From Thermomicrobiaceae bacterium (lineage in GTDB: Bacteria > Chloroflexota > Chloroflexia > Thermomicrobiales > Thermomicrobiaceae): a stretch of 56,288 nucleotides of DNA. The stretch covers positions 1-56,288 of the forward strand of contig JADBJL010000054.1 of the NCBI GenBank assembly GCA_014874455.1, given 5' to 3'. The notes beneath the pieces were generated by a model. It had not been told where the DNA came from, searched no databases, and worked only from the letters and a program-made list of their open reading frames with translations. Made by a program: the position numbers and the translations under genes. Below are positions 1-56,288 of the stretch, piece after piece. How positions within the stretch are numbered: position 1 is the stretch's first letter; each line of letters starts with the position of its first letter.

Positions 1-185
1 TCCCGGGTAGCGGCTGTAAGGTACGCGTGGCACCGGGCCTTTTGCACCACTGCGACGCGTATGTTAGGCTTGACACGGTGCCGAAGCCGTGTACGGCAAA
101 CCGGCTCGTGTAGTCGGTTTCTGCGAGACCATTGTAACGGAACGTACGCTCAACCGCGACGGATCGGTTTGGGGGAGGGCGAGCG

Positions 186-377
186 GTGGCGACATGTGAG
201 TTGTGTGGCAAGAAACCAGGATTCGGGCACAATGTGAGCCATTCCAACCGGAAGACGAACCGCAAGTTCAAGCCCAATGTCCAGCACGTCACTCTTCTGG
301 TGAACGGTGTGCGCCAGCGGATGCGCATCTGCACGCGTTGCCTTCGTACGCTCTACAAGGATGCGCGGATGGCGTAA
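186..377 (+). CDS. rpmB: 50S ribosomal protein L28
   Basis: This 63-residue protein is a structural component of the large ribosomal subunit. The sequence is a full-length L28 with the usual opening (CELCGKKPGFGHNVSHS) and a basic middle. It has two CxxC pairs, C4/C7 and C49/C52, so it is the zinc-binding form of L28. The start is GTG at 186, preceded by a GGGAGGG ribosome site at about 173-179. It stands alone and converges on prmC, which ends 46 bases downstream. A TTGACA at 70-75 upstream could be its -35 element, but no convincing -10 follows it. Confidence 0.97.
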   Translation: MATCELCGKKPGFGHNVSHSNRKTNRKFKPNVQHVTLLVNGVRQRMRICTRCLRTLYKDARMA

Positions 378-387
378 GCTGTACTCC

Positions 388-422
388 CCGGAACAGCGAG
401 TGACTTCAGCAGCGCTGTCCGG
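388..422. terminator. Hairpin between convergent rpmB and prmC
   Basis: The arms CCGG(A)ACAGCG and CGCTGTCCGG pair over 10 bases with one bulged A, around a loop of about 14 bases. It fills the gap between two convergent genes, so it may end transcription from both sides. There is no T-run on either side, so intrinsic termination is uncertain. Confidence 0.4.
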
Positions 423-1298
423 TCAAGATCCCCTGGTTCTCGGACTCGGCAGTACCTCGATGGCAAGGTAGCGATCGCGCCCGGCAAGATCCGGCAGGAT
501 CTCGATGCGCGCCTGTCGGAAGAACAGCCGGGCCGTCTCGCAGGCGAGGTCGCGCTGGCTCGGATCGATCTCGCAGATCATGCCGGCCCCAGGGCGCAGC
601 CGCTCGGCTGCCTGGCGCAGCAGGCGGCGATAGAGAGCGAACCCACCCTCAGCGGCGAACAGCGCGTGGGGCGGCTCGTACGCTAACCCCCTGTGCGCCT
701 GTTCAGGCCGGAGATACGGCAGGTTGGCCGTGACTAGGTCGATCGGGCCGCGACACCAGTCCAGCAGGTCTCCGCACACCAGCTCCACCCGCCGGGGCGT
801 CAGCCGCTCACGGTTCAGCCGCGCGACGCGGAGTGCTGGCAGCGAGACGTCGCTTCCGACCATCAGGCCAGACCATCCGGGCCCGAGTTCGTGTGCCAGC
901 GCGATGACTACGGCACCACACCCAGTGCCGACATCGACGAAGACGCGAGAGGAGGTCTGCCGGCGAAGCCGCTCCGCTGCCCAGCTAACCAGGAATTCTG
1001 TCTCCGGTCGTGGGATCAGGACTGCTGGCGTCACGACGAAGTCGAGCCCGTAGAACTCCCGGTGACCCGTGAGATAGGCGACCGGCTCACCTCGTGCGCG
1101 CCGCTCGACCAGCTCGAGGAAGCGGTTCACGGCTTCCGGGGCGACCGGCTCCGAGAGCTGCCGGTACAGCCCGGCACGATCCACCCCCAGCACGTGCATC
1201 AGCAGGACTTCGGCGTCCAGCCGGGGGGTGTCGACCCCGGCTGCGCGTAACCGCTCGGATGCCTCCCGAAGTAGCGCCTGCGTCGTCCAGGGATGCAT
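423..1298 (-). CDS. prmC: Peptide chain release factor N5-glutamine methyltransferase
   Basis: PrmC methylates the glutamine of the GGQ motif in release factors, using SAM, and so aids translation termination. The 291 residues show the N-terminal helical domain that binds the release factor, the IPRPETE motif (about residues 95-101) and the SAM-binding VDVGTGCGAV (about 121-130). The substrate-binding NPPY motif is read here as N-L-P-Y at residues 192-195, so the first proline is replaced by leucine. The gene starts only 4 bases after the stop of prfA, its substrate, and the two surely share a transcript. The assignment is secure; the leucine may be normal in this lineage. Confidence 0.95.
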   Translation of the reverse strand: MHPWTTQALLREASERLRAAGVDTPRLDAEVLLMHVLGVDRAGLYRQLSEPVAPEAVNRFLELVERRARGEPVAYLTGHREFYGLDFVVTPAVLIPRPETEFLVSWAAERLRRQTSSRVFVDVGTGCGAVVIALAHELGPGWSGLMVGSDVSLPALRVARLNRERLTPRRVELVCGDLLDWCRGPIDLVTANLPYLRPEQAHRGLAYEPPHALFAAEGGFALYRRLLRQAAERLRPGAGMICEIDPSQRDLACETARLFFRQARIEILPDLAGRDRYLAIEVLPSPRTRGS

Positions 1299-1302
1299 GA
1301 CG

Positions 1303-2391
<1,089 letters not shown>

Positions 2392-2422
2392 CTCGGTCAC
2401 GCTCCTCAAGTCCTCGGTAAGA

Positions 2423-2452
2423 AGTATCGGCCAGCGGGCATGCTCTGGCCAA
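2423..2452 (-). promoter_or_regulatory. Candidate sigma70-type promoter of prfA-prmC
   Basis: On the minus strand TTGGCC (2447-2452) is followed after 18 bases by GATACT (2423-2428), about 30 bases before the prfA start. It lies in the only gap upstream of the operon. Read by eye, not scored. Confidence 0.4.
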
Positions 2453-2507
2453 CTCGCGCGCAGCCCTTTAAGCCGAGCGCAGCGGTGGACGCTCAGTCGA
2501 GCAGCGG

Positions 2508-2999
2508 CTAGCTCGGGGATGTCCCGGTCGTGTGGGCGAATGCCAGTGCGAGCGCCTGCTCGACACTGCCTGCGCGGAGATAGAGCTGCGTTGCACCGTG
2601 TCGCGCGAGCCGCTGTTGCTCGAGCTCCCAGCTTCCCAGCGCAATGACGCGCTTGCCCAACTTGAGCGCGAGCGCGATCTCGGACAGTGTGCCGAGCCCG
2701 CCGCCGACCGCGATCACGACGTCGGCCGACGCGACGATGATCACGTTGCGGGCTTCGCCCATGCCGGTGCAGATGACGTGGTCGACCCAGTGGTTGGCAG
2801 CGTGCCGGTCGTACCCTGGAAGCACGCCGATCGTGACCCCGCCGGCGCGCTTCGCTCCGCGGCAGGCGGCGGCCATGACCCCATCACGACCCCCGCAGAT
2901 GAGTGTGCATCCGCGGCGAGCCAGCGCCTCGCCGACGGCCTCGGCCTGCTCGATCTCTTGGGGAGTCGCCTCGTTCGGCCCGCACACAGCCACAATCAT
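2508..2999 (-). CDS. TIGR00725/LOG-like Rossmann-fold nucleotide-binding protein
   Basis: This 163-residue protein belongs to the DprA/lysine-decarboxylase-like Rossmann superfamily, in the branch annotated TIGR00725. Visible features are the MIVAVCG first strand, [14 protein letters not shown] (the loop after strand 2), and [15 protein letters not shown], a variant of the PGGxGTxxE motif of this family. Members have been called lysine decarboxylase-like or molybdopterin-carrier-like, and no reaction can be assigned here. The ATG at 2999 overlaps the TGA of thpR in ATGA, so the two are translationally coupled. A longer open frame upstream of this ATG runs antisense-like through thpR and is not the gene. 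Confidence 0.85.
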
Positions 3000-3580
3000 C
3001 GAACGGCCTCCAGCTCGAACCGGTCTACCACGGTGTAGACCGCGCCGGTTCGGCGCAGCTCGCTGCGGTAGAGTGTCAGCGCCTGAACCGGGATCGGAAG
3101 AGGCGGCAACGCGGCCAAGCGCTCCAACTGCCGGCTCAAGCCGCGTAGCGAGGGCAGATCTTCCGGTCGAAAGCGAGCGAGCGTGAGATGCGGATGGAAC
3201 GGCCGCTCCTCGGCCGGAAACCCGAGTTCGAGGCTGACACCTTCGACACGCTGGTGCAGGCTGGCCAGCGCCTCGAGTTCGCCGTCCACTCCCAGCCAGA
3301 GCACACGCGGCCGTGCCAGGTGCGGAAAGACCCCCGCTCCCGCGGTCTCGATGGAGAAAGCCGACATACGCGCCAGTTCGGCACGAAGCGCTTCCTGCAG
3401 GCGCGGCAGTGCCGGGAGCGGCACCGAGCCGTAGAACTTGACGGTCAGGTGACTCCCCTGTGGGCTCACCCATTTCGCCTGCCAGCCGAGCCGGCGCAGC
3501 CGTTCGATCTCCTGGCCGATGCGCTCCCGAACCGGCTCGGGTAACTCGATTGCTGCAAAAAGCCGCCACTGCTCGTCCAT
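2996..3580 (-). CDS. thpR: RNA 2',3'-cyclic phosphodiesterase (2H family)
   Basis: ThpR opens 2',3'-cyclic phosphates on RNA ends and is the bacterial 2'-5' RNA ligase-like protein. The 194-residue product has both catalytic HxT motifs of the 2H fold, HLTVKF near residue 44 and HPHLTLAR near residue 131. The ATG at 3580 starts the conserved MDEQWRLFAAIELP; a longer frame upstream adds a non-conserved, partly basic extension. It is the first gene of a two-gene unit with the Rossmann protein, overlapping it by 4 bases. The physiological substrate is unknown in most bacteria. Confidence 0.9.
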   Translation of the reverse strand: MDEQWRLFAAIELPEPVRERIGQEIERLRRLGWQAKWVSPQGSHLTVKFYGSVPLPALPRLQEALRAELARMSAFSIETAGAGVFPHLARPRVLWLGVDGELEALASLHQRVEGVSLELGFPAEERPFHPHLTLARFRPEDLPSLRGLSRQLERLAALPPLPIPVQALTLYRSELRRTGAVYTVVDRFELEAVR

Positions 3581-4065
3581 GGCGGCGCTTGCTCCTCGTC
3601 GTGACATTGCCCGAGAACAAGTATACCGCTTCCCCACGCGCGCTGTCCCCTGTGGTGAGCCTCGTGGTAGGGCATCCGAGCATGTCGACGCCGGTGTGCT
3701 ACGAACTGCCGAGGCGCGCCTGGTTGAATCGATCTACAAAGAGTGAGCGCTCTCAAGCGTACGCGTGATAGCGCCTACGGTGAAGACCAGGATCGTTCGA
3801 GAGGCGCTACTCTCCCGAGTCGTCGAGGGAGAATGCCGGGTTGGGATACTGCGCCGGCGTGAGAGCATGGGGCTGGCCGACCTCGAGGCGCAGAGCTGAG
3901 AGGCGGCGACTCTGGCGGCGGGAGGCAAGGGGGCGTCCGAGCCGGGCGTCTGCGCGCCCCATGGCCACGGTCAGAGACCGGCCCGGCCAGGCTGGCGGTA
4001 TAGTTGGGCTAGGGATCGGGCTGGAGCGGGCCGAAGCGTTCGAGCTCGTGCGGGATCTGTGACGT
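3581..4065. other. 485-base divergent intergenic region
   Basis: This region between thpR and the zinc-ribbon gene holds the thpR promoter on its left and a TATAGT (-10-like, 3999-4004) on its right. Short open frames here (3734-3928 minus, 3841-4062 plus) are arginine- or serine-rich, have no ribosome site, and look like noise. I see no tRNA or recognisable RNA. Confidence 0.5.
3620..3649 (-). promoter_or_regulatory. Candidate promoter of thpR unit
   Basis: On the minus strand GGGACA (3644-3649) and TATACT (3620-3625) are separated by 18 bases, about 40 bases before the thpR start. The -10 is near-consensus, the -35 matches 4 of 6. Confidence 0.45.
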
Positions 4066-4281
4066 ATGCCGGAGGATCGCCAGTCGTTCCTGGAGTGGTT
4101 GCGCGGCCGGCGCGTCTACTGCTCCTGCGGAGAAGTCCTCGGAATCTTCCGGCGCCGCCGCTTCTACTCGCTCGTCGGGGTCGAACTGGCGGACACTGCG
4201 GAGGCTCGGCTGCGCTGCCCGGCGTGCGGAGCCGAGCACCGGCTACGAGATCTGGTGAAGGAGTGGGAGCGCCGCCGCTGA
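4066..4281 (+). CDS. Small zinc-ribbon-like protein, unknown function
   Basis: This 71-residue protein has two cysteine pairs, CSC at about residues 19-21 and CPAC at about 50-53, the latter in RCPACGAEHRL. This is compatible with a single zinc ribbon. The C-terminus is charged (LVKEWERRR). A TATAGT at 3999-4004 could drive it. It lies upstream of pheA in the same direction but separated by about 80 bases and probably a second promoter. I do not recognise a family. The reading frame could be fortuitous, but the Cys spacing favours a real gene. Confidence 0.6.
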   Translation: MPEDRQSFLEWLRGRRVYCSCGEVLGIFRRRRFYSLVGVELADTAEARLRCPACGAEHRLRDLVKEWERRR

Positions 4282-4293
4282 GGTGAGCGAGAG

Positions 4294-4322
4294 TAGCCTC
4301 AGGGAGCGAGCTATCCTATACT
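4294..4322 (+). promoter_or_regulatory. Candidate pheA promoter
   Basis: TATACT at 4317-4322 is a near-consensus -10 placed 37 bases before the pheA start. The -35 at 17 bases spacing (TAGCCT, 4294-4299) is weak. Confidence 0.4.
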
Positions 4323-4358
4323 GCCTAGCGTCTTGGAGTGGCGGGAGGTAGGAACGCC

Positions 4359-5219
4359 GTGCGGCTCGCGTATCTGGGCCCGGCTGGCACGTTCAGCGAA
4401 GAGGCGGCACTCGCCCAGGCGGCGCGAGACGGGGCCGAGACGATGCCGATGAGCTCGATCCCCGCGCTCGTCTCCGCGGTCGAGACCGGGCTGGCCGATC
4501 GAGCGATCTTGCCGATCGAGAACTCGATCGAGGGCACCGTCAGCGCCACGGTCGATCTTTTGATCCACGAGACGACGCTGCAGATCTGTGCCGAACTGAT
4601 CCTGCCGGTGCGACACTTCCTGCTGGCTCGGCCGGGTGCGAGGCTTCAGCAGATACGCGCCGTCATGTCGCACCCCCAGGCACTGGGGCAGTGCCGCCGC
4701 TTTCTGGAACGCTGCCTGCCAGGGGCGGAGCAGATCGCGTCGCTCAGTACCGCCGCAGCGGTGGCTGAGGTGATGCAGAGCGAGGACGATTCGCGCGCAG
4801 CGATCGGCACGTTGCGGGCCGCCGAACTCTACGGCGCCGAGGTGCTGGCCAGGGATATCCAGGATCAGCGGACGAACGTGACTCGCTTCATCGTGCTGGG
4901 CGAGCGTGACGCCGAGCCGACCGGCCAGGATCGCACCTCGCTGTGTTTTACCGTGAAGCGCAACGTACCGGGGGCATTGGTCGAAGTCCTGAACGAGCTG
5001 GCGGTAGCCAACATCCAGATGACCAAAGTGGAGAGCCGGCCAATGAAGTCGGCGCTCGGAGACTACTATTTTCTGGTGGACATCGAGGGACACCGATGTG
5101 ACCCGCACATCGCCGAGGCGCTCGCGCGCATGGCGGAGAAGGCCGCGGAACTCAAGATTTTCGGCTCCTACCCGCGCCACGAGGTCGCCTTGGAGGGTGC
5201 CCGCATCCCGCGCCGGTAG
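4359..5219 (+). CDS. pheA: Prephenate dehydratase
   Basis: The enzyme converts prephenate to phenylpyruvate, the committed step to phenylalanine. The 286-residue product is monofunctional (no chorismate mutase domain). The catalytic domain opens with RLAYLGPAGTFSEEAA and includes the family TRF motif (NVTRFIVL). A C-terminal ACT domain carries the ESRP motif (KVESRPMKS) that forms part of the phenylalanine feedback site. The GTG at 4359 is preferred to a GTG at 4338 because GGGAGG (4342-4348) lies about 10 bases upstream of it and the conserved sequence begins there. A strong hairpin spans its stop codon. Confidence 0.95.
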   Translation: MRLAYLGPAGTFSEEAALAQAARDGAETMPMSSIPALVSAVETGLADRAILPIENSIEGTVSATVDLLIHETTLQICAELILPVRHFLLARPGARLQQIRAVMSHPQALGQCRRFLERCLPGAEQIASLSTAAAVAEVMQSEDDSRAAIGTLRAAELYGAEVLARDIQDQRTNVTRFIVLGERDAEPTGQDRTSLCFTVKRNVPGALVEVLNELAVANIQMTKVESRPMKSALGDYYFLVDIEGHRCDPHIAEALARMAEKAAELKIFGSYPRHEVALEGARIPRR

Positions 5220-5231
5220 TGGGATGCGGGC
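5199..5231 (+). terminator. Perfect 11-bp hairpin over the pheA stop codon
   Basis: GCCCGCATCCC (5199-5209) pairs perfectly with GGGATGCGGGC (5221-5231), with an 11-base loop that holds the TAG stop. No T-run follows. It may be a terminator, an RNA stabiliser, or an attenuator reducing read-through into rsmD, which starts 27 bases later. Confidence 0.55.
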
Positions 5232-5257
5232 CATGAGGTAGAGCGAGGCGAGCGTGC

Positions 5258-5854
5258 ATGCGGGTGATCGGCGGAACTGCCCGTGGTCACCGGCTGAAGG
5301 CACCGCGCGGAATGCGCACGCGGCCGATGGCCGACAAGATCAGGGAGGCGCTGTTTTCGATGCTCGAGACACTCGGCGTACGGCCGCAGCGGGTGCTCGA
5401 CCTCTATGCGGGGAGCGGCGCTATCGGGATCGAGGCGCTTTCCCGTGGCGCCCAATGGGCTGACTTCGTCGAGCGGAGCCCGGCAGCCTGCGCGGTCATC
5501 AGGGAGAACCTGGAGCATACCGGCTTTCGCGACCGGGCGGCGGTGCACTGTACGACGGTCGCTTCTTTCCTGGCGCACCGCGCTCAAGCTGAGCTGCCGT
5601 ACGACTTCATCATCATGGATCCCCCGTACGCTGACCCGCACATCGTGGATACGATGGTCGCGATCGCCCGCTGGCCAGCGGCGGCCGACGGGGCAGTTCT
5701 GGTGGTTGGCCATTCACCGCGGGTCTCGCTGCCTGAAGCGCTGGACGGGCTGGAACAGCTTCGCGATCGGTGTCACGGTGATAGCTGCGTCGCGATCTAC
5801 CGGTTACGTCGACAGGAGTCGGGTGACGATTTACCGGCGGAGACGGAAGAGTGA
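5258..5854 (+). CDS. rsmD: 16S rRNA (guanine966-N2)-methyltransferase
   Basis: RsmD methylates G966 of 16S rRNA with SAM. The 198-residue protein starts with the family hallmark MRVIGGTARGHRLKAP, then R-T-RP-M-DKIREALFSML, the SAM-binding DLYAGSGAIGIEALSRG (about residues 48-64), and the catalytic DPPYADP (about 124-130). It overlaps coaD by 4 bases (GTGA), the classic rsmD-coaD pair. GTG starts are frequent here, but this one begins with ATG at 5258. Confidence 0.95.
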   Translation: MRVIGGTARGHRLKAPRGMRTRPMADKIREALFSMLETLGVRPQRVLDLYAGSGAIGIEALSRGAQWADFVERSPAACAVIRENLEHTGFRDRAAVHCTTVASFLAHRAQAELPYDFIIMDPPYADPHIVDTMVAIARWPAAADGAVLVVGHSPRVSLPEALDGLEQLRDRCHGDSCVAIYRLRRQESGDDLPAETEE

Positions 5855-6354
5855 AGCATATCGCGCTGTATCCAGGGGCGTTCGACCCGATCACGAACGG
5901 CCACATCGATGTAGCCCAGCGGGCTGCGCGGCTGTTCGATCTCCTGATCGTGGGGATCTACACGGGGGTCGACCGGCTCGACAAACCCCCGCTCTTCAGC
6001 CCGGAGGAGCGGCGAGAGATGGCCCAAAAGGCCCTAGCCGGGCTAGCCAACGTTCGTGTTGACATCTTCTCGGGGCTCACCGTAGACTATGCGCGGGCGG
6101 TGGGGGCCCAGACGATCGTCCGGGGGCTCAGGGCAGTCTCCGATTTCGAGTACGAGTTCAAGCTTGCCCACATGAATCGCCACCTGGCGCCCGAGATCGA
6201 CGTCGTCTGCTTAATGACGAGTTCCCAGAATTCCTTCATCAGCTCGAGCTTGATCAAGGAGGTCGCGCGGCTAGGTGGAGATGTCTCCGGCTTGGTGCCT
6301 GACCATGTCGTGACAGCACTGGCTCGGAAGTTCGAGAGCCTTATTGGGAGATAG
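5851..6354 (+). CDS. coaD: Phosphopantetheine adenylyltransferase
   Basis: CoaD adds AMP from ATP to 4'-phosphopantetheine, giving dephospho-CoA, the fourth step of CoA synthesis. The 167-residue product has the nucleotidyltransferase motif GAFDPITNGHIDV (TxGH form) near the N-terminus and SSSLIKEVA near the C-terminus, corresponding to the ISSTxxR signature with a Lys in place of Arg. The GTG start overlaps the rsmD stop. Together with coaX at 54.3 kb the window holds two steps of CoA synthesis. Confidence 0.96.
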   Translation: MKHIALYPGAFDPITNGHIDVAQRAARLFDLLIVGIYTGVDRLDKPPLFSPEERREMAQKALAGLANVRVDIFSGLTVDYARAVGAQTIVRGLRAVSDFEYEFKLAHMNRHLAPEIDVVCLMTSSQNSFISSSLIKEVARLGGDVSGLVPDHVVTALARKFESLIGR

Positions 6355-6366
6355 TGCAGGGCAGCG

Positions 6367-6855
6367 ATGGCGATCGTGGACGACGCTCGGGGATATCCGG
6401 TGGCAGAGCCAGCGGCCGACCTCAATGAGCTGATCGAACGGCTAGAAGAGGTGATTACACGGGGCTCACGGGTACCGCTTACCAACCGCGTGATGGTCGA
6501 AGAGACCGAGGTGTTGGTTCTCCTCGAACAGATCCGCAGGTCGCTCCCACGAGAGCTGCGCCAGGCCCGGCGAGTGCTCCAGGAGCGGCAGAAGATCATC
6601 CTCGACGCCCAGATGGAAGCGCAGAAGATCCTTTCAACGGCACAGGAGCGCGCCCAGTACATCATGAGCGAGCAGGGAATCGTCAATGAGGCGAAGGCGC
6701 GCTGCGAGGAGATGTTGCGGCAGGCCAAGGATCAGGCCAAGCGCGCCAAGGGCGAGGTGGATCTGTACGCCATCGACTTGTTGTCCCGCGTCGAAGAGGT
6801 ACTGCAAGAAAGCTTGAACCGTATCCAGCACGTCAAGGATCAGGTGTCCCGGTGA
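6367..6855 (+). CDS. DivIVA/SepIVA-like coiled-coil protein
   Basis: This 162-residue, soluble protein is mostly predicted coiled coil: a short N-terminal segment with LNELIERLEEVI, then long heptad-rich stretches (about residues 55-160) rich in Arg, Gln, Glu and Ala. No membrane segment is visible, so the ATP-synthase-b-like look is only from the coiled coil. It follows coaD by 12 bases in the same unit. In actinobacteria the gene in this position (coaD, then sepIVA) encodes a DivIVA-like protein of cell division or cell-wall growth. A similar role here is inferred from position and shape, not from a recognised motif. Confidence 0.75.
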   Translation: MAIVDDARGYPVAEPAADLNELIERLEEVITRGSRVPLTNRVMVEETEVLVLLEQIRRSLPRELRQARRVLQERQKIILDAQMEAQKILSTAQERAQYIMSEQGIVNEAKARCEEMLRQAKDQAKRAKGEVDLYAIDLLSRVEEVLQESLNRIQHVKDQVSR

Positions 6856-6999
6856 CAAGCAGGTCGTGAGGCTCGAGCGTGACCCGGGCCCGCAGCATGC
6901 GCTTGGCTGAGGCCCAGGTCACCGGTACAGCACGTGTCGGCTGGTTTCGCTGAGCTGCAAACGACCGGCCGAGCGGGAATGCCGCCAGCATCTCTCCGA

Positions 7000-7758
7000 T
7001 CAGGTGCCAGCTTCTCGCAGTTCCTCGAGCAGCCAGTCGCGCAGGAACAGGCTGCTCGCGCGGACGATGGCGCGTACTTCGTCGGGCAACAGGCCCTCCA
7101 CGGCAGCGATCCGGTCGTCTGGCCAGCGGTCGAGCGCGCTCAACAGGAAGATCTCCTGCCAGCGCTCGGGCAGGCGAGCCAGCACTGGATCGAGCGCGCG
7201 GCGCAAGTCCGGATGTGCCAGCACATCGTCCGGAAGGGGCGTGTCGGGACGGGCGAGCGCATCGATCAATTCCTTGAGCATCCCGGTGACCGCAGCCGCT
7301 GGCGCTGGCTGCGGCTCTGTCACGGGCTGCGCCTCGTGCCGTTGAGCATGGCACTGGAGGGCAGCGGTGCGCACGACCTCTCTGGCGAGCTGGCGCAGCC
7401 AGTCGAAGAGTTCCGGGCGTTGGGGAAGTTCGAGTACTCGCTGTAACGCGAGCTGGTACGTATCGACAGCGAGTTCCTCGGGAGCGAGCTCACCAGGCTC
7501 GACCAGCCCCTCTTTCACGTGTCGATCGATCCTTCGGACGATGTAGCGCAGCAGCGGCAGATAGAGGTCGAGACCGTCCTCGATCACCCAGCGCTGCCGT
7601 TCCTCCCGCTCTGCCTCGCTCAACTCTGGCGGCCCCTGGCCACGAAAGCTGCGGGCACGCTCCGCGAGTGTGGCGGCGAGCTGTCGCCGCGCCTGCTCGT
7701 AGCGGAACGCCTCGCGCTGTCGCTGCTGGGCGTGGAAGTAGGGATCCTGGAACACCAT
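7000..7758 (-). CDS. Divergent ECF-like sigma factor or sigma-related protein
   Basis: This 252-residue protein has two parts that resemble sigma70 regions. Around residues 90-130 EELAVDTYQLALQRV followed by FDWLRQLAREVVRTAA resembles region 2 of ECF factors (the D-x-TF-x-AL and AWL-x-IA pattern). The end, RLPERWQEIFLLSALD then DDRIAAVEGLLPDEV, resembles region 4. The middle is longer than usual and has a Pro/Ala-rich linker. The ATG at 7758 follows a strong GGGAGGGAG; an upstream start at 7797 is less likely. It stands alone, facing the coaD unit. It could be a true sigma factor or a degenerate one with another role. No anti-sigma gene is adjacent. Confidence 0.65.
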   Translation of the reverse strand: MVFQDPYFHAQQRQREAFRYEQARRQLAATLAERARSFRGQGPPELSEAEREERQRWVIEDGLDLYLPLLRYIVRRIDRHVKEGLVEPGELAPEELAVDTYQLALQRVLELPQRPELFDWLRQLAREVVRTAALQCHAQRHEAQPVTEPQPAPAAAVTGMLKELIDALARPDTPLPDDVLAHPDLRRALDPVLARLPERWQEIFLLSALDRWPDDRIAAVEGLLPDEVRAIVRASSLFLRDWLLEELREAGT

Positions 7759-8097
7759 GCGTCGTCTCCCTCCCGCGGCACGGGTCGCCTGCACCATGCC
7801 AGGCAGGTCCGACTCGTCTTCCGCAACCGTAGCATACCGCCGCAGCGCGAATCACGGGCCGTGGGCCCGAGCAGGTTGCCTCTTGCCCGAAGTGCCGGTA
7901 AGATGAGCTGAGGCGCATTGTCCTCATTGTGTCGCCCCGAGCGGTAACGGTGGAACTGATCGGACGGTACGCCTGACTGCGTCCGGTCGAGAGGAATCGC
8001 AGCTCGCCCTCGACTCCGACGCCGAGATCGGTTGACCACCCCCAGACCGCGAGAGGTGAGCACGACGGGGTTCGAAACGTTCGAGGAGGAGCGGCAG
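7759..8097. other. 339-base divergent region with SBP leader
   Basis: This divergent region carries a good promoter for the binding-protein gene (7876-7904) and then a leader of about 190 bases of unknown function. On the minus strand a TATGCT (7832-7837 area) could be a -10 for the sigma-like gene, with a poor -35. No riboswitch class is recognised. Confidence 0.45.
7876..7904 (+). promoter_or_regulatory. Promoter of the peptide ABC importer genes
   Basis: TTGCCT (7876-7881), a 17-base spacer and TAAGAT (7899-7904) make a good sigma70-type promoter. It leaves a leader of roughly 190 bases before the ATG at 8098. Confidence 0.6.
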
Positions 8098-9885
8098 ATG
8101 GACGCGAATCGCCCACTGGACGAGGCGAAGCGCACGGGAATCACTCGGCGCATGACGCGACGCGCGGTGTTGCGCCGGATGGCTTCGATCGGCCTGGCTG
8201 CCTCGGCCTTCGCCCCACTGCTCGCAGCCTGTCGCCAGCAAGAGGCGACACCAGCTCCGGGTGGGGTTACACCTCAGCCAGCGACCCCGACACCGGGTGC
8301 CGCGACCCCGACAGCGGCGCAGACGCCGGCCGGCGCAACGCCGACTCCGGCGGCTGAGCGAGCGGTACTGAACTACGGCGTCGGCGCGGCCGATATCACC
8401 ACGCTCGATCCGCACTTCGCCGCAGCCACGCAAGACCGCAACATCGTCGACATGGTGTTCAATGCGCTGATCCGCTACAAGCCGGGCGACAGCACCCAGT
8501 TCGAGCCCGACCTGGCAGTGGAGATCCCGGACCCAGAGGAGACGGCGGACGGCAAGCAGGTCTGGACGTTCAAGCTCCGCCAGGGCGTGATGTGGCACGC
8601 CGGGCCGCAGAACGACGCATACGAGCTAACGGCCGACGACGTCGTGTACTCCTTGCAGAAGTCGGCGAACAAGGATCGCTCGGCATATGCAGCCGATTAC
8701 TCCGGGATGACGTTCGAGAAAGTGGACAACTACACCGTCAAGATCACCCTGGAGCGGCCCCTCTCGCCCACCCTCTTTCTGCCCAAGGTCGCCAACTACA
8801 ACGGCGGCTTCATCGTGAGTCGGCGTGCCGTCGAGGCCATGGGCGACGAGGCGATCAAGACGCACCCGATCGGGACAGGCCCATTCAAGTTCAAGTCGTA
8901 CGCCTCGAAGGATCGGGTGGAGTTGGAGGCGAACGACGGCTACTTCCGGAGTGCACCGAAACTGGCCGGCGTCCAGGTCCGGTTTATGAGCGACGCGACG
9001 AGCCGGGAGCTCGCGCTCAAGTCCGGCGAAATGGATGTTGTCAGTGGCATTTCCGACTCGGCCTGGGTTCAGAAAATCAACCAGGAACCGAAGTTGCAAG
9101 CCGATGTCTTCGGGGTCGGTGAGGTCGCGTTCCTCAACCTGAACACGGCGCGCGAGCCGCTGAACGATGTCCGGGTACGGCAGGCGATTCTCTATGCCAT
9201 CGACCGCGACGCGCACCTGGCGGTCTTCGGCGGCCCGCCGGTAGCCCAGAACGTGTTCTCGGTGGTGCCGGCCGCGTTCATGCGCGGCGGGCTAACCGAG
9301 GAAGAGGCGCGACAGGCCGGGGTCGCCTACGGTCGTGATCTCGACCGGTCGCGCCAGCTTTTGGCCGAGGCAGGACTCGGCGGGGGCTTCACGCTGAAAA
9401 TGGTCACCTCGGAGATGGATGCCTACCGCAAGAACTACGAGGTACTGCAGGAAGAACTGCGCGAGATCGGGATTACCGTCGAGCTGGACGTGGTCGACCA
9501 TCCCACGATGCACCGGCTCATCCGCGAGGACGTCAACCCGATCGTGATCTACGTCGCCTTCCGCCCGAACGCGGATGTCTACCTGACCCAGTTCTTCCAT
9601 TCCGACTCGATCGTAGTCACCGGGCCGAAACCGAACACGAACTTCTCCCACTACGACCAGATCGACGACCTGATCGAGCAGGCACGTGTCGAGACGGATC
9701 CGAAGCGGCAGGAAGAGCTGTGGAAGCAGGCGAACATCAAGATCTTGCAGGATGCCGTCGGCTTCCCGCTGCACTTCATCAATCAGGTCTACGGTCGATC
9801 CAAAGCGGTCGATTACGGGCACGAGCTCAAGGCCAGCCTGGCGCTGTACCCGGGGTTCACGGAGCAGACGACGGTGCAGAAGTAA
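8098..9885 (+). CDS. ABC transporter substrate-binding lipoprotein, peptide type (SBP family 5)
   Basis: This 595-residue protein is the outer-face receptor of an oligopeptide/dipeptide-type ABC importer. The N-terminus has a twin-arginine-like stretch (RRMTRRAVLRR), a hydrophobic segment and the lipobox LLAAC (Cys at about residue 45), then a Thr/Pro/Ala-rich linker. The family 5 fold follows: LDPHFAAATQDRNIV, GVMWHAGP, the TADDVVYSLQ signature and a C-terminal NQVYGRSKAVDYG. The ATG at 8098 follows GAGGAGGA by 7 bases. Permeases follow, but no ATPases. The substrate is inferred as peptides, supported by the nearby peptidases, though nickel or glycosides cannot be excluded. Confidence 0.92.
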   Translation: MDANRPLDEAKRTGITRRMTRRAVLRRMASIGLAASAFAPLLAACRQQEATPAPGGVTPQPATPTPGAATPTAAQTPAGATPTPAAERAVLNYGVGAADITTLDPHFAAATQDRNIVDMVFNALIRYKPGDSTQFEPDLAVEIPDPEETADGKQVWTFKLRQGVMWHAGPQNDAYELTADDVVYSLQKSANKDRSAYAADYSGMTFEKVDNYTVKITLERPLSPTLFLPKVANYNGGFIVSRRAVEAMGDEAIKTHPIGTGPFKFKSYASKDRVELEANDGYFRSAPKLAGVQVRFMSDATSRELALKSGEMDVVSGISDSAWVQKINQEPKLQADVFGVGEVAFLNLNTAREPLNDVRVRQAILYAIDRDAHLAVFGGPPVAQNVFSVVPAAFMRGGLTEEEARQAGVAYGRDLDRSRQLLAEAGLGGGFTLKMVTSEMDAYRKNYEVLQEELREIGITVELDVVDHPTMHRLIREDVNPIVIYVAFRPNADVYLTQFFHSDSIVVTGPKPNTNFSHYDQIDDLIEQARVETDPKRQEELWKQANIKILQDAVGFPLHFINQVYGRSKAVDYGHELKASLALYPGFTEQTTVQK

Positions 9886-9898
9886 AGGAGGCATGCTG

Positions 9899-9920
9899 CC
9901 CGGTACCAGCGTTCACCGGG
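9899..9920 (+). terminator. Hairpin between binding protein and permeases
   Basis: CCCGGT (9899-9904) pairs with ACCGGG (9915-9920) around a 10-base loop, 13 bases after the SBP stop. Partial termination or mRNA protection here would give more receptor than permease, as is common in such operons. No T-run. Confidence 0.4.
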
Positions 9921-10107
9921 TGGCGATCCGGTAGTGAGCGCGACCCGGCATCCTGCCTGGCGCGCCGGGGTTCGACCTGACTGATCGAGGGCACGAAGGC
10001 ACGTCAGCCATTGTGTGGGCCCCTCGGTGCATACGACACGGGCGCGTGCTCCATTTGTGCCCGTTGCCTGAGCGCGATACAAGGGGGAACGATCGAGGAA
10101 GCCGACC

Positions 10108-11049
10108 GTGCTGCGCTACACCGTCCGCCGGCTGCTGCTCGCGATCCCGACGCTGCTGGCGGTGCTGACGATCATCTTCGTCATCGTCCGCGTGGCGCCG
10201 GGTGACCCGGCGACTGCCGCGCTGGGTGACTATGCCTCTGAGGAGGCAGTTCGCGCGCTGAGGCAGCGGATGGGGCTGGATCGGCCGCTCTGGCAACAGT
10301 ACCTGAGCTTCCTGGCCGACTTGCTGCGAGGCGACCTGGGCAAGTCGCTCATCACCGGCCAGCCGGTGGTCGATCAGATCCGCCACGTCCTGCCCTACAC
10401 CGTCGAGCTGACACTCGCGGCCATCGTGGTCGGGCTGGTGATCGGCATTCCGATCGGGATCGTGACGGCGATTCGCCGTAACACGCTCGTGGACTACGCT
10501 GGTCGGGTAGTGTCCCTCGCTGGTCTTTCGGTGCCGGCTTTCTATCTCGGTATCCTGCTGATCTACCTCTTCGCGGTCAGGTTGCGGCTGTTTCCGGCGC
10601 TCGGCGCGGCTGAGTTCTCCAAACCAGGAGCCCATCTGCACGCGCTGGTGTTGCCGGCCCTCAGCCTGGGGCTGATCGAGGCGGCCTACGTCACCCGGAT
10701 GACGCGCTCGGTGGTGCTGGGCGTGTTGCATGAGGACTATGTGCGCACCGCGCGGGCGAAGGGGTTGCCGGAGCGCATCGTCCTCTTCGGCCACGCGCTG
10801 CGCAGCGCCATGATCCCGCTGGTCTCGCTGATCGGCCTGTTCGCGATCTCGCTGATCGGTGGCTCGGTGCTGACCGAAGAGGTGTTCGCCCGCCCAGGGC
10901 TGGGCAAGCTGATGATCGGAGCGATGAAGCAGAAGGACTACACGATGCTGCAGTCGATCATGGTCGTCTACGCCATCGTCATCGTGGTGATCAACCTGCT
11001 GACGGATCTGCTCTACGGCGTCGTCGATCCGCGGGTACGGTACGAGTGA
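10108..11049 (+). CDS. Peptide ABC transporter permease, DppB type
   Basis: This 313-residue membrane protein forms half of the transmembrane channel of the importer. It has the DppB opening (YTVRRLLLAIPTLLAVLTII), about six membrane helices, and the cytoplasmic EAA loop (DYVRTARAKGLPE) that contacts an ATPase. It ends with YGVVDPRVRYE, typical of the family. The start is GTG at 10108 with GAGGAA about 9 bases upstream. It overlaps the next permease by 4 bases or fewer. It lies 222 bases after the binding protein. Confidence 0.94.
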   Translation: MLRYTVRRLLLAIPTLLAVLTIIFVIVRVAPGDPATAALGDYASEEAVRALRQRMGLDRPLWQQYLSFLADLLRGDLGKSLITGQPVVDQIRHVLPYTVELTLAAIVVGLVIGIPIGIVTAIRRNTLVDYAGRVVSLAGLSVPAFYLGILLIYLFAVRLRLFPALGAAEFSKPGAHLHALVLPALSLGLIEAAYVTRMTRSVVLGVLHEDYVRTARAKGLPERIVLFGHALRSAMIPLVSLIGLFAISLIGGSVLTEEVFARPGLGKLMIGAMKQKDYTMLQSIMVVYAIVIVVINLLTDLLYGVVDPRVRYE

Positions 11050-11924
11050 TGGCTGTGGCGCGAGAACTACCGGAAACCGGGCCGCGCACGCGCCGCTGGA
11101 GGCGCACGCAGGCGTTCGCGCGCAACCGGACTGCGCTGGTGGGGCTGGTGATGGTCGCGCTCCTGCTCCTCATCGCCATCGCTGCACCCGTGCTCTCGCC
11201 GCATAGCCCCATTGCCCAGAGCACGATCCACCGGCTGGAGCCGCCGTCTCGCGAGTACCCCTTCGGGCGCGACGACTTCGGTCGCGATATCCTCTCGCGA
11301 GTCATCTACGGGACGCGGATCGCCCTGCTGGTGGGTGTACTTTCGGTCGCGATCGGCGGGGTCGCCGGGACAGTGATGGGCGTGGTCGCCGCCTTCCGCG
11401 GTGGGCGGGTCGAAAACTGGTTGATGCGCCTGACCGACGTGTTGCTCGCCTTTCCCGACCTCATCACCGGCCTGTTGATCCTGGCCGTCATGGGGCCAGG
11501 GCTGTGGAAGATGATCATCGCCATCGCGCTCACGATCACGCCGCGGTTCTCGCGGATCGCGCACGGGCCGGCGCTGTCGGTCAAGCAGCGAGACTTCGTG
11601 GACGCTGCCCGCGCGATCGGGGTCGGGGATCTGCGCATCCTCTTCCGTCACATCCTGCCGAACATCGTCGGTGAGCTGCTGGTACTCGCCAGCCTCTGGA
11701 CGGCTTCGGCTATCCGCCTGGAGGCGAGCCTGAGTTTCATCGGGCTGGGGGTACGCCCGCCGACGCCCACCTGGGGCCAGATGATCCGCGATGGGACGGT
11801 TCACCTTACGAATGCCCCCTGGTTTTCACTCTTTCCCGGCCTGGCGCTGTTGCTGACCATCCTGGCCTTCAACCTGGTCGGCGACGGCCTGCGCGACGCG
11901 CTCGACCCGAAGACCCAGGCCTGA
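11046..11924 (+). CDS. Peptide ABC transporter permease, DppC type
   Basis: This 292-residue protein is the second channel subunit. It shows the N-terminal cytoplasmic segment and first helix, the post-helix motif YPFGRDDFGRDILSRVIYG that marks DppC, the EAA loop RDFVDAARAIGVGD, and the C-terminal FNLVGDGLRDALDPK. It overlaps dppB in GTGATG; the GTG at 11046 or the ATG at 11049 could be the start. After it a consensus promoter opens a new unit, so the importer operon ends here without DppD/DppF ATPases, which must come from elsewhere. Confidence 0.94.
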   Translation: MMAVARELPETGPRTRRWRRTQAFARNRTALVGLVMVALLLLIAIAAPVLSPHSPIAQSTIHRLEPPSREYPFGRDDFGRDILSRVIYGTRIALLVGVLSVAIGGVAGTVMGVVAAFRGGRVENWLMRLTDVLLAFPDLITGLLILAVMGPGLWKMIIAIALTITPRFSRIAHGPALSVKQRDFVDAARAIGVGDLRILFRHILPNIVGELLVLASLWTASAIRLEASLSFIGLGVRPPTPTWGQMIRDGTVHLTNAPWFSLFPGLALLLTILAFNLVGDGLRDALDPKTQA

Positions 11925-11939
11925 GTGAGTGCCTCTGAA

Positions 11940-11968
11940 TTGACACCCCAGGAACATCACACTAGAAT
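11940..11968 (+). promoter_or_regulatory. Consensus sigma70-type promoter of the APC permease unit
   Basis: TTGACA (11940-11945), 17 bases, TAGAAT (11963-11968). The -35 is perfect and the -10 matches 5 of 6. The leader to the ATG at 12169 is about 190 bases. Confidence 0.75.
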
Positions 11969-11999
11969 CGCTATGGTTCACGACTCTGGGTGACGTCAT

Positions 12000-12024
12000 C
12001 TCGTGCCGTATCAAGCGACACGAG
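12000..12024 (+). terminator. Leader hairpin followed by TCGTTTT
   Basis: CTCGTG (12000-12005) pairs with CACGAG (12019-12024); TCGTTTT follows at once. It lies about 25-50 bases after the predicted transcription start of the APC permease unit and could act as an attenuator. The stem is only 6 bp. Confidence 0.4.
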
Positions 12025-12168
12025 TCGTTTTAGGATCAGTCTTCGGCATCCTGACGATAGGCGTCGAGTCGGGGTGGGAGGTGGCGAGGACAGACAGCGC
12101 AAGAGCACGTGATCAGTGGCATTGCGTCGAGCGGGAGATCATCGGAGTCATACCAGGGGAGGGGGCAT

Positions 12169-13785
12169 ATGGCGAGCGTCGCCACTGGCGGGGGTATCCC
12201 GGGACGGCCACGGACGTTCGTCCGTGAGGCGACCGGCCTGACCAAAGATATCTCGCTCTTCGACGTCTTCGTCTACAACACAAATAACCAGAACATCGGC
12301 ATCGGCGTCATGTTCATTATCCTCTTCGTACCGGCCTTCTACACCGGCGCGAGTATGTTCTGGGGCGCTATCATCGCCGGACTCCTGGCGCTGGCCCACG
12401 CGATGACCTACGCGCTCTTCGCGGCTGCCATGCCGCGCTCGGGCGGTGACTACGTCTACATCAGCCGCACGCTCTCGCCGGTGCTCGGCTTTATCAGCAG
12501 CTTCAACTGGCTGGTCTGGATGACGGTGTACGTCGGGATCCCGGCTGCCTACTTCGGCCAGTACGGGCTCTCGACGCTGTTTCGCATGCTAGCGGCCGCG
12601 ACGGGCAATCCGGATCTCGTCCGGCTGGCCGACTTCTGGCAGCAGCCCCTCGGCATCTTCCTCGCGGGCAGCGCGCTGATCTTAGTGTTCACGGTCATCT
12701 TCATCCTCGGTACCAAGCTGTACTTTCGAGTACAGAACGTGACTTTCCTCATCGCCACGCTCGGCATCGTCGTCGCCGCGGTGATCGCGTTCGCGAGCGA
12801 TCGGTCGGAGTTCGTGAGCCGGTTGAACGCATATGTGGCCGCCGCTGGCGGCGTGGCGAACGCGCTCGACGTCGCGCAAGCGCAATCCGGCTACGCGCCG
12901 CGGGGCTTCGACTGGTACCAGACATTTCTCAGCCTGAGCCTGCCGCTCTATATCGTGCTCTACTCGATCACCTCGAGCATCATCGGCGGCGAGGTCAAGA
13001 ATGCCCGCCGGGCGCAGATCTTCGGCATGCCAGGATCGGTGGTGTACACCACCGCCTGGATGGCGTTGCTCATCGCGGGTTTCCAGTTCCTGGCCGGCTA
13101 CGACCTGCTCGGTCACATCGGTGCGGTCGATCCAACCGCGCTCGGGCTGGACTTCACACCGACATTCATCGAGCTGGCCGGCGCCATGGTGTACAAGAAC
13201 CTGCTTCTGGTGCTCGTGCTGGGGATCGGTTTCCTCCTCTGGACGTACGTCTGGCTGCCGATCAACTTCCTTGCCAGTACTCGGATCTTGCTGGCTTGGT
13301 CGTTCGACCGGCTCATGCCGGAGAAGCTGGCGTACGTCAGTCCGCGCTACCACACGCCGGTGATCTCGATCCTGGTCGTGCTCGTCCTCGGCGAGATCTC
13401 GCTCGCGCTCTACGCCTGGCAGGTCGTGCTGCACAGCATCGTCGGGATCTTCGGCTGGATCCTCTCGTTCCTGTTGACCGCGATTGCAGCGATCGTCTTT
13501 CCGTTCCGCCGTCGCGACGACTTCGAGGCCTCACCGGTCAACTGGCGGTTCCGGAACGTGCCGGTGATGAGCATCGTCGGCGTGCTCAGCCTGATCAGCT
13601 TGCTCATCTGCGAGGCGGTCTTCTGGCTCGACCCGTTCGTCGGGCTGCGCTACCTGCCGAACGTGCAGGTGCTCACCGTCGGTGTCTTGGTAGCGGGCGC
13701 GCTCCTCTACTACCTCGCGAAGTACATTCAGCAGGCGCGCGGCATCCGCGTGGAATACGCCTTCCGCGAGATCCCGCCCGAGTGA
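12169..13785 (+). CDS. APC superfamily amino acid permease
   Basis: This 538-residue inner-membrane protein has about 12-14 hydrophobic segments and belongs to the amino acid-polyamine-organocation superfamily. The first helix region holds FVYNTNNQNIGIGVMF, and MPRSGGDYVYISRTLSP is the typical APC signature after helix 2. It imports an amino acid or related compound; the substrate cannot be read. The ATG at 12169 follows AGGGGAGGGGG, whereas the longer frame from 12109 is not conserved. The M24 peptidase begins 37 bases after its stop, likely in the same transcript. Confidence 0.88.
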   Translation: MASVATGGGIPGRPRTFVREATGLTKDISLFDVFVYNTNNQNIGIGVMFIILFVPAFYTGASMFWGAIIAGLLALAHAMTYALFAAAMPRSGGDYVYISRTLSPVLGFISSFNWLVWMTVYVGIPAAYFGQYGLSTLFRMLAAATGNPDLVRLADFWQQPLGIFLAGSALILVFTVIFILGTKLYFRVQNVTFLIATLGIVVAAVIAFASDRSEFVSRLNAYVAAAGGVANALDVAQAQSGYAPRGFDWYQTFLSLSLPLYIVLYSITSSIIGGEVKNARRAQIFGMPGSVVYTTAWMALLIAGFQFLAGYDLLGHIGAVDPTALGLDFTPTFIELAGAMVYKNLLLVLVLGIGFLLWTYVWLPINFLASTRILLAWSFDRLMPEKLAYVSPRYHTPVISILVVLVLGEISLALYAWQVVLHSIVGIFGWILSFLLTAIAAIVFPFRRRDDFEASPVNWRFRNVPVMSIVGVLSLISLLICEAVFWLDPFVGLRYLPNVQVLTVGVLVAGALLYYLAKYIQQARGIRVEYAFREIPPE

Positions 13786-13822
13786 GTACGGGCTCGGTGG
13801 TGGCTGACGAGGGGAACCAGAG

Positions 13823-15052
13823 ATGCGAGCCGAGGACTATGCGATCCCGAAGGAGGAATTCGTCGAGCGGCGCCGGCAGCTCGCTGCCTTGTTGCGTGAG
13901 CGGGGTCTACCCGGTGTGCTGATCTGGTCGAAGGGTGGCGGGACGGTCGACCTGCACGGCCCGGTGCTGTACTTCAGCAACCACTACACCCCCTTCCCGC
14001 AGCTCGCCGACAACCCACCGAAGTGGGCCGGGCGCGGGCACAGTGGCCTGATCGTCACTGCCGAGGGCGAGGGGATCCTGTTGTCGGATATCCCCGACTA
14101 TCGGGACGACCTGATCGTCGTGGACGACGTGCGCGTGTCGCTCGATCTTCCGCGGGCTGCGGCGACCGCTCTGCGCGATCTGGGCATGGATCGGGGGCCT
14201 GTGGGGTTGATTGCCCGAGACTACATGCTTGCCGGGGCGTACCTCAGGCTCACCGAGGCGCTGCCGCACGTCCAGTGGATTCACTGCGAAGACCTCTATA
14301 GCCGTCTACGGATGATCAAGTCTCCCAACGAGATCAAAGTGATCCGCAAGGCCTGCGAGATCGGGATGAAGACCTGCCGCGCCATGATGGAAGCGGTACA
14401 GCCGGGCCGAACCGAAGCCGAAGTCATGGCCGAAGCCTTGTATGTGCTCACCCGCGAAGGCGGCATGATCTACGACCACCCGGTCGCCTCCGGGCCGCAC
14501 ACCCGGTTCTATGCCTACGGCCGCTTGCCGTCCTGGGATCACTACCGGAGGCTCGAGCCGGGCGATATCTTCCACGTCGACATGTACGGTGCCTTCGAGG
14601 GTTACTACTACGACTTCGGCCGCTCGACGGTCGCCGGCCGCACGGCGTCCGAGGCACAAAAGGAGATCTTGGAAGCGGCTATCGCGTCGGTCGAGGCCAG
14701 CATCGCAGCCGTGCGGCCAGGAGTGACGGCTGGCGAGGTGGCGCGCGCTGGCTTCCGCTGGCTGGAGGAGCACGGGTTTCATCTGGCGGCCTCGAAGGAA
14801 GAGCTCGATGCAGCCGGCGAGGCGGCGTTGAACCTCACGTTCCCCTCGATGGGTCACGGCCTGGGCATGTGGTGGGAGGAGCCCTGGCTCACGCCGGACG
14901 ACGAGACGGTGTTGCAGCCCGGGATGGTGCTCGCGATCGAGCGGGCCGTCGGACGCCCAGGAGTTGGCAGCGCCTCGTACGAGGACGACGTGCTGGTGAC
15001 TGAAGACGGCTGTGAGGTGCTGACACCGCTCGAGAAGCGCTGGTGGGCGTGA
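13823..15052 (+). CDS. M24 family metallopeptidase (Xaa-Pro peptidase/creatinase-like)
   Basis: This 409-residue enzyme has the pita-bread fold of the M24 family. The N-terminal creatinase-like domain is followed by a catalytic domain with all five metal ligands in place: Asp in FHVDMYG, Asp in YYYDFGRSTVAG, His in MGHGLGMWWEEP, Glu in AIERAV and Glu in SYEDDVLVTEDG. It likely cleaves an X-Pro bond or a small amide, and its place after an APC permease suggests use of an imported compound. The exact substrate is unknown. AAGGAGG lies inside the start of the gene; the ATG at 13823 is preceded by GAGGGGAACCAG. Confidence 0.9.
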   Translation: MRAEDYAIPKEEFVERRRQLAALLRERGLPGVLIWSKGGGTVDLHGPVLYFSNHYTPFPQLADNPPKWAGRGHSGLIVTAEGEGILLSDIPDYRDDLIVVDDVRVSLDLPRAAATALRDLGMDRGPVGLIARDYMLAGAYLRLTEALPHVQWIHCEDLYSRLRMIKSPNEIKVIRKACEIGMKTCRAMMEAVQPGRTEAEVMAEALYVLTREGGMIYDHPVASGPHTRFYAYGRLPSWDHYRRLEPGDIFHVDMYGAFEGYYYDFGRSTVAGRTASEAQKEILEAAIASVEASIAAVRPGVTAGEVARAGFRWLEEHGFHLAASKEELDAAGEAALNLTFPSMGHGLGMWWEEPWLTPDDETVLQPGMVLAIERAVGRPGVGSASYEDDVLVTEDGCEVLTPLEKRWWA

Positions 15053-15102
15053 GGTTCGCGCTGCTCTGTTCTCTCCGTCCAGAGCCCGTGCTCAGGGGGT
15101 GG

Positions 15103-15966
15103 CTAAGGCGTAGGAGTGAGGAGCGGCGCCGGACGCTCGACTTCCGCCAGGGGGACACGCAGCTCGTGGCTAGTGAACCGAAAGGTCGACCGCTGGCCAC
15201 GGTCGAGCACCAGCTCATAGGCGACATCGATCTGCACAAAGTCACTCGGGCGGCGAGGTAATGGGCGTGCTACGAGTGGCACGGGGCCGAGGCCGGCAGG
15301 TGGTTGCCGCATCGCCACTAGAAGGTGGGCATCTGCCGTGGCCGCCCACTGGTCTCGGTCGTCCTTCGGGGCATCGACAACGGCGACCCGCACATCGCCG
15401 AGGTGGATCAGGACACGCGTGCCTCGCTCTCGGTTCCCATCGGCCGCCGGGTAGAGTTCGAGCCAGAACAGGTCGGCCAGCGTCACTCGTTGGGGTTCGG
15501 CGACGTAGCGAACGGTGATCTGCCTCGCCTGGGCAGCGCGCTCGAGCAGCGTCCAGGCTGGCGCGCTTCCAGGTAGACCGAGGAGGACGATCCCCCGCAC
15601 CGGTCGACGCTCGATCAGGTCGAGCGCGCCAGGGAGGTGCCGCTCGTCCCAGGCCGGAACCAGGAGCAGGTCAACCTGCCGATCCCAGGGGAGCGTCGAG
15701 CGGTCGATGAAGTCGACGAGGTCCGAGCGCGAGCTGCCGCCGCCGATGACGATGCGCTGTCCATCGATCTCCAGGAGCACGCTCAGTTCCTGGCTGGTTC
15801 CGCCTATCACCAGCCGGTCGCCGAGCGACCACTGCGTGAGCAGCGCGCCAGCGATGAGCCCCAGTGCGAGTCCGCTGGCCAGCCAGAGCACAGCGCGGGC
15901 CAGCGGACTGTCTCGCACGACCTCCGTCCAGAGGTGCCAGAGTCGCTTGAGGCCAGCGCGTTCCAC
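15103..15966 (-). CDS. Membrane-anchored protein with degenerate metallo-beta-lactamase-like domain
   Basis: This 287-residue protein has one N-terminal membrane helix (about residues 22-45). The following domain resembles the ComEC/Rec2-type metallo-beta-lactamase region: IDGQRIVIGGG in place of LLIDGG, then VDLLLVPAWDERHLPGALDLIERR in the position of ...LTHPDADHIGGLLAVLER. The metal-binding HxDxDH is reduced to A-W-D-E-R-H, so catalysis is unlikely. GTG at 15966 follows GGGAG by 8 bases. It lies about 160 bases downstream of the PASTA kinase on the same strand and may be its target or partner. The fold is inferred from pattern only. Confidence 0.65.
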   Translation of the reverse strand: MERAGLKRLWHLWTEVVRDSPLARAVLWLASGLALGLIAGALLTQWSLGDRLVIGGTSQELSVLLEIDGQRIVIGGGSSRSDLVDFIDRSTLPWDRQVDLLLVPAWDERHLPGALDLIERRPVRGIVLLGLPGSAPAWTLLERAAQARQITVRYVAEPQRVTLADLFWLELYPAADGNRERGTRVLIHLGDVRVAVVDAPKDDRDQWAATADAHLLVAMRQPPAGLGPVPLVARPLPRRPSDFVQIDVAYELVLDRGQRSTFRFTSHELRVPLAEVERPAPLLTPTP

Positions 15967-16129
15967 CGCGGCGAACTCCCGAAGCGCTCGCGTGCTCGAA
16001 GGAGGAGCCGGCGGGGGCTGCCATCAGCGAACCGTGGCTGGCGGCCGCTCGTAACACACCTGGTCGGATCCAGGAGCGCTCGCTGGAGCCATAGGGCTCG
16101 AGCGTGCCTCTGAGCATGGCAGCGCTGGA

Positions 16130-17974
16130 TCAACCGCCAGCGTCGCGGTCATAGTATGCGATGTCGATAACCGAGCCGCGCGGTACCCAGGTATTCCACT
16201 GCAGGGTGCCGCTGACGACGCCGCCGTCGGGGAAGCTCTGGCAATCGAACGACGGATCCTGGCTCCGGATGTACTGGCAGCTCTGTGGCGTCACGCTTCT
16301 CACCACGAGCCCCGCTTGCTCGAGCTGCTGCCTGGCCTGCTGGTAGGGCATGCGGAACACGTCGGGGACGCGCACCTGGTCGCCGACACTGACATAGATC
16401 GTGACCGTCTGGCCGCTGCGCACTTGACCTGACGGCTCCGTGCGGATGACCAGTCCCTCGGCCACGTCGCGACTTGGCTCCTCCACCCGCTCGTAGTTCA
16501 GCCCAAGCTCCTGGATCTTGCGGATGGCCTCGGTGAACGGCTGACCGGTCAGATTCGGCAGCGTGACGAACTCGGGCCCCTTGCTGACCGTGACCTTGAT
16601 CTCTGAACCCTTGGGCAAGGGAGTGCCAGCCTGCGGGTCTTGTCGGAAGACGACGCCAGCAGGCGTCACGACGTCGAAGACTTCTTCGACGACGAGCTGG
16701 AAATCGCCGACAGCCGCGGCCGCCCGTGCCTGCTCCAGAGTGGAACCGAGTAACTGCGGCACCAGTGCCATCTCTGGGGTCGGTGACGGTGTCGGCGAGG
16801 GGGTCGCGGACGGGGTAGGCGAAGGGGCGCGCGTTGGAGAGGGCACGGGAGACACCGATCCAGGCGCCGGGGTGGTGGCGCCAGCCAGCACGTCGGTCGG
16901 CGTCGGAGACGGTTGAGGCTCGCCGGCCAGCGGGCTGAGATCGACCATCCGGAAGGCCAGGAAAACGAGAGCGACGATCCCGATCAGGATAGTCGAGCCG
17001 ATCAGCCAGGTCGCACAACCCAGCTCGTCGCCGCGAGTCAGGGCACGGGGAGGAGGAGTCGCTCCATAGCCTCGCGCCGAACGTCGTCGAGCGCTGCTCG
17101 CTCGCGTCGGCTCACTCGTGCCTCGCCCGGCCGGCGGGATCCGGGCGACGGAAATCGGCTGCTCACGCCAGTGCGCCAGCGCCTCAGCGAGCGCCCCGGC
17201 GCTAGGGTAGCGCTGGGCCGGATCCTTTGCCAGGGCCCGGAGCACGATCGCCTCCACCTGCGGGGGCAGATCGGGGTTGAATTGCCGAGGCGGCGGCGGG
17301 GGCGCGTTGACGTGCTGCATGGCGAGGCCGATCGGGTTGTCGGCGTCGAACGGCAGCCGTCCGGTGAGCATCTCGTACAGGACGACACCGAGCGCGTAGA
17401 TGTCGGAAGCCGGGGTCGCCGCTTCGCCGCGAGCCTGCTCGGGTGAGACGTAGTGCACCGTTCCCATACCGACACCGGCTTCCGTGAGACTGACGTCGGT
17501 CAGACCTTTTGCGATGCCGAAGTCGGTGACCTTGGCCACACCCTGGTCGTCTACCAGGATGTTCTGCGGTTTGATATCGCGGTGGACGAGTCCCTGGCGA
17601 TGGGCGTAGTCGAGGGCGGCGGCGACTTGGCCGACGATGTGGGCGGCGTGCTCCAATCGGAAGGGCGCGTGGCGCAAGATCAAGTGCTTGAGTGTCTGCC
17701 CGCGGACGTACTCCATGACGATGTAGTGGACACCGTCGTCGCGGCCGACGTCGTAGACGTTGACGATGTTCGGGTGGACGAGCCGAGCGGCAGCTTGAGC
17801 CTCGCGCTCGAACCGCCGGAGGAAGTTGGCGTCGCTTCCGTACTGGGCACGGAGGATCTTTACCGCCACCGGCCGGTTGAGCGCGAGGTCGTAGGCACGG
17901 TAGACGACAGCCATGCCCCCCTCGCCGATCAGTTCTTCCAGCCGGTATCGTCCGTTGAGGACTTTGGTCTGCAC
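16130..17974 (-). CDS. PASTA-domain Ser/Thr protein kinase (PknB/StkP type)
   Basis: This 614-residue membrane kinase has a cytoplasmic Hanks-type domain: GEGGMAVVY, Lys in PVAVKILRA (about K39), HRDIKPQN (catalytic Asp about 133), DFG (151-153) and GTVHYVSPEQARG. A basic juxtamembrane part, one membrane helix (STILIGIVALVFLAF, about 320-335) and a Pro/Thr/Ser-rich linker follow. The outer part has three PASTA-like modules that bind peptidoglycan or muropeptides. A GTG at 17974 has AGAGG upstream; another GTG at 18025 would add 17 residues but lacks a ribosome site. It probably senses cell-wall state and phosphorylates division or wall proteins. No phosphatase gene is adjacent. Confidence 0.94.
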   Translation of the reverse strand: MQTKVLNGRYRLEELIGEGGMAVVYRAYDLALNRPVAVKILRAQYGSDANFLRRFEREAQAAARLVHPNIVNVYDVGRDDGVHYIVMEYVRGQTLKHLILRHAPFRLEHAAHIVGQVAAALDYAHRQGLVHRDIKPQNILVDDQGVAKVTDFGIAKGLTDVSLTEAGVGMGTVHYVSPEQARGEAATPASDIYALGVVLYEMLTGRLPFDADNPIGLAMQHVNAPPPPPRQFNPDLPPQVEAIVLRALAKDPAQRYPSAGALAEALAHWREQPISVARIPPAGRGTSEPTRASSARRRSARGYGATPPPRALTRGDELGCATWLIGSTILIGIVALVFLAFRMVDLSPLAGEPQPSPTPTDVLAGATTPAPGSVSPVPSPTRAPSPTPSATPSPTPSPTPEMALVPQLLGSTLEQARAAAAVGDFQLVVEEVFDVVTPAGVVFRQDPQAGTPLPKGSEIKVTVSKGPEFVTLPNLTGQPFTEAIRKIQELGLNYERVEEPSRDVAEGLVIRTEPSGQVRSGQTVTIYVSVGDQVRVPDVFRMPYQQARQQLEQAGLVVRSVTPQSCQYIRSQDPSFDCQSFPDGGVVSGTLQWNTWVPRGSVIDIAYYDRDAGG

Positions 17975-18345
17975 TCGCGTCGGGCCTCTTTCGCTGGCGC
18001 TGCGTCTCGCGTCGGATGTCGCCACGTCGACGACGCGCTCGGCGGGTGACCTGATCCCCGGTTATCGTACTATGCCCGTTCACGTTGAACCCAGCCGCCG
18101 CTTGGTCAGTCGAGTAGCCGACGTAACCCCGGCGGTGTGAGCAGGCCCCTCGGTGCCTGGATTGTACTGCTGTGCACGCCCCGTGTCCGCGGTGGCAGCA
18201 CTGGGAATGACCGCGGGTGTACCAGCGTTCCGAGCAGGTGGTGGGGCCCGTAGACTGAGCGTGCTGGCAGGGCCGCAGCACGGTCGTTTGGGATGTCCGA
18301 GGAGCGTTTCTGGCATGATTGAGACGGGTACGGTGGGTGGAGGTC
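17975..18345. other. 371-base divergent region between kinase and cysteine synthase
   Basis: It carries the kinase promoter at 18061-18089. Toward the cysteine synthase gene I see only weak -10-like words (CATGAT near 18315). No RNA gene is apparent. Confidence 0.4.
18061..18089 (-). promoter_or_regulatory. Candidate promoter of the PASTA kinase gene
   Basis: On the minus strand TTCAAC (18084-18089), 17 bases, GATAAC (18061-18066). The predicted start of transcription is about 80 bases before the GTG at 17974. Confidence 0.5.
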
Positions 18346-19275
18346 ATGGGAGTGCACGCGCGTTGCCTCAAAGGCGAGCTGTTGACCCAACGGATCGGCC
18401 GGACACCGTTACTCCGTCTCGAGCGTCTACCCAGGCGATCCGGAGTTGGCCCGGACGTGCAGGTGCTCGGGAAAGCCGAGTGGTTCAACCCTGGTGGCTC
18501 TGTCAAGGATCGCGCCGCACTTCGGATTGTCGAGGACGCCCGGCGTGAGGGTCGCCTGCGGCCAGGTATGACCCTTCTGGATGCGACCTCCGGGAATACC
18601 GGCATCGCCTACGCGATGATCGGTGCCGCATGGGGCTTTCCGGTGACGCTGGTCGTCCCGGCAAGCATCGGCGACGAGCGACGGCGGATCCTGCAGGCCT
18701 ACGGAGCGCACCTGATCTTCAGCGACCCCTACGAAGGCACGGACGGCGCGATCCGGATGGCGCGCGAGCTGGCTGCCCGAGAGCCTGACCGGTATTTCTA
18801 CGCTGACCAGTACAGCAACCCCTCCAACTGGCTGGCGCACTACGAGGGTACCGGCGTCGAGATCCTGGAACAGACCGCTGGTGAGGTGACTCACCTCGTG
18901 GCCGGCCTGGGTACGACCGGCACGATGATGGGTACGGGCCGGCGACTGAAGGAGGCGAATCCGGATGTCGTGCTCGTCGGCGTCCAGCCCGACGATGCCT
19001 TCCACGGCTTGGAGGGCTTGAAACACCTGCCGACAGCGATGGTTCCGGCGATCTATGACCCGTCGCTCGTCGACCGGATGGAGCTGGTCAATACTGACGA
19101 AGCGTTCGCCATGGCCCGGCAGCTCGCGCGCGAGGAGGGCCTGTTCGTCGGCCCCTCGGCAGCGGCGGCGATCGTCTCGGCGATCCGGGTCGCGCGAGAG
19201 CTACGCAGCGGGGTCGTGGTGGCGATCTTGCCCGATAGCGGGGTCAAGTATCTGAGTACGCAACTTTGGCAGTGA
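18346..19275 (+). CDS. cysM: Cysteine synthase, CysM type acting with sulfur-carrier protein
   Basis: This 309-residue PLP enzyme of the cysteine synthase/beta-CBS family has the PLP lysine in NPGGSVKDRAA, the substrate loop TSGNTG, and the phosphate-binding GLGTTGTMMGTGR. Its end (SGVKYLSTQLW) resembles that of mycobacterial CysM. In M. tuberculosis, CysM uses O-phosphoserine and a thiocarboxylated carrier, CysO. The next two genes here are the carrier and the JAMM protease, which strongly supports the same pathway. ATG at 18346 follows GGTGGAGG; a start at 18319 would add a short non-conserved tail. A standard O-acetylserine enzyme is the alternative. Confidence 0.9.
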   Translation: MGVHARCLKGELLTQRIGRTPLLRLERLPRRSGVGPDVQVLGKAEWFNPGGSVKDRAALRIVEDARREGRLRPGMTLLDATSGNTGIAYAMIGAAWGFPVTLVVPASIGDERRRILQAYGAHLIFSDPYEGTDGAIRMARELAAREPDRYFYADQYSNPSNWLAHYEGTGVEILEQTAGEVTHLVAGLGTTGTMMGTGRRLKEANPDVVLVGVQPDDAFHGLEGLKHLPTAMVPAIYDPSLVDRMELVNTDEAFAMARQLAREEGLFVGPSAAAAIVSAIRVARELRSGVVVAILPDSGVKYLSTQLWQ

Positions 19276-19306
19276 ACGGCTGTAGTTCTCAAGGAAAGGA
19301 GTCACG

Positions 19307-19585
19307 GTGGCAGTTACGATCCTGATCCCGGCACCCTTGCGCCGTTTTACCAATGAGCAGGCGTCAGTCCAGGTCGAGGCAGGGACGGTCGCCGAGGCTC
19401 TGGCGGCGCTCGACGCGGAGTACCCAGGCATCCGTGACCGCATCTGTGAACCAGACGGCCGCCTGCGCCGCTTCGTGAGCGTCTTCGTCAACGGGCGCGA
19501 CGTCCGCTCGCTCGAGGGGCTCGAGACTCCCCTGCGCGATGGTGACGAGGTGGGGATTATTCCGGCGATGGCGGGAGGGCAATGA
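19307..19585 (+). CDS. cysO: ThiS/MoaD-family sulfur-carrier protein (CysO-like)
   Basis: This 92-residue ubiquitin-fold protein carries sulfur as a C-terminal thiocarboxylate for cysteine synthesis. It has the family pattern TILIPAPLRRFT at the start and FVSVFVNGRDVR and DGDEVGIIPAMAGG at the end. One residue, Gln, follows the Gly-Gly (GGA GGG CAA TGA), whereas mycobacterial CysO ends in Gly-Gly. The Gln must be removed before activation, most likely by the adjacent JAMM protease. GTG at 19307 follows AAGGAAAGGA. It lies 31 bases after cysM and overlaps the protease gene by 4 bases. The activating adenylyltransferase is not in the window. Confidence 0.92.
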   Translation: MAVTILIPAPLRRFTNEQASVQVEAGTVAEALAALDAEYPGIRDRICEPDGRLRRFVSVFVNGRDVRSLEGLETPLRDGDEVGIIPAMAGGQ

Positions 19586-20055
19586 TCCGCCTGCCCCGCA
19601 CGTGCTACGAGGCGATCATCGAGCATGCCCGGCGGGAAGCGCCGTTCGAGTGCTGCGGTCTCCTGGCCGGTAAGCGCGACCGCGTCGAGCGTGTCTATCC
19701 GATCACGAACCGGGCAGACCAGGCCGCCGACCTGTTCGCAGAGCGCGGCTTGATGCCGCGTGCCGGTGCTGACCCGGCGACGTTACCCGCGGAGCGCTAT
19801 TTTATGGATCCGGAGGAGCTCTTTCGGGCTCTACGAGAGATCGAGGCGCAGGCGCTGGACCACCTGGCAAACTACCACTCGCATCCAGCCACGCCGGCCA
19901 GACCATCGCGCACAGACATCGAGTTCGCGGCCTACTGGCCGCACGTCTACCACCTGATCTGCTCGCTGGCCGACCCTGACCAGCCCGACCTGCGTGCCTT
20001 CCGCATCGTCGACGGGCAGGTGACCGAGATCCCGATCGTGGTGGAGGACGAGTAG
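19582..20055 (+). CDS. mec: JAMM/MPN+ metalloprotease (Mec-like)
   Basis: This 157-residue zinc protease has the complete JAMM signature: Glu in PFECCGLLAG (about residue 23) and HSHPATPARPSRTD near residues 95-108. In the mycobacterial pathway Mec releases cysteine from the CysO-cysteine adduct. Here it may also trim the extra Gln from the carrier, as related JAMM proteins trim QbsE-type carriers. Its ATG overlaps the cysO stop (ATGA), so both are made together. A Cys-Cys pair beside the Glu is normal for this subfamily. Confidence 0.93.
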   Translation: MIRLPRTCYEAIIEHARREAPFECCGLLAGKRDRVERVYPITNRADQAADLFAERGLMPRAGADPATLPAERYFMDPEELFRALREIEAQALDHLANYHSHPATPARPSRTDIEFAAYWPHVYHLICSLADPDQPDLRAFRIVDGQVTEIPIVVEDE

Positions 20056-20094
20056 CGCGGATCCGCCGAGCACCGCCAGGCGATCGGGGAGGCG

Positions 20095-20119
20095 GGCCTG
20101 CGACCCTGTCGCTCAGGCC
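20095..20119 (+). terminator. Candidate terminator after the cysM-cysO-mec operon
   Basis: GGCCTGCGA pairs with TCG-CT-CAGGCC (a 9-bp stem with a 2-base bulge and 5-base loop), 40 bases after the mec stop. GTTCGCGTTTTCTG follows, giving some T-richness. Confidence 0.45.
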
Positions 20120-20292
20120 TCTCGAGTTCGCGTTTTCTGTATGGCATGGTGGCGCGGAGCGCAAGGCGCTGTGCCGGGTGCCGCGTTCGATCTGGACGGT
20201 GCGCCCGCCGGTTCGGTGGATGTGTCCACCGCCAGCTCAGCCTGCGCGACCCGGTATGATTGAACCGAGCGCCAGCCGGACACGAGGGAGTT

Positions 20293-21696
20293 ATGTTCTA
20301 CGACCTGGCAAAGATCTTCGTCAAAGCGGGAGACGGCGGAGACGGGGCGATCAGTTTCCGGCGCGAGAAGTACGTACCCAAGGGTGGGCCCGACGGGGGC
20401 GACGGAGGGCGCGGAGGGAACGTCTACCTTCGGGTCGACCCGCAACTGAACACGCTGGTGGCCTTCAGTTACCAGCAACATTTCCGGGCCGAATCGGGCG
20501 AGCCGGGCCGGGGCAAAAACCAGAACGGCCGCGACGGCGCCGACCTCTACATCGACGTACCACCGGGCACGATGGTCTATGACGACCAGACCGGTGAGCT
20601 GCTCGGCGACCTCATCGAGCCTGGTGAGACCTTGCTGGTCGCGCGCGGTGGCAGAGGCGGGCGGGGCAACCGGCACTTCGCGACACCGACGCGACAGGCA
20701 CCGCGGATGGCGGAGAAAGGCGAGCCGGGCGAGGAGCGCTGGCTACGGCTCGAGCTCAAGCTCCTGGCTGATGTCGGGCTGGTGGGGATGCCGAACGCGG
20801 GCAAGTCGACGCTGCTTGCTGCCTGCACAGCGGCTCGGCCGAAGATCGCCGAGTATCCGTTCACCACGCTTGAGCCCATCCTCGGGGTGGTAACGATCCC
20901 CGGACGCGACGGCGGGTCGTTCGTGATGGCCGATATCCCGGGGCTGATTGCCGGTGCAGCACGTGGCGCGGGGCTCGGGCACGAGTTCCTGCGGCACATC
21001 GAGCGCACGCGGCTGCTGGTGCACGTGCTCGACGGTTCAGGCGGGCTGGAAGGTCGGGATCCGCTGCAGGACTTCGAGACCGTGAACCAAGAACTCGCTG
21101 CGTACTCCACCGAACTCGCCCGTAAGCCGCAGGTGGTGGCGATCAACAAGATCGACCTACCGGAGGCGCGTGCCAACGTGCCGCGCCTGCGCGAGAAGCT
21201 GAGTGCCCGCGGCTACGCGGTCTTCCCAATCTCGGCTGCGACTGGTGAGGGAGTGCAAGACCTGCTGCTCCACGTCTGGGAGCAACTCCAGACCATACCG
21301 AAGCCGTCCCCAGTCGACCAGCAGCGCCGCCGGGTCTACACGCTCGCGAGCCAGCGCGAAGACTACTGGGAGGCGGAGCGGCTCTCGCGCCACCACTTCG
21401 TGCTGCGCGGGCCGCAGATCGAGCGGCTCACGCGAATGACCGATTTCACCAACGAGGAAGCGGTCGACCGCTACCAGGCGCTGCTGCGGAAATGGGGGAT
21501 CACGCGCAAGCTCGAGGAATTGGGCATCCAGCCGGGCGACGTGGTGCACGTTGCCGACCTCGAGTTGGTGTGGGACGAGGCGGCGCTGGAGGCAGAGCGC
21601 GAGGCAGCCCGGTCGCGTCGCCGCCGTACCAAGCGTGAGCGCCTGGCCCGCAAGCTGGGCCTGGAGGAGGCAGCCGAGCAGCCTGGCGAAGCATAG
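20293..21696 (+). CDS. obgE: Obg GTPase (CgtA)
   Basis: Obg is an essential GTPase that assists large-subunit ribosome assembly and links to the stringent response. The 467-residue protein has the glycine-rich Obg domain ([15 protein letters not shown], then GGxGG repeats) to about residue 155, the G domain with [14 protein letters not shown] and NKID, and a C-terminal OCT domain (about 330-420) ending in a basic tail. ATG at 20293 has GAGGGAG just upstream and opens the conserved [23 protein letters not shown] at 20255-20260 may be its -10. Confidence 0.97.
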
Positions 21697-21723
21697 TCGA
21701 GGGTATCCAGGAGTGTAGCGCCG

Positions 21724-22755
21724 ATGGGAGCACGGGAGATGAAGGCACTGGTCTACGAGGCGCCTCGCACCCTCCGGATCCGCGACGTCCCCGTGCCCGA
21801 GCCTGGGCCGGGCGAGGTGCTCGTCCGGGTGGCTTACTCCGGTATCTGCGGCTCGGAGCTTAGCGGCTACCTCGGCCACAACGAGCTGCGCCGTCCCCCG
21901 CTGATCTTCGGCCACGAGTTCTCCGGCTGGATCGAGAGGCTGGGGGAGGGCGTCGAAGGCCGCTTCGCGACCGGTCAACCCGTAACGGTCAACCCGCTGA
22001 TCGGTTGCCAGGAGTGTGGCCTGTGTCTCACCGGCCGCCCGCACCTCTGTCCTCGGCGGCGCCTGCTGAGCGCCTCGTTGCCCGGCAGCAACGCCGAGTT
22101 CGTGGCGGTGCCGGCCAGCGCGGTGTACCCGCTGCCGCCCGAGATGCCGCTCGATCGAGCGGCGCTGACCGAGCCCACGGCATGTGCCGTGCGTGCCGTG
22201 CAGCAGGCCGATCCACGACCATGGCAGACCGTGCTCGTCGTCGGCATGGGCCCGCTCGGCCTGCTGATGCTCCAGGTGCTGCGCGTCCACGGCGTCGAGC
22301 GGTTGGTCGCGGTCGAGCGGAACCCGTACCGTCTCCACTACGCCGAGACGATGGGCGCTCTCGGGATTGTCCCTGGCGACGATGTGCTCCAGCAGATACG
22401 CGAGCGGCTGGGCGGTGCTGGCGTGGACGTCGCGATCGACGCGGTGGGAACGACAGCAACGCGCCGGCTCTGCCTCGAGTGTGTGAGTCCCGGCGGACGG
22501 GTCGTCTTCTTCGGGCTCCATGACCCGGAGTCTCCGCTCCAGGTCAACGCGATCGTCCGCTGGGAGATCGAGTGCACGGGGTCGTTCGCGTATGCGCCAG
22601 CGGACTTCGCAACGGCGTTGCGCTGGCTGCACCAGGGTAAAGTCCGGTTGCCAGGGCGAATCGTTACCGCACCCCTGGAAGATGGCGCCGTGTGGTTCGA
22701 ACGGCTCCTCGAGGGCCGAGACGACGTCGTGAAGGTGCTCCTGCGCCCATCGTGA
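21724..22755 (+). CDS. Zinc-dependent alcohol/polyol dehydrogenase (MDR family)
   Basis: This 343-residue medium-chain dehydrogenase oxidises an alcohol or polyol with NAD(P). Catalytic zinc ligands are visible in YSGICGSELSGYLGHN and GHEFSGWI, and the structural zinc site in GCQECGLCLTGRPHLC. The nucleotide-binding motif is VVGMGPLGLLMLQVL (about 172-186). The sequence resembles sorbitol- or threonine-dehydrogenase-like enzymes, and the substrate cannot be told. AGGAG lies 10 bases before the ATG at 21724; a second ATG at 21739 would start at the conserved MKALVYEAP. It follows obgE by 27 bases. Confidence 0.88.
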   Translation: MGAREMKALVYEAPRTLRIRDVPVPEPGPGEVLVRVAYSGICGSELSGYLGHNELRRPPLIFGHEFSGWIERLGEGVEGRFATGQPVTVNPLIGCQECGLCLTGRPHLCPRRRLLSASLPGSNAEFVAVPASAVYPLPPEMPLDRAALTEPTACAVRAVQQADPRPWQTVLVVGMGPLGLLMLQVLRVHGVERLVAVERNPYRLHYAETMGALGIVPGDDVLQQIRERLGGAGVDVAIDAVGTTATRRLCLECVSPGGRVVFFGLHDPESPLQVNAIVRWEIECTGSFAYAPADFATALRWLHQGKVRLPGRIVTAPLEDGAVWFERLLEGRDDVVKVLLRPS

Positions 22756-22785
22756 GGGCTTCCCTGCGGCTGCCGGCCGCTGAGG

Positions 22786-25041
22786 TCACGCGCTATCAGC
22801 GGGCCCGGCCGCGGGCGCGGATGCGGTCTCGCGGCGGACGTCGTAGACGTCGCGGACGCCTTCCAGCTTCTGCAGCACCCGGCTGAGCTGCTGCACGTTG
22901 GCGACCTCGAGCGTCATCAAGATCGTCACGGTGCGGTCGGGGTGGACGTTGGTCATCACCGCGAGCGCATTGACCCCTTCGTCGGCGACCAGCGTGGTCA
23001 CGTCGCGTAGCAGCCCGACCCGATCCCATGCCTCGATGCGGATGGTCACCGGATAGCGCTGGGGCGTCTCGCCCCAGGTGACCTGGATGATGCGCTCCGG
23101 CTCGCTTGCGTGCAGGACATTGTGGCAATCAGCCCGGTGGACAGTCACGCCGCGGCCCCGGGTCACGTACCCGACGATCGGGTCACCGAAGACCGGCTTG
23201 CAGCAGCTCGCCAGCCGGGTATACAGGTCACCGATGCCGGTGACCTGCAGGCTCGGGGCCGGTGCGGGTGCCGTGACTGGCCCGGTCAAGGCCTTACGAT
23301 CTTCATGCTCGGCGATTCTGGCCGCGATCTGCTGGAGGTTGACCGCACCGTACCCGATGGCGGCCAGGAAGTCTTCCAGCTTCTGATAGCGGGGGAAGAG
23401 CTTGAGCACGTCGTCGGGCTTGAGCTCCACCCCCAGCCGCCGCAGCTCCTGCTCCAGGAGATGTCGGCCTTGCGCGATGTTCTCCTCGCGCTGCTGGCGG
23501 CGGAACCACTGGCGGATCTTCTCGCGGGCCGACGCCGTGGTCACGTAGCCGTTGCTCGGGATGAGCCAGTCGCGGCTCGGGCCGACGCGCGCCTTCGAGG
23601 TCATGATCTGGACGACCTGGCCGCTCTGCAGCTTGTAGTTGAGCGGCACGATCTGCCCGTTGACCTTGGCTCCGACGCACTGATGCCCGACCTCGGTATG
23701 GATCCGGTAGGCGAAGTCGACCGGTGTCGCGCCGGCCGGCAGCTCGATGATGTCGCCCTTGGGCGTGAAGACGTAGATCATCTCCGGGAAGATGTCGGTC
23801 TTGATCGACTCGACGAATTCCTGGGCGTCGACGATCTCGTCTCGCCACTCGAGCAGTTGCCGGAACCAGGCGATCTTGGCTTCGACCGTGGGGTCGGGCC
23901 GGGCACCCTCCTTGTACCGCCAGTGGGCTGCGATGCCGTACTCGGCGAGCTGGTGCATCTCGTGCGTGCGGATCTGTACTTCGAGCGGAATCCCCTCCGG
24001 GCCGATCACCGCGGTGTGGATCGACTGGTAGAGGTTCTCTTTCGGCGTCGCAATGTAGTCGTCGAACTCGCCAGGGATCGGATGCCACATGCTGTGGATC
24101 ACACCCAAAGCGCCGTAGCAGTCCTTCTTCTCGTCGACGATGACCCGGATCCCGAGCACGTCGTAGATCTCGTCGAAGCTGCGGTTCTTCTGCCGCATTT
24201 TGCGCACGATCGAGGTAATGTGCTTCTCGCGGCCGGTCACCTCGGCACGGATACCGGCTTCCTCGAGCGCCTGCTTGACCTGGGCAATGACCTGTTGCAG
24301 GTACTGCTCGCGGTGCCGTCCCCGGCGCAGCAGCGCTTGCTCGATGCTCTCGTAGGTTTGTGGCTCGAGATACTTCAGGGCCAGGTCTTCGAGCTCTGCC
24401 TTGAACTGGCCGATACCGAGGCGGTTGGCCAATGGCGCGTAGATGTCCATGGTCTCTCGGGCAATGCGAAGCTGCTTGGCACGAGGAAGGTGATCCAGCG
24501 TGCGCATGTTGTGGAGGCGGTCGGCCAGCTTGATCAGCACGACGCGGACGTCCTCAGCCATCGCCAGCAGCATCTTGCGCAGGCTCTCGGCCTGGCGTGC
24601 TTTCTCGCGCTCGGTCGGCCCGCCCTCGGACGCCCAGCGGATCTGGCTCAGCTTGGTGACGCCGTCGACGAGCCGGGCGATGCGCTCGCCGAAAACCTCG
24701 CGCAGTTCATCGATGCTGACGTCGGTATCCTCCAGGACGTCGTGGAGGATAGCCGCCGCGATCGTCTCCTGATCGAGTTGCAACCGCGCCAGGATCTCGG
24801 CTACCGCGAGCGGGTGCGTGATATACGGCTCGCCGGAGCGTCGGAACTTGCCAGCGTGAGCCCGGGCAGCGAACTCGTAGGCTCGACGAACGAGCGACAG
24901 GTCAGCACCAGGCAGAGAGCGGCGGAAGCACGGTTCGACCGTCTCCCACGCCAGCGCGACCACTGCCGCGACGGTGGATACATCGGTCTCGTCGTTCGCC
25001 GGAACGCCGGCCGGCGATTCTTGAGGCATCGGTAGCGACAT
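22786..25041 (-). CDS. rel: Bifunctional-type (p)ppGpp synthetase/hydrolase (Rel)
   Basis: Rel makes and breaks (p)ppGpp, the stringent-response alarmone. The 751-residue protein has a complete HD hydrolase domain (ITHPLAVA, ILHDVLEDTD, and KLADRLHNMRT), a synthetase domain (GREKHITSIVRKM, YQSIHTAVIGPEG, EVQIRT), a TGS domain and a C-terminal ACT domain. The synthetase motif reads E-F-D-D at 24058-24069, the ExDD form typical of RelA, not the RxKD of bifunctional enzymes. The start at 25041 is chosen because a strong promoter at 25109-25137 places the transcript start downstream of the longest frame. ATG at 25059 is an alternative. Confidence 0.95.
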   Translation of the reverse strand: MSLPMPQESPAGVPANDETDVSTVAAVVALAWETVEPCFRRSLPGADLSLVRRAYEFAARAHAGKFRRSGEPYITHPLAVAEILARLQLDQETIAAAILHDVLEDTDVSIDELREVFGERIARLVDGVTKLSQIRWASEGGPTEREKARQAESLRKMLLAMAEDVRVVLIKLADRLHNMRTLDHLPRAKQLRIARETMDIYAPLANRLGIGQFKAELEDLALKYLEPQTYESIEQALLRRGRHREQYLQQVIAQVKQALEEAGIRAEVTGREKHITSIVRKMRQKNRSFDEIYDVLGIRVIVDEKKDCYGALGVIHSMWHPIPGEFDDYIATPKENLYQSIHTAVIGPEGIPLEVQIRTHEMHQLAEYGIAAHWRYKEGARPDPTVEAKIAWFRQLLEWRDEIVDAQEFVESIKTDIFPEMIYVFTPKGDIIELPAGATPVDFAYRIHTEVGHQCVGAKVNGQIVPLNYKLQSGQVVQIMTSKARVGPSRDWLIPSNGYVTTASAREKIRQWFRRQQREENIAQGRHLLEQELRRLGVELKPDDVLKLFPRYQKLEDFLAAIGYGAVNLQQIAARIAEHEDRKALTGPVTAPAPAPSLQVTGIGDLYTRLASCCKPVFGDPIVGYVTRGRGVTVHRADCHNVLHASEPERIIQVTWGETPQRYPVTIRIEAWDRVGLLRDVTTLVADEGVNALAVMTNVHPDRTVTILMTLEVANVQQLSRVLQKLEGVRDVYDVRRETASAPAAGPADSA

Positions 25042-25108
25042 GTTCTTGGAGCCCTGCATGGCGTCGATGTGCGGTAGGCCAACCCGGCCCGTTCGGAGTA
25101 TCCCTGTA

Positions 25109-25137
25109 ACTATACCCCCAGGCACTCTCGTGGTCAA
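25109..25137 (-). promoter_or_regulatory. Strong promoter of rel
   Basis: On the minus strand TTGACC (25132-25137), 17 bases, TATAGT (25109-25114). Both boxes match consensus at 5 of 6. Transcription from here would start near 25102 and excludes a start codon at 25191. Confidence 0.7.
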
Positions 25138-25195
25138 CTGCGTCGGTTCCGGGAAATCGCGCACCGGCCGACTGTTGCGAAACGCGCCCATCTAT

Positions 25196-25212
25196 GCTAT
25201 CGTGGCGATAGC
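25196..25212 (+). promoter_or_regulatory. Inverted repeat upstream of moaA
   Basis: GCTATCG (25196-25202) and CGATAGC (25206-25212) are perfect 7-base arms around TGG. It lies between the divergent rel and moaA genes, 70 bases before moaA. It could be an operator or a small RNA hairpin. No regulator is identified. Confidence 0.35.
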
Positions 25213-25281
25213 GATACGATCCCTGTGACCGGGGTAGACCTCCACTGCGCTGCGAGACGCCGGTCGAGAGGAGTGACGCCC

Positions 25282-26331
25282 ATGGTCGTCCCGGTGCTGG
25301 CGCAACCGGAGATCCAGGACGAGCGTGCTGTGCCCCGGGCCGGGGAGCGGATCACTCGCGATGCGTACGGTCGTCCAATTACCTACCTGCGGGTCTCTCT
25401 CACCGATCGCTGCAACCTCCGCTGTGTCTACTGCATGCCGGCCCACGGGGCCAAGTTCGCGCCGCGCGAGGAGCTACTGACCGACGAGGAGCTGCTGACG
25501 GTCATCCGCGCGGCAGCCAAGATCGGCTTCAGCAAGATCCGGCTCACCGGCGGCGAGCCGACCATCCGGCCGCACGTCGTCGACCTGGTGCGCGAGATCG
25601 CCCGTATTCCCGGCATCGAGGACATCTCGATGACGACCAACGGGCTGCTGCTGGAGCGCATGGCGCACGACCTCAAGGCGGCTGGCCTCAAGCGGATCAA
25701 CATCAGTATCGACACCCTGGATCCGATCCGCTACAAGGTGATGACCCGCGGCGGCAAGATCGAGAAAGTCTGGGCGGGGATCGCGGCGGCCGAGGACGCC
25801 GGCCTTACGCCGATCAAGCTCAACGCCGTGGTCGTGCGCGGCATGAACGACCACGAGGTACCGGATCTCGCCGGGCTGACGATCGATCGCCCCTGGCAGA
25901 TGCGCTTCATCGAGGTGATGCCGCTGGAGGGGGTCGCCGAGGTGCACGACACCGGCCTGGTGACGACCGCCGAGACGATCGAGCTGATCGAGCGCGTCCA
26001 CGGCAAGCTGGTCAAGCTGGAGGCACCGCTCGGTGACCCGGCGCGCGTCTATCAGATCCCTGGCGCGCGGGGAACGCTCGGGTTCATCAGCCCGGTGAGC
26101 GAGCCGTTCTGCGCCTTCTGCAACCGCATCCGCCTGACGGCCGATGGCAAGCTGCGCCTCTGCCTTTTGCGCAACGACGAGGTGGACGTGCGCGAGATCC
26201 TGCGTTCCGGCGGGACGGAGGACGACCTGATCGAGCAGATCCGGTTCGGCGTCTGGCGCAAGCCGTGGGGCCACGGGCTGCGCGAGGGCGACCGGAACAC
26301 CGGCCGAGGCATGAGCCAGATCGGCGGCTAG
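25282..26331 (+). CDS. moaA: GTP 3',8-cyclase (molybdenum cofactor synthesis)
   Basis: MoaA is a radical-SAM enzyme that rearranges GTP to 3',8-cyclo-GTP, the first step of molybdopterin synthesis. The 349-residue product has the radical-SAM CxxxCxxC (RCNLRCVYCMPAHG, near residue 50), the second [4Fe-4S] site at the C-terminal part (CAFCNRIRLTADGKLRLC), and the terminal Gly-Gly (MSQIGG) needed for activity. ATG at 25282 follows GAGAGGAG; the longer frame from 25225 has no site. No other moa gene is adjacent, so partners are elsewhere. Confidence 0.97.
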   Translation: MVVPVLAQPEIQDERAVPRAGERITRDAYGRPITYLRVSLTDRCNLRCVYCMPAHGAKFAPREELLTDEELLTVIRAAAKIGFSKIRLTGGEPTIRPHVVDLVREIARIPGIEDISMTTNGLLLERMAHDLKAAGLKRINISIDTLDPIRYKVMTRGGKIEKVWAGIAAAEDAGLTPIKLNAVVVRGMNDHEVPDLAGLTIDRPWQMRFIEVMPLEGVAEVHDTGLVTTAETIELIERVHGKLVKLEAPLGDPARVYQIPGARGTLGFISPVSEPFCAFCNRIRLTADGKLRLCLLRNDEVDVREILRSGGTEDDLIEQIRFGVWRKPWGHGLREGDRNTGRGMSQIGG

Positions 26332-26471
26332 GCCTTCACTCCCCCGCGATCTGGCTCCCTCTCGGTACACTGGCACGCTGACCGTGGGCGGTCGGCCTCG
26401 TCATGTCCGTCTCTTCCCCGTAGCGGCTGGTTCCCGGCCGATTGAACCCGCTCGCAACAGGCGTGACTCCC

Positions 26472-26966
26472 TCAGCGTCCCGGGGTTCGGGGTACAGGCG
26501 GGACGGCCTGGATCGCCTGCCCGCGTTGCGCACGGAGGATAGACACGAGCAGTTCGAGCGCGGCAGCCATTTCCGGGCTGCGTACGAGGTCGAGCGCCTC
26601 CCGGAGGCCCAGCCGCTCGGTGCGACGCTGGAACCGCGGATAGGCTTCGTTCATCACTGCCGGAGCTCGCATCGCCAGGTCGAAAAACGGCTCGTAGCGG
26701 AGCTGGCTCAGGACTCCCAGTAACATCATGGCGTTGGCGATCATGCCCATGAGTTCGGGACGGTTGATGGCGCTGAAGGTCTCGTCGAACTCCTCGAGGG
26801 TCGCGTTGAGGCCCGCGAGGACGCCGCTAGCTGCCAGCAACTCGACCGTGTCCAGGAGCTGTTCGATGGCGTCGGCATTCGCGGCGACGCGGGCCAGCAA
26901 GCGGTCGAGGCGCTGCTGCTGTTCCGGGGTCAGTCGTTCGACTGGTGTGGTCTCGTGCCCGCTCAT
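26472..26966 (-). CDS. DUF1641 protein, partner of the sulfide:quinone oxidoreductase-like flavoprotein
   Basis: This 164-residue, mostly helical protein matches the DUF1641 family, commonly encoded beside sulfide:quinone or related flavoprotein oxidoreductases. The long N-terminal helix (LDRLLARVAANADAIEQLL) precedes a helical core with GVLAGLNATLEE and a basic C-terminus. It starts 13 bases after the flavoprotein stop, with AGGGGAG before the ATG at 26966. A longer frame from 27002 overlaps the upstream gene and is less likely. It has no enzyme motif; a role in complex formation or membrane attachment is inferred. Confidence 0.8.
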   Translation of the reverse strand: MSGHETTPVERLTPEQQQRLDRLLARVAANADAIEQLLDTVELLAASGVLAGLNATLEEFDETFSAINRPELMGMIANAMMLLGVLSQLRYEPFFDLAMRAPAVMNEAYPRFQRRTERLGLREALDLVRSPEMAAALELLVSILRAQRGQAIQAVPPVPRTPGR

Positions 26967-26979
26967 GTCGGTCTCCCCT

Positions 26980-28134
26980 CTAGTGTCCGAACAGGTTGGC
27001 AAACCAGTAGCGCTCGAAGCCGACTTTTACCGCCCGGAACGCGCGCATGCCACCGAGCAAGCGGCAATCCGGCACCGTAGCTCGGCCGAAGAGCTTGTCG
27101 GTGAAGTTGCACCAGACGGCGGCACCCATGTATCCGGTATCCATGACGCAGATGCCCACCATGTTGTACAGCTCTCCAAGGTAGGCACCGCGCTCGCGGT
27201 CGATGATCTGGCTGACGACGTGTTCGGCCTGGAAATGAGCGAAGACGCCGGCCATACCGAGGCCGATAGTGGGCGCCACCGCGTCGCCGATACCCCACAC
27301 GTTGTCATAGCGCGGCGAGCGCATTGACGGCAGGGTCACGTCCATGTAGCCGTCGGCGGTCGCCAGCGGTGAGGTTCGAATCGCTTCAGGTGCCCGATGG
27401 TGTGGCACGATGACTGCGAAGTCGTACTCCAACGCACGCCCGTCCGACGAGATGAAGGTTCGGTTTTCCCGATCGTGGCGTGCGAGGTCGAATGCGCCTT
27501 CGAAGCCGACGCCGAAGTCGTCGAGGAACTTGCGAAAGCCCTCCACCATCTGGGGGCCGAAGGTCTCCATCGGCTGGGCCCACGGATGGAAGACCGTAAT
27601 CCGCGTGCGTTCAGCGACTCCGCGTTGCTCGGCGAGATACTTGAGCATGAAGGCGACCTCGAACGGGGCCGGTGGACACCGGTAGGGCCAGGAGAGCGGC
27701 CCGACGACTACCCGGCCTCCGTTGAAGTGGCGCAGTCGCTCTCGTAGCGCGAGCGCATGCGCCAGCTCCCAGGGAGCCTCGTACCCCGCGACCGCAGCGT
27801 CTTCGACGAGTTCCGAGCCGAGGGCGACGATCAGATAGTCGTACTCCAAGCTCCCCTGGTCGGTTTCGACCGTGTTGGCATCGGGACGGATACCGGTGAC
27901 CGTTGCCTGCAGCACGCGCGTTCCGTACCGTTCCTCGAGCAGCGTGAGCGGGCGCCGGATCTCGTCAGGCTCGCGCTTGCCTGTGGCGACCCACAGGTAG
28001 CTCGGCCGGAACTCGTGCCACTCGCTCCGGTCGACCAGGACGACCTCGAACTCGCCGGGCTGCCCCCACTTGCCGAGCCGGCTGGCAGAGACGGCTCCGC
28101 CGGTTCCGCCGCCGAGAATAACGACCCGCTTCAT
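26980..28134 (-). CDS. FAD-dependent sulfide:quinone oxidoreductase-like protein
   Basis: This 384-residue flavoprotein has the N-terminal FAD fold (VVILGGGTGGAVSASRLGKW), a second dinucleotide region (YDYLIVALGSE), and a C-terminal FAD motif WGIGDAVAP. RCPPAPFEVA resembles the conserved cysteine motif of SQR and flavocytochrome c sulfide dehydrogenase, and further Cys residues lie near the C-terminus (GICVMDTGYMG, VWCNF). It likely oxidises sulfide to sulfur and passes electrons to quinone. Other type II NADH dehydrogenase-like functions are possible. AGGAGGT precedes the ATG at 28134, and the DUF1641 gene follows. Confidence 0.85.
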   Translation of the reverse strand: MKRVVILGGGTGGAVSASRLGKWGQPGEFEVVLVDRSEWHEFRPSYLWVATGKREPDEIRRPLTLLEERYGTRVLQATVTGIRPDANTVETDQGSLEYDYLIVALGSELVEDAAVAGYEAPWELAHALALRERLRHFNGGRVVVGPLSWPYRCPPAPFEVAFMLKYLAEQRGVAERTRITVFHPWAQPMETFGPQMVEGFRKFLDDFGVGFEGAFDLARHDRENRTFISSDGRALEYDFAVIVPHHRAPEAIRTSPLATADGYMDVTLPSMRSPRYDNVWGIGDAVAPTIGLGMAGVFAHFQAEHVVSQIIDRERGAYLGELYNMVGICVMDTGYMGAAVWCNFTDKLFGRATVPDCRLLGGMRAFRAVKVGFERYWFANLFGH

Positions 28135-28218
28135 ACGTGACCTCCTGTCGACGGGGTGCTGGCTCCGGGAAGGTGGATGGGACTTGGTGGCGTGGTGGTC
28201 TATCCACCTGTGCCACAC

Positions 28219-28247
28219 AGCATAGGTGCCGTCGGTCGAGACTGCAA
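28219..28247 (-). promoter_or_regulatory. Promoter of the flavoprotein-DUF1641 unit
   Basis: On the minus strand TTGCAG (28242-28247), 17 bases, TATGCT (28219-28224). Start of transcription is about 80 bases before the ATG at 28134. Confidence 0.6.
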
Positions 28248-28274
28248 GGCGGTGACTGGAAAGAGCGGCCGCGA

Positions 28275-28303
28275 TTGACCGCGAGGAGCCGGCCTGCTAG
28301 CCT
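28275..28303 (+). promoter_or_regulatory. Candidate promoter of the M24-M20 peptidase unit
   Basis: TTGACC (28275-28280), 17 bases, TAGCCT (28298-28303). The -35 is good, the -10 weak. Confidence 0.35.
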
Positions 28304-28427
28304 GCCTCGCGAGGACGACGAGCCCTGGCGGCTCACGTGCGGCGGTATGAGGGCGACGCTGGAGCCACGCCGCGCATGGTACTCTGGCTGGCCTCGGAGC
28401 GTGGGTCGCTACACAGAGGGACGTGGT

Positions 28428-29621
28428 ATGAGCGCGACCAATCTGGTGCGGGAGAAGCTGGCCCAGGCGACGCAGGTGCTGCAGGAGTTGGACATCGACC
28501 TCTGGCTGCTCCTGGCCCGCGAGAGCGACGTGATCGGCGACCCCAGCCTGCCGCTGGTGGTCGGCACCAGCGTGACCTGGGAATCGGCCTTCCTGATCTC
28601 GCGGACGGGCGAGCACACCGCGATCGTCGGCACCGGCGACGTCGAGAACATCCGCCAGACCGGCGCCTGGCAGAACGTGGTCGGCTACGTGGAGGGCCTG
28701 AGCCGGCCGCTGCTCGAGGCGCTCGAGCGCTACGATCCCCGAACCGTCGCGCTCAACTATTCCCGCGACGACGTGCTGGCCGACGGCCTCACCCACGGGC
28801 TCTATCTCCTGCTCCAGGATATCCTGGCCTCCACGCCGTACTGGTCGCGGGTGGTTAGCGGCGGGAAGGTTGCCCGGCGGGTGCGGGGCCGCAAGTCGCC
28901 GGAGGAGCAGCGACGCCTGCGCCAGGCGGTCGCGACGACGCTGGAGATCTGGGACGCCCTGCGGGCCTGGCTGCGGCCTGGCCTGACCGAGCGGGAGATC
29001 GCGGCCTTTATGCACCGGCAGGTGCGCGAGCGCGGGCTGGAGACGGCCTGGGATCCGCGCTACTGCCCCACCGTCACGGCCGGCCCGGACTCTCCGGTCG
29101 GCCACGTCGGCCCCACCGACATCGCCATCCAGCGCGGGCAGCTTCTGGCGATCGACTTCGGCGTGCGGCAGGAGGACTACTGCTCGGACATGCAGCGGAC
29201 GTTCTACTTTCTGGCCGAGGGCGAGACGGCCCCGCCCGAGCCCGTGCTGCGGGCGTTCGATCTGGTCGCCGGGGCCATCCAGGCGGCGGCCGAGGCGCTG
29301 CGCCCGGGCGTGATGGGCTGGGAGGTCGATCAAGTCGCCCGCGAGCTGTTCGCGCGGGCCGGGGCCGAGGAGTGGAGGTTCGGGCTCGGGCATCAGGTGG
29401 GGCGGGCTGTCCACGACGGCGGCTGCCTGCTCGGGCCGCGGTGGGAGCGTTACGGCCAGCGGCCGTACGAGCGGGTGGAGCCGGATCAGGTCTATACGCT
29501 GGAACTCGGGGTGAGCGTGCCGGGCTATGGCCGCGTCAGTCTCGAAGAAGAAGTCATCGTCCACGCGAGCGGCTGCGAGTTTCTGGCGCCGCCGCAGCGC
29601 GAGCCGATCCTGATCGGGTGA
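28428..29621 (+). CDS. M24 family metallopeptidase, second copy
   Basis: This 397-residue protein is a second M24 enzyme, distinct from the one at 13.8 kb. The N-terminal domain is followed by a catalytic domain with metal ligands Asp in AIDFGVRQEDYCSDMQRT (two Asp), His in GLGHQVGRAVHDGG, Glu in TLELGVSVPG and Glu in SLEEEVIV. It probably cleaves a dipeptide, prolyl bond or similar substrate. ATG at 28428 has AGAGGG 8 bases upstream; longer frames starting near 28137 cross the promoter region. The M20 peptidase starts 10 bases downstream, so the pair is an operon. Confidence 0.88.
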   Translation: MSATNLVREKLAQATQVLQELDIDLWLLLARESDVIGDPSLPLVVGTSVTWESAFLISRTGEHTAIVGTGDVENIRQTGAWQNVVGYVEGLSRPLLEALERYDPRTVALNYSRDDVLADGLTHGLYLLLQDILASTPYWSRVVSGGKVARRVRGRKSPEEQRRLRQAVATTLEIWDALRAWLRPGLTEREIAAFMHRQVRERGLETAWDPRYCPTVTAGPDSPVGHVGPTDIAIQRGQLLAIDFGVRQEDYCSDMQRTFYFLAEGETAPPEPVLRAFDLVAGAIQAAAEALRPGVMGWEVDQVARELFARAGAEEWRFGLGHQVGRAVHDGGCLLGPRWERYGQRPYERVEPDQVYTLELGVSVPGYGRVSLEEEVIVHASGCEFLAPPQREPILIG

Positions 29622-29631
29622 GGAGGCTCCG

Positions 29632-30819
29632 ATGGAGCAGGTGGCGTCATCGCCTCGGGGCGAGCTGGTCGCGCGCCTGCACGCGCGAGCGCAGCACAGG
29701 GCCGAGGAATACCTGCGCGATCTCACGCGGTTGGTGAACCTGGACAGCGGCACCCTCGATGTCCACCTGGTGAACGAGGTCGGTCACGAGCTCGCCGCGA
29801 TGCTCGAGCGCGGCGGCTGGCGTGTGGAGCGATGCCCGGCACCCGGCTTCGGGAACCACCTGGTGGCGACGTTACCTGGCGACGGAAGACGGCGCCTGAT
29901 GCTCTTGGGACATTTCGACACGGTCTACCCGGCTGGCACAGCGACCACGCGCCCCTTGGCGGTGCGCGAGGGCCGGGCCTACGGGCCCGGAGTGCTCGAC
30001 ATGAAGGGGGGACTCGTGCTCGGCATCCACGCAGTGGAGTTGCTCGCCGGCTTCTCCGACCTCGCTCGGCCGGATCTGGTCTTCGTCCTGAACAGCGACG
30101 AGGAAGTCGGATCACCCACCTCGCGGCAGCTCATCGAGGAGACCGCGCGCACGGTCGATGCTGTCTACGTGCTGGAGCCGGGGCGGGAACCCGGCGGGGT
30201 GCTGGCGACGCGCAAGGGTGTGGGGATGTACACGGTGACGGTACACGGCCGCGCCGCGCATGCTGGCGCGGCCCCGCAAGACGGGCGCAGCGCCGTCCTG
30301 GAGCTGGCCCACAAGACGGTGCAGTGGCACGAGCTCAATGACTTAGACAAAGGCACCACCGTCAACGTCACTGTGGTGCGCGGTGGCACGCGGCGGAACG
30401 TCATCCCTGAGCTAGCCACGGCCGAGATCGACGTCCGGGTACCCAGCCGCGACGAGGCGACGCGGGTGGATCAGGCCATCCGCGAGATTGCCGCGCGGTC
30501 GTGGGTGCCGGAAACCCGGGCTGAGGTGAGCGGTGGACTGAACCGGCCGCCGATGGAGAAGCTGGCCGGCACGCTGCCGCTGTTGGAACTGGCGCGGCAG
30601 ATCGTCGAGCTTCTCGGACTCCCGTTCGTCGAGCTGACGAGCGGGGGCGGGAGCGACGGGAACTTCACCACGGCGATCGGGGTGCCGACACTCGATGGCC
30701 TGGGGCCGGTGGGGCGCGGGCCGCACAGCCCGGAGGAGTACATCGAGCTGGAGAGCATCCCGGCGCGGCTTACGCTCCTGGCCGCGCTCATCGCGCTGGC
30801 ATCGCCGCGCTCGGGTTAA
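29632..30819 (+). CDS. M20 family metallopeptidase (glutamate carboxypeptidase-like)
   Basis: This 395-residue enzyme of the M20/M28 clan hydrolyses C-terminal or acyl amino acid bonds. Its di-zinc ligands are recognisable: LLGHFDTVYP (His and Asp), GPGVLDMKGG (bridging Asp), NSDEEVGS (Glu base and ligand), EPGRE, and the final His in RGPHSPEEYIE. The dimerisation domain lies between (about residues 190-300). It most resembles CPG2-like carboxypeptidases. It is cotranscribed with the M24 gene, and its 3' end overlaps the convergent HxlR regulator by 32 bases. Confidence 0.9.
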   Translation: MEQVASSPRGELVARLHARAQHRAEEYLRDLTRLVNLDSGTLDVHLVNEVGHELAAMLERGGWRVERCPAPGFGNHLVATLPGDGRRRLMLLGHFDTVYPAGTATTRPLAVREGRAYGPGVLDMKGGLVLGIHAVELLAGFSDLARPDLVFVLNSDEEVGSPTSRQLIEETARTVDAVYVLEPGREPGGVLATRKGVGMYTVTVHGRAAHAGAAPQDGRSAVLELAHKTVQWHELNDLDKGTTVNVTVVRGGTRRNVIPELATAEIDVRVPSRDEATRVDQAIREIAARSWVPETRAEVSGGLNRPPMEKLAGTLPLLELARQIVELLGLPFVELTSGGGSDGNFTTAIGVPTLDGLGPVGRGPHSPEEYIELESIPARLTLLAALIALASPRSG

Positions 30820-31165
30820 GCCCCTCGTCGCGCCGACCTGCCGGGTCGCCGAGTAACCAGACTCGGCCGTAGGCACGCATGTCGCGGATCAGTGGTACCA
30901 GTGCCTGGCCCTTCGGCGTCAGCTCGTAGCGGGGGCGAGCCGACGCGGGATCGGCGAGACGCTGGATGACGCCCTGCTGTTCGAGCTGTTTGAGCCTCGT
31001 CGAGAGGGTCTTCGGGCTAATACCGGTAACTGACCGCTGCAACTGCGTGAAGCGCTTCGGGCCCTTCGCCAGGTCGCGGATGATCAGCGGCGTCCAGACG
31101 TCGCAGATGATCGACGCTGTCCGTGCAAGGGGGCAACGGTCGAGCGAGTCCTGGGGCGATCTCAT
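30788..31165 (-). CDS. HxlR-family transcriptional regulator
   Basis: This 125-residue winged-helix DNA-binding protein has the HxlR pattern: Cys in DRCPLARTASIICDVW, WTPLIIRDLAKGPKRFTQLQ, GISPKTLSTRLKQLEQ (recognition helix) and the wing YELTPKGQAL. HxlR proteins answer to small electrophiles or redox through the N-terminal Cys. ATG at 31165 and GTG at 31183 are both possible starts; longer frames are low-complexity. It ends inside the 3' end of the M20 gene on the other strand. Its target is not known. Confidence 0.85.
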   Translation of the reverse strand: MRSPQDSLDRCPLARTASIICDVWTPLIIRDLAKGPKRFTQLQRSVTGISPKTLSTRLKQLEQQGVIQRLADPASARPRYELTPKGQALVPLIRDMRAYGRVWLLGDPAGRRDEGLNPSAAMPAR

Positions 31166-31401
31166 GGTACGGGCGTCCTCCACGAGCTCGTCCTCTCCGA
31201 GTCGAACGAGCCAGCGGCCCGTGGGTACGGCCACTACTAGCCCAAGGATAGCACGCACCGGAGACGTTCGGATTGACAGAAAGCTCAAGCAGGGCTGAAT
31301 CCTTGCGATTGTGGTCGGATACGGGGTGGTGTTACTGGCGGGCACGGGTATGATCCTCACTGGGGAGCGGGGATAACTCGTCGTCGGTGCTGGGATGACG
31401 C

Positions 31402-32889
31402 ATGAGGAGCGAGCGCGCTCAGTCGACATACGATTCAGGGCTACCACAACGGATCTGGGAGATCCGCTTGCCGGCCTGGCCAGCGTCGACGGTACCGGCC
31501 CCGCGGCGGCTGGTGACCGCGCTCGGGGTCGTCGGCGCCGTCGCTGGTGGGGCATTGATCGGACTGGTGGCGGCGACGCTCGGCCCCATCCCGGCTGCCG
31601 GGCTGCTGGGCGCGGCGGTGGCCGGGATCGCGATCGCCAGCGATGCGCGGGCCGGGCTCTGGGTGGTGCTTGCCATCACCGCGCTGCTGCCGTTCGCGGT
31701 GATCCCCGTCAAGGTCGTGCTGACGCCCTCGCTCCTGGAGACGGCGAGCGCGGCGGTACTAGCCGTCTGGCTTCTTTCGCTCCTACTTCGACGCGACCGG
31801 GTGCTGCCGTCGCACGTCGCCGGGCTATGGGTGGCCCTGCTGCTGCTCGTGACGCTCTTCGCATTCGTGCTCGGGCTAGGGCGGGGCTATACCACGCAGA
31901 CGTACCACGACTACATGAAGTTCATCTTCGGCGTGCTGCTGTTCTACGTGGTCTGGAGCACGACGCAGGCGCTCGACGACGCGCGCCGGCTGCTCACCGT
32001 GCTGCTGGCAGCCAGTGGGCTGGCCGCGCTCGTTGGACTGGCCCTCTACGCCGCTGGCCCGCGGATCACGCTCTTGGCGCTGGCGAGACTGATTCCCTAC
32101 GGCTATCCCAGCGACCGCATCGTCCGCTACATCGAGGACGACCCGGCCAAGCCGATGCGCTTGACCAGCACCTCGGTAGATCCGAACTCCTTTGCCGGGC
32201 TACTGGCAGTGGTGCTGGTGCTGGCAGTGGTGCAAGGGATCGCGCGGCGGCCACTGCTGCCACGCTGGCTCTGCTGGGGTGCCGCGGCGGTGGTCGCCCC
32301 CGCGCTGCTCCTGACCTACTCGCGCGCCGGCTGGCTGGGAGCGGCCGCCGGCATCGGGCTGGCCGCCGTCCTGCGCTATCGCTGGATGCTTCTCCCCGGC
32401 ATCGGCGCGCTCGCTGGTGCCCTCACACTGGGGCTGGGCCAGGCGTTCTTCCAGCGGCTCTGGCTGGGCTTCACGCTGCAAGACCCGGCGACCAGGATGC
32501 GGCTAGAGGAGTATCGCACCGCGCTCGCGATCATTCGCGAGTATCCGCTCTTCGGGGTCGGCTTCGGCGAGGCGCCGACGATCGCGCTCTGGACAGGCGT
32601 CTCGAGCATCTACCTGACGATCGCCGAGCGGATGGGGATCGTCGGGCTGGCCGCTTTTCTGCTGGCTGTGGGCTCGATCGCGCTGGCCGGGCTGCGGGCC
32701 TGGCGCCATGTGAGGGATCGGGTCGAGGGCGACCTGCTCCTGGCGCTCGTGGGCGCACAGTGCGCGGCACTCTTTATCGGGCTGTTCGACCACTACTTCT
32801 TCAACATCAGCTTCCCGCACATGGCTATCCTCTTCTGGACTGTCCATGCTTTCATCCTCGCGGTGAGCCAGCGGGCGACCGGAGACTAG
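31402..32889 (+). CDS. O-antigen ligase/Wzy-like membrane protein
   Basis: This 495-residue protein has about 12 hydrophobic segments and the features of the O-antigen ligase/polymerase (Wzy_C) family: a large loop with RLTSTSVDPNSFAGLL, the YSRAGWLG motif (S-R-x-x-W), and the C-terminal EYPLFGVGFGEAP. Such proteins polymerise or transfer polysaccharide chains at the outer face of the membrane. It lies alone, with no glycosyltransferases near. A second long frame over the same region (31395-32945) is Arg/Ala-rich shadow. The start is ATG at 31402. Confidence 0.85.
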   Translation: MRSERAQSTYDSGLPQRIWEIRLPAWPASTVPAPRRLVTALGVVGAVAGGALIGLVAATLGPIPAAGLLGAAVAGIAIASDARAGLWVVLAITALLPFAVIPVKVVLTPSLLETASAAVLAVWLLSLLLRRDRVLPSHVAGLWVALLLLVTLFAFVLGLGRGYTTQTYHDYMKFIFGVLLFYVVWSTTQALDDARRLLTVLLAASGLAALVGLALYAAGPRITLLALARLIPYGYPSDRIVRYIEDDPAKPMRLTSTSVDPNSFAGLLAVVLVLAVVQGIARRPLLPRWLCWGAAAVVAPALLLTYSRAGWLGAAAGIGLAAVLRYRWMLLPGIGALAGALTLGLGQAFFQRLWLGFTLQDPATRMRLEEYRTALAIIREYPLFGVGFGEAPTIALWTGVSSIYLTIAERMGIVGLAAFLLAVGSIALAGLRAWRHVRDRVEGDLLLALVGAQCAALFIGLFDHYFFNISFPHMAILFWTVHAFILAVSQRATGD

Positions 32890-32919
32890 CTGGCCGCGAT
32901 CCGATCCCGGCCAGCGGCC

Positions 32920-32946
32920 TTGACAGCCAGCCTCAACCGCTATAGC
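32920..32946 (+). promoter_or_regulatory. Candidate promoter of the CocE-type hydrolase
   Basis: TTGACA (32920-32925) and TATAGC (32941-32946) with a short spacer of 15 bases, 42 bases before the ATG. Both boxes are good; the spacing is tight. Confidence 0.45.
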
Positions 32947-32987
32947 GTCGGAGCGGCTGTTCAACGTGACTGAGAGAGGACGTGGCC

Positions 32988-34727
32988 ATGGCGCTGGACG
33001 CGGTCTACCGTCGCCACATGGACATCACCGTGGAGTACGACGTGCCGGCCCGCATGCGCGACGGCACCACGCTCTATGCCGACGTCTACCGGCCCACGCG
33101 CGGCGGGCCCTTCCCGGTACTCCTGATGAGAGTGCCGTACGATAAGAGCCAGGCGGAGAACCTGACCTATCACCACCCGGCCTGGTACGCCCGGCAGGGC
33201 TTCATGGTCGTCGTCCAGGACACGCGCGGGCGCTGGCGCTCGGAGGGGGAGTTCTACCCCTTCCAATTCGAGGCTGAGGATGGCTACGACACCGTCGAGT
33301 GGGCCGCCTCGCTGCCCGGCGCCAACGGGCGCGTCGGGATGTACGGGTTCTCGTACGTCGGCGCGACCCAGCTCCTGGCAGCGACCATGCAGCCGCCGAG
33401 CCTGCGGACGATCTGCCCCGGTTTGACCGCCTCGCAGTACTACGAGGGCTGGGCCTACAACGGAGGCGCCTTCGCGCTCGCGTTCAACGCGTCCTGGGCG
33501 ACATACCTCGCGATCGATACCGCCAAGCGGCGCGGTGACGACGCGCTGACGGGACAGCTCGCCGCTGCGTTCTTCCAGGCCCCGGCCTGGTACGGCTTCT
33601 TGCCGCTCAAGCAGTACCCGCCGCTCGCGTCCAGCGGGCTGGCGCCGTACTTCTTCGACTGGTTGGCGCACTCCAGCTACGACGACTACTGGCGTCGCTG
33701 GAGCATCGACGCAGACTACTCGCGGATCACGGTGCCCGCCCTGCACATCGGGGGCTGGTACGATATCTTCGTCAGCGGTACGGTGAAGAACTTCACCGGC
33801 TTGCGTCGCGAGGCCGGCGACGAGGCGGCACGCCGGGCGCAGAAGCTGCTCGTCGGCCCCTGGTATCACATTCCGTGGGGCCAGGTGACCGGCTGCGTCG
33901 ATTTCGGGCCCGAAGCGCGCAACATCGTCGATCTGTGGCAGGCGCGCTGGCTCAAGCAGTTCCTGCTGGACGAAGACACCGGTGTGCTGGACTCACCGGT
34001 GACTGCCTTCGTGATGGGCATCAACGAGTGGCGCGACTTCGACGACTGGCCGCCACCTGGCGTGAGCGAGCGCCACTTCTACCTGCACAGCGCAGGTGCG
34101 GCCAATTCGGTCAACGGCAACGGCCGGCTGAACCTGGAGCCGCCCGGCGGTGAGCCACCGGATGTCTTCACCTACGATCCGATCTTCCCGACACCCAGCG
34201 CTGGCGGACGCTCCTGCTGTTTCCCCACAGTCGCCCCGATGGGGCCGGCCGATCAGACAGCCGTCGAACTCTCCAACGGCGTGCTGGTGTACACCTCGGC
34301 TCCGCTCGAACGAGAGCTCATGGTGGTGGGGCCGGTGCAGGCCACGCTGTACGCGGCCTCTTCGGCCCCCGATACCGACTTCACGGTGAAGCTCTGCGAC
34401 GTCAGCCCGAGCGGACAATCGATCAATATCGCGCAGGGGATCATCCGTGCGCGCTACCGTGAGTCGCTCAGCCAGCCGAAGCTGATCACGCCTGGCGAGG
34501 TCTACGAGTACCGGATCGACCTCGGCCCGACGGCGCACGTGTTCCGGCGAGGCCACCAGATCCGCGTGCAGGTATCGAGCAGCGACTTCCCGCACTGGGA
34601 TCGCAACCTGAACACCGGTGGCGAGCTCGGAGCTGAAGGGGCGGCGGCCGCGCGGGTGGCGACGCAGCTCGTCCTGCACCAGCACGATTTCGCCTCTCGG
34701 GTGACATTGCCGGTTCTCGAAGAGTAA
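32988..34727 (+). CDS. CocE/NonD family serine hydrolase (S15-like)
   Basis: This 579-residue alpha/beta-hydrolase belongs to the cocaine esterase/X-Pro dipeptidyl-peptidase/acylase group. The nucleophile motif is GFSYVGATQ (Ser at about residue 122), with the Asp in HIGGWYDIFVSG and the His in LVGPWYHIPW. A C-terminal jelly-roll domain (about 350-579) with FRRGHQIRVQVSSSDFP follows. The substrate may be an ester, an amide or an X-Pro peptide. ATG at 32988 lies 9 bases after AGAGAGGA; the GTG at 32982 is too close. It reads toward the aminotransferase but is separated by 145 bases. Confidence 0.9.
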   Translation: MALDAVYRRHMDITVEYDVPARMRDGTTLYADVYRPTRGGPFPVLLMRVPYDKSQAENLTYHHPAWYARQGFMVVVQDTRGRWRSEGEFYPFQFEAEDGYDTVEWAASLPGANGRVGMYGFSYVGATQLLAATMQPPSLRTICPGLTASQYYEGWAYNGGAFALAFNASWATYLAIDTAKRRGDDALTGQLAAAFFQAPAWYGFLPLKQYPPLASSGLAPYFFDWLAHSSYDDYWRRWSIDADYSRITVPALHIGGWYDIFVSGTVKNFTGLRREAGDEAARRAQKLLVGPWYHIPWGQVTGCVDFGPEARNIVDLWQARWLKQFLLDEDTGVLDSPVTAFVMGINEWRDFDDWPPPGVSERHFYLHSAGAANSVNGNGRLNLEPPGGEPPDVFTYDPIFPTPSAGGRSCCFPTVAPMGPADQTAVELSNGVLVYTSAPLERELMVVGPVQATLYAASSAPDTDFTVKLCDVSPSGQSINIAQGIIRARYRESLSQPKLITPGEVYEYRIDLGPTAHVFRRGHQIRVQVSSSDFPHWDRNLNTGGELGAEGAAAARVATQLVLHQHDFASRVTLPVLEE

Positions 34728-34872
34728 CGGGCGGCGTTCACCTGAACCACTTCGCGCGGGTCGACCAGCTTGCCACGTGCGGGACGCCACTGAGTACACT
34801 ACCGGGGGCGGGAGCGGAGACGGCGCCGCTCCCGCGCGGTGTTGGGCGAGCGAATGGGGACGTGGAGCAAGC

Positions 34873-35964
34873 ATGCGCGTAACCGATCTCCGGATCGCCG
34901 GGCCGACCCCGATCCCCCCGGCCGTCATGCAGGCGATGCAGCGGCCGATGATCTACCACCGTGGCAACACTTTCCGCGTATTCTTCAAACGCCTGCTGCA
35001 GCGACTGGTGCAAATCCATCAGACCGAGGGGAGCGTGCTCGTCCTGCCAGGCACCGGCTCGGCCGGGTGGGAGATCGCGCTGGTCAACACCCTCTCCCCG
35101 GGAGACCGGGTGCTCGCGGTCGTCAACGGGGACTTCGGGGCACGGTGGGCGCGGGTGGCCGAGCGCTTCGGGCTGGAGGTCGTGCGGGTCGAGGTGCCGT
35201 GGGGCTATGCAGCCACGGTCGAGCACGTCCGGCCGGCGCTCGAAGCGCATCCGGACGTCAAGGCCGTGCTCTACACCTACAACGAGACCTCGACCGGGGT
35301 GGCGAACCCGCTCGCGGAGATGGGTGATCTGGTACGGCGGCACGGCGCGCTCCTCCTTGTCGACGGAGTCAGCGCGGTGGCCGGCATGCCGCTCGAGATG
35401 GATGCCTGGGGAGTCGATCTCGTCTTCAGCGGATCGCAGAAAGCTTGGATGTGCCCTCCGGGCCTGGTGATCGTCGGCGTCGGCCCGCGGGCCTGGGGGG
35501 CGACGAAGGCGGCGCGATTCCCTCGAGCGTTCTGGGATCTTCGGGAGTACCGCGAGCAGGCGGAGACGGGCGACATGCCCTCGACCGCCCCGCTCACCTT
35601 GCTCTACGCACTGGAGGCTGCCTGCGACCTGATCGAAGCTGAGGGGCTGGAGCGCGTCTTCGCCCGGCACCGGGCTCTGGCCGAGCTGGTTCGCTCCGGC
35701 GCGACAGAACTGGGGTTCCGGCTGTTCGCCGATCCCTCGTTCGCCTCGCCGACGGTGACGGCGCTCCTGCCGCCGGAGGGCCTGGACGCCGACACGGTCG
35801 TCCAGGGGCTGCGGACGCGCCATGGCATCGAAGTGAACGCCGGCCAGGGGCGCTTGCGGGGCAAGATCCTCCGTATCGGCCACATGGGCTGGGTGCACGA
35901 GCCAGAGCTCCGTCGGGTGCTGGCCGCGCTCGGTGACATCACCGCCTTGCGGGGCGGGGCATGA
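34873..35964 (+). CDS. Class V aminotransferase (alanine/serine-glyoxylate type)
   Basis: This 363-residue PLP enzyme resembles alanine-glyoxylate and serine-pyruvate aminotransferases. It begins RIAGPTPIPPAVMQAM, has GTGSAGWEIAL for the cofactor phosphate, the VDGVSAVAGMP motif with the PLP-binding Asp, and SGSQKAWMCPPG with the PLP lysine. A role in photorespiration-like glyoxylate handling, serine metabolism or alanine transamination is possible. ATG at 34873 follows GGAG by 6 bases; the frame upstream to 34777 is not conserved. It converges on the metF-type gene 66 bases on. Confidence 0.9.
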   Translation: MRVTDLRIAGPTPIPPAVMQAMQRPMIYHRGNTFRVFFKRLLQRLVQIHQTEGSVLVLPGTGSAGWEIALVNTLSPGDRVLAVVNGDFGARWARVAERFGLEVVRVEVPWGYAATVEHVRPALEAHPDVKAVLYTYNETSTGVANPLAEMGDLVRRHGALLLVDGVSAVAGMPLEMDAWGVDLVFSGSQKAWMCPPGLVIVGVGPRAWGATKAARFPRAFWDLREYREQAETGDMPSTAPLTLLYALEAACDLIEAEGLERVFARHRALAELVRSGATELGFRLFADPSFASPTVTALLPPEGLDADTVVQGLRTRHGIEVNAGQGRLRGKILRIGHMGWVHEPELRRVLAALGDITALRGGA

Positions 35965-36030
35965 GGTGGGATGCCAGCACCTTGCACGACAGCAGGCTGC
36001 TGCCACCATCTGGACTTGGCCGCGGGCAGG

Positions 36031-37911
36031 TCATCCCTTCTGGGGCACCACCAGTCGCCGATCCGGTAGAACCTCGAGCACTTCGGCTGCGACCTCGTAT
36101 CGCCCGAATGAGGGCATAAGATAGACGCCGTGAACGAGCTCGCGCGCCTCGAGCAGGAGTTCCTGCGCCATCCTGACCCCTTCGCGCCGCCCTTCGGGGC
36201 CTGCCAGCCGCATCCGCTCGCGGGCCTCGTCGGTCAGTGTGATACCGGGCACCTCGTTGTGCAGGAACTCGGCGTGGCGGTGGCTCTGCAGGGGGAGGAT
36301 ACCGAGGAGCACCGGTACGCCGATGGGGCCGTATCGCTCCTCGTAACGCTTCAGGAAGTCGATCCAGACCCTAATAGCGAAGATCGGCTGCGTCATCACC
36401 AGATCGGCGCCTGCTTCAATCTTCTGGTGGAGTCGGTCGACCTCCTCGTCGAGGTGAGGGCGGGTCGGGTCGCAGGCCACGGCAACGGTAAAGCTCGCCA
36501 TCTGGCCGATCGACGCGCCGCCAGCGTCCAGGCCGCGGTTAAACTGCTTGATGATCTTGACGAGGCCGATCGAATCGACGTCATAGACCGGCGTGGCGTG
36601 TGGGTAGTCGCCCAGTGTGGGCGGGTCGCCCGTCAGTGCGATGATGTTGCGGATGCCGAGCGCGTGGGCGCCGATCAGGTCTGACTGGAGCCCCATTAGG
36701 TTCCGATCCCGCGTGGTGAAGTGCAGGATCGTTTCGACCTCGACCTCCTGCTGGATCAGGGCGCACAGGGCGAGCGCGCTCATGCGGACGCGGGCCATCG
36801 GGCTATCAGCGACGTTGATGAACTCGACGCCAGCCTCTTTCAAGAGCTGCGCTCCAGCTAGCGCCTTGCGCGGGTTCAGCCCCTTCGGTGGGTCGATCTC
36901 GACGCTGACCACGAACTCGCGGCCCAGCTTCTGCGCCAGCTTGGTGGGCTCTTCGGGGGCGAGCGGCTCTCGCGGCCGGCGCTGCTTGACCTCGATCACC
37001 GGGGGGCGTGGGGAACCTGGGATTTGCAGCACATCCATCACACTGCGCATCGCCTGGATGTGTGCCGGAGTCGTCCCGCAACAACCGCCGATGAGACTGA
37101 TGCCCGAGCTCATCGCTTCTCGCGCGTAGTCCGCGAAGTAGTCTGGGGAAGCGGTGAAGATGACACGGTTTCCCACCTGTCGCGGCCAGCCGGCGTTCGG
37201 CTGACCCGACAGGGGGATCCGGCCCCTGCTCGCGCTCAGCATCGTCCTCAGCACCTCGAGCGTCGGTCGCGGGCCGACGCTGCAGTTGACGCCAGCGACC
37301 GTGACGCCGAGTTCCATCAGGGCAGCGACCACCTCTTCCGGCGTATGCCCGTGAATCGTACGGCCATCCGAGGCGAACGTCATCTGCGCGACGATCGGCA
37401 GGTCACAGACGTCGCGAGCTGCCTGCACGGCCTGGCGCATTTCATCGAGCTGGGAAATGGTCTCGATGATAAGCAGGTCGACGCCGCCTTCGAGCAGCGC
37501 CTCGATCTGCTCGCGGTAGGCATCGCGCACGTGGTCGGGAGGCGTGGTGCCGATCGGGGCGAGCATGCGTCCGGTTGGGCCGATCGACCCTGCGATGAAC
37601 ACCGGGTGGCCAGTGATTTCGCGGGCCTCACGCGCGTTGCGGGCGGCCTGGCGGTTAATCTGCCGTACCAGGGATGCGAGCCCGTGTTGTTCCAGCTTGA
37701 ACCGGTTGGCACCGAAACTGTTCGTTTCGATGATCTCGGCACCGGCCAGGATGTAGTCCCGGTGGATATCGATCACCAGCTTGGGGTTCGAGAGATTGAC
37801 CTCGTCAAAGCACGCCTCCAGGGGAACGCCACGCTCGTAGAGCTGTGTGCCCATCGCGCCATCGCAAAGGATTGGGCCGCGAGACAGCCGCTCGATGAAA
37901 GGATGCGCCAT
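36031..37911 (-). CDS. Homocysteine S-methyltransferase/methylenetetrahydrofolate reductase fusion
   Basis: This 626-residue protein fuses two enzymes of the methionine branch of one-carbon metabolism. Residues 1 to about 295 form the methyltransferase domain with its zinc cysteines in GVNCSVGPRP and GGCCGTTPAH. From about residue 320 the FAD-containing reductase follows (VSVEIDPPKGLNPRKAL, ITALTGDPP-like IALTGDPPTLG, and QPIFAIRVW). The domain makes 5-methyl-THF from methylene-THF. The arrangement matches YitJ of Bacillus. ATG at 37911 follows a perfect GGAGGTGA. A TAGAAT (minus strand, 37972-37977) or TATACC may be its -10. Confidence 0.95.
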   Translation of the reverse strand: MAHPFIERLSRGPILCDGAMGTQLYERGVPLEACFDEVNLSNPKLVIDIHRDYILAGAEIIETNSFGANRFKLEQHGLASLVRQINRQAARNAREAREITGHPVFIAGSIGPTGRMLAPIGTTPPDHVRDAYREQIEALLEGGVDLLIIETISQLDEMRQAVQAARDVCDLPIVAQMTFASDGRTIHGHTPEEVVAALMELGVTVAGVNCSVGPRPTLEVLRTMLSASRGRIPLSGQPNAGWPRQVGNRVIFTASPDYFADYAREAMSSGISLIGGCCGTTPAHIQAMRSVMDVLQIPGSPRPPVIEVKQRRPREPLAPEEPTKLAQKLGREFVVSVEIDPPKGLNPRKALAGAQLLKEAGVEFINVADSPMARVRMSALALCALIQQEVEVETILHFTTRDRNLMGLQSDLIGAHALGIRNIIALTGDPPTLGDYPHATPVYDVDSIGLVKIIKQFNRGLDAGGASIGQMASFTVAVACDPTRPHLDEEVDRLHQKIEAGADLVMTQPIFAIRVWIDFLKRYEERYGPIGVPVLLGILPLQSHRHAEFLHNEVPGITLTDEARERMRLAGPEGRREGVRMAQELLLEARELVHGVYLMPSFGRYEVAAEVLEVLPDRRLVVPQKG

Positions 37912-38021
37912 CGATTCACCTCCGATCGGGCGCTCACCCTGTGCCGGTGGCTCAGGGCGGCGTTACCGTCGATTCTAGCACCGGGCGTCGATGCCGCTTC
38001 CGGTAGGAGGGATGCGGTCGG

Positions 38022-38070
38022 GGTATACGTTCACCCAGCGATTGACAAGCGCCGTGGGATGGAGTAGGCT
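38022..38070. promoter_or_regulatory. Divergent promoters with overlapping -35 boxes
   Basis: Plus strand: TTGACA (38042-38047), 17 bases, TAGGCT (38065-38070), for the ECF sigma gene. Minus strand: TTGTCA (38043-38048), 15 bases, TATACC (38022-38027), toward the methyltransferase/reductase gene. The two -35 boxes share five bases, so polymerases would exclude each other. The minus promoter spacing is short. Confidence 0.5.
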
Positions 38071-38144
38071 GGACGGCGAAGCGGCACGGCGTAGAGTAGA
38101 ACCACTGTCCTTGTCGTACGTTGTTAGAGGCAGGAGGACGTGGC

Positions 38145-38735
38145 ATGGACGGCTCGGCCGCCTTGTCCGCCGCCGAAGAGCTTGGGTGGGTGACCCGCGC
38201 GAAGGAGGGCGACCAAGCCGCGTTCGAGGCGATCTTTCAGCGGTACGAACGGCCCATTTACCAGTTTATTTACCGCATGATGGGGAATGCCGAGGACGCG
38301 GGCGACCTGACGCAAGAGTGCTTCATTCGAGCCTACCGGGCGCTGCCGCAGACGTCGGATGACCTCAACGTCTCAGCGTGGCTGCACCGGATTGCGGCGA
38401 ACGCCTGTCTGGACGTGTTGCGCCGGCGTAAGCGGATCCGCTGGTTACCGTGGGAAGGGCAGGGTCAGTCGGATCTTCAACTCAACGGTCACCTGGAAGA
38501 TCCGGAGCGGGAGGCCATCCGCAACGAGACGCAGGAGTTGGTTCAGTATGTGCTGAGCCAGATGAATCCGCGGCACCGGCTCGCTCTCATCCTCAGGGAG
38601 TACGAGGGCCTGTCCTGCGAGGAGATCGGCGAGATCATGGGTTTGTCGCGGTCGGCGGTCAAGTCGGTACTCTTTCGCGCACGTGAAGAGTTCCGACGCA
38701 TCTATCGGACGACGGAGGAAACGGTACCACCATGA
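38145..38735 (+). CDS. ECF sigma factor
   Basis: This 196-residue sigma factor has region 2 ([21 protein letters not shown], then [17 protein letters not shown]) and region 4 ([44 protein letters not shown]). It directs RNA polymerase to stress genes and is normally held by the anti-sigma factor encoded next, which its stop overlaps (ATGA). ATG at 38145 follows AGGAGG; an upstream TTG at 38121 is less likely. It probably also controls its own promoter. The target genes are unknown. Confidence 0.95.
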
Positions 38736-40300
38736 AGTCCCGCGAGTGCGAGTCCATGAGGCTGCTGATCTCGGCCTACATGGACGGGGAGCTGAGCCCG
38801 GAGGAAGAAGAACAGCTCCACCAGCACCTCGCACAGTGCTCCCAGTGTCGGAACCTCCTCGCTGACTACCAGCGCCTCCGTAACCACCTGCGCTTTCTGC
38901 CATCGTCTCCCGAGCCGCCGCCCCAGCTTCGCCAGCAGGTCTGGCGCCGGACTGTCCAGCGGGAGCTCGCCCAGCGAGCAAAGCGTGGCCCAGGGGTGCT
39001 CTTTCTCCGGCCGAGCTTCTCCACGATGGCCCTCAGCGTTGCCGTGCTCGTCGTGCTCGCACTCGTGCTCACCGTGGGATACCAGCGCGCCCTTCCTCCA
39101 GCGGTCGCTGGCTCCTCGCCACAGGATGGCCAGGTGTGGCCGATCTACCAGCCGATCGAGATCACCTTCAACAAGCCGATGAATCACCAGTCAGTCCTTG
39201 CCCATCTGCGGATCGCGCCCGCCGCCGAGCGCGAGCGGCTGCCGGTGAGCTGGCGCGGCACCACCCTCGTTATCGGGGCCGACCACGAGCAACAGGTTTC
39301 GCTCTTGCCGGATACCGTCTACACCGTGGCCGTGCTGGCCGGCGCGCAAGACCAGTGGGGACATCCACTCGGTAAGGACTGGGTGGTCACCTTCCGTACC
39401 ACGCGCGTGATCGCGGGCCAGCAAACCCCGACGCCGTCCCGCGCCACCCCAGAACTCTCGCCGACCGCAACGCCGGAGCTGGCTCAGGTGGAGCCAACAC
39501 AGCCACCCATGCCCACGCCTACTCCCAGCCCGTCCCCAACGACTGTGGTCAAGCCGGATCAGCCGGAGCAGTCATCTCCTGTGCCACAGAAGACGCCACC
39601 GCCAGCACCGACCGTGACTCCGACGCCGCTGCCGGCCGCGACTCCGACGCCGGCCTCGACGCCGGAGATAACACCGACCCCGGAACCGTCGCCGACACCC
39701 ACGCCTGCCCCTTCACCGTCGCCGACGCCAGAACCGACCGTTAGCCCGGTTCCGACCACCCCTGAACCGATCCCGGTGACCGGCGCCTTCGCACAGGTCT
39801 ACTGGGGCAATGAGACGGTGCAGCAGAAGCTCGGGCAGCCGCTCGAGTACGCCTACACAGTGAGCGCGACCGAGATGGGCTTCCAGCGAGGCCTGATGAT
39901 CGAGCGGTTCGATAGCCTGGTCATCTACGTGCTGGTCTCTGACGGCACCTGGTTCCCGATCGCTGATACCTGGGCGCCGGAAACCTGGCCGACGGCTCAG
40001 GAAGTGGAGCCGAACCTGTGGTCACCTGGCGGATCGTTCGGTGCGGCATGGCGCGACCAGGCGCTTCAGCCCATGCTCGGCTACGCGATCGAGCCGCAAG
40101 CGTACCTGATGACGCAGGGCGCGAGGATCCAGGCGTTCGAAAACGGGCTCTTGCTCTTGAGCGAGCGCGGTTTCGTCTACATGCTGCTCGAAAACGGCAC
40201 GTGGGAGCAGTTCCCGGCGGCTGCGAACCTCTCGAATCCTACTAGTGGCTCCACAGGTGCGGGTTCCCCGCTCGAAGCGACCACTGTGTCACAGCCCTAG
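38732..40300 (+). CDS. Membrane anti-sigma factor with Ig-like and duplicated extracellular module
   Basis: This 522-residue protein is the likely anti-sigma partner. Residues 1-60 form a zinc-finger anti-sigma (ZAS) domain with [10 protein letters not shown] (H-x3-C-x2-C pattern). One membrane helix lies at about 97-117. Outside follow an SbsA-type Ig-like (Big_5) domain (about 125-230), a long Pro/Thr/Ser linker (about 235-350) and a C-terminal part with two copies of a module of about 50 residues, [VL]QxxLGxxxExxxx..FxxGL..VYxLxxxGTW. The outer part may be the sensor for wall stress or a ligand. It is translationally coupled to the sigma gene. Confidence 0.9.
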
Positions 40301-40328
40301 GGGCACGCCTCACAGCCAGCGGGTGCCC
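40301..40328 (+). terminator. Candidate hairpin between anti-sigma and CPBP genes
   Basis: GGGCAC (40301-40306) and GTGCCC (40323-40328) pair over 6 bases around a 16-base loop, directly after the anti-sigma stop. Weak, without a T-run. Confidence 0.3.
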
Positions 40329-40373
40329 GCGATGACGCTCGCGACGAGGCATCCGCGCCGCCTGGGGGAACGC

Positions 40374-41303
40374 TCAGGTCGCGAGGTTTTGGAGCAGGAT
40401 TGCCACGACGTTATAGGCCGTGTGCGTCAGGATGCAGGCGGTCGTTCCGAGGTACCGGCGTTCGAGCCCCAGCAGCACGCTCATGGCGAAGACGCCAGCG
40501 GTGATGAACGAGAGGCCATACTGCACATGCACGAGCGTAAAGAGCACCGAGGTGAGAACGAGGCCGTAGCGTGGCTGGATCGCCCCTCGGAACAGTACCT
40601 CTTCGCCGATGCCGGCGGCCATGCTGACGGCGAGCGCTCCGCCGAACGAGGAGACCTCCTCGGTCATTCGAACCAAACGGTCTTCGATCACACGAGCCAG
40701 CTCGGGCTGAAGCCACTGCGTCAGCGCGCCTGAGAGGCTAGCGATGATGAAGAGCAAGACGGTGAAGCCGAGCGCGGTGACAGCCTGCACGAGGGTGAGG
40801 CGCCGCAGGCCAAGCCGCTGAGTCGTCGAGGATAGATCGCGTTCGAAGCCCAGCCCGACAGCGAGCAGCGCGACACCGAGCAAGGTGATCGACTGCGCGA
40901 CGAGCTGAACCACTGAGACCGAAGTGATCCGTAGCTGGTCTCCGAGCCAGATGAGTGTGGCGAGATTGCCCGCGATCAGCGCCGCGAGGATAGTCAGCCC
41001 CACCAGGTCGGGGATCGACTCGGCATCGAACGGGAGCAGCCGAGCGAGCAATCGGCGCACTGGCCCGGCGAGCGGAACCAGCATGGCGATGCCAGTGGTC
41101 GTGAGCACGAGGCCGATTCCGGGTGCCACCCGCGGCCTGGCCAGAGTCAACCCCAGGCCGATCAGTGTCGACCCCAGGGCGATGCCCCACAGAAGCCCCA
41201 GGAGCAGCAAGCGAAGCGTCCGATCGGCGCGTGCCGCGCGCGCCCACGCGCTGACGACTGCAGTGACGAGCAGTATCGCGATGAGTTGCACTATCCACGA
41301 CAT
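40374..41303 (-). CDS. CPBP family intramembrane glutamic endopeptidase
   Basis: This 309-residue membrane protein has about 8 hydrophobic segments and the ABI/CPBP (CAAX protease-like) signature: GIGEEVLFRGAI (EExxxR), VLFTLVHVQYG (FxxxH) and ILTHTAYNVVA (HxxxN). It may cleave membrane proteins or modify signal peptides. With the ECF/anti-sigma pair on one side and an RseP at 46.3 kb, a role in releasing the sigma factor is an open but untested thought. ATG at 41303 has a weak AGGA upstream. It is divergent from parB. Confidence 0.9.
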   Translation of the reverse strand: MSWIVQLIAILLVTAVVSAWARAARADRTLRLLLLGLLWGIALGSTLIGLGLTLARPRVAPGIGLVLTTTGIAMLVPLAGPVRRLLARLLPFDAESIPDLVGLTILAALIAGNLATLIWLGDQLRITSVSVVQLVAQSITLLGVALLAVGLGFERDLSSTTQRLGLRRLTLVQAVTALGFTVLLFIIASLSGALTQWLQPELARVIEDRLVRMTEEVSSFGGALAVSMAAGIGEEVLFRGAIQPRYGLVLTSVLFTLVHVQYGLSFITAGVFAMSVLLGLERRYLGTTACILTHTAYNVVAILLQNLAT

Positions 41304-41429
41304 CGCCGTGATCCTGTCCGGATTCGCCGGCCCTCGACCTGGCACGGGTCGGAGTATAGCCTGTAGGACGAACCGACCGTGCTAGACTCAAGCGAGGCAA
41401 GGAATGCTCGGCGAGGCAGGCAGACGGCG

Positions 41430-42293
41430 ATGACGCAGCGACGAGGTGGACTCGGACGGGGACTCGATGCCCTCATTCAGGGGCCGGCGAACTCCGACAG
41501 CATTCAGGAGATCGACATCGAAGCGATCAGCCCGAATCCCCGACAACCTCGTCAGCAGATCGACGACGAGGGATTGGCGGAGCTGGCTGACTCCATCCGC
41601 ACGCATGGGCTGATTCAGCCGGTGATCGTGGCACGGTCAGATGGCCCTGTGCCCTACCAGCTCGTCACTGGCGAGCGGCGCTGGCGTGCTGCCCGGTTGG
41701 CCGGACTTCGCACGATTCCGGCGATCGTGCGGGATGTGAGTCCACGGGATGCACTCGAGCTTGCCCTGATCGAAAACGTCCAGCGTGCCGACCTCACCCC
41801 GATCGAGGAAGCGCAGGCCTACTGGTACTTGATCGAGGAGTTCGGGTTAACCCAGGCCGAAGTCGCGCAGCGGGTCGGCAAGAGCCGGGTGGCAGTGGCC
41901 AACACGCTCAGGTTGCTCCAGGCGGCAGCGCCGGTGCGGGATGCGCTCTCGGCCGGGCAGATCACTGAAGGCCATGCGCGGGCGTTGCTCGGACTGGCCC
42001 AGGCAGCCGACCAGATCGCAGCGCTCGGGCTCGTCTTGGAGCAGGGGTTGAGCGTACGCCAGACGGAAGAGCTGGTTCGCCGCTGGCAGCGAGCGCCCGA
42101 GCGGCGGTCGCCACCTCGGACACCGCCACCGGCGGAGGTACAGCATATCGAGGACGCGTTCCGCCGCGCCCTCGGGACGAAGGTCGAACTCCGACCGGGC
42201 CGGCAAGGCGGCCGGATCGTCATCTACTACTTCTCGGACGAGGAACTCGACGCCTTGTACCGCAGGCTCGCCGGACAGACGTTGGACGACTAA
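41430..42293 (+). CDS. parB: Chromosome-partitioning protein ParB
   Basis: ParB binds parS sites near the origin and slides as a CTP-dependent clamp. The 287-residue protein shows the Noc/Spo0J N-terminus (RRGGLGRGLDALI), ISPNPRQPRQQ, the GERRWRAARLAG CTP motif, the helix-turn-helix (TQAEVAQRVGKSRVAVANTLRLL), and a C-terminal dimer domain ending in YFSDEELDALYRRLAG. ATG at 41430 has GAGGCAGG upstream. No parA gene is in front of it, where it commonly lies, and I found no parS-like 16-mer in the window by eye. Confidence 0.96.
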   Translation: MTQRRGGLGRGLDALIQGPANSDSIQEIDIEAISPNPRQPRQQIDDEGLAELADSIRTHGLIQPVIVARSDGPVPYQLVTGERRWRAARLAGLRTIPAIVRDVSPRDALELALIENVQRADLTPIEEAQAYWYLIEEFGLTQAEVAQRVGKSRVAVANTLRLLQAAAPVRDALSAGQITEGHARALLGLAQAADQIAALGLVLEQGLSVRQTEELVRRWQRAPERRSPPRTPPPAEVQHIEDAFRRALGTKVELRPGRQGGRIVIYYFSDEELDALYRRLAGQTLDD

Positions 42294-42316
42294 GCTGTCA
42301 TCCGTCGGTTCAGCTT
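42292..42316. terminator. Hairpin between convergent parB and glyS
   Basis: AAGCTG (42292-42297) and CAGCTT (42311-42316) pair around a 13-base loop at the end of parB. It could act for either strand. Short stem, no T-run. Confidence 0.35.
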
Positions 42317-42335
42317 TGCGGGTCGTCCAGCCGGG

Positions 42336-43754
42336 CTACTCCGTGTCCTCACTCCCCACGAGGCGGTGCCGGAGTTCCTCGACGAGCCTGCTGATCGGTA
42401 CCCGTACCTGCTCCATCGTGTCACGGTCACGGATGGTCACCGCGTTGTCGTCGAGCGTCTCGTAGTCGATAGTCACGCAGTACGGGGTGCCGATCTCATC
42501 CTGCCGCCGGTAGCGACGGCCGATGCTCTGCGTCTCGTCGTAGTCGATCATGAAGTGTGGGCGAAGGAGTGCCGCGACCTCTCGCGCGCGCTGCACAAGT
42601 TCCGGCTTGCGCATCAAGGGCAGCACCGCCGCCTTGAAGGGCGCGATCCGCGGGTGGAAGCGGAGGACGACGCGCGTGTAGGGCTTGCCACTCACGTCGA
42701 CCGCCGGCTCTTCGTGATAGGCATCGACCAGCAAGGCCAGGAAGAGGCGCTCGACCCCCATCGTCGGCTCGACCACGTGCGGAATGAAGCGCTCGTTCCG
42801 CTCCTGGTCGAAGTAGCTCAGATCCTCGCCGCTGTACTCCTGATGGCGGCGGAGGTCGTAGTCGGTACGGTAGGCGAGCCCGCAGAGCTCCTTCCAGCCG
42901 AACGGGAAGTAGTACTCGTAGTCGACCGTGCGCTTGGAATAGTGCGAGAGTTCTTCCGGCCCGTGCTCTCTCATCCGGAGGCGGGCGGTTCCCAGGCCGA
43001 TCCATTGGAGGAAACGCGCCATCTCAGCGAGCCAGTGCTCGAATGTCTCCGGCCAGGTCTCAGGCCGGATGAAGTACTCGATCTCCATCTGCTCGAACTC
43101 GAGGAGACGGAAGATGAAGTTGCCGGGAGTGATCTCGTTGCGGAACGCTTTCCCGATCTGCCCGACGCCGAAGGGGATCTTCATCCGGCTGGTCTGCAGG
43201 ATCTGCTTGAAGTCGACGAAGATCGCCTGCGCTGTCTCAGGGCGCAGATAGACGAGTGTGCTCTGCTCTTCGACCGGACCGATGAAGGTTCGGAACATCA
43301 AGTTGAACTGGCGAACCGGCGTCCAGTCACGCCTGCCACAGACCGGGCAAGGGATCTCGCTCTGCTGGATGGCCCGGCTCATCTCCTCGAGGGACATCCC
43401 CTCGACACGAAGGCCGAGCTTCTCTTCGAGGAGCGTGTCGGCCCGGAACCGGCTCTTGCAGTTGCGACAGTCGACGAGCGGGTCGTGGAACTCCTGCACA
43501 TGGCCGGAGGCTTCCCACACGCGCGGGTGAAGCAGGATGCCCCCGTCGAGCCCGACCATGTCGTCACGCCGCTGGACGAAGAACTCCCACCAGGCGTTCT
43601 TGATATTGCGCTTCACCTCGGCGCCGAGCGGCCCGAAATCCCAGGTGTTGGCCAGGCCGCCGTAGATCTCGCTGCCGGGATAGACGAACCCGCGTCGCTT
43701 CGCCAGCGAAGCGATGGTGTCGAGGCTCACTGTTGCCGGCTGGCTTGCGTTCAT
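42336..43754 (-). CDS. glyS: Glycyl-tRNA synthetase, class II homodimeric type
   Basis: The enzyme charges tRNA-Gly. The 472-residue sequence is the eukaryote/archaea-like alpha-2 form common in Gram-positives, Thermus and Chloroflexi, not the alpha-beta form. It has motif 2 ([19 protein letters not shown]), motif 3 ([14 protein letters not shown]) and a zinc insertion with two Cys pairs (CRNCKS, CPVCGRR). The N-terminus [19 protein letters not shown] is typical. GGGAG lies 9 bases before the ATG at 43754. It lies 110 bases after a Xer-like gene on the same strand. No T-box is seen in the short leader. Confidence 0.97.
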
Positions 43755-43864
43755 CGAGGTGATCTCCCATCAAGCCTGGTCGCCAGGATGATCGATCCGC
43801 CCCTCGGCTGCCTGCGCGAGGGGCGGTGCGGCCGGTTTCAACTGTTGATGATACAGAAGTCGAG

Positions 43865-44809
43865 TTACTCTAGCGGGGCGCTCGTCCGTCCCTGGCTGGC
43901 CACGCGGTCGTAGCTCGAACCGTGGTTCAGAACGACTCGTCCATCCGTGCCCGACGCTGCCTCTTGAAGGAGTTGCTGGTAGACCAGGGTCGTCGCTGGG
44001 CTGACGTGGCCGAGGATTCGCTGCACCTCGCGGAGCTCAAAGCCCTGGCTCAGCGCGTGGAGAGCGAAGGAGTGGCGCAGGGTGTGTGGCGTCACTTCCG
44101 GTACACCAGCCCGATCGGCATACTCCTTGAGAATGAGCCAGAATCCCTGCCTGGTCAACCGGCTGCCACGATGGTTGAGGAAGAGAGCCCGCTCATCCGG
44201 TCGCTGCGCCAGCAGTGGCCGGGCGGTCTCGAGATAGGTTCGGAGCGCCGAGACCGCCTCCGCGTTGAGCGGTACCTGCCGTGGCCGTTCGGGATTTCGG
44301 CTCACGCTCACGACACCGCACTCGAGGTCGAGATCATCGACGTCGAGTGCGGTCAGCTCGCTGACGCGCATCCCAGTCGCGTACAGGGTGACGAGCATCG
44401 CTCGGTCACGGAGCCCCTCTGGTGTGGGATCACTCGAGGCGGCTGAGATCAACGCCGTGACCTCCTGCGGCGTGATCGCCCGCGGGGTAAACCGCCCGAC
44501 CTTCGGCGATGGTAGCCGGTCTGACGGGTTTGCCTCCAGGATCCCCTGCTCTTTGAGGTAGTGGCAGAACGACTTGACCGCTGCCAGCTTGCGCGCGACC
44601 GTCGTCTCAGCGTACTGCCGCTGGCGCAGAAAGGCAATGAAGTCGCCCAGTTCTGCGCATGTCAACGCGCTCCAGGTCGCTAACCCGCGCATGCCAGCGA
44701 GGAACGCCGCGAACTGCTCCAGGTCGTTCCGGTAGGCCGCGACTGTGTTAGCCGACAGACCTCGCTCGTTCCCGACGGAGGAGAGAAACGCATCGATCTG
44801 TTCCTGCAT
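43865..44809 (-). CDS. Xer-type tyrosine recombinase lacking the catalytic lysine
   Basis: This 314-residue protein has the Xer/phage-integrase architecture: a SAM-like core-binding domain (about 1-90) and a catalytic domain with Arg148 (GMRVSE), His242 and Arg245 (HTLRHSFA), His268 (LGHVSPATT) and Tyr277 (LVYQQL). Aligned without gaps to XerD, the beta-hairpin lysine (XerD K172) is Asn172 here (SVSRNPERPRQVPL). The end after the tyrosine lacks the usual HPRA-like tail. ATG at 44809 follows GGAGGG. It may be a chromosomal Xer whose lysine is replaced by a nearby Arg, or one with weakened activity. Confidence 0.88.
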   Translation of the reverse strand: MQEQIDAFLSSVGNERGLSANTVAAYRNDLEQFAAFLAGMRGLATWSALTCAELGDFIAFLRQRQYAETTVARKLAAVKSFCHYLKEQGILEANPSDRLPSPKVGRFTPRAITPQEVTALISAASSDPTPEGLRDRAMLVTLYATGMRVSELTALDVDDLDLECGVVSVSRNPERPRQVPLNAEAVSALRTYLETARPLLAQRPDERALFLNHRGSRLTRQGFWLILKEYADRAGVPEVTPHTLRHSFALHALSQGFELREVQRILGHVSPATTLVYQQLLQEAASGTDGRVVLNHGSSYDRVASQGRTSAPLE

Positions 44810-44970
44810 CCGTTCCCTCCAGCTATCCCCCAATGCCGATCTACCTCCGCATCGTCGAGCGACGACGATCGATCCCGGAATTGGCTTGGCAGCATCGCTG
44901 CCTCAGGCACATGAACCGTTCGTCACTGCACACGGCCCGGCCGCTTTTAGACGCCCAATCCTCTCATACG

Positions 44971-46083
44971 CTAGAGTATTTCGTCAAGAGGCGTATAGCG
45001 TAGTCCGAACGCTTCGGCTACCGATGGGTGCGTAATCTTGCCGCGAAAGACATTGACTCCCCTCGCAAGTGCCGGATCGCGACGCACTGCCTCGACGAAC
45101 CCCAGATCGGCGAGCTTGAGCCCGTAGGGCAGCGTGGCGTTGCTGAGCGCGAAGGTGCTCGTCCGGGGCACCGCGCCCGGCATGTTCGTCACGCAGTAAT
45201 GGACGACCCCGTATTCGACATAGATGGGGTCGCTATGGGTCGTGGGGCGAGCAGTCTCGATGCATCCTCCTTGATCAATCGAAACGTCGACCACAACTGA
45301 GCCCGGGCGCATCGACGCGACCATCTCGCGGGTCACCAGCTTCGGGGCCCGGGCACCGGGAATCAGCACCCCACCGATGACGAGATCAGCATCGGCAACG
45401 GCATCAGCGATGCTCTGCTGGTTCGACATCAGCGTGTGGAACCGCCCGTGGAGGACGTGGTCGAGGTACCTGAGCCGTTCGGCATTGATATCGAACAGGA
45501 TGACGTTGGCGCCTAGGCCGAGCGCCATCTGGGCGGCGTTCGTGCCCACCGTGCCGCCACCGAGGACGACCACGTTGGCGGAAGGCACGCCGGTCACGCC
45601 CCCGAGCAGGACACCGCGACCGCCATTCGGCTTCATCAGGTAGTAGGCACCGACCTGAACCGACAACCGGCCAGCAACCTCACTCATCGGCGCCAGGAGC
45701 GGGAGCGTGCCATCGGGGAGCTGCACGGTCTCGTAGGCGATCGCCGTCACCTCTTTGTCGCTGAGGACTCTCGTCAGCTCCTCGTTGGCGGCCAGGTGGA
45801 GGTAGGTGAAGAGGATCAAGCCGGGTCGCAGCAAGGGATATTCCGGCGGGATCGGTTCCTTCACTTTGACGACCATATCGGCCTGGGCCCACACGTCTTC
45901 GGCCGACCCGAGGATCGACGCACCGGCGGCTCGATACTGGTCGTCCGAGAAGCCGCTACCTTCGCCAGCCCCGGCCTGGACGATCACCTGATGCCCGTGC
46001 CGCACATATTCACGGGCACCGTGCGGGGTAGTCGAGACGCGGTTCTCTTTGTCCTTGATCTCCTTTGGAACTCCGATGATCAT
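44971..46083 (-). CDS. ald: Alanine dehydrogenase
   Basis: Ald converts L-alanine and NAD to pyruvate, ammonium and NADH, and the reverse. The 370-residue protein has the full N-terminal substrate domain [17 protein letters not shown], the catalytic Lys in [11 protein letters not shown] and His in [12 protein letters not shown], and the NAD motif [17 protein letters not shown]. The C-terminus ([18 protein letters not shown]) is typical. GAGGAG precedes the ATG at 46083 by 8 bases; an upstream frame to 46374 is not conserved. A strong promoter lies at 46115-46143. It fits peptide catabolism. Confidence 0.97.
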
Positions 46084-46114
46084 GCCGCTCGCTCCTCTTT
46101 CACCCACCGCGTAC

Positions 46115-46143
46115 ATAATAAACGGAACCCATGAGGCTGTCCA
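46115..46143 (-). promoter_or_regulatory. Promoter of ald
   Basis: On the minus strand TGGACA (46138-46143), 17 bases, TATTAT (46115-46120). Both match consensus in 5 of 6 positions, about 30 bases before the start codon. Confidence 0.7.
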
Positions 46144-46224
46144 TACGCCCCAGTCGGCACCGCCAGCGGCATTGTCGAGCATTGGCCATGAAACGGCAAG
46201 GCCGTGCTTCCTTTTCTGTCGAGA

Positions 46225-46253
46225 TTGACGCGCCGAAGGCTGCTCGCTACAGT
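46225..46253 (+). promoter_or_regulatory. Promoter of rseP
   Basis: TTGACG (46225-46230), 17 bases, TACAGT (46248-46253), about 50 bases before the GTG start of rseP. Confidence 0.65.
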
Positions 46254-46258
46254 TAGGC

Positions 46259-46281
46259 GGCCGCCCGCCGAGCCGGCGGCC
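46259..46281 (+). other. Hairpin in the rseP leader
   Basis: GGCCGCC (46259-46265) pairs with GGCGGCC (46275-46281) around a 9-base loop, just after the predicted transcription start. It may stabilise or control the leader. Confidence 0.35.
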
Positions 46282-46305
46282 CTGAAGGGAAATCGAGGCT
46301 GAACC

Positions 46306-47631
46306 GTGACAGCGACCGCGCTCTACATCGTCCCGATCCTCGCGCTTCTCATCCTGGTACACGAGCTCGGTCATTTCCTGACCGCGCGCCTCTTCGGCAT
46401 CAAGGTGCTGGAATTCGGCATCGGGCTACCGCCTCGGATAGTCGGGATCAGGCGTGGCGATGTGCTGTACTCCATCAACTTGATCCCGATCGGCGGCTTC
46501 GTGCGTGTCCTGGGCGAGGACAGCCGGAGTCTCGAGCCGGGCAGCCTGCAGACGAAGTCGCGTTTCCAGCGCGCGGTCTTCTTTGCTGCGGGGGCACTGA
46601 TGAACCTCGTGCTGGCGGTGCTGTTGACTACAGTACTGGTAGCGGCTCAGGGTGAACCCGAGTTACGCGTGTACATCGCCGAGGTGGCCCCTGACTCCCC
46701 GGCTGCCGAGGCGGGATGGCAGCCGGGCGACCGTTTCCTGGAAGTAGCCGACCGTCCGGTGGAATCGGTGGAGCAACTGCTCGATCTGACCGAGGAGCAT
46801 GCTGGCCGGCCGATGGCCGTGACATTGCTCAGGGGCAGCGAGCGCGTGGAGACGGTCGTCGTTCCGCGGCGTGACCCTCCCCCGGGACAGGGGCGAACCG
46901 GTATCCGAGTCACTGAGGCGGCGCGAGCGCGGATCAGCGTGGCGCAGGTGGAACGGCTTTCGCCTGCCGAGGTGGCAGGGTTCCAGCCAGGAGACGAACT
47001 AGTCAGGATCGGGGAGTACGAGATCGAAGACGTGGCGAGCTACACACTCGCCCTGGAGCACTATGCCGGACAGACTGTCCCGGTCGTCGTGGTGCGGGGA
47101 GACCAGGAGGTCGTCATCGATCTCGCTGTGCCCGAGGAGGTGCCAGCGGAAAGCCAGCTCCATGTCGGGTTACTGGTCAGGCAAGACATCCTGGCCCAGC
47201 CGGTACCGTGGTGGAAGGTACCGTGGCGGGGGATCGAGCAGACGCTCGGTACACTCGTCATGATGTTCCAGGCGTTGGGGATGCTCTTGCGCGGCGAGGC
47301 GCCGCTGACCGGGATCGCCGGGCCGATCGGTATGGGCCAGCTCACGTCTGAGATCCTGGCGGTCAGCCCCGCGCCGATCTGGGTGACGCTGCTCAACCTT
47401 ACGGTGCTGCTCTCGCTGAACCTGGCGGTGCTCAACCTGATCCCGTTCCCCGCGCTCGACGGTGGCCGCCTGTTCTTCGTCCTGATCGAGGCGGTGCGAC
47501 GCCGCCGTATCGCGCCGGAGAAGGAAGGGCTGGTACACCTGATCGGGTTCGTCATCCTGCTCACCTTCATGTTCTTCATCGCCTTCGTGGACATCGGACG
47601 GTTGCTCAGCGGGGAGCCGTTGCTCCGCTGA
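46306..47631 (+). CDS. rseP: Site-2 intramembrane metalloprotease RseP
   Basis: RseP cuts membrane-spanning anti-sigma factors and remnant signal peptides inside the membrane. The 441-residue protein has HELGH near residue 20 (VHELGHFLTARLFG), two PDZ domains (about 115-190 and 210-285) and the second zinc site NLIPFPALDGGRLF, with four membrane helices. The start is GTG at 46306, with a weak GAGG upstream. ispG follows, as in many bacteria where dxr-rseP-ispG form a unit, but dxr is not here. It is a candidate partner of the ECF anti-sigma factor. Confidence 0.95.
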   Translation: MTATALYIVPILALLILVHELGHFLTARLFGIKVLEFGIGLPPRIVGIRRGDVLYSINLIPIGGFVRVLGEDSRSLEPGSLQTKSRFQRAVFFAAGALMNLVLAVLLTTVLVAAQGEPELRVYIAEVAPDSPAAEAGWQPGDRFLEVADRPVESVEQLLDLTEEHAGRPMAVTLLRGSERVETVVVPRRDPPPGQGRTGIRVTEAARARISVAQVERLSPAEVAGFQPGDELVRIGEYEIEDVASYTLALEHYAGQTVPVVVVRGDQEVVIDLAVPEEVPAESQLHVGLLVRQDILAQPVPWWKVPWRGIEQTLGTLVMMFQALGMLLRGEAPLTGIAGPIGMGQLTSEILAVSPAPIWVTLLNLTVLLSLNLAVLNLIPFPALDGGRLFFVLIEAVRRRRIAPEKEGLVHLIGFVILLTFMFFIAFVDIGRLLSGEPLLR

Positions 47632-47756
47632 CGCGAGCCGGTCGATCTGGCCTGCTGCCCGCTCCCCGGCCTCGGAGTCGCCGCCTGTCTCGACACCGAG
47701 CGCAGGCAGCGGCACACTTACTGTGGTAGGAACTGACTTAGGAGGATGTACACGGA

Positions 47757-48917
47757 ATGACCTTCCAGCGGAGGAAGTCTCGTCCGGTTCGAGTCGGTAA
47801 CGTGCAGATCGGCGGCGACGCGCCCATCGTGGTGCAGTCGATGACGACCGCCGATACACGTGATCCGAAGGCGACTTTGCGGCAAATCCAGGAGCTCGCC
47901 GACGCGGGGTGCGAGATCGTGCGGATCGCGGTACCCGATCGAGTGGCGGCGGCGGCGTTACCGGAGATCGTGCCGTACTCGCCAGTGCCGCTGGTCGCGG
48001 ATATCCACTTCGAGCACACCCTGGCGCTCAAGGCGCTGGACGCTGGCATCCACAAGCTTCGTCTCAACCCGGGCAATATCCGCAAGCCTGAAGATGTCCG
48101 CGAGGTGGTGCGCAAGGCGAAGGAACGGGGCGTACCGATCCGGGTCGGTGTCAATTTCGGTTCCTTGCCGCCCATGACCCGTGAATTCGTCGATGAGATG
48201 GCGGCGCAGAACGCGACGCACACCGAGTTGATCGCGGAGCACATGGTGCGCACGGCGCTCGGGCACGTGCGCATCCTGGAAGACCTCGACTTCGGCGACA
48301 TCGTCATCTCGCTGAAGGCCTTCGAGGTACCGGTGATGCTCGAGGCGTACCGGCGGATGGCCAAGCTGGTCGACTACCCGCTGCACCTGGGTGTGACCGA
48401 GGCCGGCACACCGAAAGCAGGGACCATCCGCTCGGCGGTCGGCATCGGGACGCTGCTGGCCGAAGGGATCGGCGACACCGTTCGCGTCTCGCTCGCGACC
48501 GACCCGGTTGAAGAGGTGTACGTCGCGTACGAGATCCTCAAGAGCCTGGGTCTGAGGCAGCGTGGGGCGACGCTGGTCGCCTGCCCGACATGCGGGCGGG
48601 TCGAGGTCGACCTCTTCAAGCTGGCAAACGAGATCGACGACTACCTGAAGACCATCAAGGAGCCGATCAAGGTCGCGGTGATGGGCTGCGTCGTGAATGG
48701 CCCAGGGGAGGCACGCGACTCCGACGTCGGCGTCGCTGCCGGCCGTGGCAAGGGCGTCATCTTCCGCAAGGGAAAGATCGTGCGCAAGGTGGACGAGGAC
48801 GACATCGTTCCGGCGCTGAAAGAGGAGATCCAGCTCGTTCTGGCGGAGCATGCGGCAGGAACCCCCGATGGGGAGGCCGAGCGTCGCCGGATCACCGTGC
48901 CGATCGTCGACGGGTAG
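47757..48917 (+). CDS. ispG: 4-hydroxy-3-methylbut-2-enyl diphosphate synthase
   Basis: IspG (GcpE) reduces 2-C-methylerythritol cyclodiphosphate to HMBPP in the MEP isoprenoid pathway. The 386-residue sequence has the N-terminal TIM-barrel part (VRVGNVQIGGDAPIVVQSM), and the C-terminal [4Fe-4S] ligands in ACPTCGRVEVD and MGCVVNGPGEARD. GGAGGA lies 9 bases before the ATG at 47757. It sits 125 bases after rseP. It shows that this organism uses the MEP pathway. Confidence 0.97.
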   Translation: MTFQRRKSRPVRVGNVQIGGDAPIVVQSMTTADTRDPKATLRQIQELADAGCEIVRIAVPDRVAAAALPEIVPYSPVPLVADIHFEHTLALKALDAGIHKLRLNPGNIRKPEDVREVVRKAKERGVPIRVGVNFGSLPPMTREFVDEMAAQNATHTELIAEHMVRTALGHVRILEDLDFGDIVISLKAFEVPVMLEAYRRMAKLVDYPLHLGVTEAGTPKAGTIRSAVGIGTLLAEGIGDTVRVSLATDPVEEVYVAYEILKSLGLRQRGATLVACPTCGRVEVDLFKLANEIDDYLKTIKEPIKVAVMGCVVNGPGEARDSDVGVAAGRGKGVIFRKGKIVRKVDEDDIVPALKEEIQLVLAEHAAGTPDGEAERRRITVPIVDG

Positions 48918-48943
48918 GGTCAAGCGAGCCTGGGTAGGGCTGC

Positions 48944-49918
48944 ATGGAGAGAGGGCGCGTGCCGACTCGATCTGACCGTGTCGCTGCTGTCGGCCTGATT
49001 TCGTGGGATCGCTTTCTCGTACTGGATCGCAGCCCGCAGCCCGGCTCGTACGCTATCGTCACGCACCGGGAAGAGAAGCCAGGCGGTACCACGAGCAACT
49101 TGTGCGTTGCGCTCCAGAGGCTAGGCGTCGCTGTCACGCTGGCGGCGGTGGTCGGTGACGACGCTGAGGGGCGCACGCTGATCGAAGGTCTCGCGACCGA
49201 GGGCTGTGACGTGCGCCACGTGCGCGTGAAAGCCGATGTTCCGACCGACGCCTGCTTCATCCTGGTCGCACCCGGGGAGCACGGGCCCGATCGGACGATC
49301 CTCTGGGAACAGGGAGCCCGGCTCCAGCTCGGTGACCCGCTGCCGATCGACGAACTGTTTTCCTTCGAGCTGCTGGTCGTTGACGTCGATGACCCGCAGC
49401 TACGGCAGTTCCTGGTGGACTTGCCGGCTCACGTCTCCCCGCGCACCCAACTCATCGGCCCCCTGGTCTACCTGCTGGAACTGGAGCCGGAACACGGCCT
49501 CCGGCTGGCGCTCCAACACGATGTGATCGTCGGGAACGACGACGAACTCTGCTACCTCGCGGGGACAGCCGATCTCGATGCTGCGATCGAGCGCTTGCAG
49601 GCCTTGATGCCACTGCACGTGACCCGCCTGGCGGCGATCAGCCGAGGGAGGCACGGGTGTGTCGTCGTCACTCGTCGCGACGTCGTTGCGGTACCCGCTT
49701 TCAGCGTCGAGGTCGTCGATACGACCGGTGCCGGCGATGCCTTTGCCGCTGGTGTGGTCTACGGGCTGCTGCGGCGCTGGGATCCGGAGCGTCTGGGGCG
49801 TTTCGCCAATGCGATGGGAGCGCTCGCGGTGCGGGCGCTCGGAGCGCAGGCCAGCCTCCCCACGCTCGATGAAGTAGAGGCATTGATGGCTGGCGCGCAA
49901 GAGCGGGGCTCAGCGTGA
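48944..49918 (+). CDS. PfkB family carbohydrate kinase
   Basis: This 324-residue ribokinase-like kinase phosphorylates a sugar or nucleoside. The substrate motif PGGTTSNLCVALQRLG near residue 46-61 and the catalytic DTTGAGDAFAAG (about 263-274) are both present. Substrates in this family include ribose, fructose, fructose-6-P and ketodeoxygluconate; which one is used here cannot be read. Starts at ATG 48944 or GTG 48959 are possible. It ends with a GTGA overlap with queG, so both are coupled, though no functional link is known. Confidence 0.88.
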   Translation: MERGRVPTRSDRVAAVGLISWDRFLVLDRSPQPGSYAIVTHREEKPGGTTSNLCVALQRLGVAVTLAAVVGDDAEGRTLIEGLATEGCDVRHVRVKADVPTDACFILVAPGEHGPDRTILWEQGARLQLGDPLPIDELFSFELLVVDVDDPQLRQFLVDLPAHVSPRTQLIGPLVYLLELEPEHGLRLALQHDVIVGNDDELCYLAGTADLDAAIERLQALMPLHVTRLAAISRGRHGCVVVTRRDVVAVPAFSVEVVDTTGAGDAFAAGVVYGLLRRWDPERLGRFANAMGALAVRALGAQASLPTLDEVEALMAGAQERGSA

Positions 49919-51186
49919 CGTCGTTGACGAGAGAGCGACTCAAGGAGCTGGCCCGCGAAGCCGGCCTGGTCGTCACGGGGGTGACGACGGCCGAATCCTT
50001 TTCAGACCTCGCGGAGGTGGTACTCGAGCGGATCCGCGAGGGCCACATGGCTGGCCTCGAGTGGTTTACCGAAGACCGGGCACGCTTCTCCGCCGATCCG
50101 CGCAACCTGCACCCCACGGCCAGGAGCATCATCAGCGTCGGCGTGCCGTACTGGCAGCCCGATCTTCAGCCTCCTCAGGACAGCGAGCCACGCGGCCGCA
50201 TCTCCCGCTACGCCTGGGGGCGCGACTACCATGCGACCCTGCGCGCGCGGATGGGGCGGCTTCACGCGCTCCTCGAGGCGAGGTTAGGCCGGAGAATCGA
50301 AGCCCGCTTCCTGGTCGACACGGCCCGGATCGTCGACCGCGCCGCAGCGGCCAGGGCGGGCGTGGGCTGGTACGGCAAGAACACGATGGTGCTCGTGCCT
50401 GGCTACGGTTCCTGGGTGATGCTGGGAGAGCTGATCGTCGACATCGAGCTCGAGCCGGACGTCCCGCTCCGTCCCCGCTGCGGCCGCTGTACTTCTTGCC
50501 TCGATGCCTGCCCCACCGGGGCGCTGGTCGAGCCGTACACACTGCATGTGCCACGCTGCATCTCGTTTCTGACTATCGAGCTGCGCGGGCCGATCCCGCA
50601 CGAGCTACGCCCGCTGATGGGCAACTGGGTCTTCGGCTGCGACCTGTGCCAGGAAGTCTGCCCGTACACCGGCGCAGCGCGTCCGGTGGTCGACCCGGAC
50701 TTTCGCCCCGAGCGGATCGAGCACTGCTTTCCCTCGCTCGCATGGCTCTTGCGCATGACCGAGCAGGAATTCCGCGAGGTTTATCGTGGCCGCGCCGTGC
50801 TGCGCGCGAAGCGCTCTGGCCTGGCCCGGAACGCTGCCGTCGCCCTCGGCAACGTCGGGCGACCGGACGACCTCGCCGTACTGGAAGAGGCCCTTATGCG
50901 GCATGACCTGCCGCTCGTCCGCGGCCACGCGGCCTGGGCCATGGCCCGGATCGATGCAGCGGCCGCCGATCCGGCACTCCGGAGGGCGCTCGACAGCGAG
51001 TCCGATCCATACGTCCGCGGAGAAATCCGGCAGGCGCTCGAGGCACCGCCACCACCCCGCGACCAGAGGCGACCTGTAGCCGCTGCCCGGCCGATCCGGC
51101 TCCGCGCGCGCCGGACGCCGGAACCGCTCGTAATGGAGCTTTGTGAGGCCGAAGACGCGGCTGAACTCACAGGGCTGGCTCCGTGA
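49915..51186 (+). CDS. queG: Epoxyqueuosine reductase
   Basis: QueG reduces epoxyqueuosine to queuosine in the tRNA wobble base, using cobalamin and two [4Fe-4S] clusters. The 423-residue protein has the DUF1730 N-terminal part, RCGRCTSCLDACPTGAL and CDLCQEVCPYTGAARP cluster motifs (about 190-255), and HEAT-like repeats toward the C-terminus (about 300-370) with a basic tail. GTG at 49915 overlaps the PfkB stop. It converges on ppc, with only 9 bases between the stops, so the two must terminate inside each other's gene. Confidence 0.96.
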   Translation: MTSLTRERLKELAREAGLVVTGVTTAESFSDLAEVVLERIREGHMAGLEWFTEDRARFSADPRNLHPTARSIISVGVPYWQPDLQPPQDSEPRGRISRYAWGRDYHATLRARMGRLHALLEARLGRRIEARFLVDTARIVDRAAAARAGVGWYGKNTMVLVPGYGSWVMLGELIVDIELEPDVPLRPRCGRCTSCLDACPTGALVEPYTLHVPRCISFLTIELRGPIPHELRPLMGNWVFGCDLCQEVCPYTGAARPVVDPDFRPERIEHCFPSLAWLLRMTEQEFREVYRGRAVLRAKRSGLARNAAVALGNVGRPDDLAVLEEALMRHDLPLVRGHAAWAMARIDAAAADPALRRALDSESDPYVRGEIRQALEAPPPPRDQRRPVAAARPIRLRARRTPEPLVMELCEAEDAAELTGLAP

Positions 51187-51195
51187 CCTGCCAGC

Positions 51196-54012
51196 TCAGC
51201 CGGTCACCTGCAGCGCGGCGGCGATGCCGTTGATGCTGTGATGGATCGCGTCGAGCAGGCGGGCACGCTCGGCGGGGGAAGCGTCAGCCGGCAGCGAGCG
51301 GTAGCGACGGAGCAGGACGACCTGGGCCACGTGCAGGGCGTCGACGTAGGGGTTGCGCAGCTTGATGAGCCGCGGTAGCACGGTTGCCCGCTCGAGCAGC
51401 ACACGTTGCCCGGTGACCTCCAGGATCGCGGCCTCGCTCCGGCGGTACTCGGCGACGATCCGCTCGAAGAGGCTTCGCTCGTTACCGGCGAGCGTCGCGT
51501 ACAGGCGCGCGCACGAGAGGTCGGCGGTTGCAAGGCTGACCTGCGCGTTGTCCAGCACGGCGGCGAAGAACGGCCACCCGCGGTACATGGCGCGCAGCCG
51601 GTCAAGCCCCCCGCGCTCGATCTCGGCTCCGAGCGCCGTGCCCAGGCCGAACCAGCAAGGCAGGTTGATCCGTGCCTGAGTCCAGCTGAAGACCCAGGGG
51701 ATGGCACGCACGTTCTCCAGTCGGAACCCGGCGCCCTGCCCAGCCGAGCGCGTTACCGGGCGGGAGGCCAGGTTCAGGGACTCGAGTTCCCGGAACGGAG
51801 TAATCGAGGTGAAGAGTTCCAGGAATCCCGGCGTGCCCTTGACCAGCTCCTCGTAGGCCCGCTGGGACACCTGAGCCAGCCGCTCCATCGCTTCGACCCA
51901 CTCGTCCGGCGGGTCAGGCTGGTCTCGCTCGAGTGCGGAACGCAACAGTGCGTGGACGACCTGCTCGAGATGCCGCTCGGCAATCGCCGGGTCGAAGTAG
52001 CGGGAGAAAACGACCTCGCCCTGCTCGGTGACTTTCAAGGCCAGCGAGCGCGCCTCGGGCGGCCGCGCCAGGACCGCTCGACCCATCGGCCCGCCCCCGC
52101 GCCCGATCGCCCCACCACGACCGTGGAAGATAACGAGTTCCACCCCGGCTGCGGTGGCGACTCGCGCGAGCGCCTGCTGCGCGCAGTAGATGCGCCAGTT
52201 CGCGGAGAGGTAGCCGCCGTCCTTGTTGCTGTCGGAGTAACCGACCATCACCTGTTGGCGGCCACCGCGCGCCTCCAGCGCGGCCCGGTAGGGCTGGATC
52301 GCGAGGAGACGCTCGAGCACCTCGCCGCAGCGATCCAGTTCCTCGATCTGCTCGAAGAGCGGCACGATGTCGAGCCTGCTCCAGGCCCGAGCCCACTCGC
52401 TTTCCCAGCCGGCCAGCCCGCATTCCCGGGCCAGCAAGAGCACGTTGAGCACGTCGCTCGGCGCCCGGGTCATCGAGATCACGTAGGTCTGGCAGGCACG
52501 CGGCCCGTGGAGACGCTGGATCTCGGCGATCGCCTCCAAGGTCTCGAGCACCTCGCGCGTCTCCGGCGAGAGCGCCTCGCGCGGGAGGGCCAGCGGCGAC
52601 GCAGCCAGCCGCTCGACGAGCAGTCGCTGCCGGCTCGCCTCGTCGAGGGCCAGGTAGCAGGGAACACCCGCCAACCCAAGCAGTTCCGCCACTGCCTCAG
52701 CATGCCGGGCCGCGTGCTGCCGCACCTCGAGCTCAGCGAGGTGAAAGCCGAACAGCTCGACACGGCGGATCAGGTCTTGCAGCGCTCCGGCGGCGATACG
52801 CCCTCCCCGGTGCGTCTCCAGGCTCCTCTGCACCTGGCGCAGATCGGAGAGGAACTCGTCGGGGGACGCGTACGCGCCAGGCTGCCCGGACTCGGTGCGG
52901 CGCAGGCGCTCAGCAATCAACCCCAGCTTGCGCCGGTACGGTTCATCGGCCCACGCCCGCACTGGCTGCAGTCCGAGAGCCTCGCGATCCTGATCGATCG
53001 ACTGGAGCAGCTCCGCTGCTGCTCCCACCAGCCGCTGCGAGACGCTCAGGTCGTGCCCCAGCCGCTGCACCTCATCCTGGTAGCGACGGAGGATCGCGGT
53101 GTGCGCGAGCTGCACCGCCGCGCGGGTGACCGCGGGCGTCACCGCTGGATTCCCGTCACGATCGCCCCCGACCCACGAGCCGAACCGGAGCACGCTGCAA
53201 GCCTCCAGCAGGCCCAGCTCTGGGTAGACCCGTGACAGGGCGGCCTCCAGCGCGCGCCAGAACGCTGGAGCCATCTCGTAGATCGGGCCGACGAGAACCG
53301 CGAGCGTGCTGCGCACCTCGTCCAGCACGCTCGGGCGCTCGGCCCTGGCCTCGGCTGTCTGCCAGATCAGCGTGATCCGGGCGCGCAGCTCTTCCAGCAG
53401 CCAGCTACGCTCGCGCTCCGTGAGCCGGCGATCGTCGAGGGCCGCGATCAGCCTGCCCGCCTGCTCCAGGTGGTGCAGTAGGGTACGTCGCCGGGTCTCC
53501 GATGGGTGCGCCGTCAGGACTGGGTAGACCTGGAGGCGTCGCAGGGCGGTCTGAACTGTCTCGGGCCCGACCTCTCGCGCGCGCAAGGCTGCCAGCGCCG
53601 CCTCGATCGACTCGTGCAGCGGCGGGGCGGCCCGTTCGCGCTCGCGCAGGGTACGGAGACGGTGGTGCTGCTCGGCCAGGTTGATCAGGTGGAAATAGAC
53701 GCTGAACGCACGCACGACGTGGAGGAGCCGGTCGGCCGGTTGCTCCTCAGCCCAGGCCAGGAGATCCGCCATCTCTTGCTGACCTGCGGAGCCTCCCGAT
53801 CGCAGCGCGATCGCCGTTTTGCGCACGTGCTCGACAGCCGCGAAGAGTTCCTCACCTCCCTGTTCCCGCAGCACCTCACCCAGCAGCGAGCCCAGCAGGT
53901 TCACGTCCTGCCGCAAGCCCTCGATCGGCTCGGCGCGTGCCGCGGGCAGTCCATCGCCAGCGGCTGTCCCAGGCACGCGGCCGGAGCCTGCACTCCCTTC
54001 ACTCTCCGCCAT
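51196..54012 (-). CDS. ppc: Phosphoenolpyruvate carboxylase
   Basis: PEPC forms oxaloacetate from PEP and bicarbonate, refilling the TCA cycle. The full-length 938-residue protein shows VLTAHPSETRRRTLL (catalytic His), GGDRDGNP, GYSDSNKDGGYLSANW, the FHGRGGAIGRGGGP loop and RAIPWVFSWTQAR. The C-terminus reads NGIAAALQVTG, close to the conserved NGIAAGMRNTG. It starts with ATG at 54012, with GAGGGG about 9 bases before. A weaker promoter, TTGAGA-18-CATAGC, lies at 54083-54112. Confidence 0.97.
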   Translation of the reverse strand: MAESEGSAGSGRVPGTAAGDGLPAARAEPIEGLRQDVNLLGSLLGEVLREQGGEELFAAVEHVRKTAIALRSGGSAGQQEMADLLAWAEEQPADRLLHVVRAFSVYFHLINLAEQHHRLRTLRERERAAPPLHESIEAALAALRAREVGPETVQTALRRLQVYPVLTAHPSETRRRTLLHHLEQAGRLIAALDDRRLTERERSWLLEELRARITLIWQTAEARAERPSVLDEVRSTLAVLVGPIYEMAPAFWRALEAALSRVYPELGLLEACSVLRFGSWVGGDRDGNPAVTPAVTRAAVQLAHTAILRRYQDEVQRLGHDLSVSQRLVGAAAELLQSIDQDREALGLQPVRAWADEPYRRKLGLIAERLRRTESGQPGAYASPDEFLSDLRQVQRSLETHRGGRIAAGALQDLIRRVELFGFHLAELEVRQHAARHAEAVAELLGLAGVPCYLALDEASRQRLLVERLAASPLALPREALSPETREVLETLEAIAEIQRLHGPRACQTYVISMTRAPSDVLNVLLLARECGLAGWESEWARAWSRLDIVPLFEQIEELDRCGEVLERLLAIQPYRAALEARGGRQQVMVGYSDSNKDGGYLSANWRIYCAQQALARVATAAGVELVIFHGRGGAIGRGGGPMGRAVLARPPEARSLALKVTEQGEVVFSRYFDPAIAERHLEQVVHALLRSALERDQPDPPDEWVEAMERLAQVSQRAYEELVKGTPGFLELFTSITPFRELESLNLASRPVTRSAGQGAGFRLENVRAIPWVFSWTQARINLPCWFGLGTALGAEIERGGLDRLRAMYRGWPFFAAVLDNAQVSLATADLSCARLYATLAGNERSLFERIVAEYRRSEAAILEVTGQRVLLERATVLPRLIKLRNPYVDALHVAQVVLLRRYRSLPADASPAERARLLDAIHHSINGIAAALQVTG

Positions 54013-54082
54013 CCTGGTCTACCCCTCGCTCGATGTGAGACGCGGACGACTCGGTCGAGGCCGAGGCGGTACTCGTGCCGTT

Positions 54083-54112
54083 GCTATGCGCTCGACGAGC
54101 CTACCATCTCAA
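54083..54112 (-). promoter_or_regulatory. Candidate promoter of ppc
   Basis: On the minus strand TTGAGA (54107-54112), 18 bases, CATAGC (54083-54088), about 70 bases before the start codon. Confidence 0.4.
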
Positions 54113-54144
54113 GTGGTGCGCCGACAAAGCGTGGACGAGGTGGC

Positions 54145-54181
54145 CAGCACCGGCATGCCGGTGCTGAAACTCCAGTACAAT
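54145..54181 (+). promoter_or_regulatory. 22-base perfect palindrome and -10 box upstream of coaX
   Basis: Bases 54145-54166 are a perfect palindrome (half-site CAGCACCGGCA). TACAAT follows at 54176-54181 as a good -10. With 17-base spacing the -35 would fall in the centre of the palindrome. The site looks like an operator for a dimeric regulator of coaX, or a DNA cruciform. Confidence 0.55.
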
Positions 54182-54263
54182 GTGGGCAGCGCCGAAGCGA
54201 GGCCGGCTGTCAAGCGCGAGACTCGGCCTCGTGCCTCCTGGACACCAGCAGTGGAGAGTAGCA

Positions 54264-55064
54264 GTGCTCCTGGCGATCGATGTGGGCAACACGAACGTGG
54301 TCTTCGGGCTCTTCGCTGGTGAAGCGCTCCGAACCCGCTGGCGCCTGGCGACGGTTCGCGAGCGCATGCCTGACGAATGGTGGGCGGTTTTGACGACGCT
54401 CGTCGCCGACGAGGGGATCGATTTGCGCCTGGTGAGCGCCGTCGCACTGGCCAGCGTGGTGCCGCCGCTGACCACCGCGCTGACCGAGATGGCGCGGGCG
54501 CGGCTCGGCGTCGAGCCGCTCGTCGTCAACGGCGCGCTCGACTTCGGCTTCGCCGTCCTGGCCGACTATCCGACTGAGGTCGGGGCCGACCGGCTCTGCA
54601 ACGCCGTCGCGGCCTTTGAGCTCTTTGGCGCACCGGCGATCGTCGTCGACTTCGGCACCGGCACGAACTTCGACGTGGTTGGCCCCGAGGGTGGGTACAT
54701 CGGCGGAGCCATCGCGCCAGGCCTGGCGGTCGCCCTCGACGCGCTGGTCAGCCGGGCGGCGCGGCTGGTCGGAGTCGAGCTGAAGGCGCCGCGGCGGGCG
54801 ATCGGCCGGAACACGGTCGAGTGCCTGCAAGCGGGCACCGTGCTCGGCTACGCCGACCTGGTGTCCGGGTTGATCCGTCGCATCAGCGCCGAGCTGCCGT
54901 CGCCGCCGCGGGTGATCGCTACGGGTGGACTCGGCCAGTTGATGGCGCCGCTGATCCCGGAGATCGAGCGCTACGAGCCGGATCTGACCTTGATCGGCCT
55001 GCGGCTCATCTACGAACGAGTGACCGCCCGGCGGGCCAGCGAGTCCGCAGTGCCCTCGAGCTAG
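54264..55064 (+). CDS. coaX: Type III pantothenate kinase
   Basis: CoaX phosphorylates pantothenate, the first step of CoA synthesis. The 266-residue protein of the ASKHA superfamily has LLAIDVGNTNVVFGLFAG at the start, ADYPTEVGADRLCNAVAAF, DFGTGTNFDVV and PGLAVALDAL. Type III enzymes need a monovalent cation and are not inhibited by CoA. GTG at 54264 is chosen because GGAGAG lies 6 bases before and the conserved region starts there. It converges on the M42 gene, overlapping its stop by 4 bases. coaD is at 5.9 kb. Confidence 0.95.
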   Translation: MLLAIDVGNTNVVFGLFAGEALRTRWRLATVRERMPDEWWAVLTTLVADEGIDLRLVSAVALASVVPPLTTALTEMARARLGVEPLVVNGALDFGFAVLADYPTEVGADRLCNAVAAFELFGAPAIVVDFGTGTNFDVVGPEGGYIGGAIAPGLAVALDALVSRAARLVGVELKAPRRAIGRNTVECLQAGTVLGYADLVSGLIRRISAELPSPPRVIATGGLGQLMAPLIPEIERYEPDLTLIGLRLIYERVTARRASESAVPSS

Positions 55065-56176
55065 CCCCAGTCAGTTGCCAGGAAATCCAGGCTGACGCTC
55101 TCGTCGAAGCGCCGGACGGCCGCCTCGAGCAGCGCCAGCGTCGCGGTTACGTCGTTCAGATCCAGCGTCTCGACCGGGCTATGCGAGTAGCGGCGGGGGA
55201 TGTTTACCACGCCGGCCGGAATGCCGCCTCGTACCAAGTGGACGGCAGCGACGTCGGAGGTGCTGCGCGGGAAGAGCGCGAGTTGAACCGGAACCCCCGC
55301 TTCCTGAGCAACACGCAGGAGGAAGTCGCGCATCGCGGGGTTGGCCAGGTGGCCATGGTTGCTTCCCATGCCGCTCGCCAACGCCAGCACCGGCCCTGCG
55401 CCGATCCTGATCCCGAGATCCCGGTGGTAGTCGACGTCCGGCGTGCCTCCCGCCGGTACCGTGTCGATGACGATCGCGGCTGTGGGGGCGAGCCGGTAGC
55501 TCGCCATCTGCGCACCGCGCAGCCCGACCTCTTCCTGCACCGTGACCACAGCCGTCAGCGTGCAGGGAAGCTCGCTGCCGACGAGTCGCTCCAGTAAGAG
55601 GACGAGGACAGCGCAGGAGACACGGTTATCGAGCGCCTTGCCCGAAATGCGGTCAGGGTTGGCGAGTTCGACGACCGGCTCATCATAGGCGACGGCGTCG
55701 CCTACCCTGATCCCGAGGGCACTCACGGCTTGTGCGGAATCGAGGCCGAGATCGACATAAAGATCGCGCAGGGCGGGCACCCGATTGCGCTCCTCGGGGG
55801 TCTGCAGGTGCCCCGCCTTGACACCGATGACGCCGCGGTACCCCCGGATCCGCACGTGCCGGCCCACGAGCAAGCTTTCGATCGTGCCCCCGACTTTCTC
55901 GAGGCGGAGGAAGCCGTCTGGCTCGATGCTCTTGACCAGGAGGCCGATCTCGTCGGAGTGGGCAGACACCATGAGGTGACGCGCCTGCTTCCGCTCTGTG
56001 CGAGTAGCGAAGAGGTTCCCATAGCTGTCCACTTCGAGGTGATCGACGAGCGGGTGGAGCAATTCGACCAGCCGCGCGACGACCGGTTGCTCGTGGCCGG
56101 AGACGCCGTCGATCGCGGCGAGCTCGGCCGTGAGGTCGCGTATCCGGCGCTTGAGCTGAAGCGTCTTGTCCTCCAT
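55061..56176 (-). CDS. M42 family metallo-aminopeptidase
   Basis: This 371-residue enzyme is an M42-type aminopeptidase (often named deblocking aminopeptidase or, wrongly, endoglucanase M). The metal ligands are seen in VSAHSDEIGLLV (His and Asp), GKALDNRVSCAV (bridging Asp), VQEEVGLRGA (two Glu), VIDTVPAGGTP and YSHSPVETLDL (final His). It forms dodecameric shells that trim peptides inside the cell. GGGAG precedes the ATG at 56176. It adds to the peptide-degrading enzymes of the window. Confidence 0.93.
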   Translation of the reverse strand: MEDKTLQLKRRIRDLTAELAAIDGVSGHEQPVVARLVELLHPLVDHLEVDSYGNLFATRTERKQARHLMVSAHSDEIGLLVKSIEPDGFLRLEKVGGTIESLLVGRHVRIRGYRGVIGVKAGHLQTPEERNRVPALRDLYVDLGLDSAQAVSALGIRVGDAVAYDEPVVELANPDRISGKALDNRVSCAVLVLLLERLVGSELPCTLTAVVTVQEEVGLRGAQMASYRLAPTAAIVIDTVPAGGTPDVDYHRDLGIRIGAGPVLALASGMGSNHGHLANPAMRDFLLRVAQEAGVPVQLALFPRSTSDVAAVHLVRGGIPAGVVNIPRRYSHSPVETLDLNDVTATLALLEAAVRRFDESVSLDFLATDWG

Positions 56177-56216
56177 CTCGACTCCCTTCGGTCGTAACGC
56201 TGCCCGCCCAGCGGGC

Positions 56217-56222
56217 TATAAT
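56217..56222 (+). promoter_or_regulatory. Consensus -10 box at the right edge
   Basis: A perfect TATAAT at 56217-56222 lies between the M42 gene and a possible new plus-strand gene. No clear -35 stands 16-18 bases upstream. Confidence 0.4.
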
Positions 56223-56258
56223 ACGCGGTGCAAGCAGCGGAGCATCAGGGGTTGCCGG

Positions 56259-56288
56259 ATGCGGAGGACGTGGTCACCCCATGAGGAG
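56259..56288 (+). CDS. Possible start of a gene running off the window
   Basis: ATG at 56259 has AGGGG 7 bases upstream and stays open to the end of the window (ten codons, MRRTWSPHEE). A perfect TATAAT lies 37 bases before it. Another ATG at 56281 is a weaker alternative. No family can be read from so few codons. Confidence 0.35.
   Translation, partial: MRRTWSPHEE

Follow-up and report, generated by a model that had tools for sequence, protein, structure and literature searches.

The window analysed here, the whole 56,288-nucleotide stretch from a Thermomicrobiaceae bacterium, contains two consecutive genes encoding an ECF sigma factor and a membrane-bound zinc-finger anti-sigma factor (Table 1). 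The likely start of the sigma gene is the ATG at 38145, with an AGGAGGA ribosome-binding site at 38132, and its reading frame ends at 38735, overlapping the anti-sigma start at 38732. Divergent from the sigma gene, on the reverse strand at 36031-37911, is a gene for a fused homocysteine S-methyltransferase and methylenetetrahydrofolate reductase (Pfam). An Rfam scan of the whole window detected no match at gathering scores.

Table 1. Features of the sigma/anti-sigma locus, the candidate proteases and the candidate target gene (positions of the window unless a contig is named)
Feature	Position	Strand	Basis
Sigma70-type promoter, TTGACA-N17-TAGGCT	38042..38070	+	Sequence, upstream of sigma gene
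Putative autoregulatory ECF promoter, GAACC-N15-CGTT (AAC-N16-CGTT)	38099..38122	+	Upstream-region comparison
ECF sigma factor, SigW-like	38145..38735	+	Pfam sigma70 r2 and r4
Anti-sigma factor, 522 aa	38732..40300	+	ORF listing, Pfam
Zinc-binding anti-sigma domain (zf-HC2, HxxxCxxC), residues 6-40	38747..38851	+	Pfam, motif position
Transmembrane helix, about residues 100-118	39029..39085	+	Hydrophobicity
Big_5 Ig-like domain, residues 122-223	39095..39400	+	Pfam
Pro/Thr-rich stalk, residues 226-348 (123 residues, 55% P+T)	39407..39775	+	Composition
LGFP-like repeat 1, residues 353-413	39788..39970	+	Repeat alignment, profile
LGFP-like repeat 2, residues 428-497	40013..40222	+	Repeat alignment, profile
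CPBP/Rce1-like membrane protease, candidate site-1 protease (speculative)	40374..41345	-	Pfam Rce1-like, 41.4 bits; convergent with anti-sigma gene
RseP-family site-2 protease with M50 and PDZ domains, candidate for cleavage in the membrane	46306..47631	+	Pfam, 186.2 bits
Apparently exported protein, N-terminal domain and NHL repeats	G000:C94:58901-59785 (locus L249:634-2394)	-	ECF-type motif about 130 bases upstream

A first-pass annotation, made from the DNA alone, had proposed a zinc-type anti-sigma domain, a membrane helix and an outer part of about 400 residues with a Big_5-like domain and a Pro/Thr linker. All of these elements were recovered. The zf-HC2 domain scored 42.4 bits in Pfam against a cut-off of 22.2, with the motif HLAQCSQC at residue 32; a single hydrophobic helix follows, the most hydrophobic 19-residue window starting at residue 98; and some 404 residues lie C-terminal to this helix, including a Big_5 domain (39.5 bits against a cut-off of 23.6) and the stalk listed in Table 1. 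By its domain content and its adjacency to a sigma gene, the protein is a class I (ASD) ECF anti-sigma factor, and it probably inhibits the sigma factor inside the cell.

Two copies of a module of roughly 50 residues had also been proposed for the C-terminus. Alignment of the two repeats gave a score of 73 as compared with 24.7 ± 4.5 for shuffled sequences, with none of 2,000 shuffles scoring as high, and comparison of a profile of repeat 1 with a profile of repeat 2, each from 20 orthologs, gave an E value of 3.5e-17 over 63 columns. On this evidence, the repeats are a true duplication, of a unit that is nearer to 60 residues than to 50. A structure predicted for residues 345-500 from two input sequences only (this protein and that of locus L047) had a pLDDT of 34, with no residue at or above 50. 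This low-confidence model places a helix before strands in each half; a Foldseek search with it produced no match at E 0.001.

Conservation of the module was assessed in 61 genomes, using the C-terminal 150 residues as the query, and a match was obtained in 28. By family, matches were found in 21/21 genomes of the own family (this genome included; the match in G010 is truncated at a contig end), 4/5 of f2, 2/2 of f4, 1/1 of f5 and 0/32 of f3, such that four families of the order (f1, f2, f4 and f5) have the module in 28 of 29 genomes. In the single exception, the f2 genome G032, the sigma gene is 68% identical and the anti-sigma gene leaves the contig within the linker, before the module. No ortholog with only a short random tail, a pattern that the annotation had taken as contrary to its reading, was found, and the architecture that it had proposed looking for in Thermomicrobia is present in the orthologs. 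The domain order was the same across 24 aligned proteins from 24 of the 28 matching genomes, the alignment omitting L021, L025 and L036, which reach contig ends, and L031, which is near-identical to L030. As these proteins were found via the module, the genome count and not the alignment is the test of conservation. All of the 24 proteins but one have the HxxxCxxC motif, the exception being the f5 ortholog L035 (358-1896), whose anti-sigma domain is without this zinc motif. Mean identity of 23 orthologs to the protein studied here was highest for Big_5 (0.57), followed by the anti-sigma domain (0.52) and repeats 1 and 2 (0.49 and 0.51); the linker (0.38) and above all the last 25 residues (0.12) were less conserved. 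A genome scan found a relative in CALKCJ010000020.1 (uncultured Thermomicrobiaceae bacterium), and a search of viral contigs yielded no further sequence for the structure prediction.

Family f3, with no module match in any of its 32 genomes, was inspected at 11 loci from 11 genomes. The nearest sigma factors were 38-43% identical, and all 11 had a zinc-finger anti-sigma gene beside the sigma gene, with a long, mostly low-complexity and often Pro/Thr-rich tail that extends beyond the stretch read. These loci correspond to the tail-only case that the annotation had named as refuting, yet, because of the low sigma identity, they probably represent pairs that are not orthologous to the one studied here.

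The C-terminal duplication most likely consists of diverged LGFP repeats (PF08310). In Pfam, the repeats of this protein match no family and do not reach the LGFP gathering score, a scan of the own genome for LGFP detected nothing at or above the cut-off, and a profile of the own family alone (A4) did not find PS1 or any other LGFP chain in the PDB; hence, LGFP membership rests on the orthologs. Seven of these were compared with Pfam as whole proteins: L033 and L034, from a sister family, scored 34.5 and 36.3 bits for LGFP against a cut-off of 22, L022, L026 and L035 matched below the cut-off, and L015 and L030 had no match. The profile search envisaged in the annotation was performed with a profile of 20 orthologs (A5, without free-standing proteins; the L021 and L025 rows have their N-terminus beyond the contig) and matched the LGFP stalk of Corynebacterium PS1/MytA in the PDB (6swz, E 2.4e-8; 6sx4, E 9e-6). 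A further profile of 17 rows (A6), representing the module of kinases, other anti-sigma factors and free proteins, matched PS1 at 6.3e-8; a score above the LGFP cut-off was demonstrated only for the source proteins of its rows L037, L067, L126 and L127. The own-family profile aligned with A6 at E 1.7e-39 over 144 columns, as compared with 0.039 or worse for reversed and column-shuffled controls, a match that is partly by construction since 15 of the 17 A6 rows were gathered with A5. LGFP domains consist of a helix and a three- to four-stranded sheet, and those of Corynebacterium glutamicum MytA are described in the available text as interacting with peptidoglycan-arabinogalactan (PMC11299179); a second source, as far as its text is available, also treats LGFP as a cell-wall-interacting module (PMC12113857). 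By ortholog profile, the MytA/PS1 stalk belongs to the same repeat family; MytA has five LGFP repeats on an enzyme (PMC11299179, available text), while here two diverged repeats are present on a regulator.

The sigma gene was directly upstream of the anti-sigma gene in 14/14 neighbourhoods. Its best NCBIfam model was SigW, with a score of 126.8 bits; as this is under the cut-off of 209, the pair can be described as SigW/RsiW-like in its working, yet the sigma factor is not classed as SigW. By eye, sites like the sigma70-type promoter of Table 1 were also present in L048, L049 and L050. The second promoter element, AAC-N16-CGTT, which resembles a SigW-type promoter, was present in 10 of 15 orthologous sigma upstream regions (500 shuffles: mean, 0.11; maximum, 2), a count made on the same 15 sequences that, on inspection by eye, had first drawn attention to the motif. 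These regions are not all independent, as nine of the genomes are of the own family and three of the own genus. Among the remaining five regions, three had an N17 spacer and two were without the AAC.

A regulon could not be drawn from the motif alone, as its genome-wide counts did not clearly exceed those of a reversed-pattern control (48 versus 36, 51 versus 27 and 64 versus 104). Nine motif sites of the own genome had a counterpart in genome G001, of which six were judged by eye to lie within conserved coding sequence. The other three retain the motif with a diverged spacer between the two genomes: the sigma promoter, the site upstream of the NHL gene (Table 1) and an intergenic ECF-type site (G000:C54:6927-6950, forward strand; locus L181) between genes for a MiaB-like and a small Cys-rich protein, both named by eye. 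For the NHL gene, the best match from 20 of 27 genomes with a homologue was examined, and AAC-N15-17-CGTT was present within 220 bases upstream in 11/20 (300 shuffles: mean, 0.46; maximum, 3). The four same-genus rows of this test are not independent because the gene was chosen for a motif kept between two genomes; outside the own genus, the motif was present in 7/16. The nine genomes in which it was missing comprise every tested genome of g6 (four) and of g4 (five). Spacing was N17 at both the sigma and the NHL promoters in G004 and G012, and N17 at the sigma but N16 at the NHL promoter in G030, such that covariation of promoter spacing between the two genes was only partly borne out. A search of the own genome at E 1e-10 with the N-terminal domain of the NHL protein gave 11 matches; a relationship of this domain to LGFP could not be demonstrated (hhalign probabilities of 22 against A6, 4.1 against A5 and 6.1 against A4). 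A relative of this domain occurs together with an LGFP pair in a single reading frame at L038.

Proteases that might act on the anti-sigma factor are encoded nearby. In a comparison that looked for ten window genes only, the CPBP/Rce1-like gene adjoined the anti-sigma gene in 11/14 neighbourhoods, and ParB was also present in 11/14. The RseP gene is 6 kb from the anti-sigma gene, and RseP and IspG were found further downstream in seven of eight relatives, the exception being G005. As this whole block is conserved, the proximity of the RseP and CPBP genes says little about a link to the anti-sigma factor. Two PrsW proteins scored above the cut-off in the own genome.

In wider searches, matches to the module were obtained in 43 of 251 genomes of a phylum sample and 67 of 120 of a class sample. 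Of 68 phylum rows, 61 were inspected, the other seven being five same-family orthologs (the own protein included), a second match in the L073 reading frame and a second G061 row. By motif, 17 of the 61 were Ser/Thr kinases and 10 rows, from 9 distinct reading frames, were zinc-finger anti-sigma factors; the other 34 had neither a kinase nor a zinc-finger motif, and some of these end at contig edges. One protein called an anti-sigma factor by the motif script, L112, was dropped, its motif preceding a lipoprotein-like start. Pfam confirmed the kinase domain in all five kinases submitted, with LGFP above the cut-off in one and below it in four. For eight anti-sigma-type proteins (L100 and L124 were left out), zf-HC2 was above the cut-off in seven, not in L127, and LGFP in four. 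An ECF sigma gene with 42-54% identity was just upstream in 8/9 anti-sigma-type loci tested (L124 was left out), with L127 the exception within the stretch searched. This protein (L127:1322-3208) has a Big_5-like region, a membrane helix and LGFP, is without a zinc finger or a nearby sigma match and is perhaps a former anti-sigma factor. The Hanks-type Ser/Thr kinases of other Chloroflexota with a C-terminal LGFP-like pair are those of L077-L079, L081-L087, L096, L098, L102-L104, L106 and L110. Because the pair ends both ECF anti-sigma factors and Hanks-type kinases, these matches suggest that it is a common outer module of signalling receptors in the phylum, with an envelope-sensing input.

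Our main reading, to which we assign a probability of roughly 0.6, is that the gene pair is a SigW/RsiW-like ECF sigma/class I anti-sigma system with an LGFP-tipped envelope receptor, from which proteolysis would release the sigma factor; domains, adjacency and promoter motif are seen in the sequence, and ligand, cleavage and sensing are inferred. The outer part would consist of a membrane-proximal Ig-like domain, a Pro/Thr stalk of about 120 residues and the diverged LGFP pair at the tip, which would bind an envelope polymer. An altered contact, through ligand loss, damage or strain, would lead to cutting of the outer part by a site-1 protease (PrsW or the CPBP/Rce1-like protein), followed by cleavage in the membrane by the RseP-family protease, and the freed sigma factor would transcribe its own operon and genes encoding surface proteins, for example the NHL protein. 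The anti-sigma factor may, in this way, report the state of the envelope. SigW/RsiW of Bacillus subtilis is likewise an ECF sigma factor with a zinc-finger, single-pass anti-sigma factor, and homologues of PrsW and RseP are also encoded in the genome studied here. The outer part of RsiW is short; that of this protein runs to approximately 404 residues and includes Big_5, the stalk and the LGFP-like pair. B. subtilis RsiW is acted on by PrsW and RasP, according to the available text of PMC10202637. The wall-sensing or ligand-binding receptor of the first-pass annotation thus gains support, from sequence, through the likely LGFP repeats and the occurrence of the same pair on other membrane signalling proteins; its claim of a difference from known regulated anti-sigma factors applies to the outer domains but not to the overall design, which is of the RsiW or RsgI type.

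An unlikely but still serious alternative is that the LGFP pair is a wall anchor only and that the signal is sensed elsewhere, in Big_5 or in the juxtamembrane stretch. LGFP being a cell-wall-interacting module (PMC11299179 and PMC12113857, available text) would fit an anchor, and Big_5 is at least as conserved (0.57) as the repeats (0.49 and 0.51). The long tails of the f3 ECF anti-sigma factors, in which the module was not found, might likewise be cited, but those pairs are probably not orthologous, with sigma factors only 38-43% identical; moreover, the pair recurs on membrane signalling proteins of two unrelated classes, which argues against a mere anchor.

RsgI pairs with SigI, not with an ECF sigma factor, and its outer domains are of other kinds, in contrast to the ECF sigma factor and the Big_5/LGFP-like pair found here. 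The RsgI anti-sigma factors of Clostridium thermocellum are likewise membrane proteins that sense substrates outside the cell and undergo cleavage by RseP (PMC12203970, available text), which would favour a substrate sensor whose repeats bind an external polysaccharide and whose regulon serves polysaccharide use. We consider this improbable; speaking weakly against it, the downstream genes in 11/14 neighbourhoods, among the ten window genes looked for, are the CPBP protease and ParB, and the sole regulon candidate is the exported NHL protein. A chance similarity, with a disordered tail as the outer region, is highly improbable: the predicted structure without any residue at pLDDT 50 or more would agree with disorder, but conservation, the internal duplication and the profile matches with their controls all argue against it.

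Beyond the main reading, we tentatively propose, at less than even odds, that the Chloroflexota LGFP pair is a general plug-in envelope-integrity sensor for ECF anti-sigma factors and Hanks-type kinases, a counterpart of PASTA, and that in the own order it drives a small regulon, including exported surface proteins, via a sigma factor reading AAC-N16-CGTT. PASTA-domain kinases such as PknB have wall-binding repeats outside and the regulator inside. The Chloroflexota kinases with an LGFP pair have a like layout in which LGFP substitutes for PASTA; in the protein studied here, the kinase, too, gives way to an anti-sigma domain. A search of the open-access literature found no description of one LGFP pair on both anti-sigma factors and Ser/Thr kinases, nothing on LGFP with an anti-sigma factor or on LGFP with a kinase in Chloroflexi and, for LGFP with a sigma factor, a match solely on a two-component system. 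Little is known of envelope monitoring in bacteria outside the well-studied phyla, and the wall of Thermomicrobia is unusual. With a receptor whose repeats are likely to bind the wall, the partner sigma factor, a promoter motif and one candidate target gene, the question of how these bacteria may monitor their envelope becomes a testable one.
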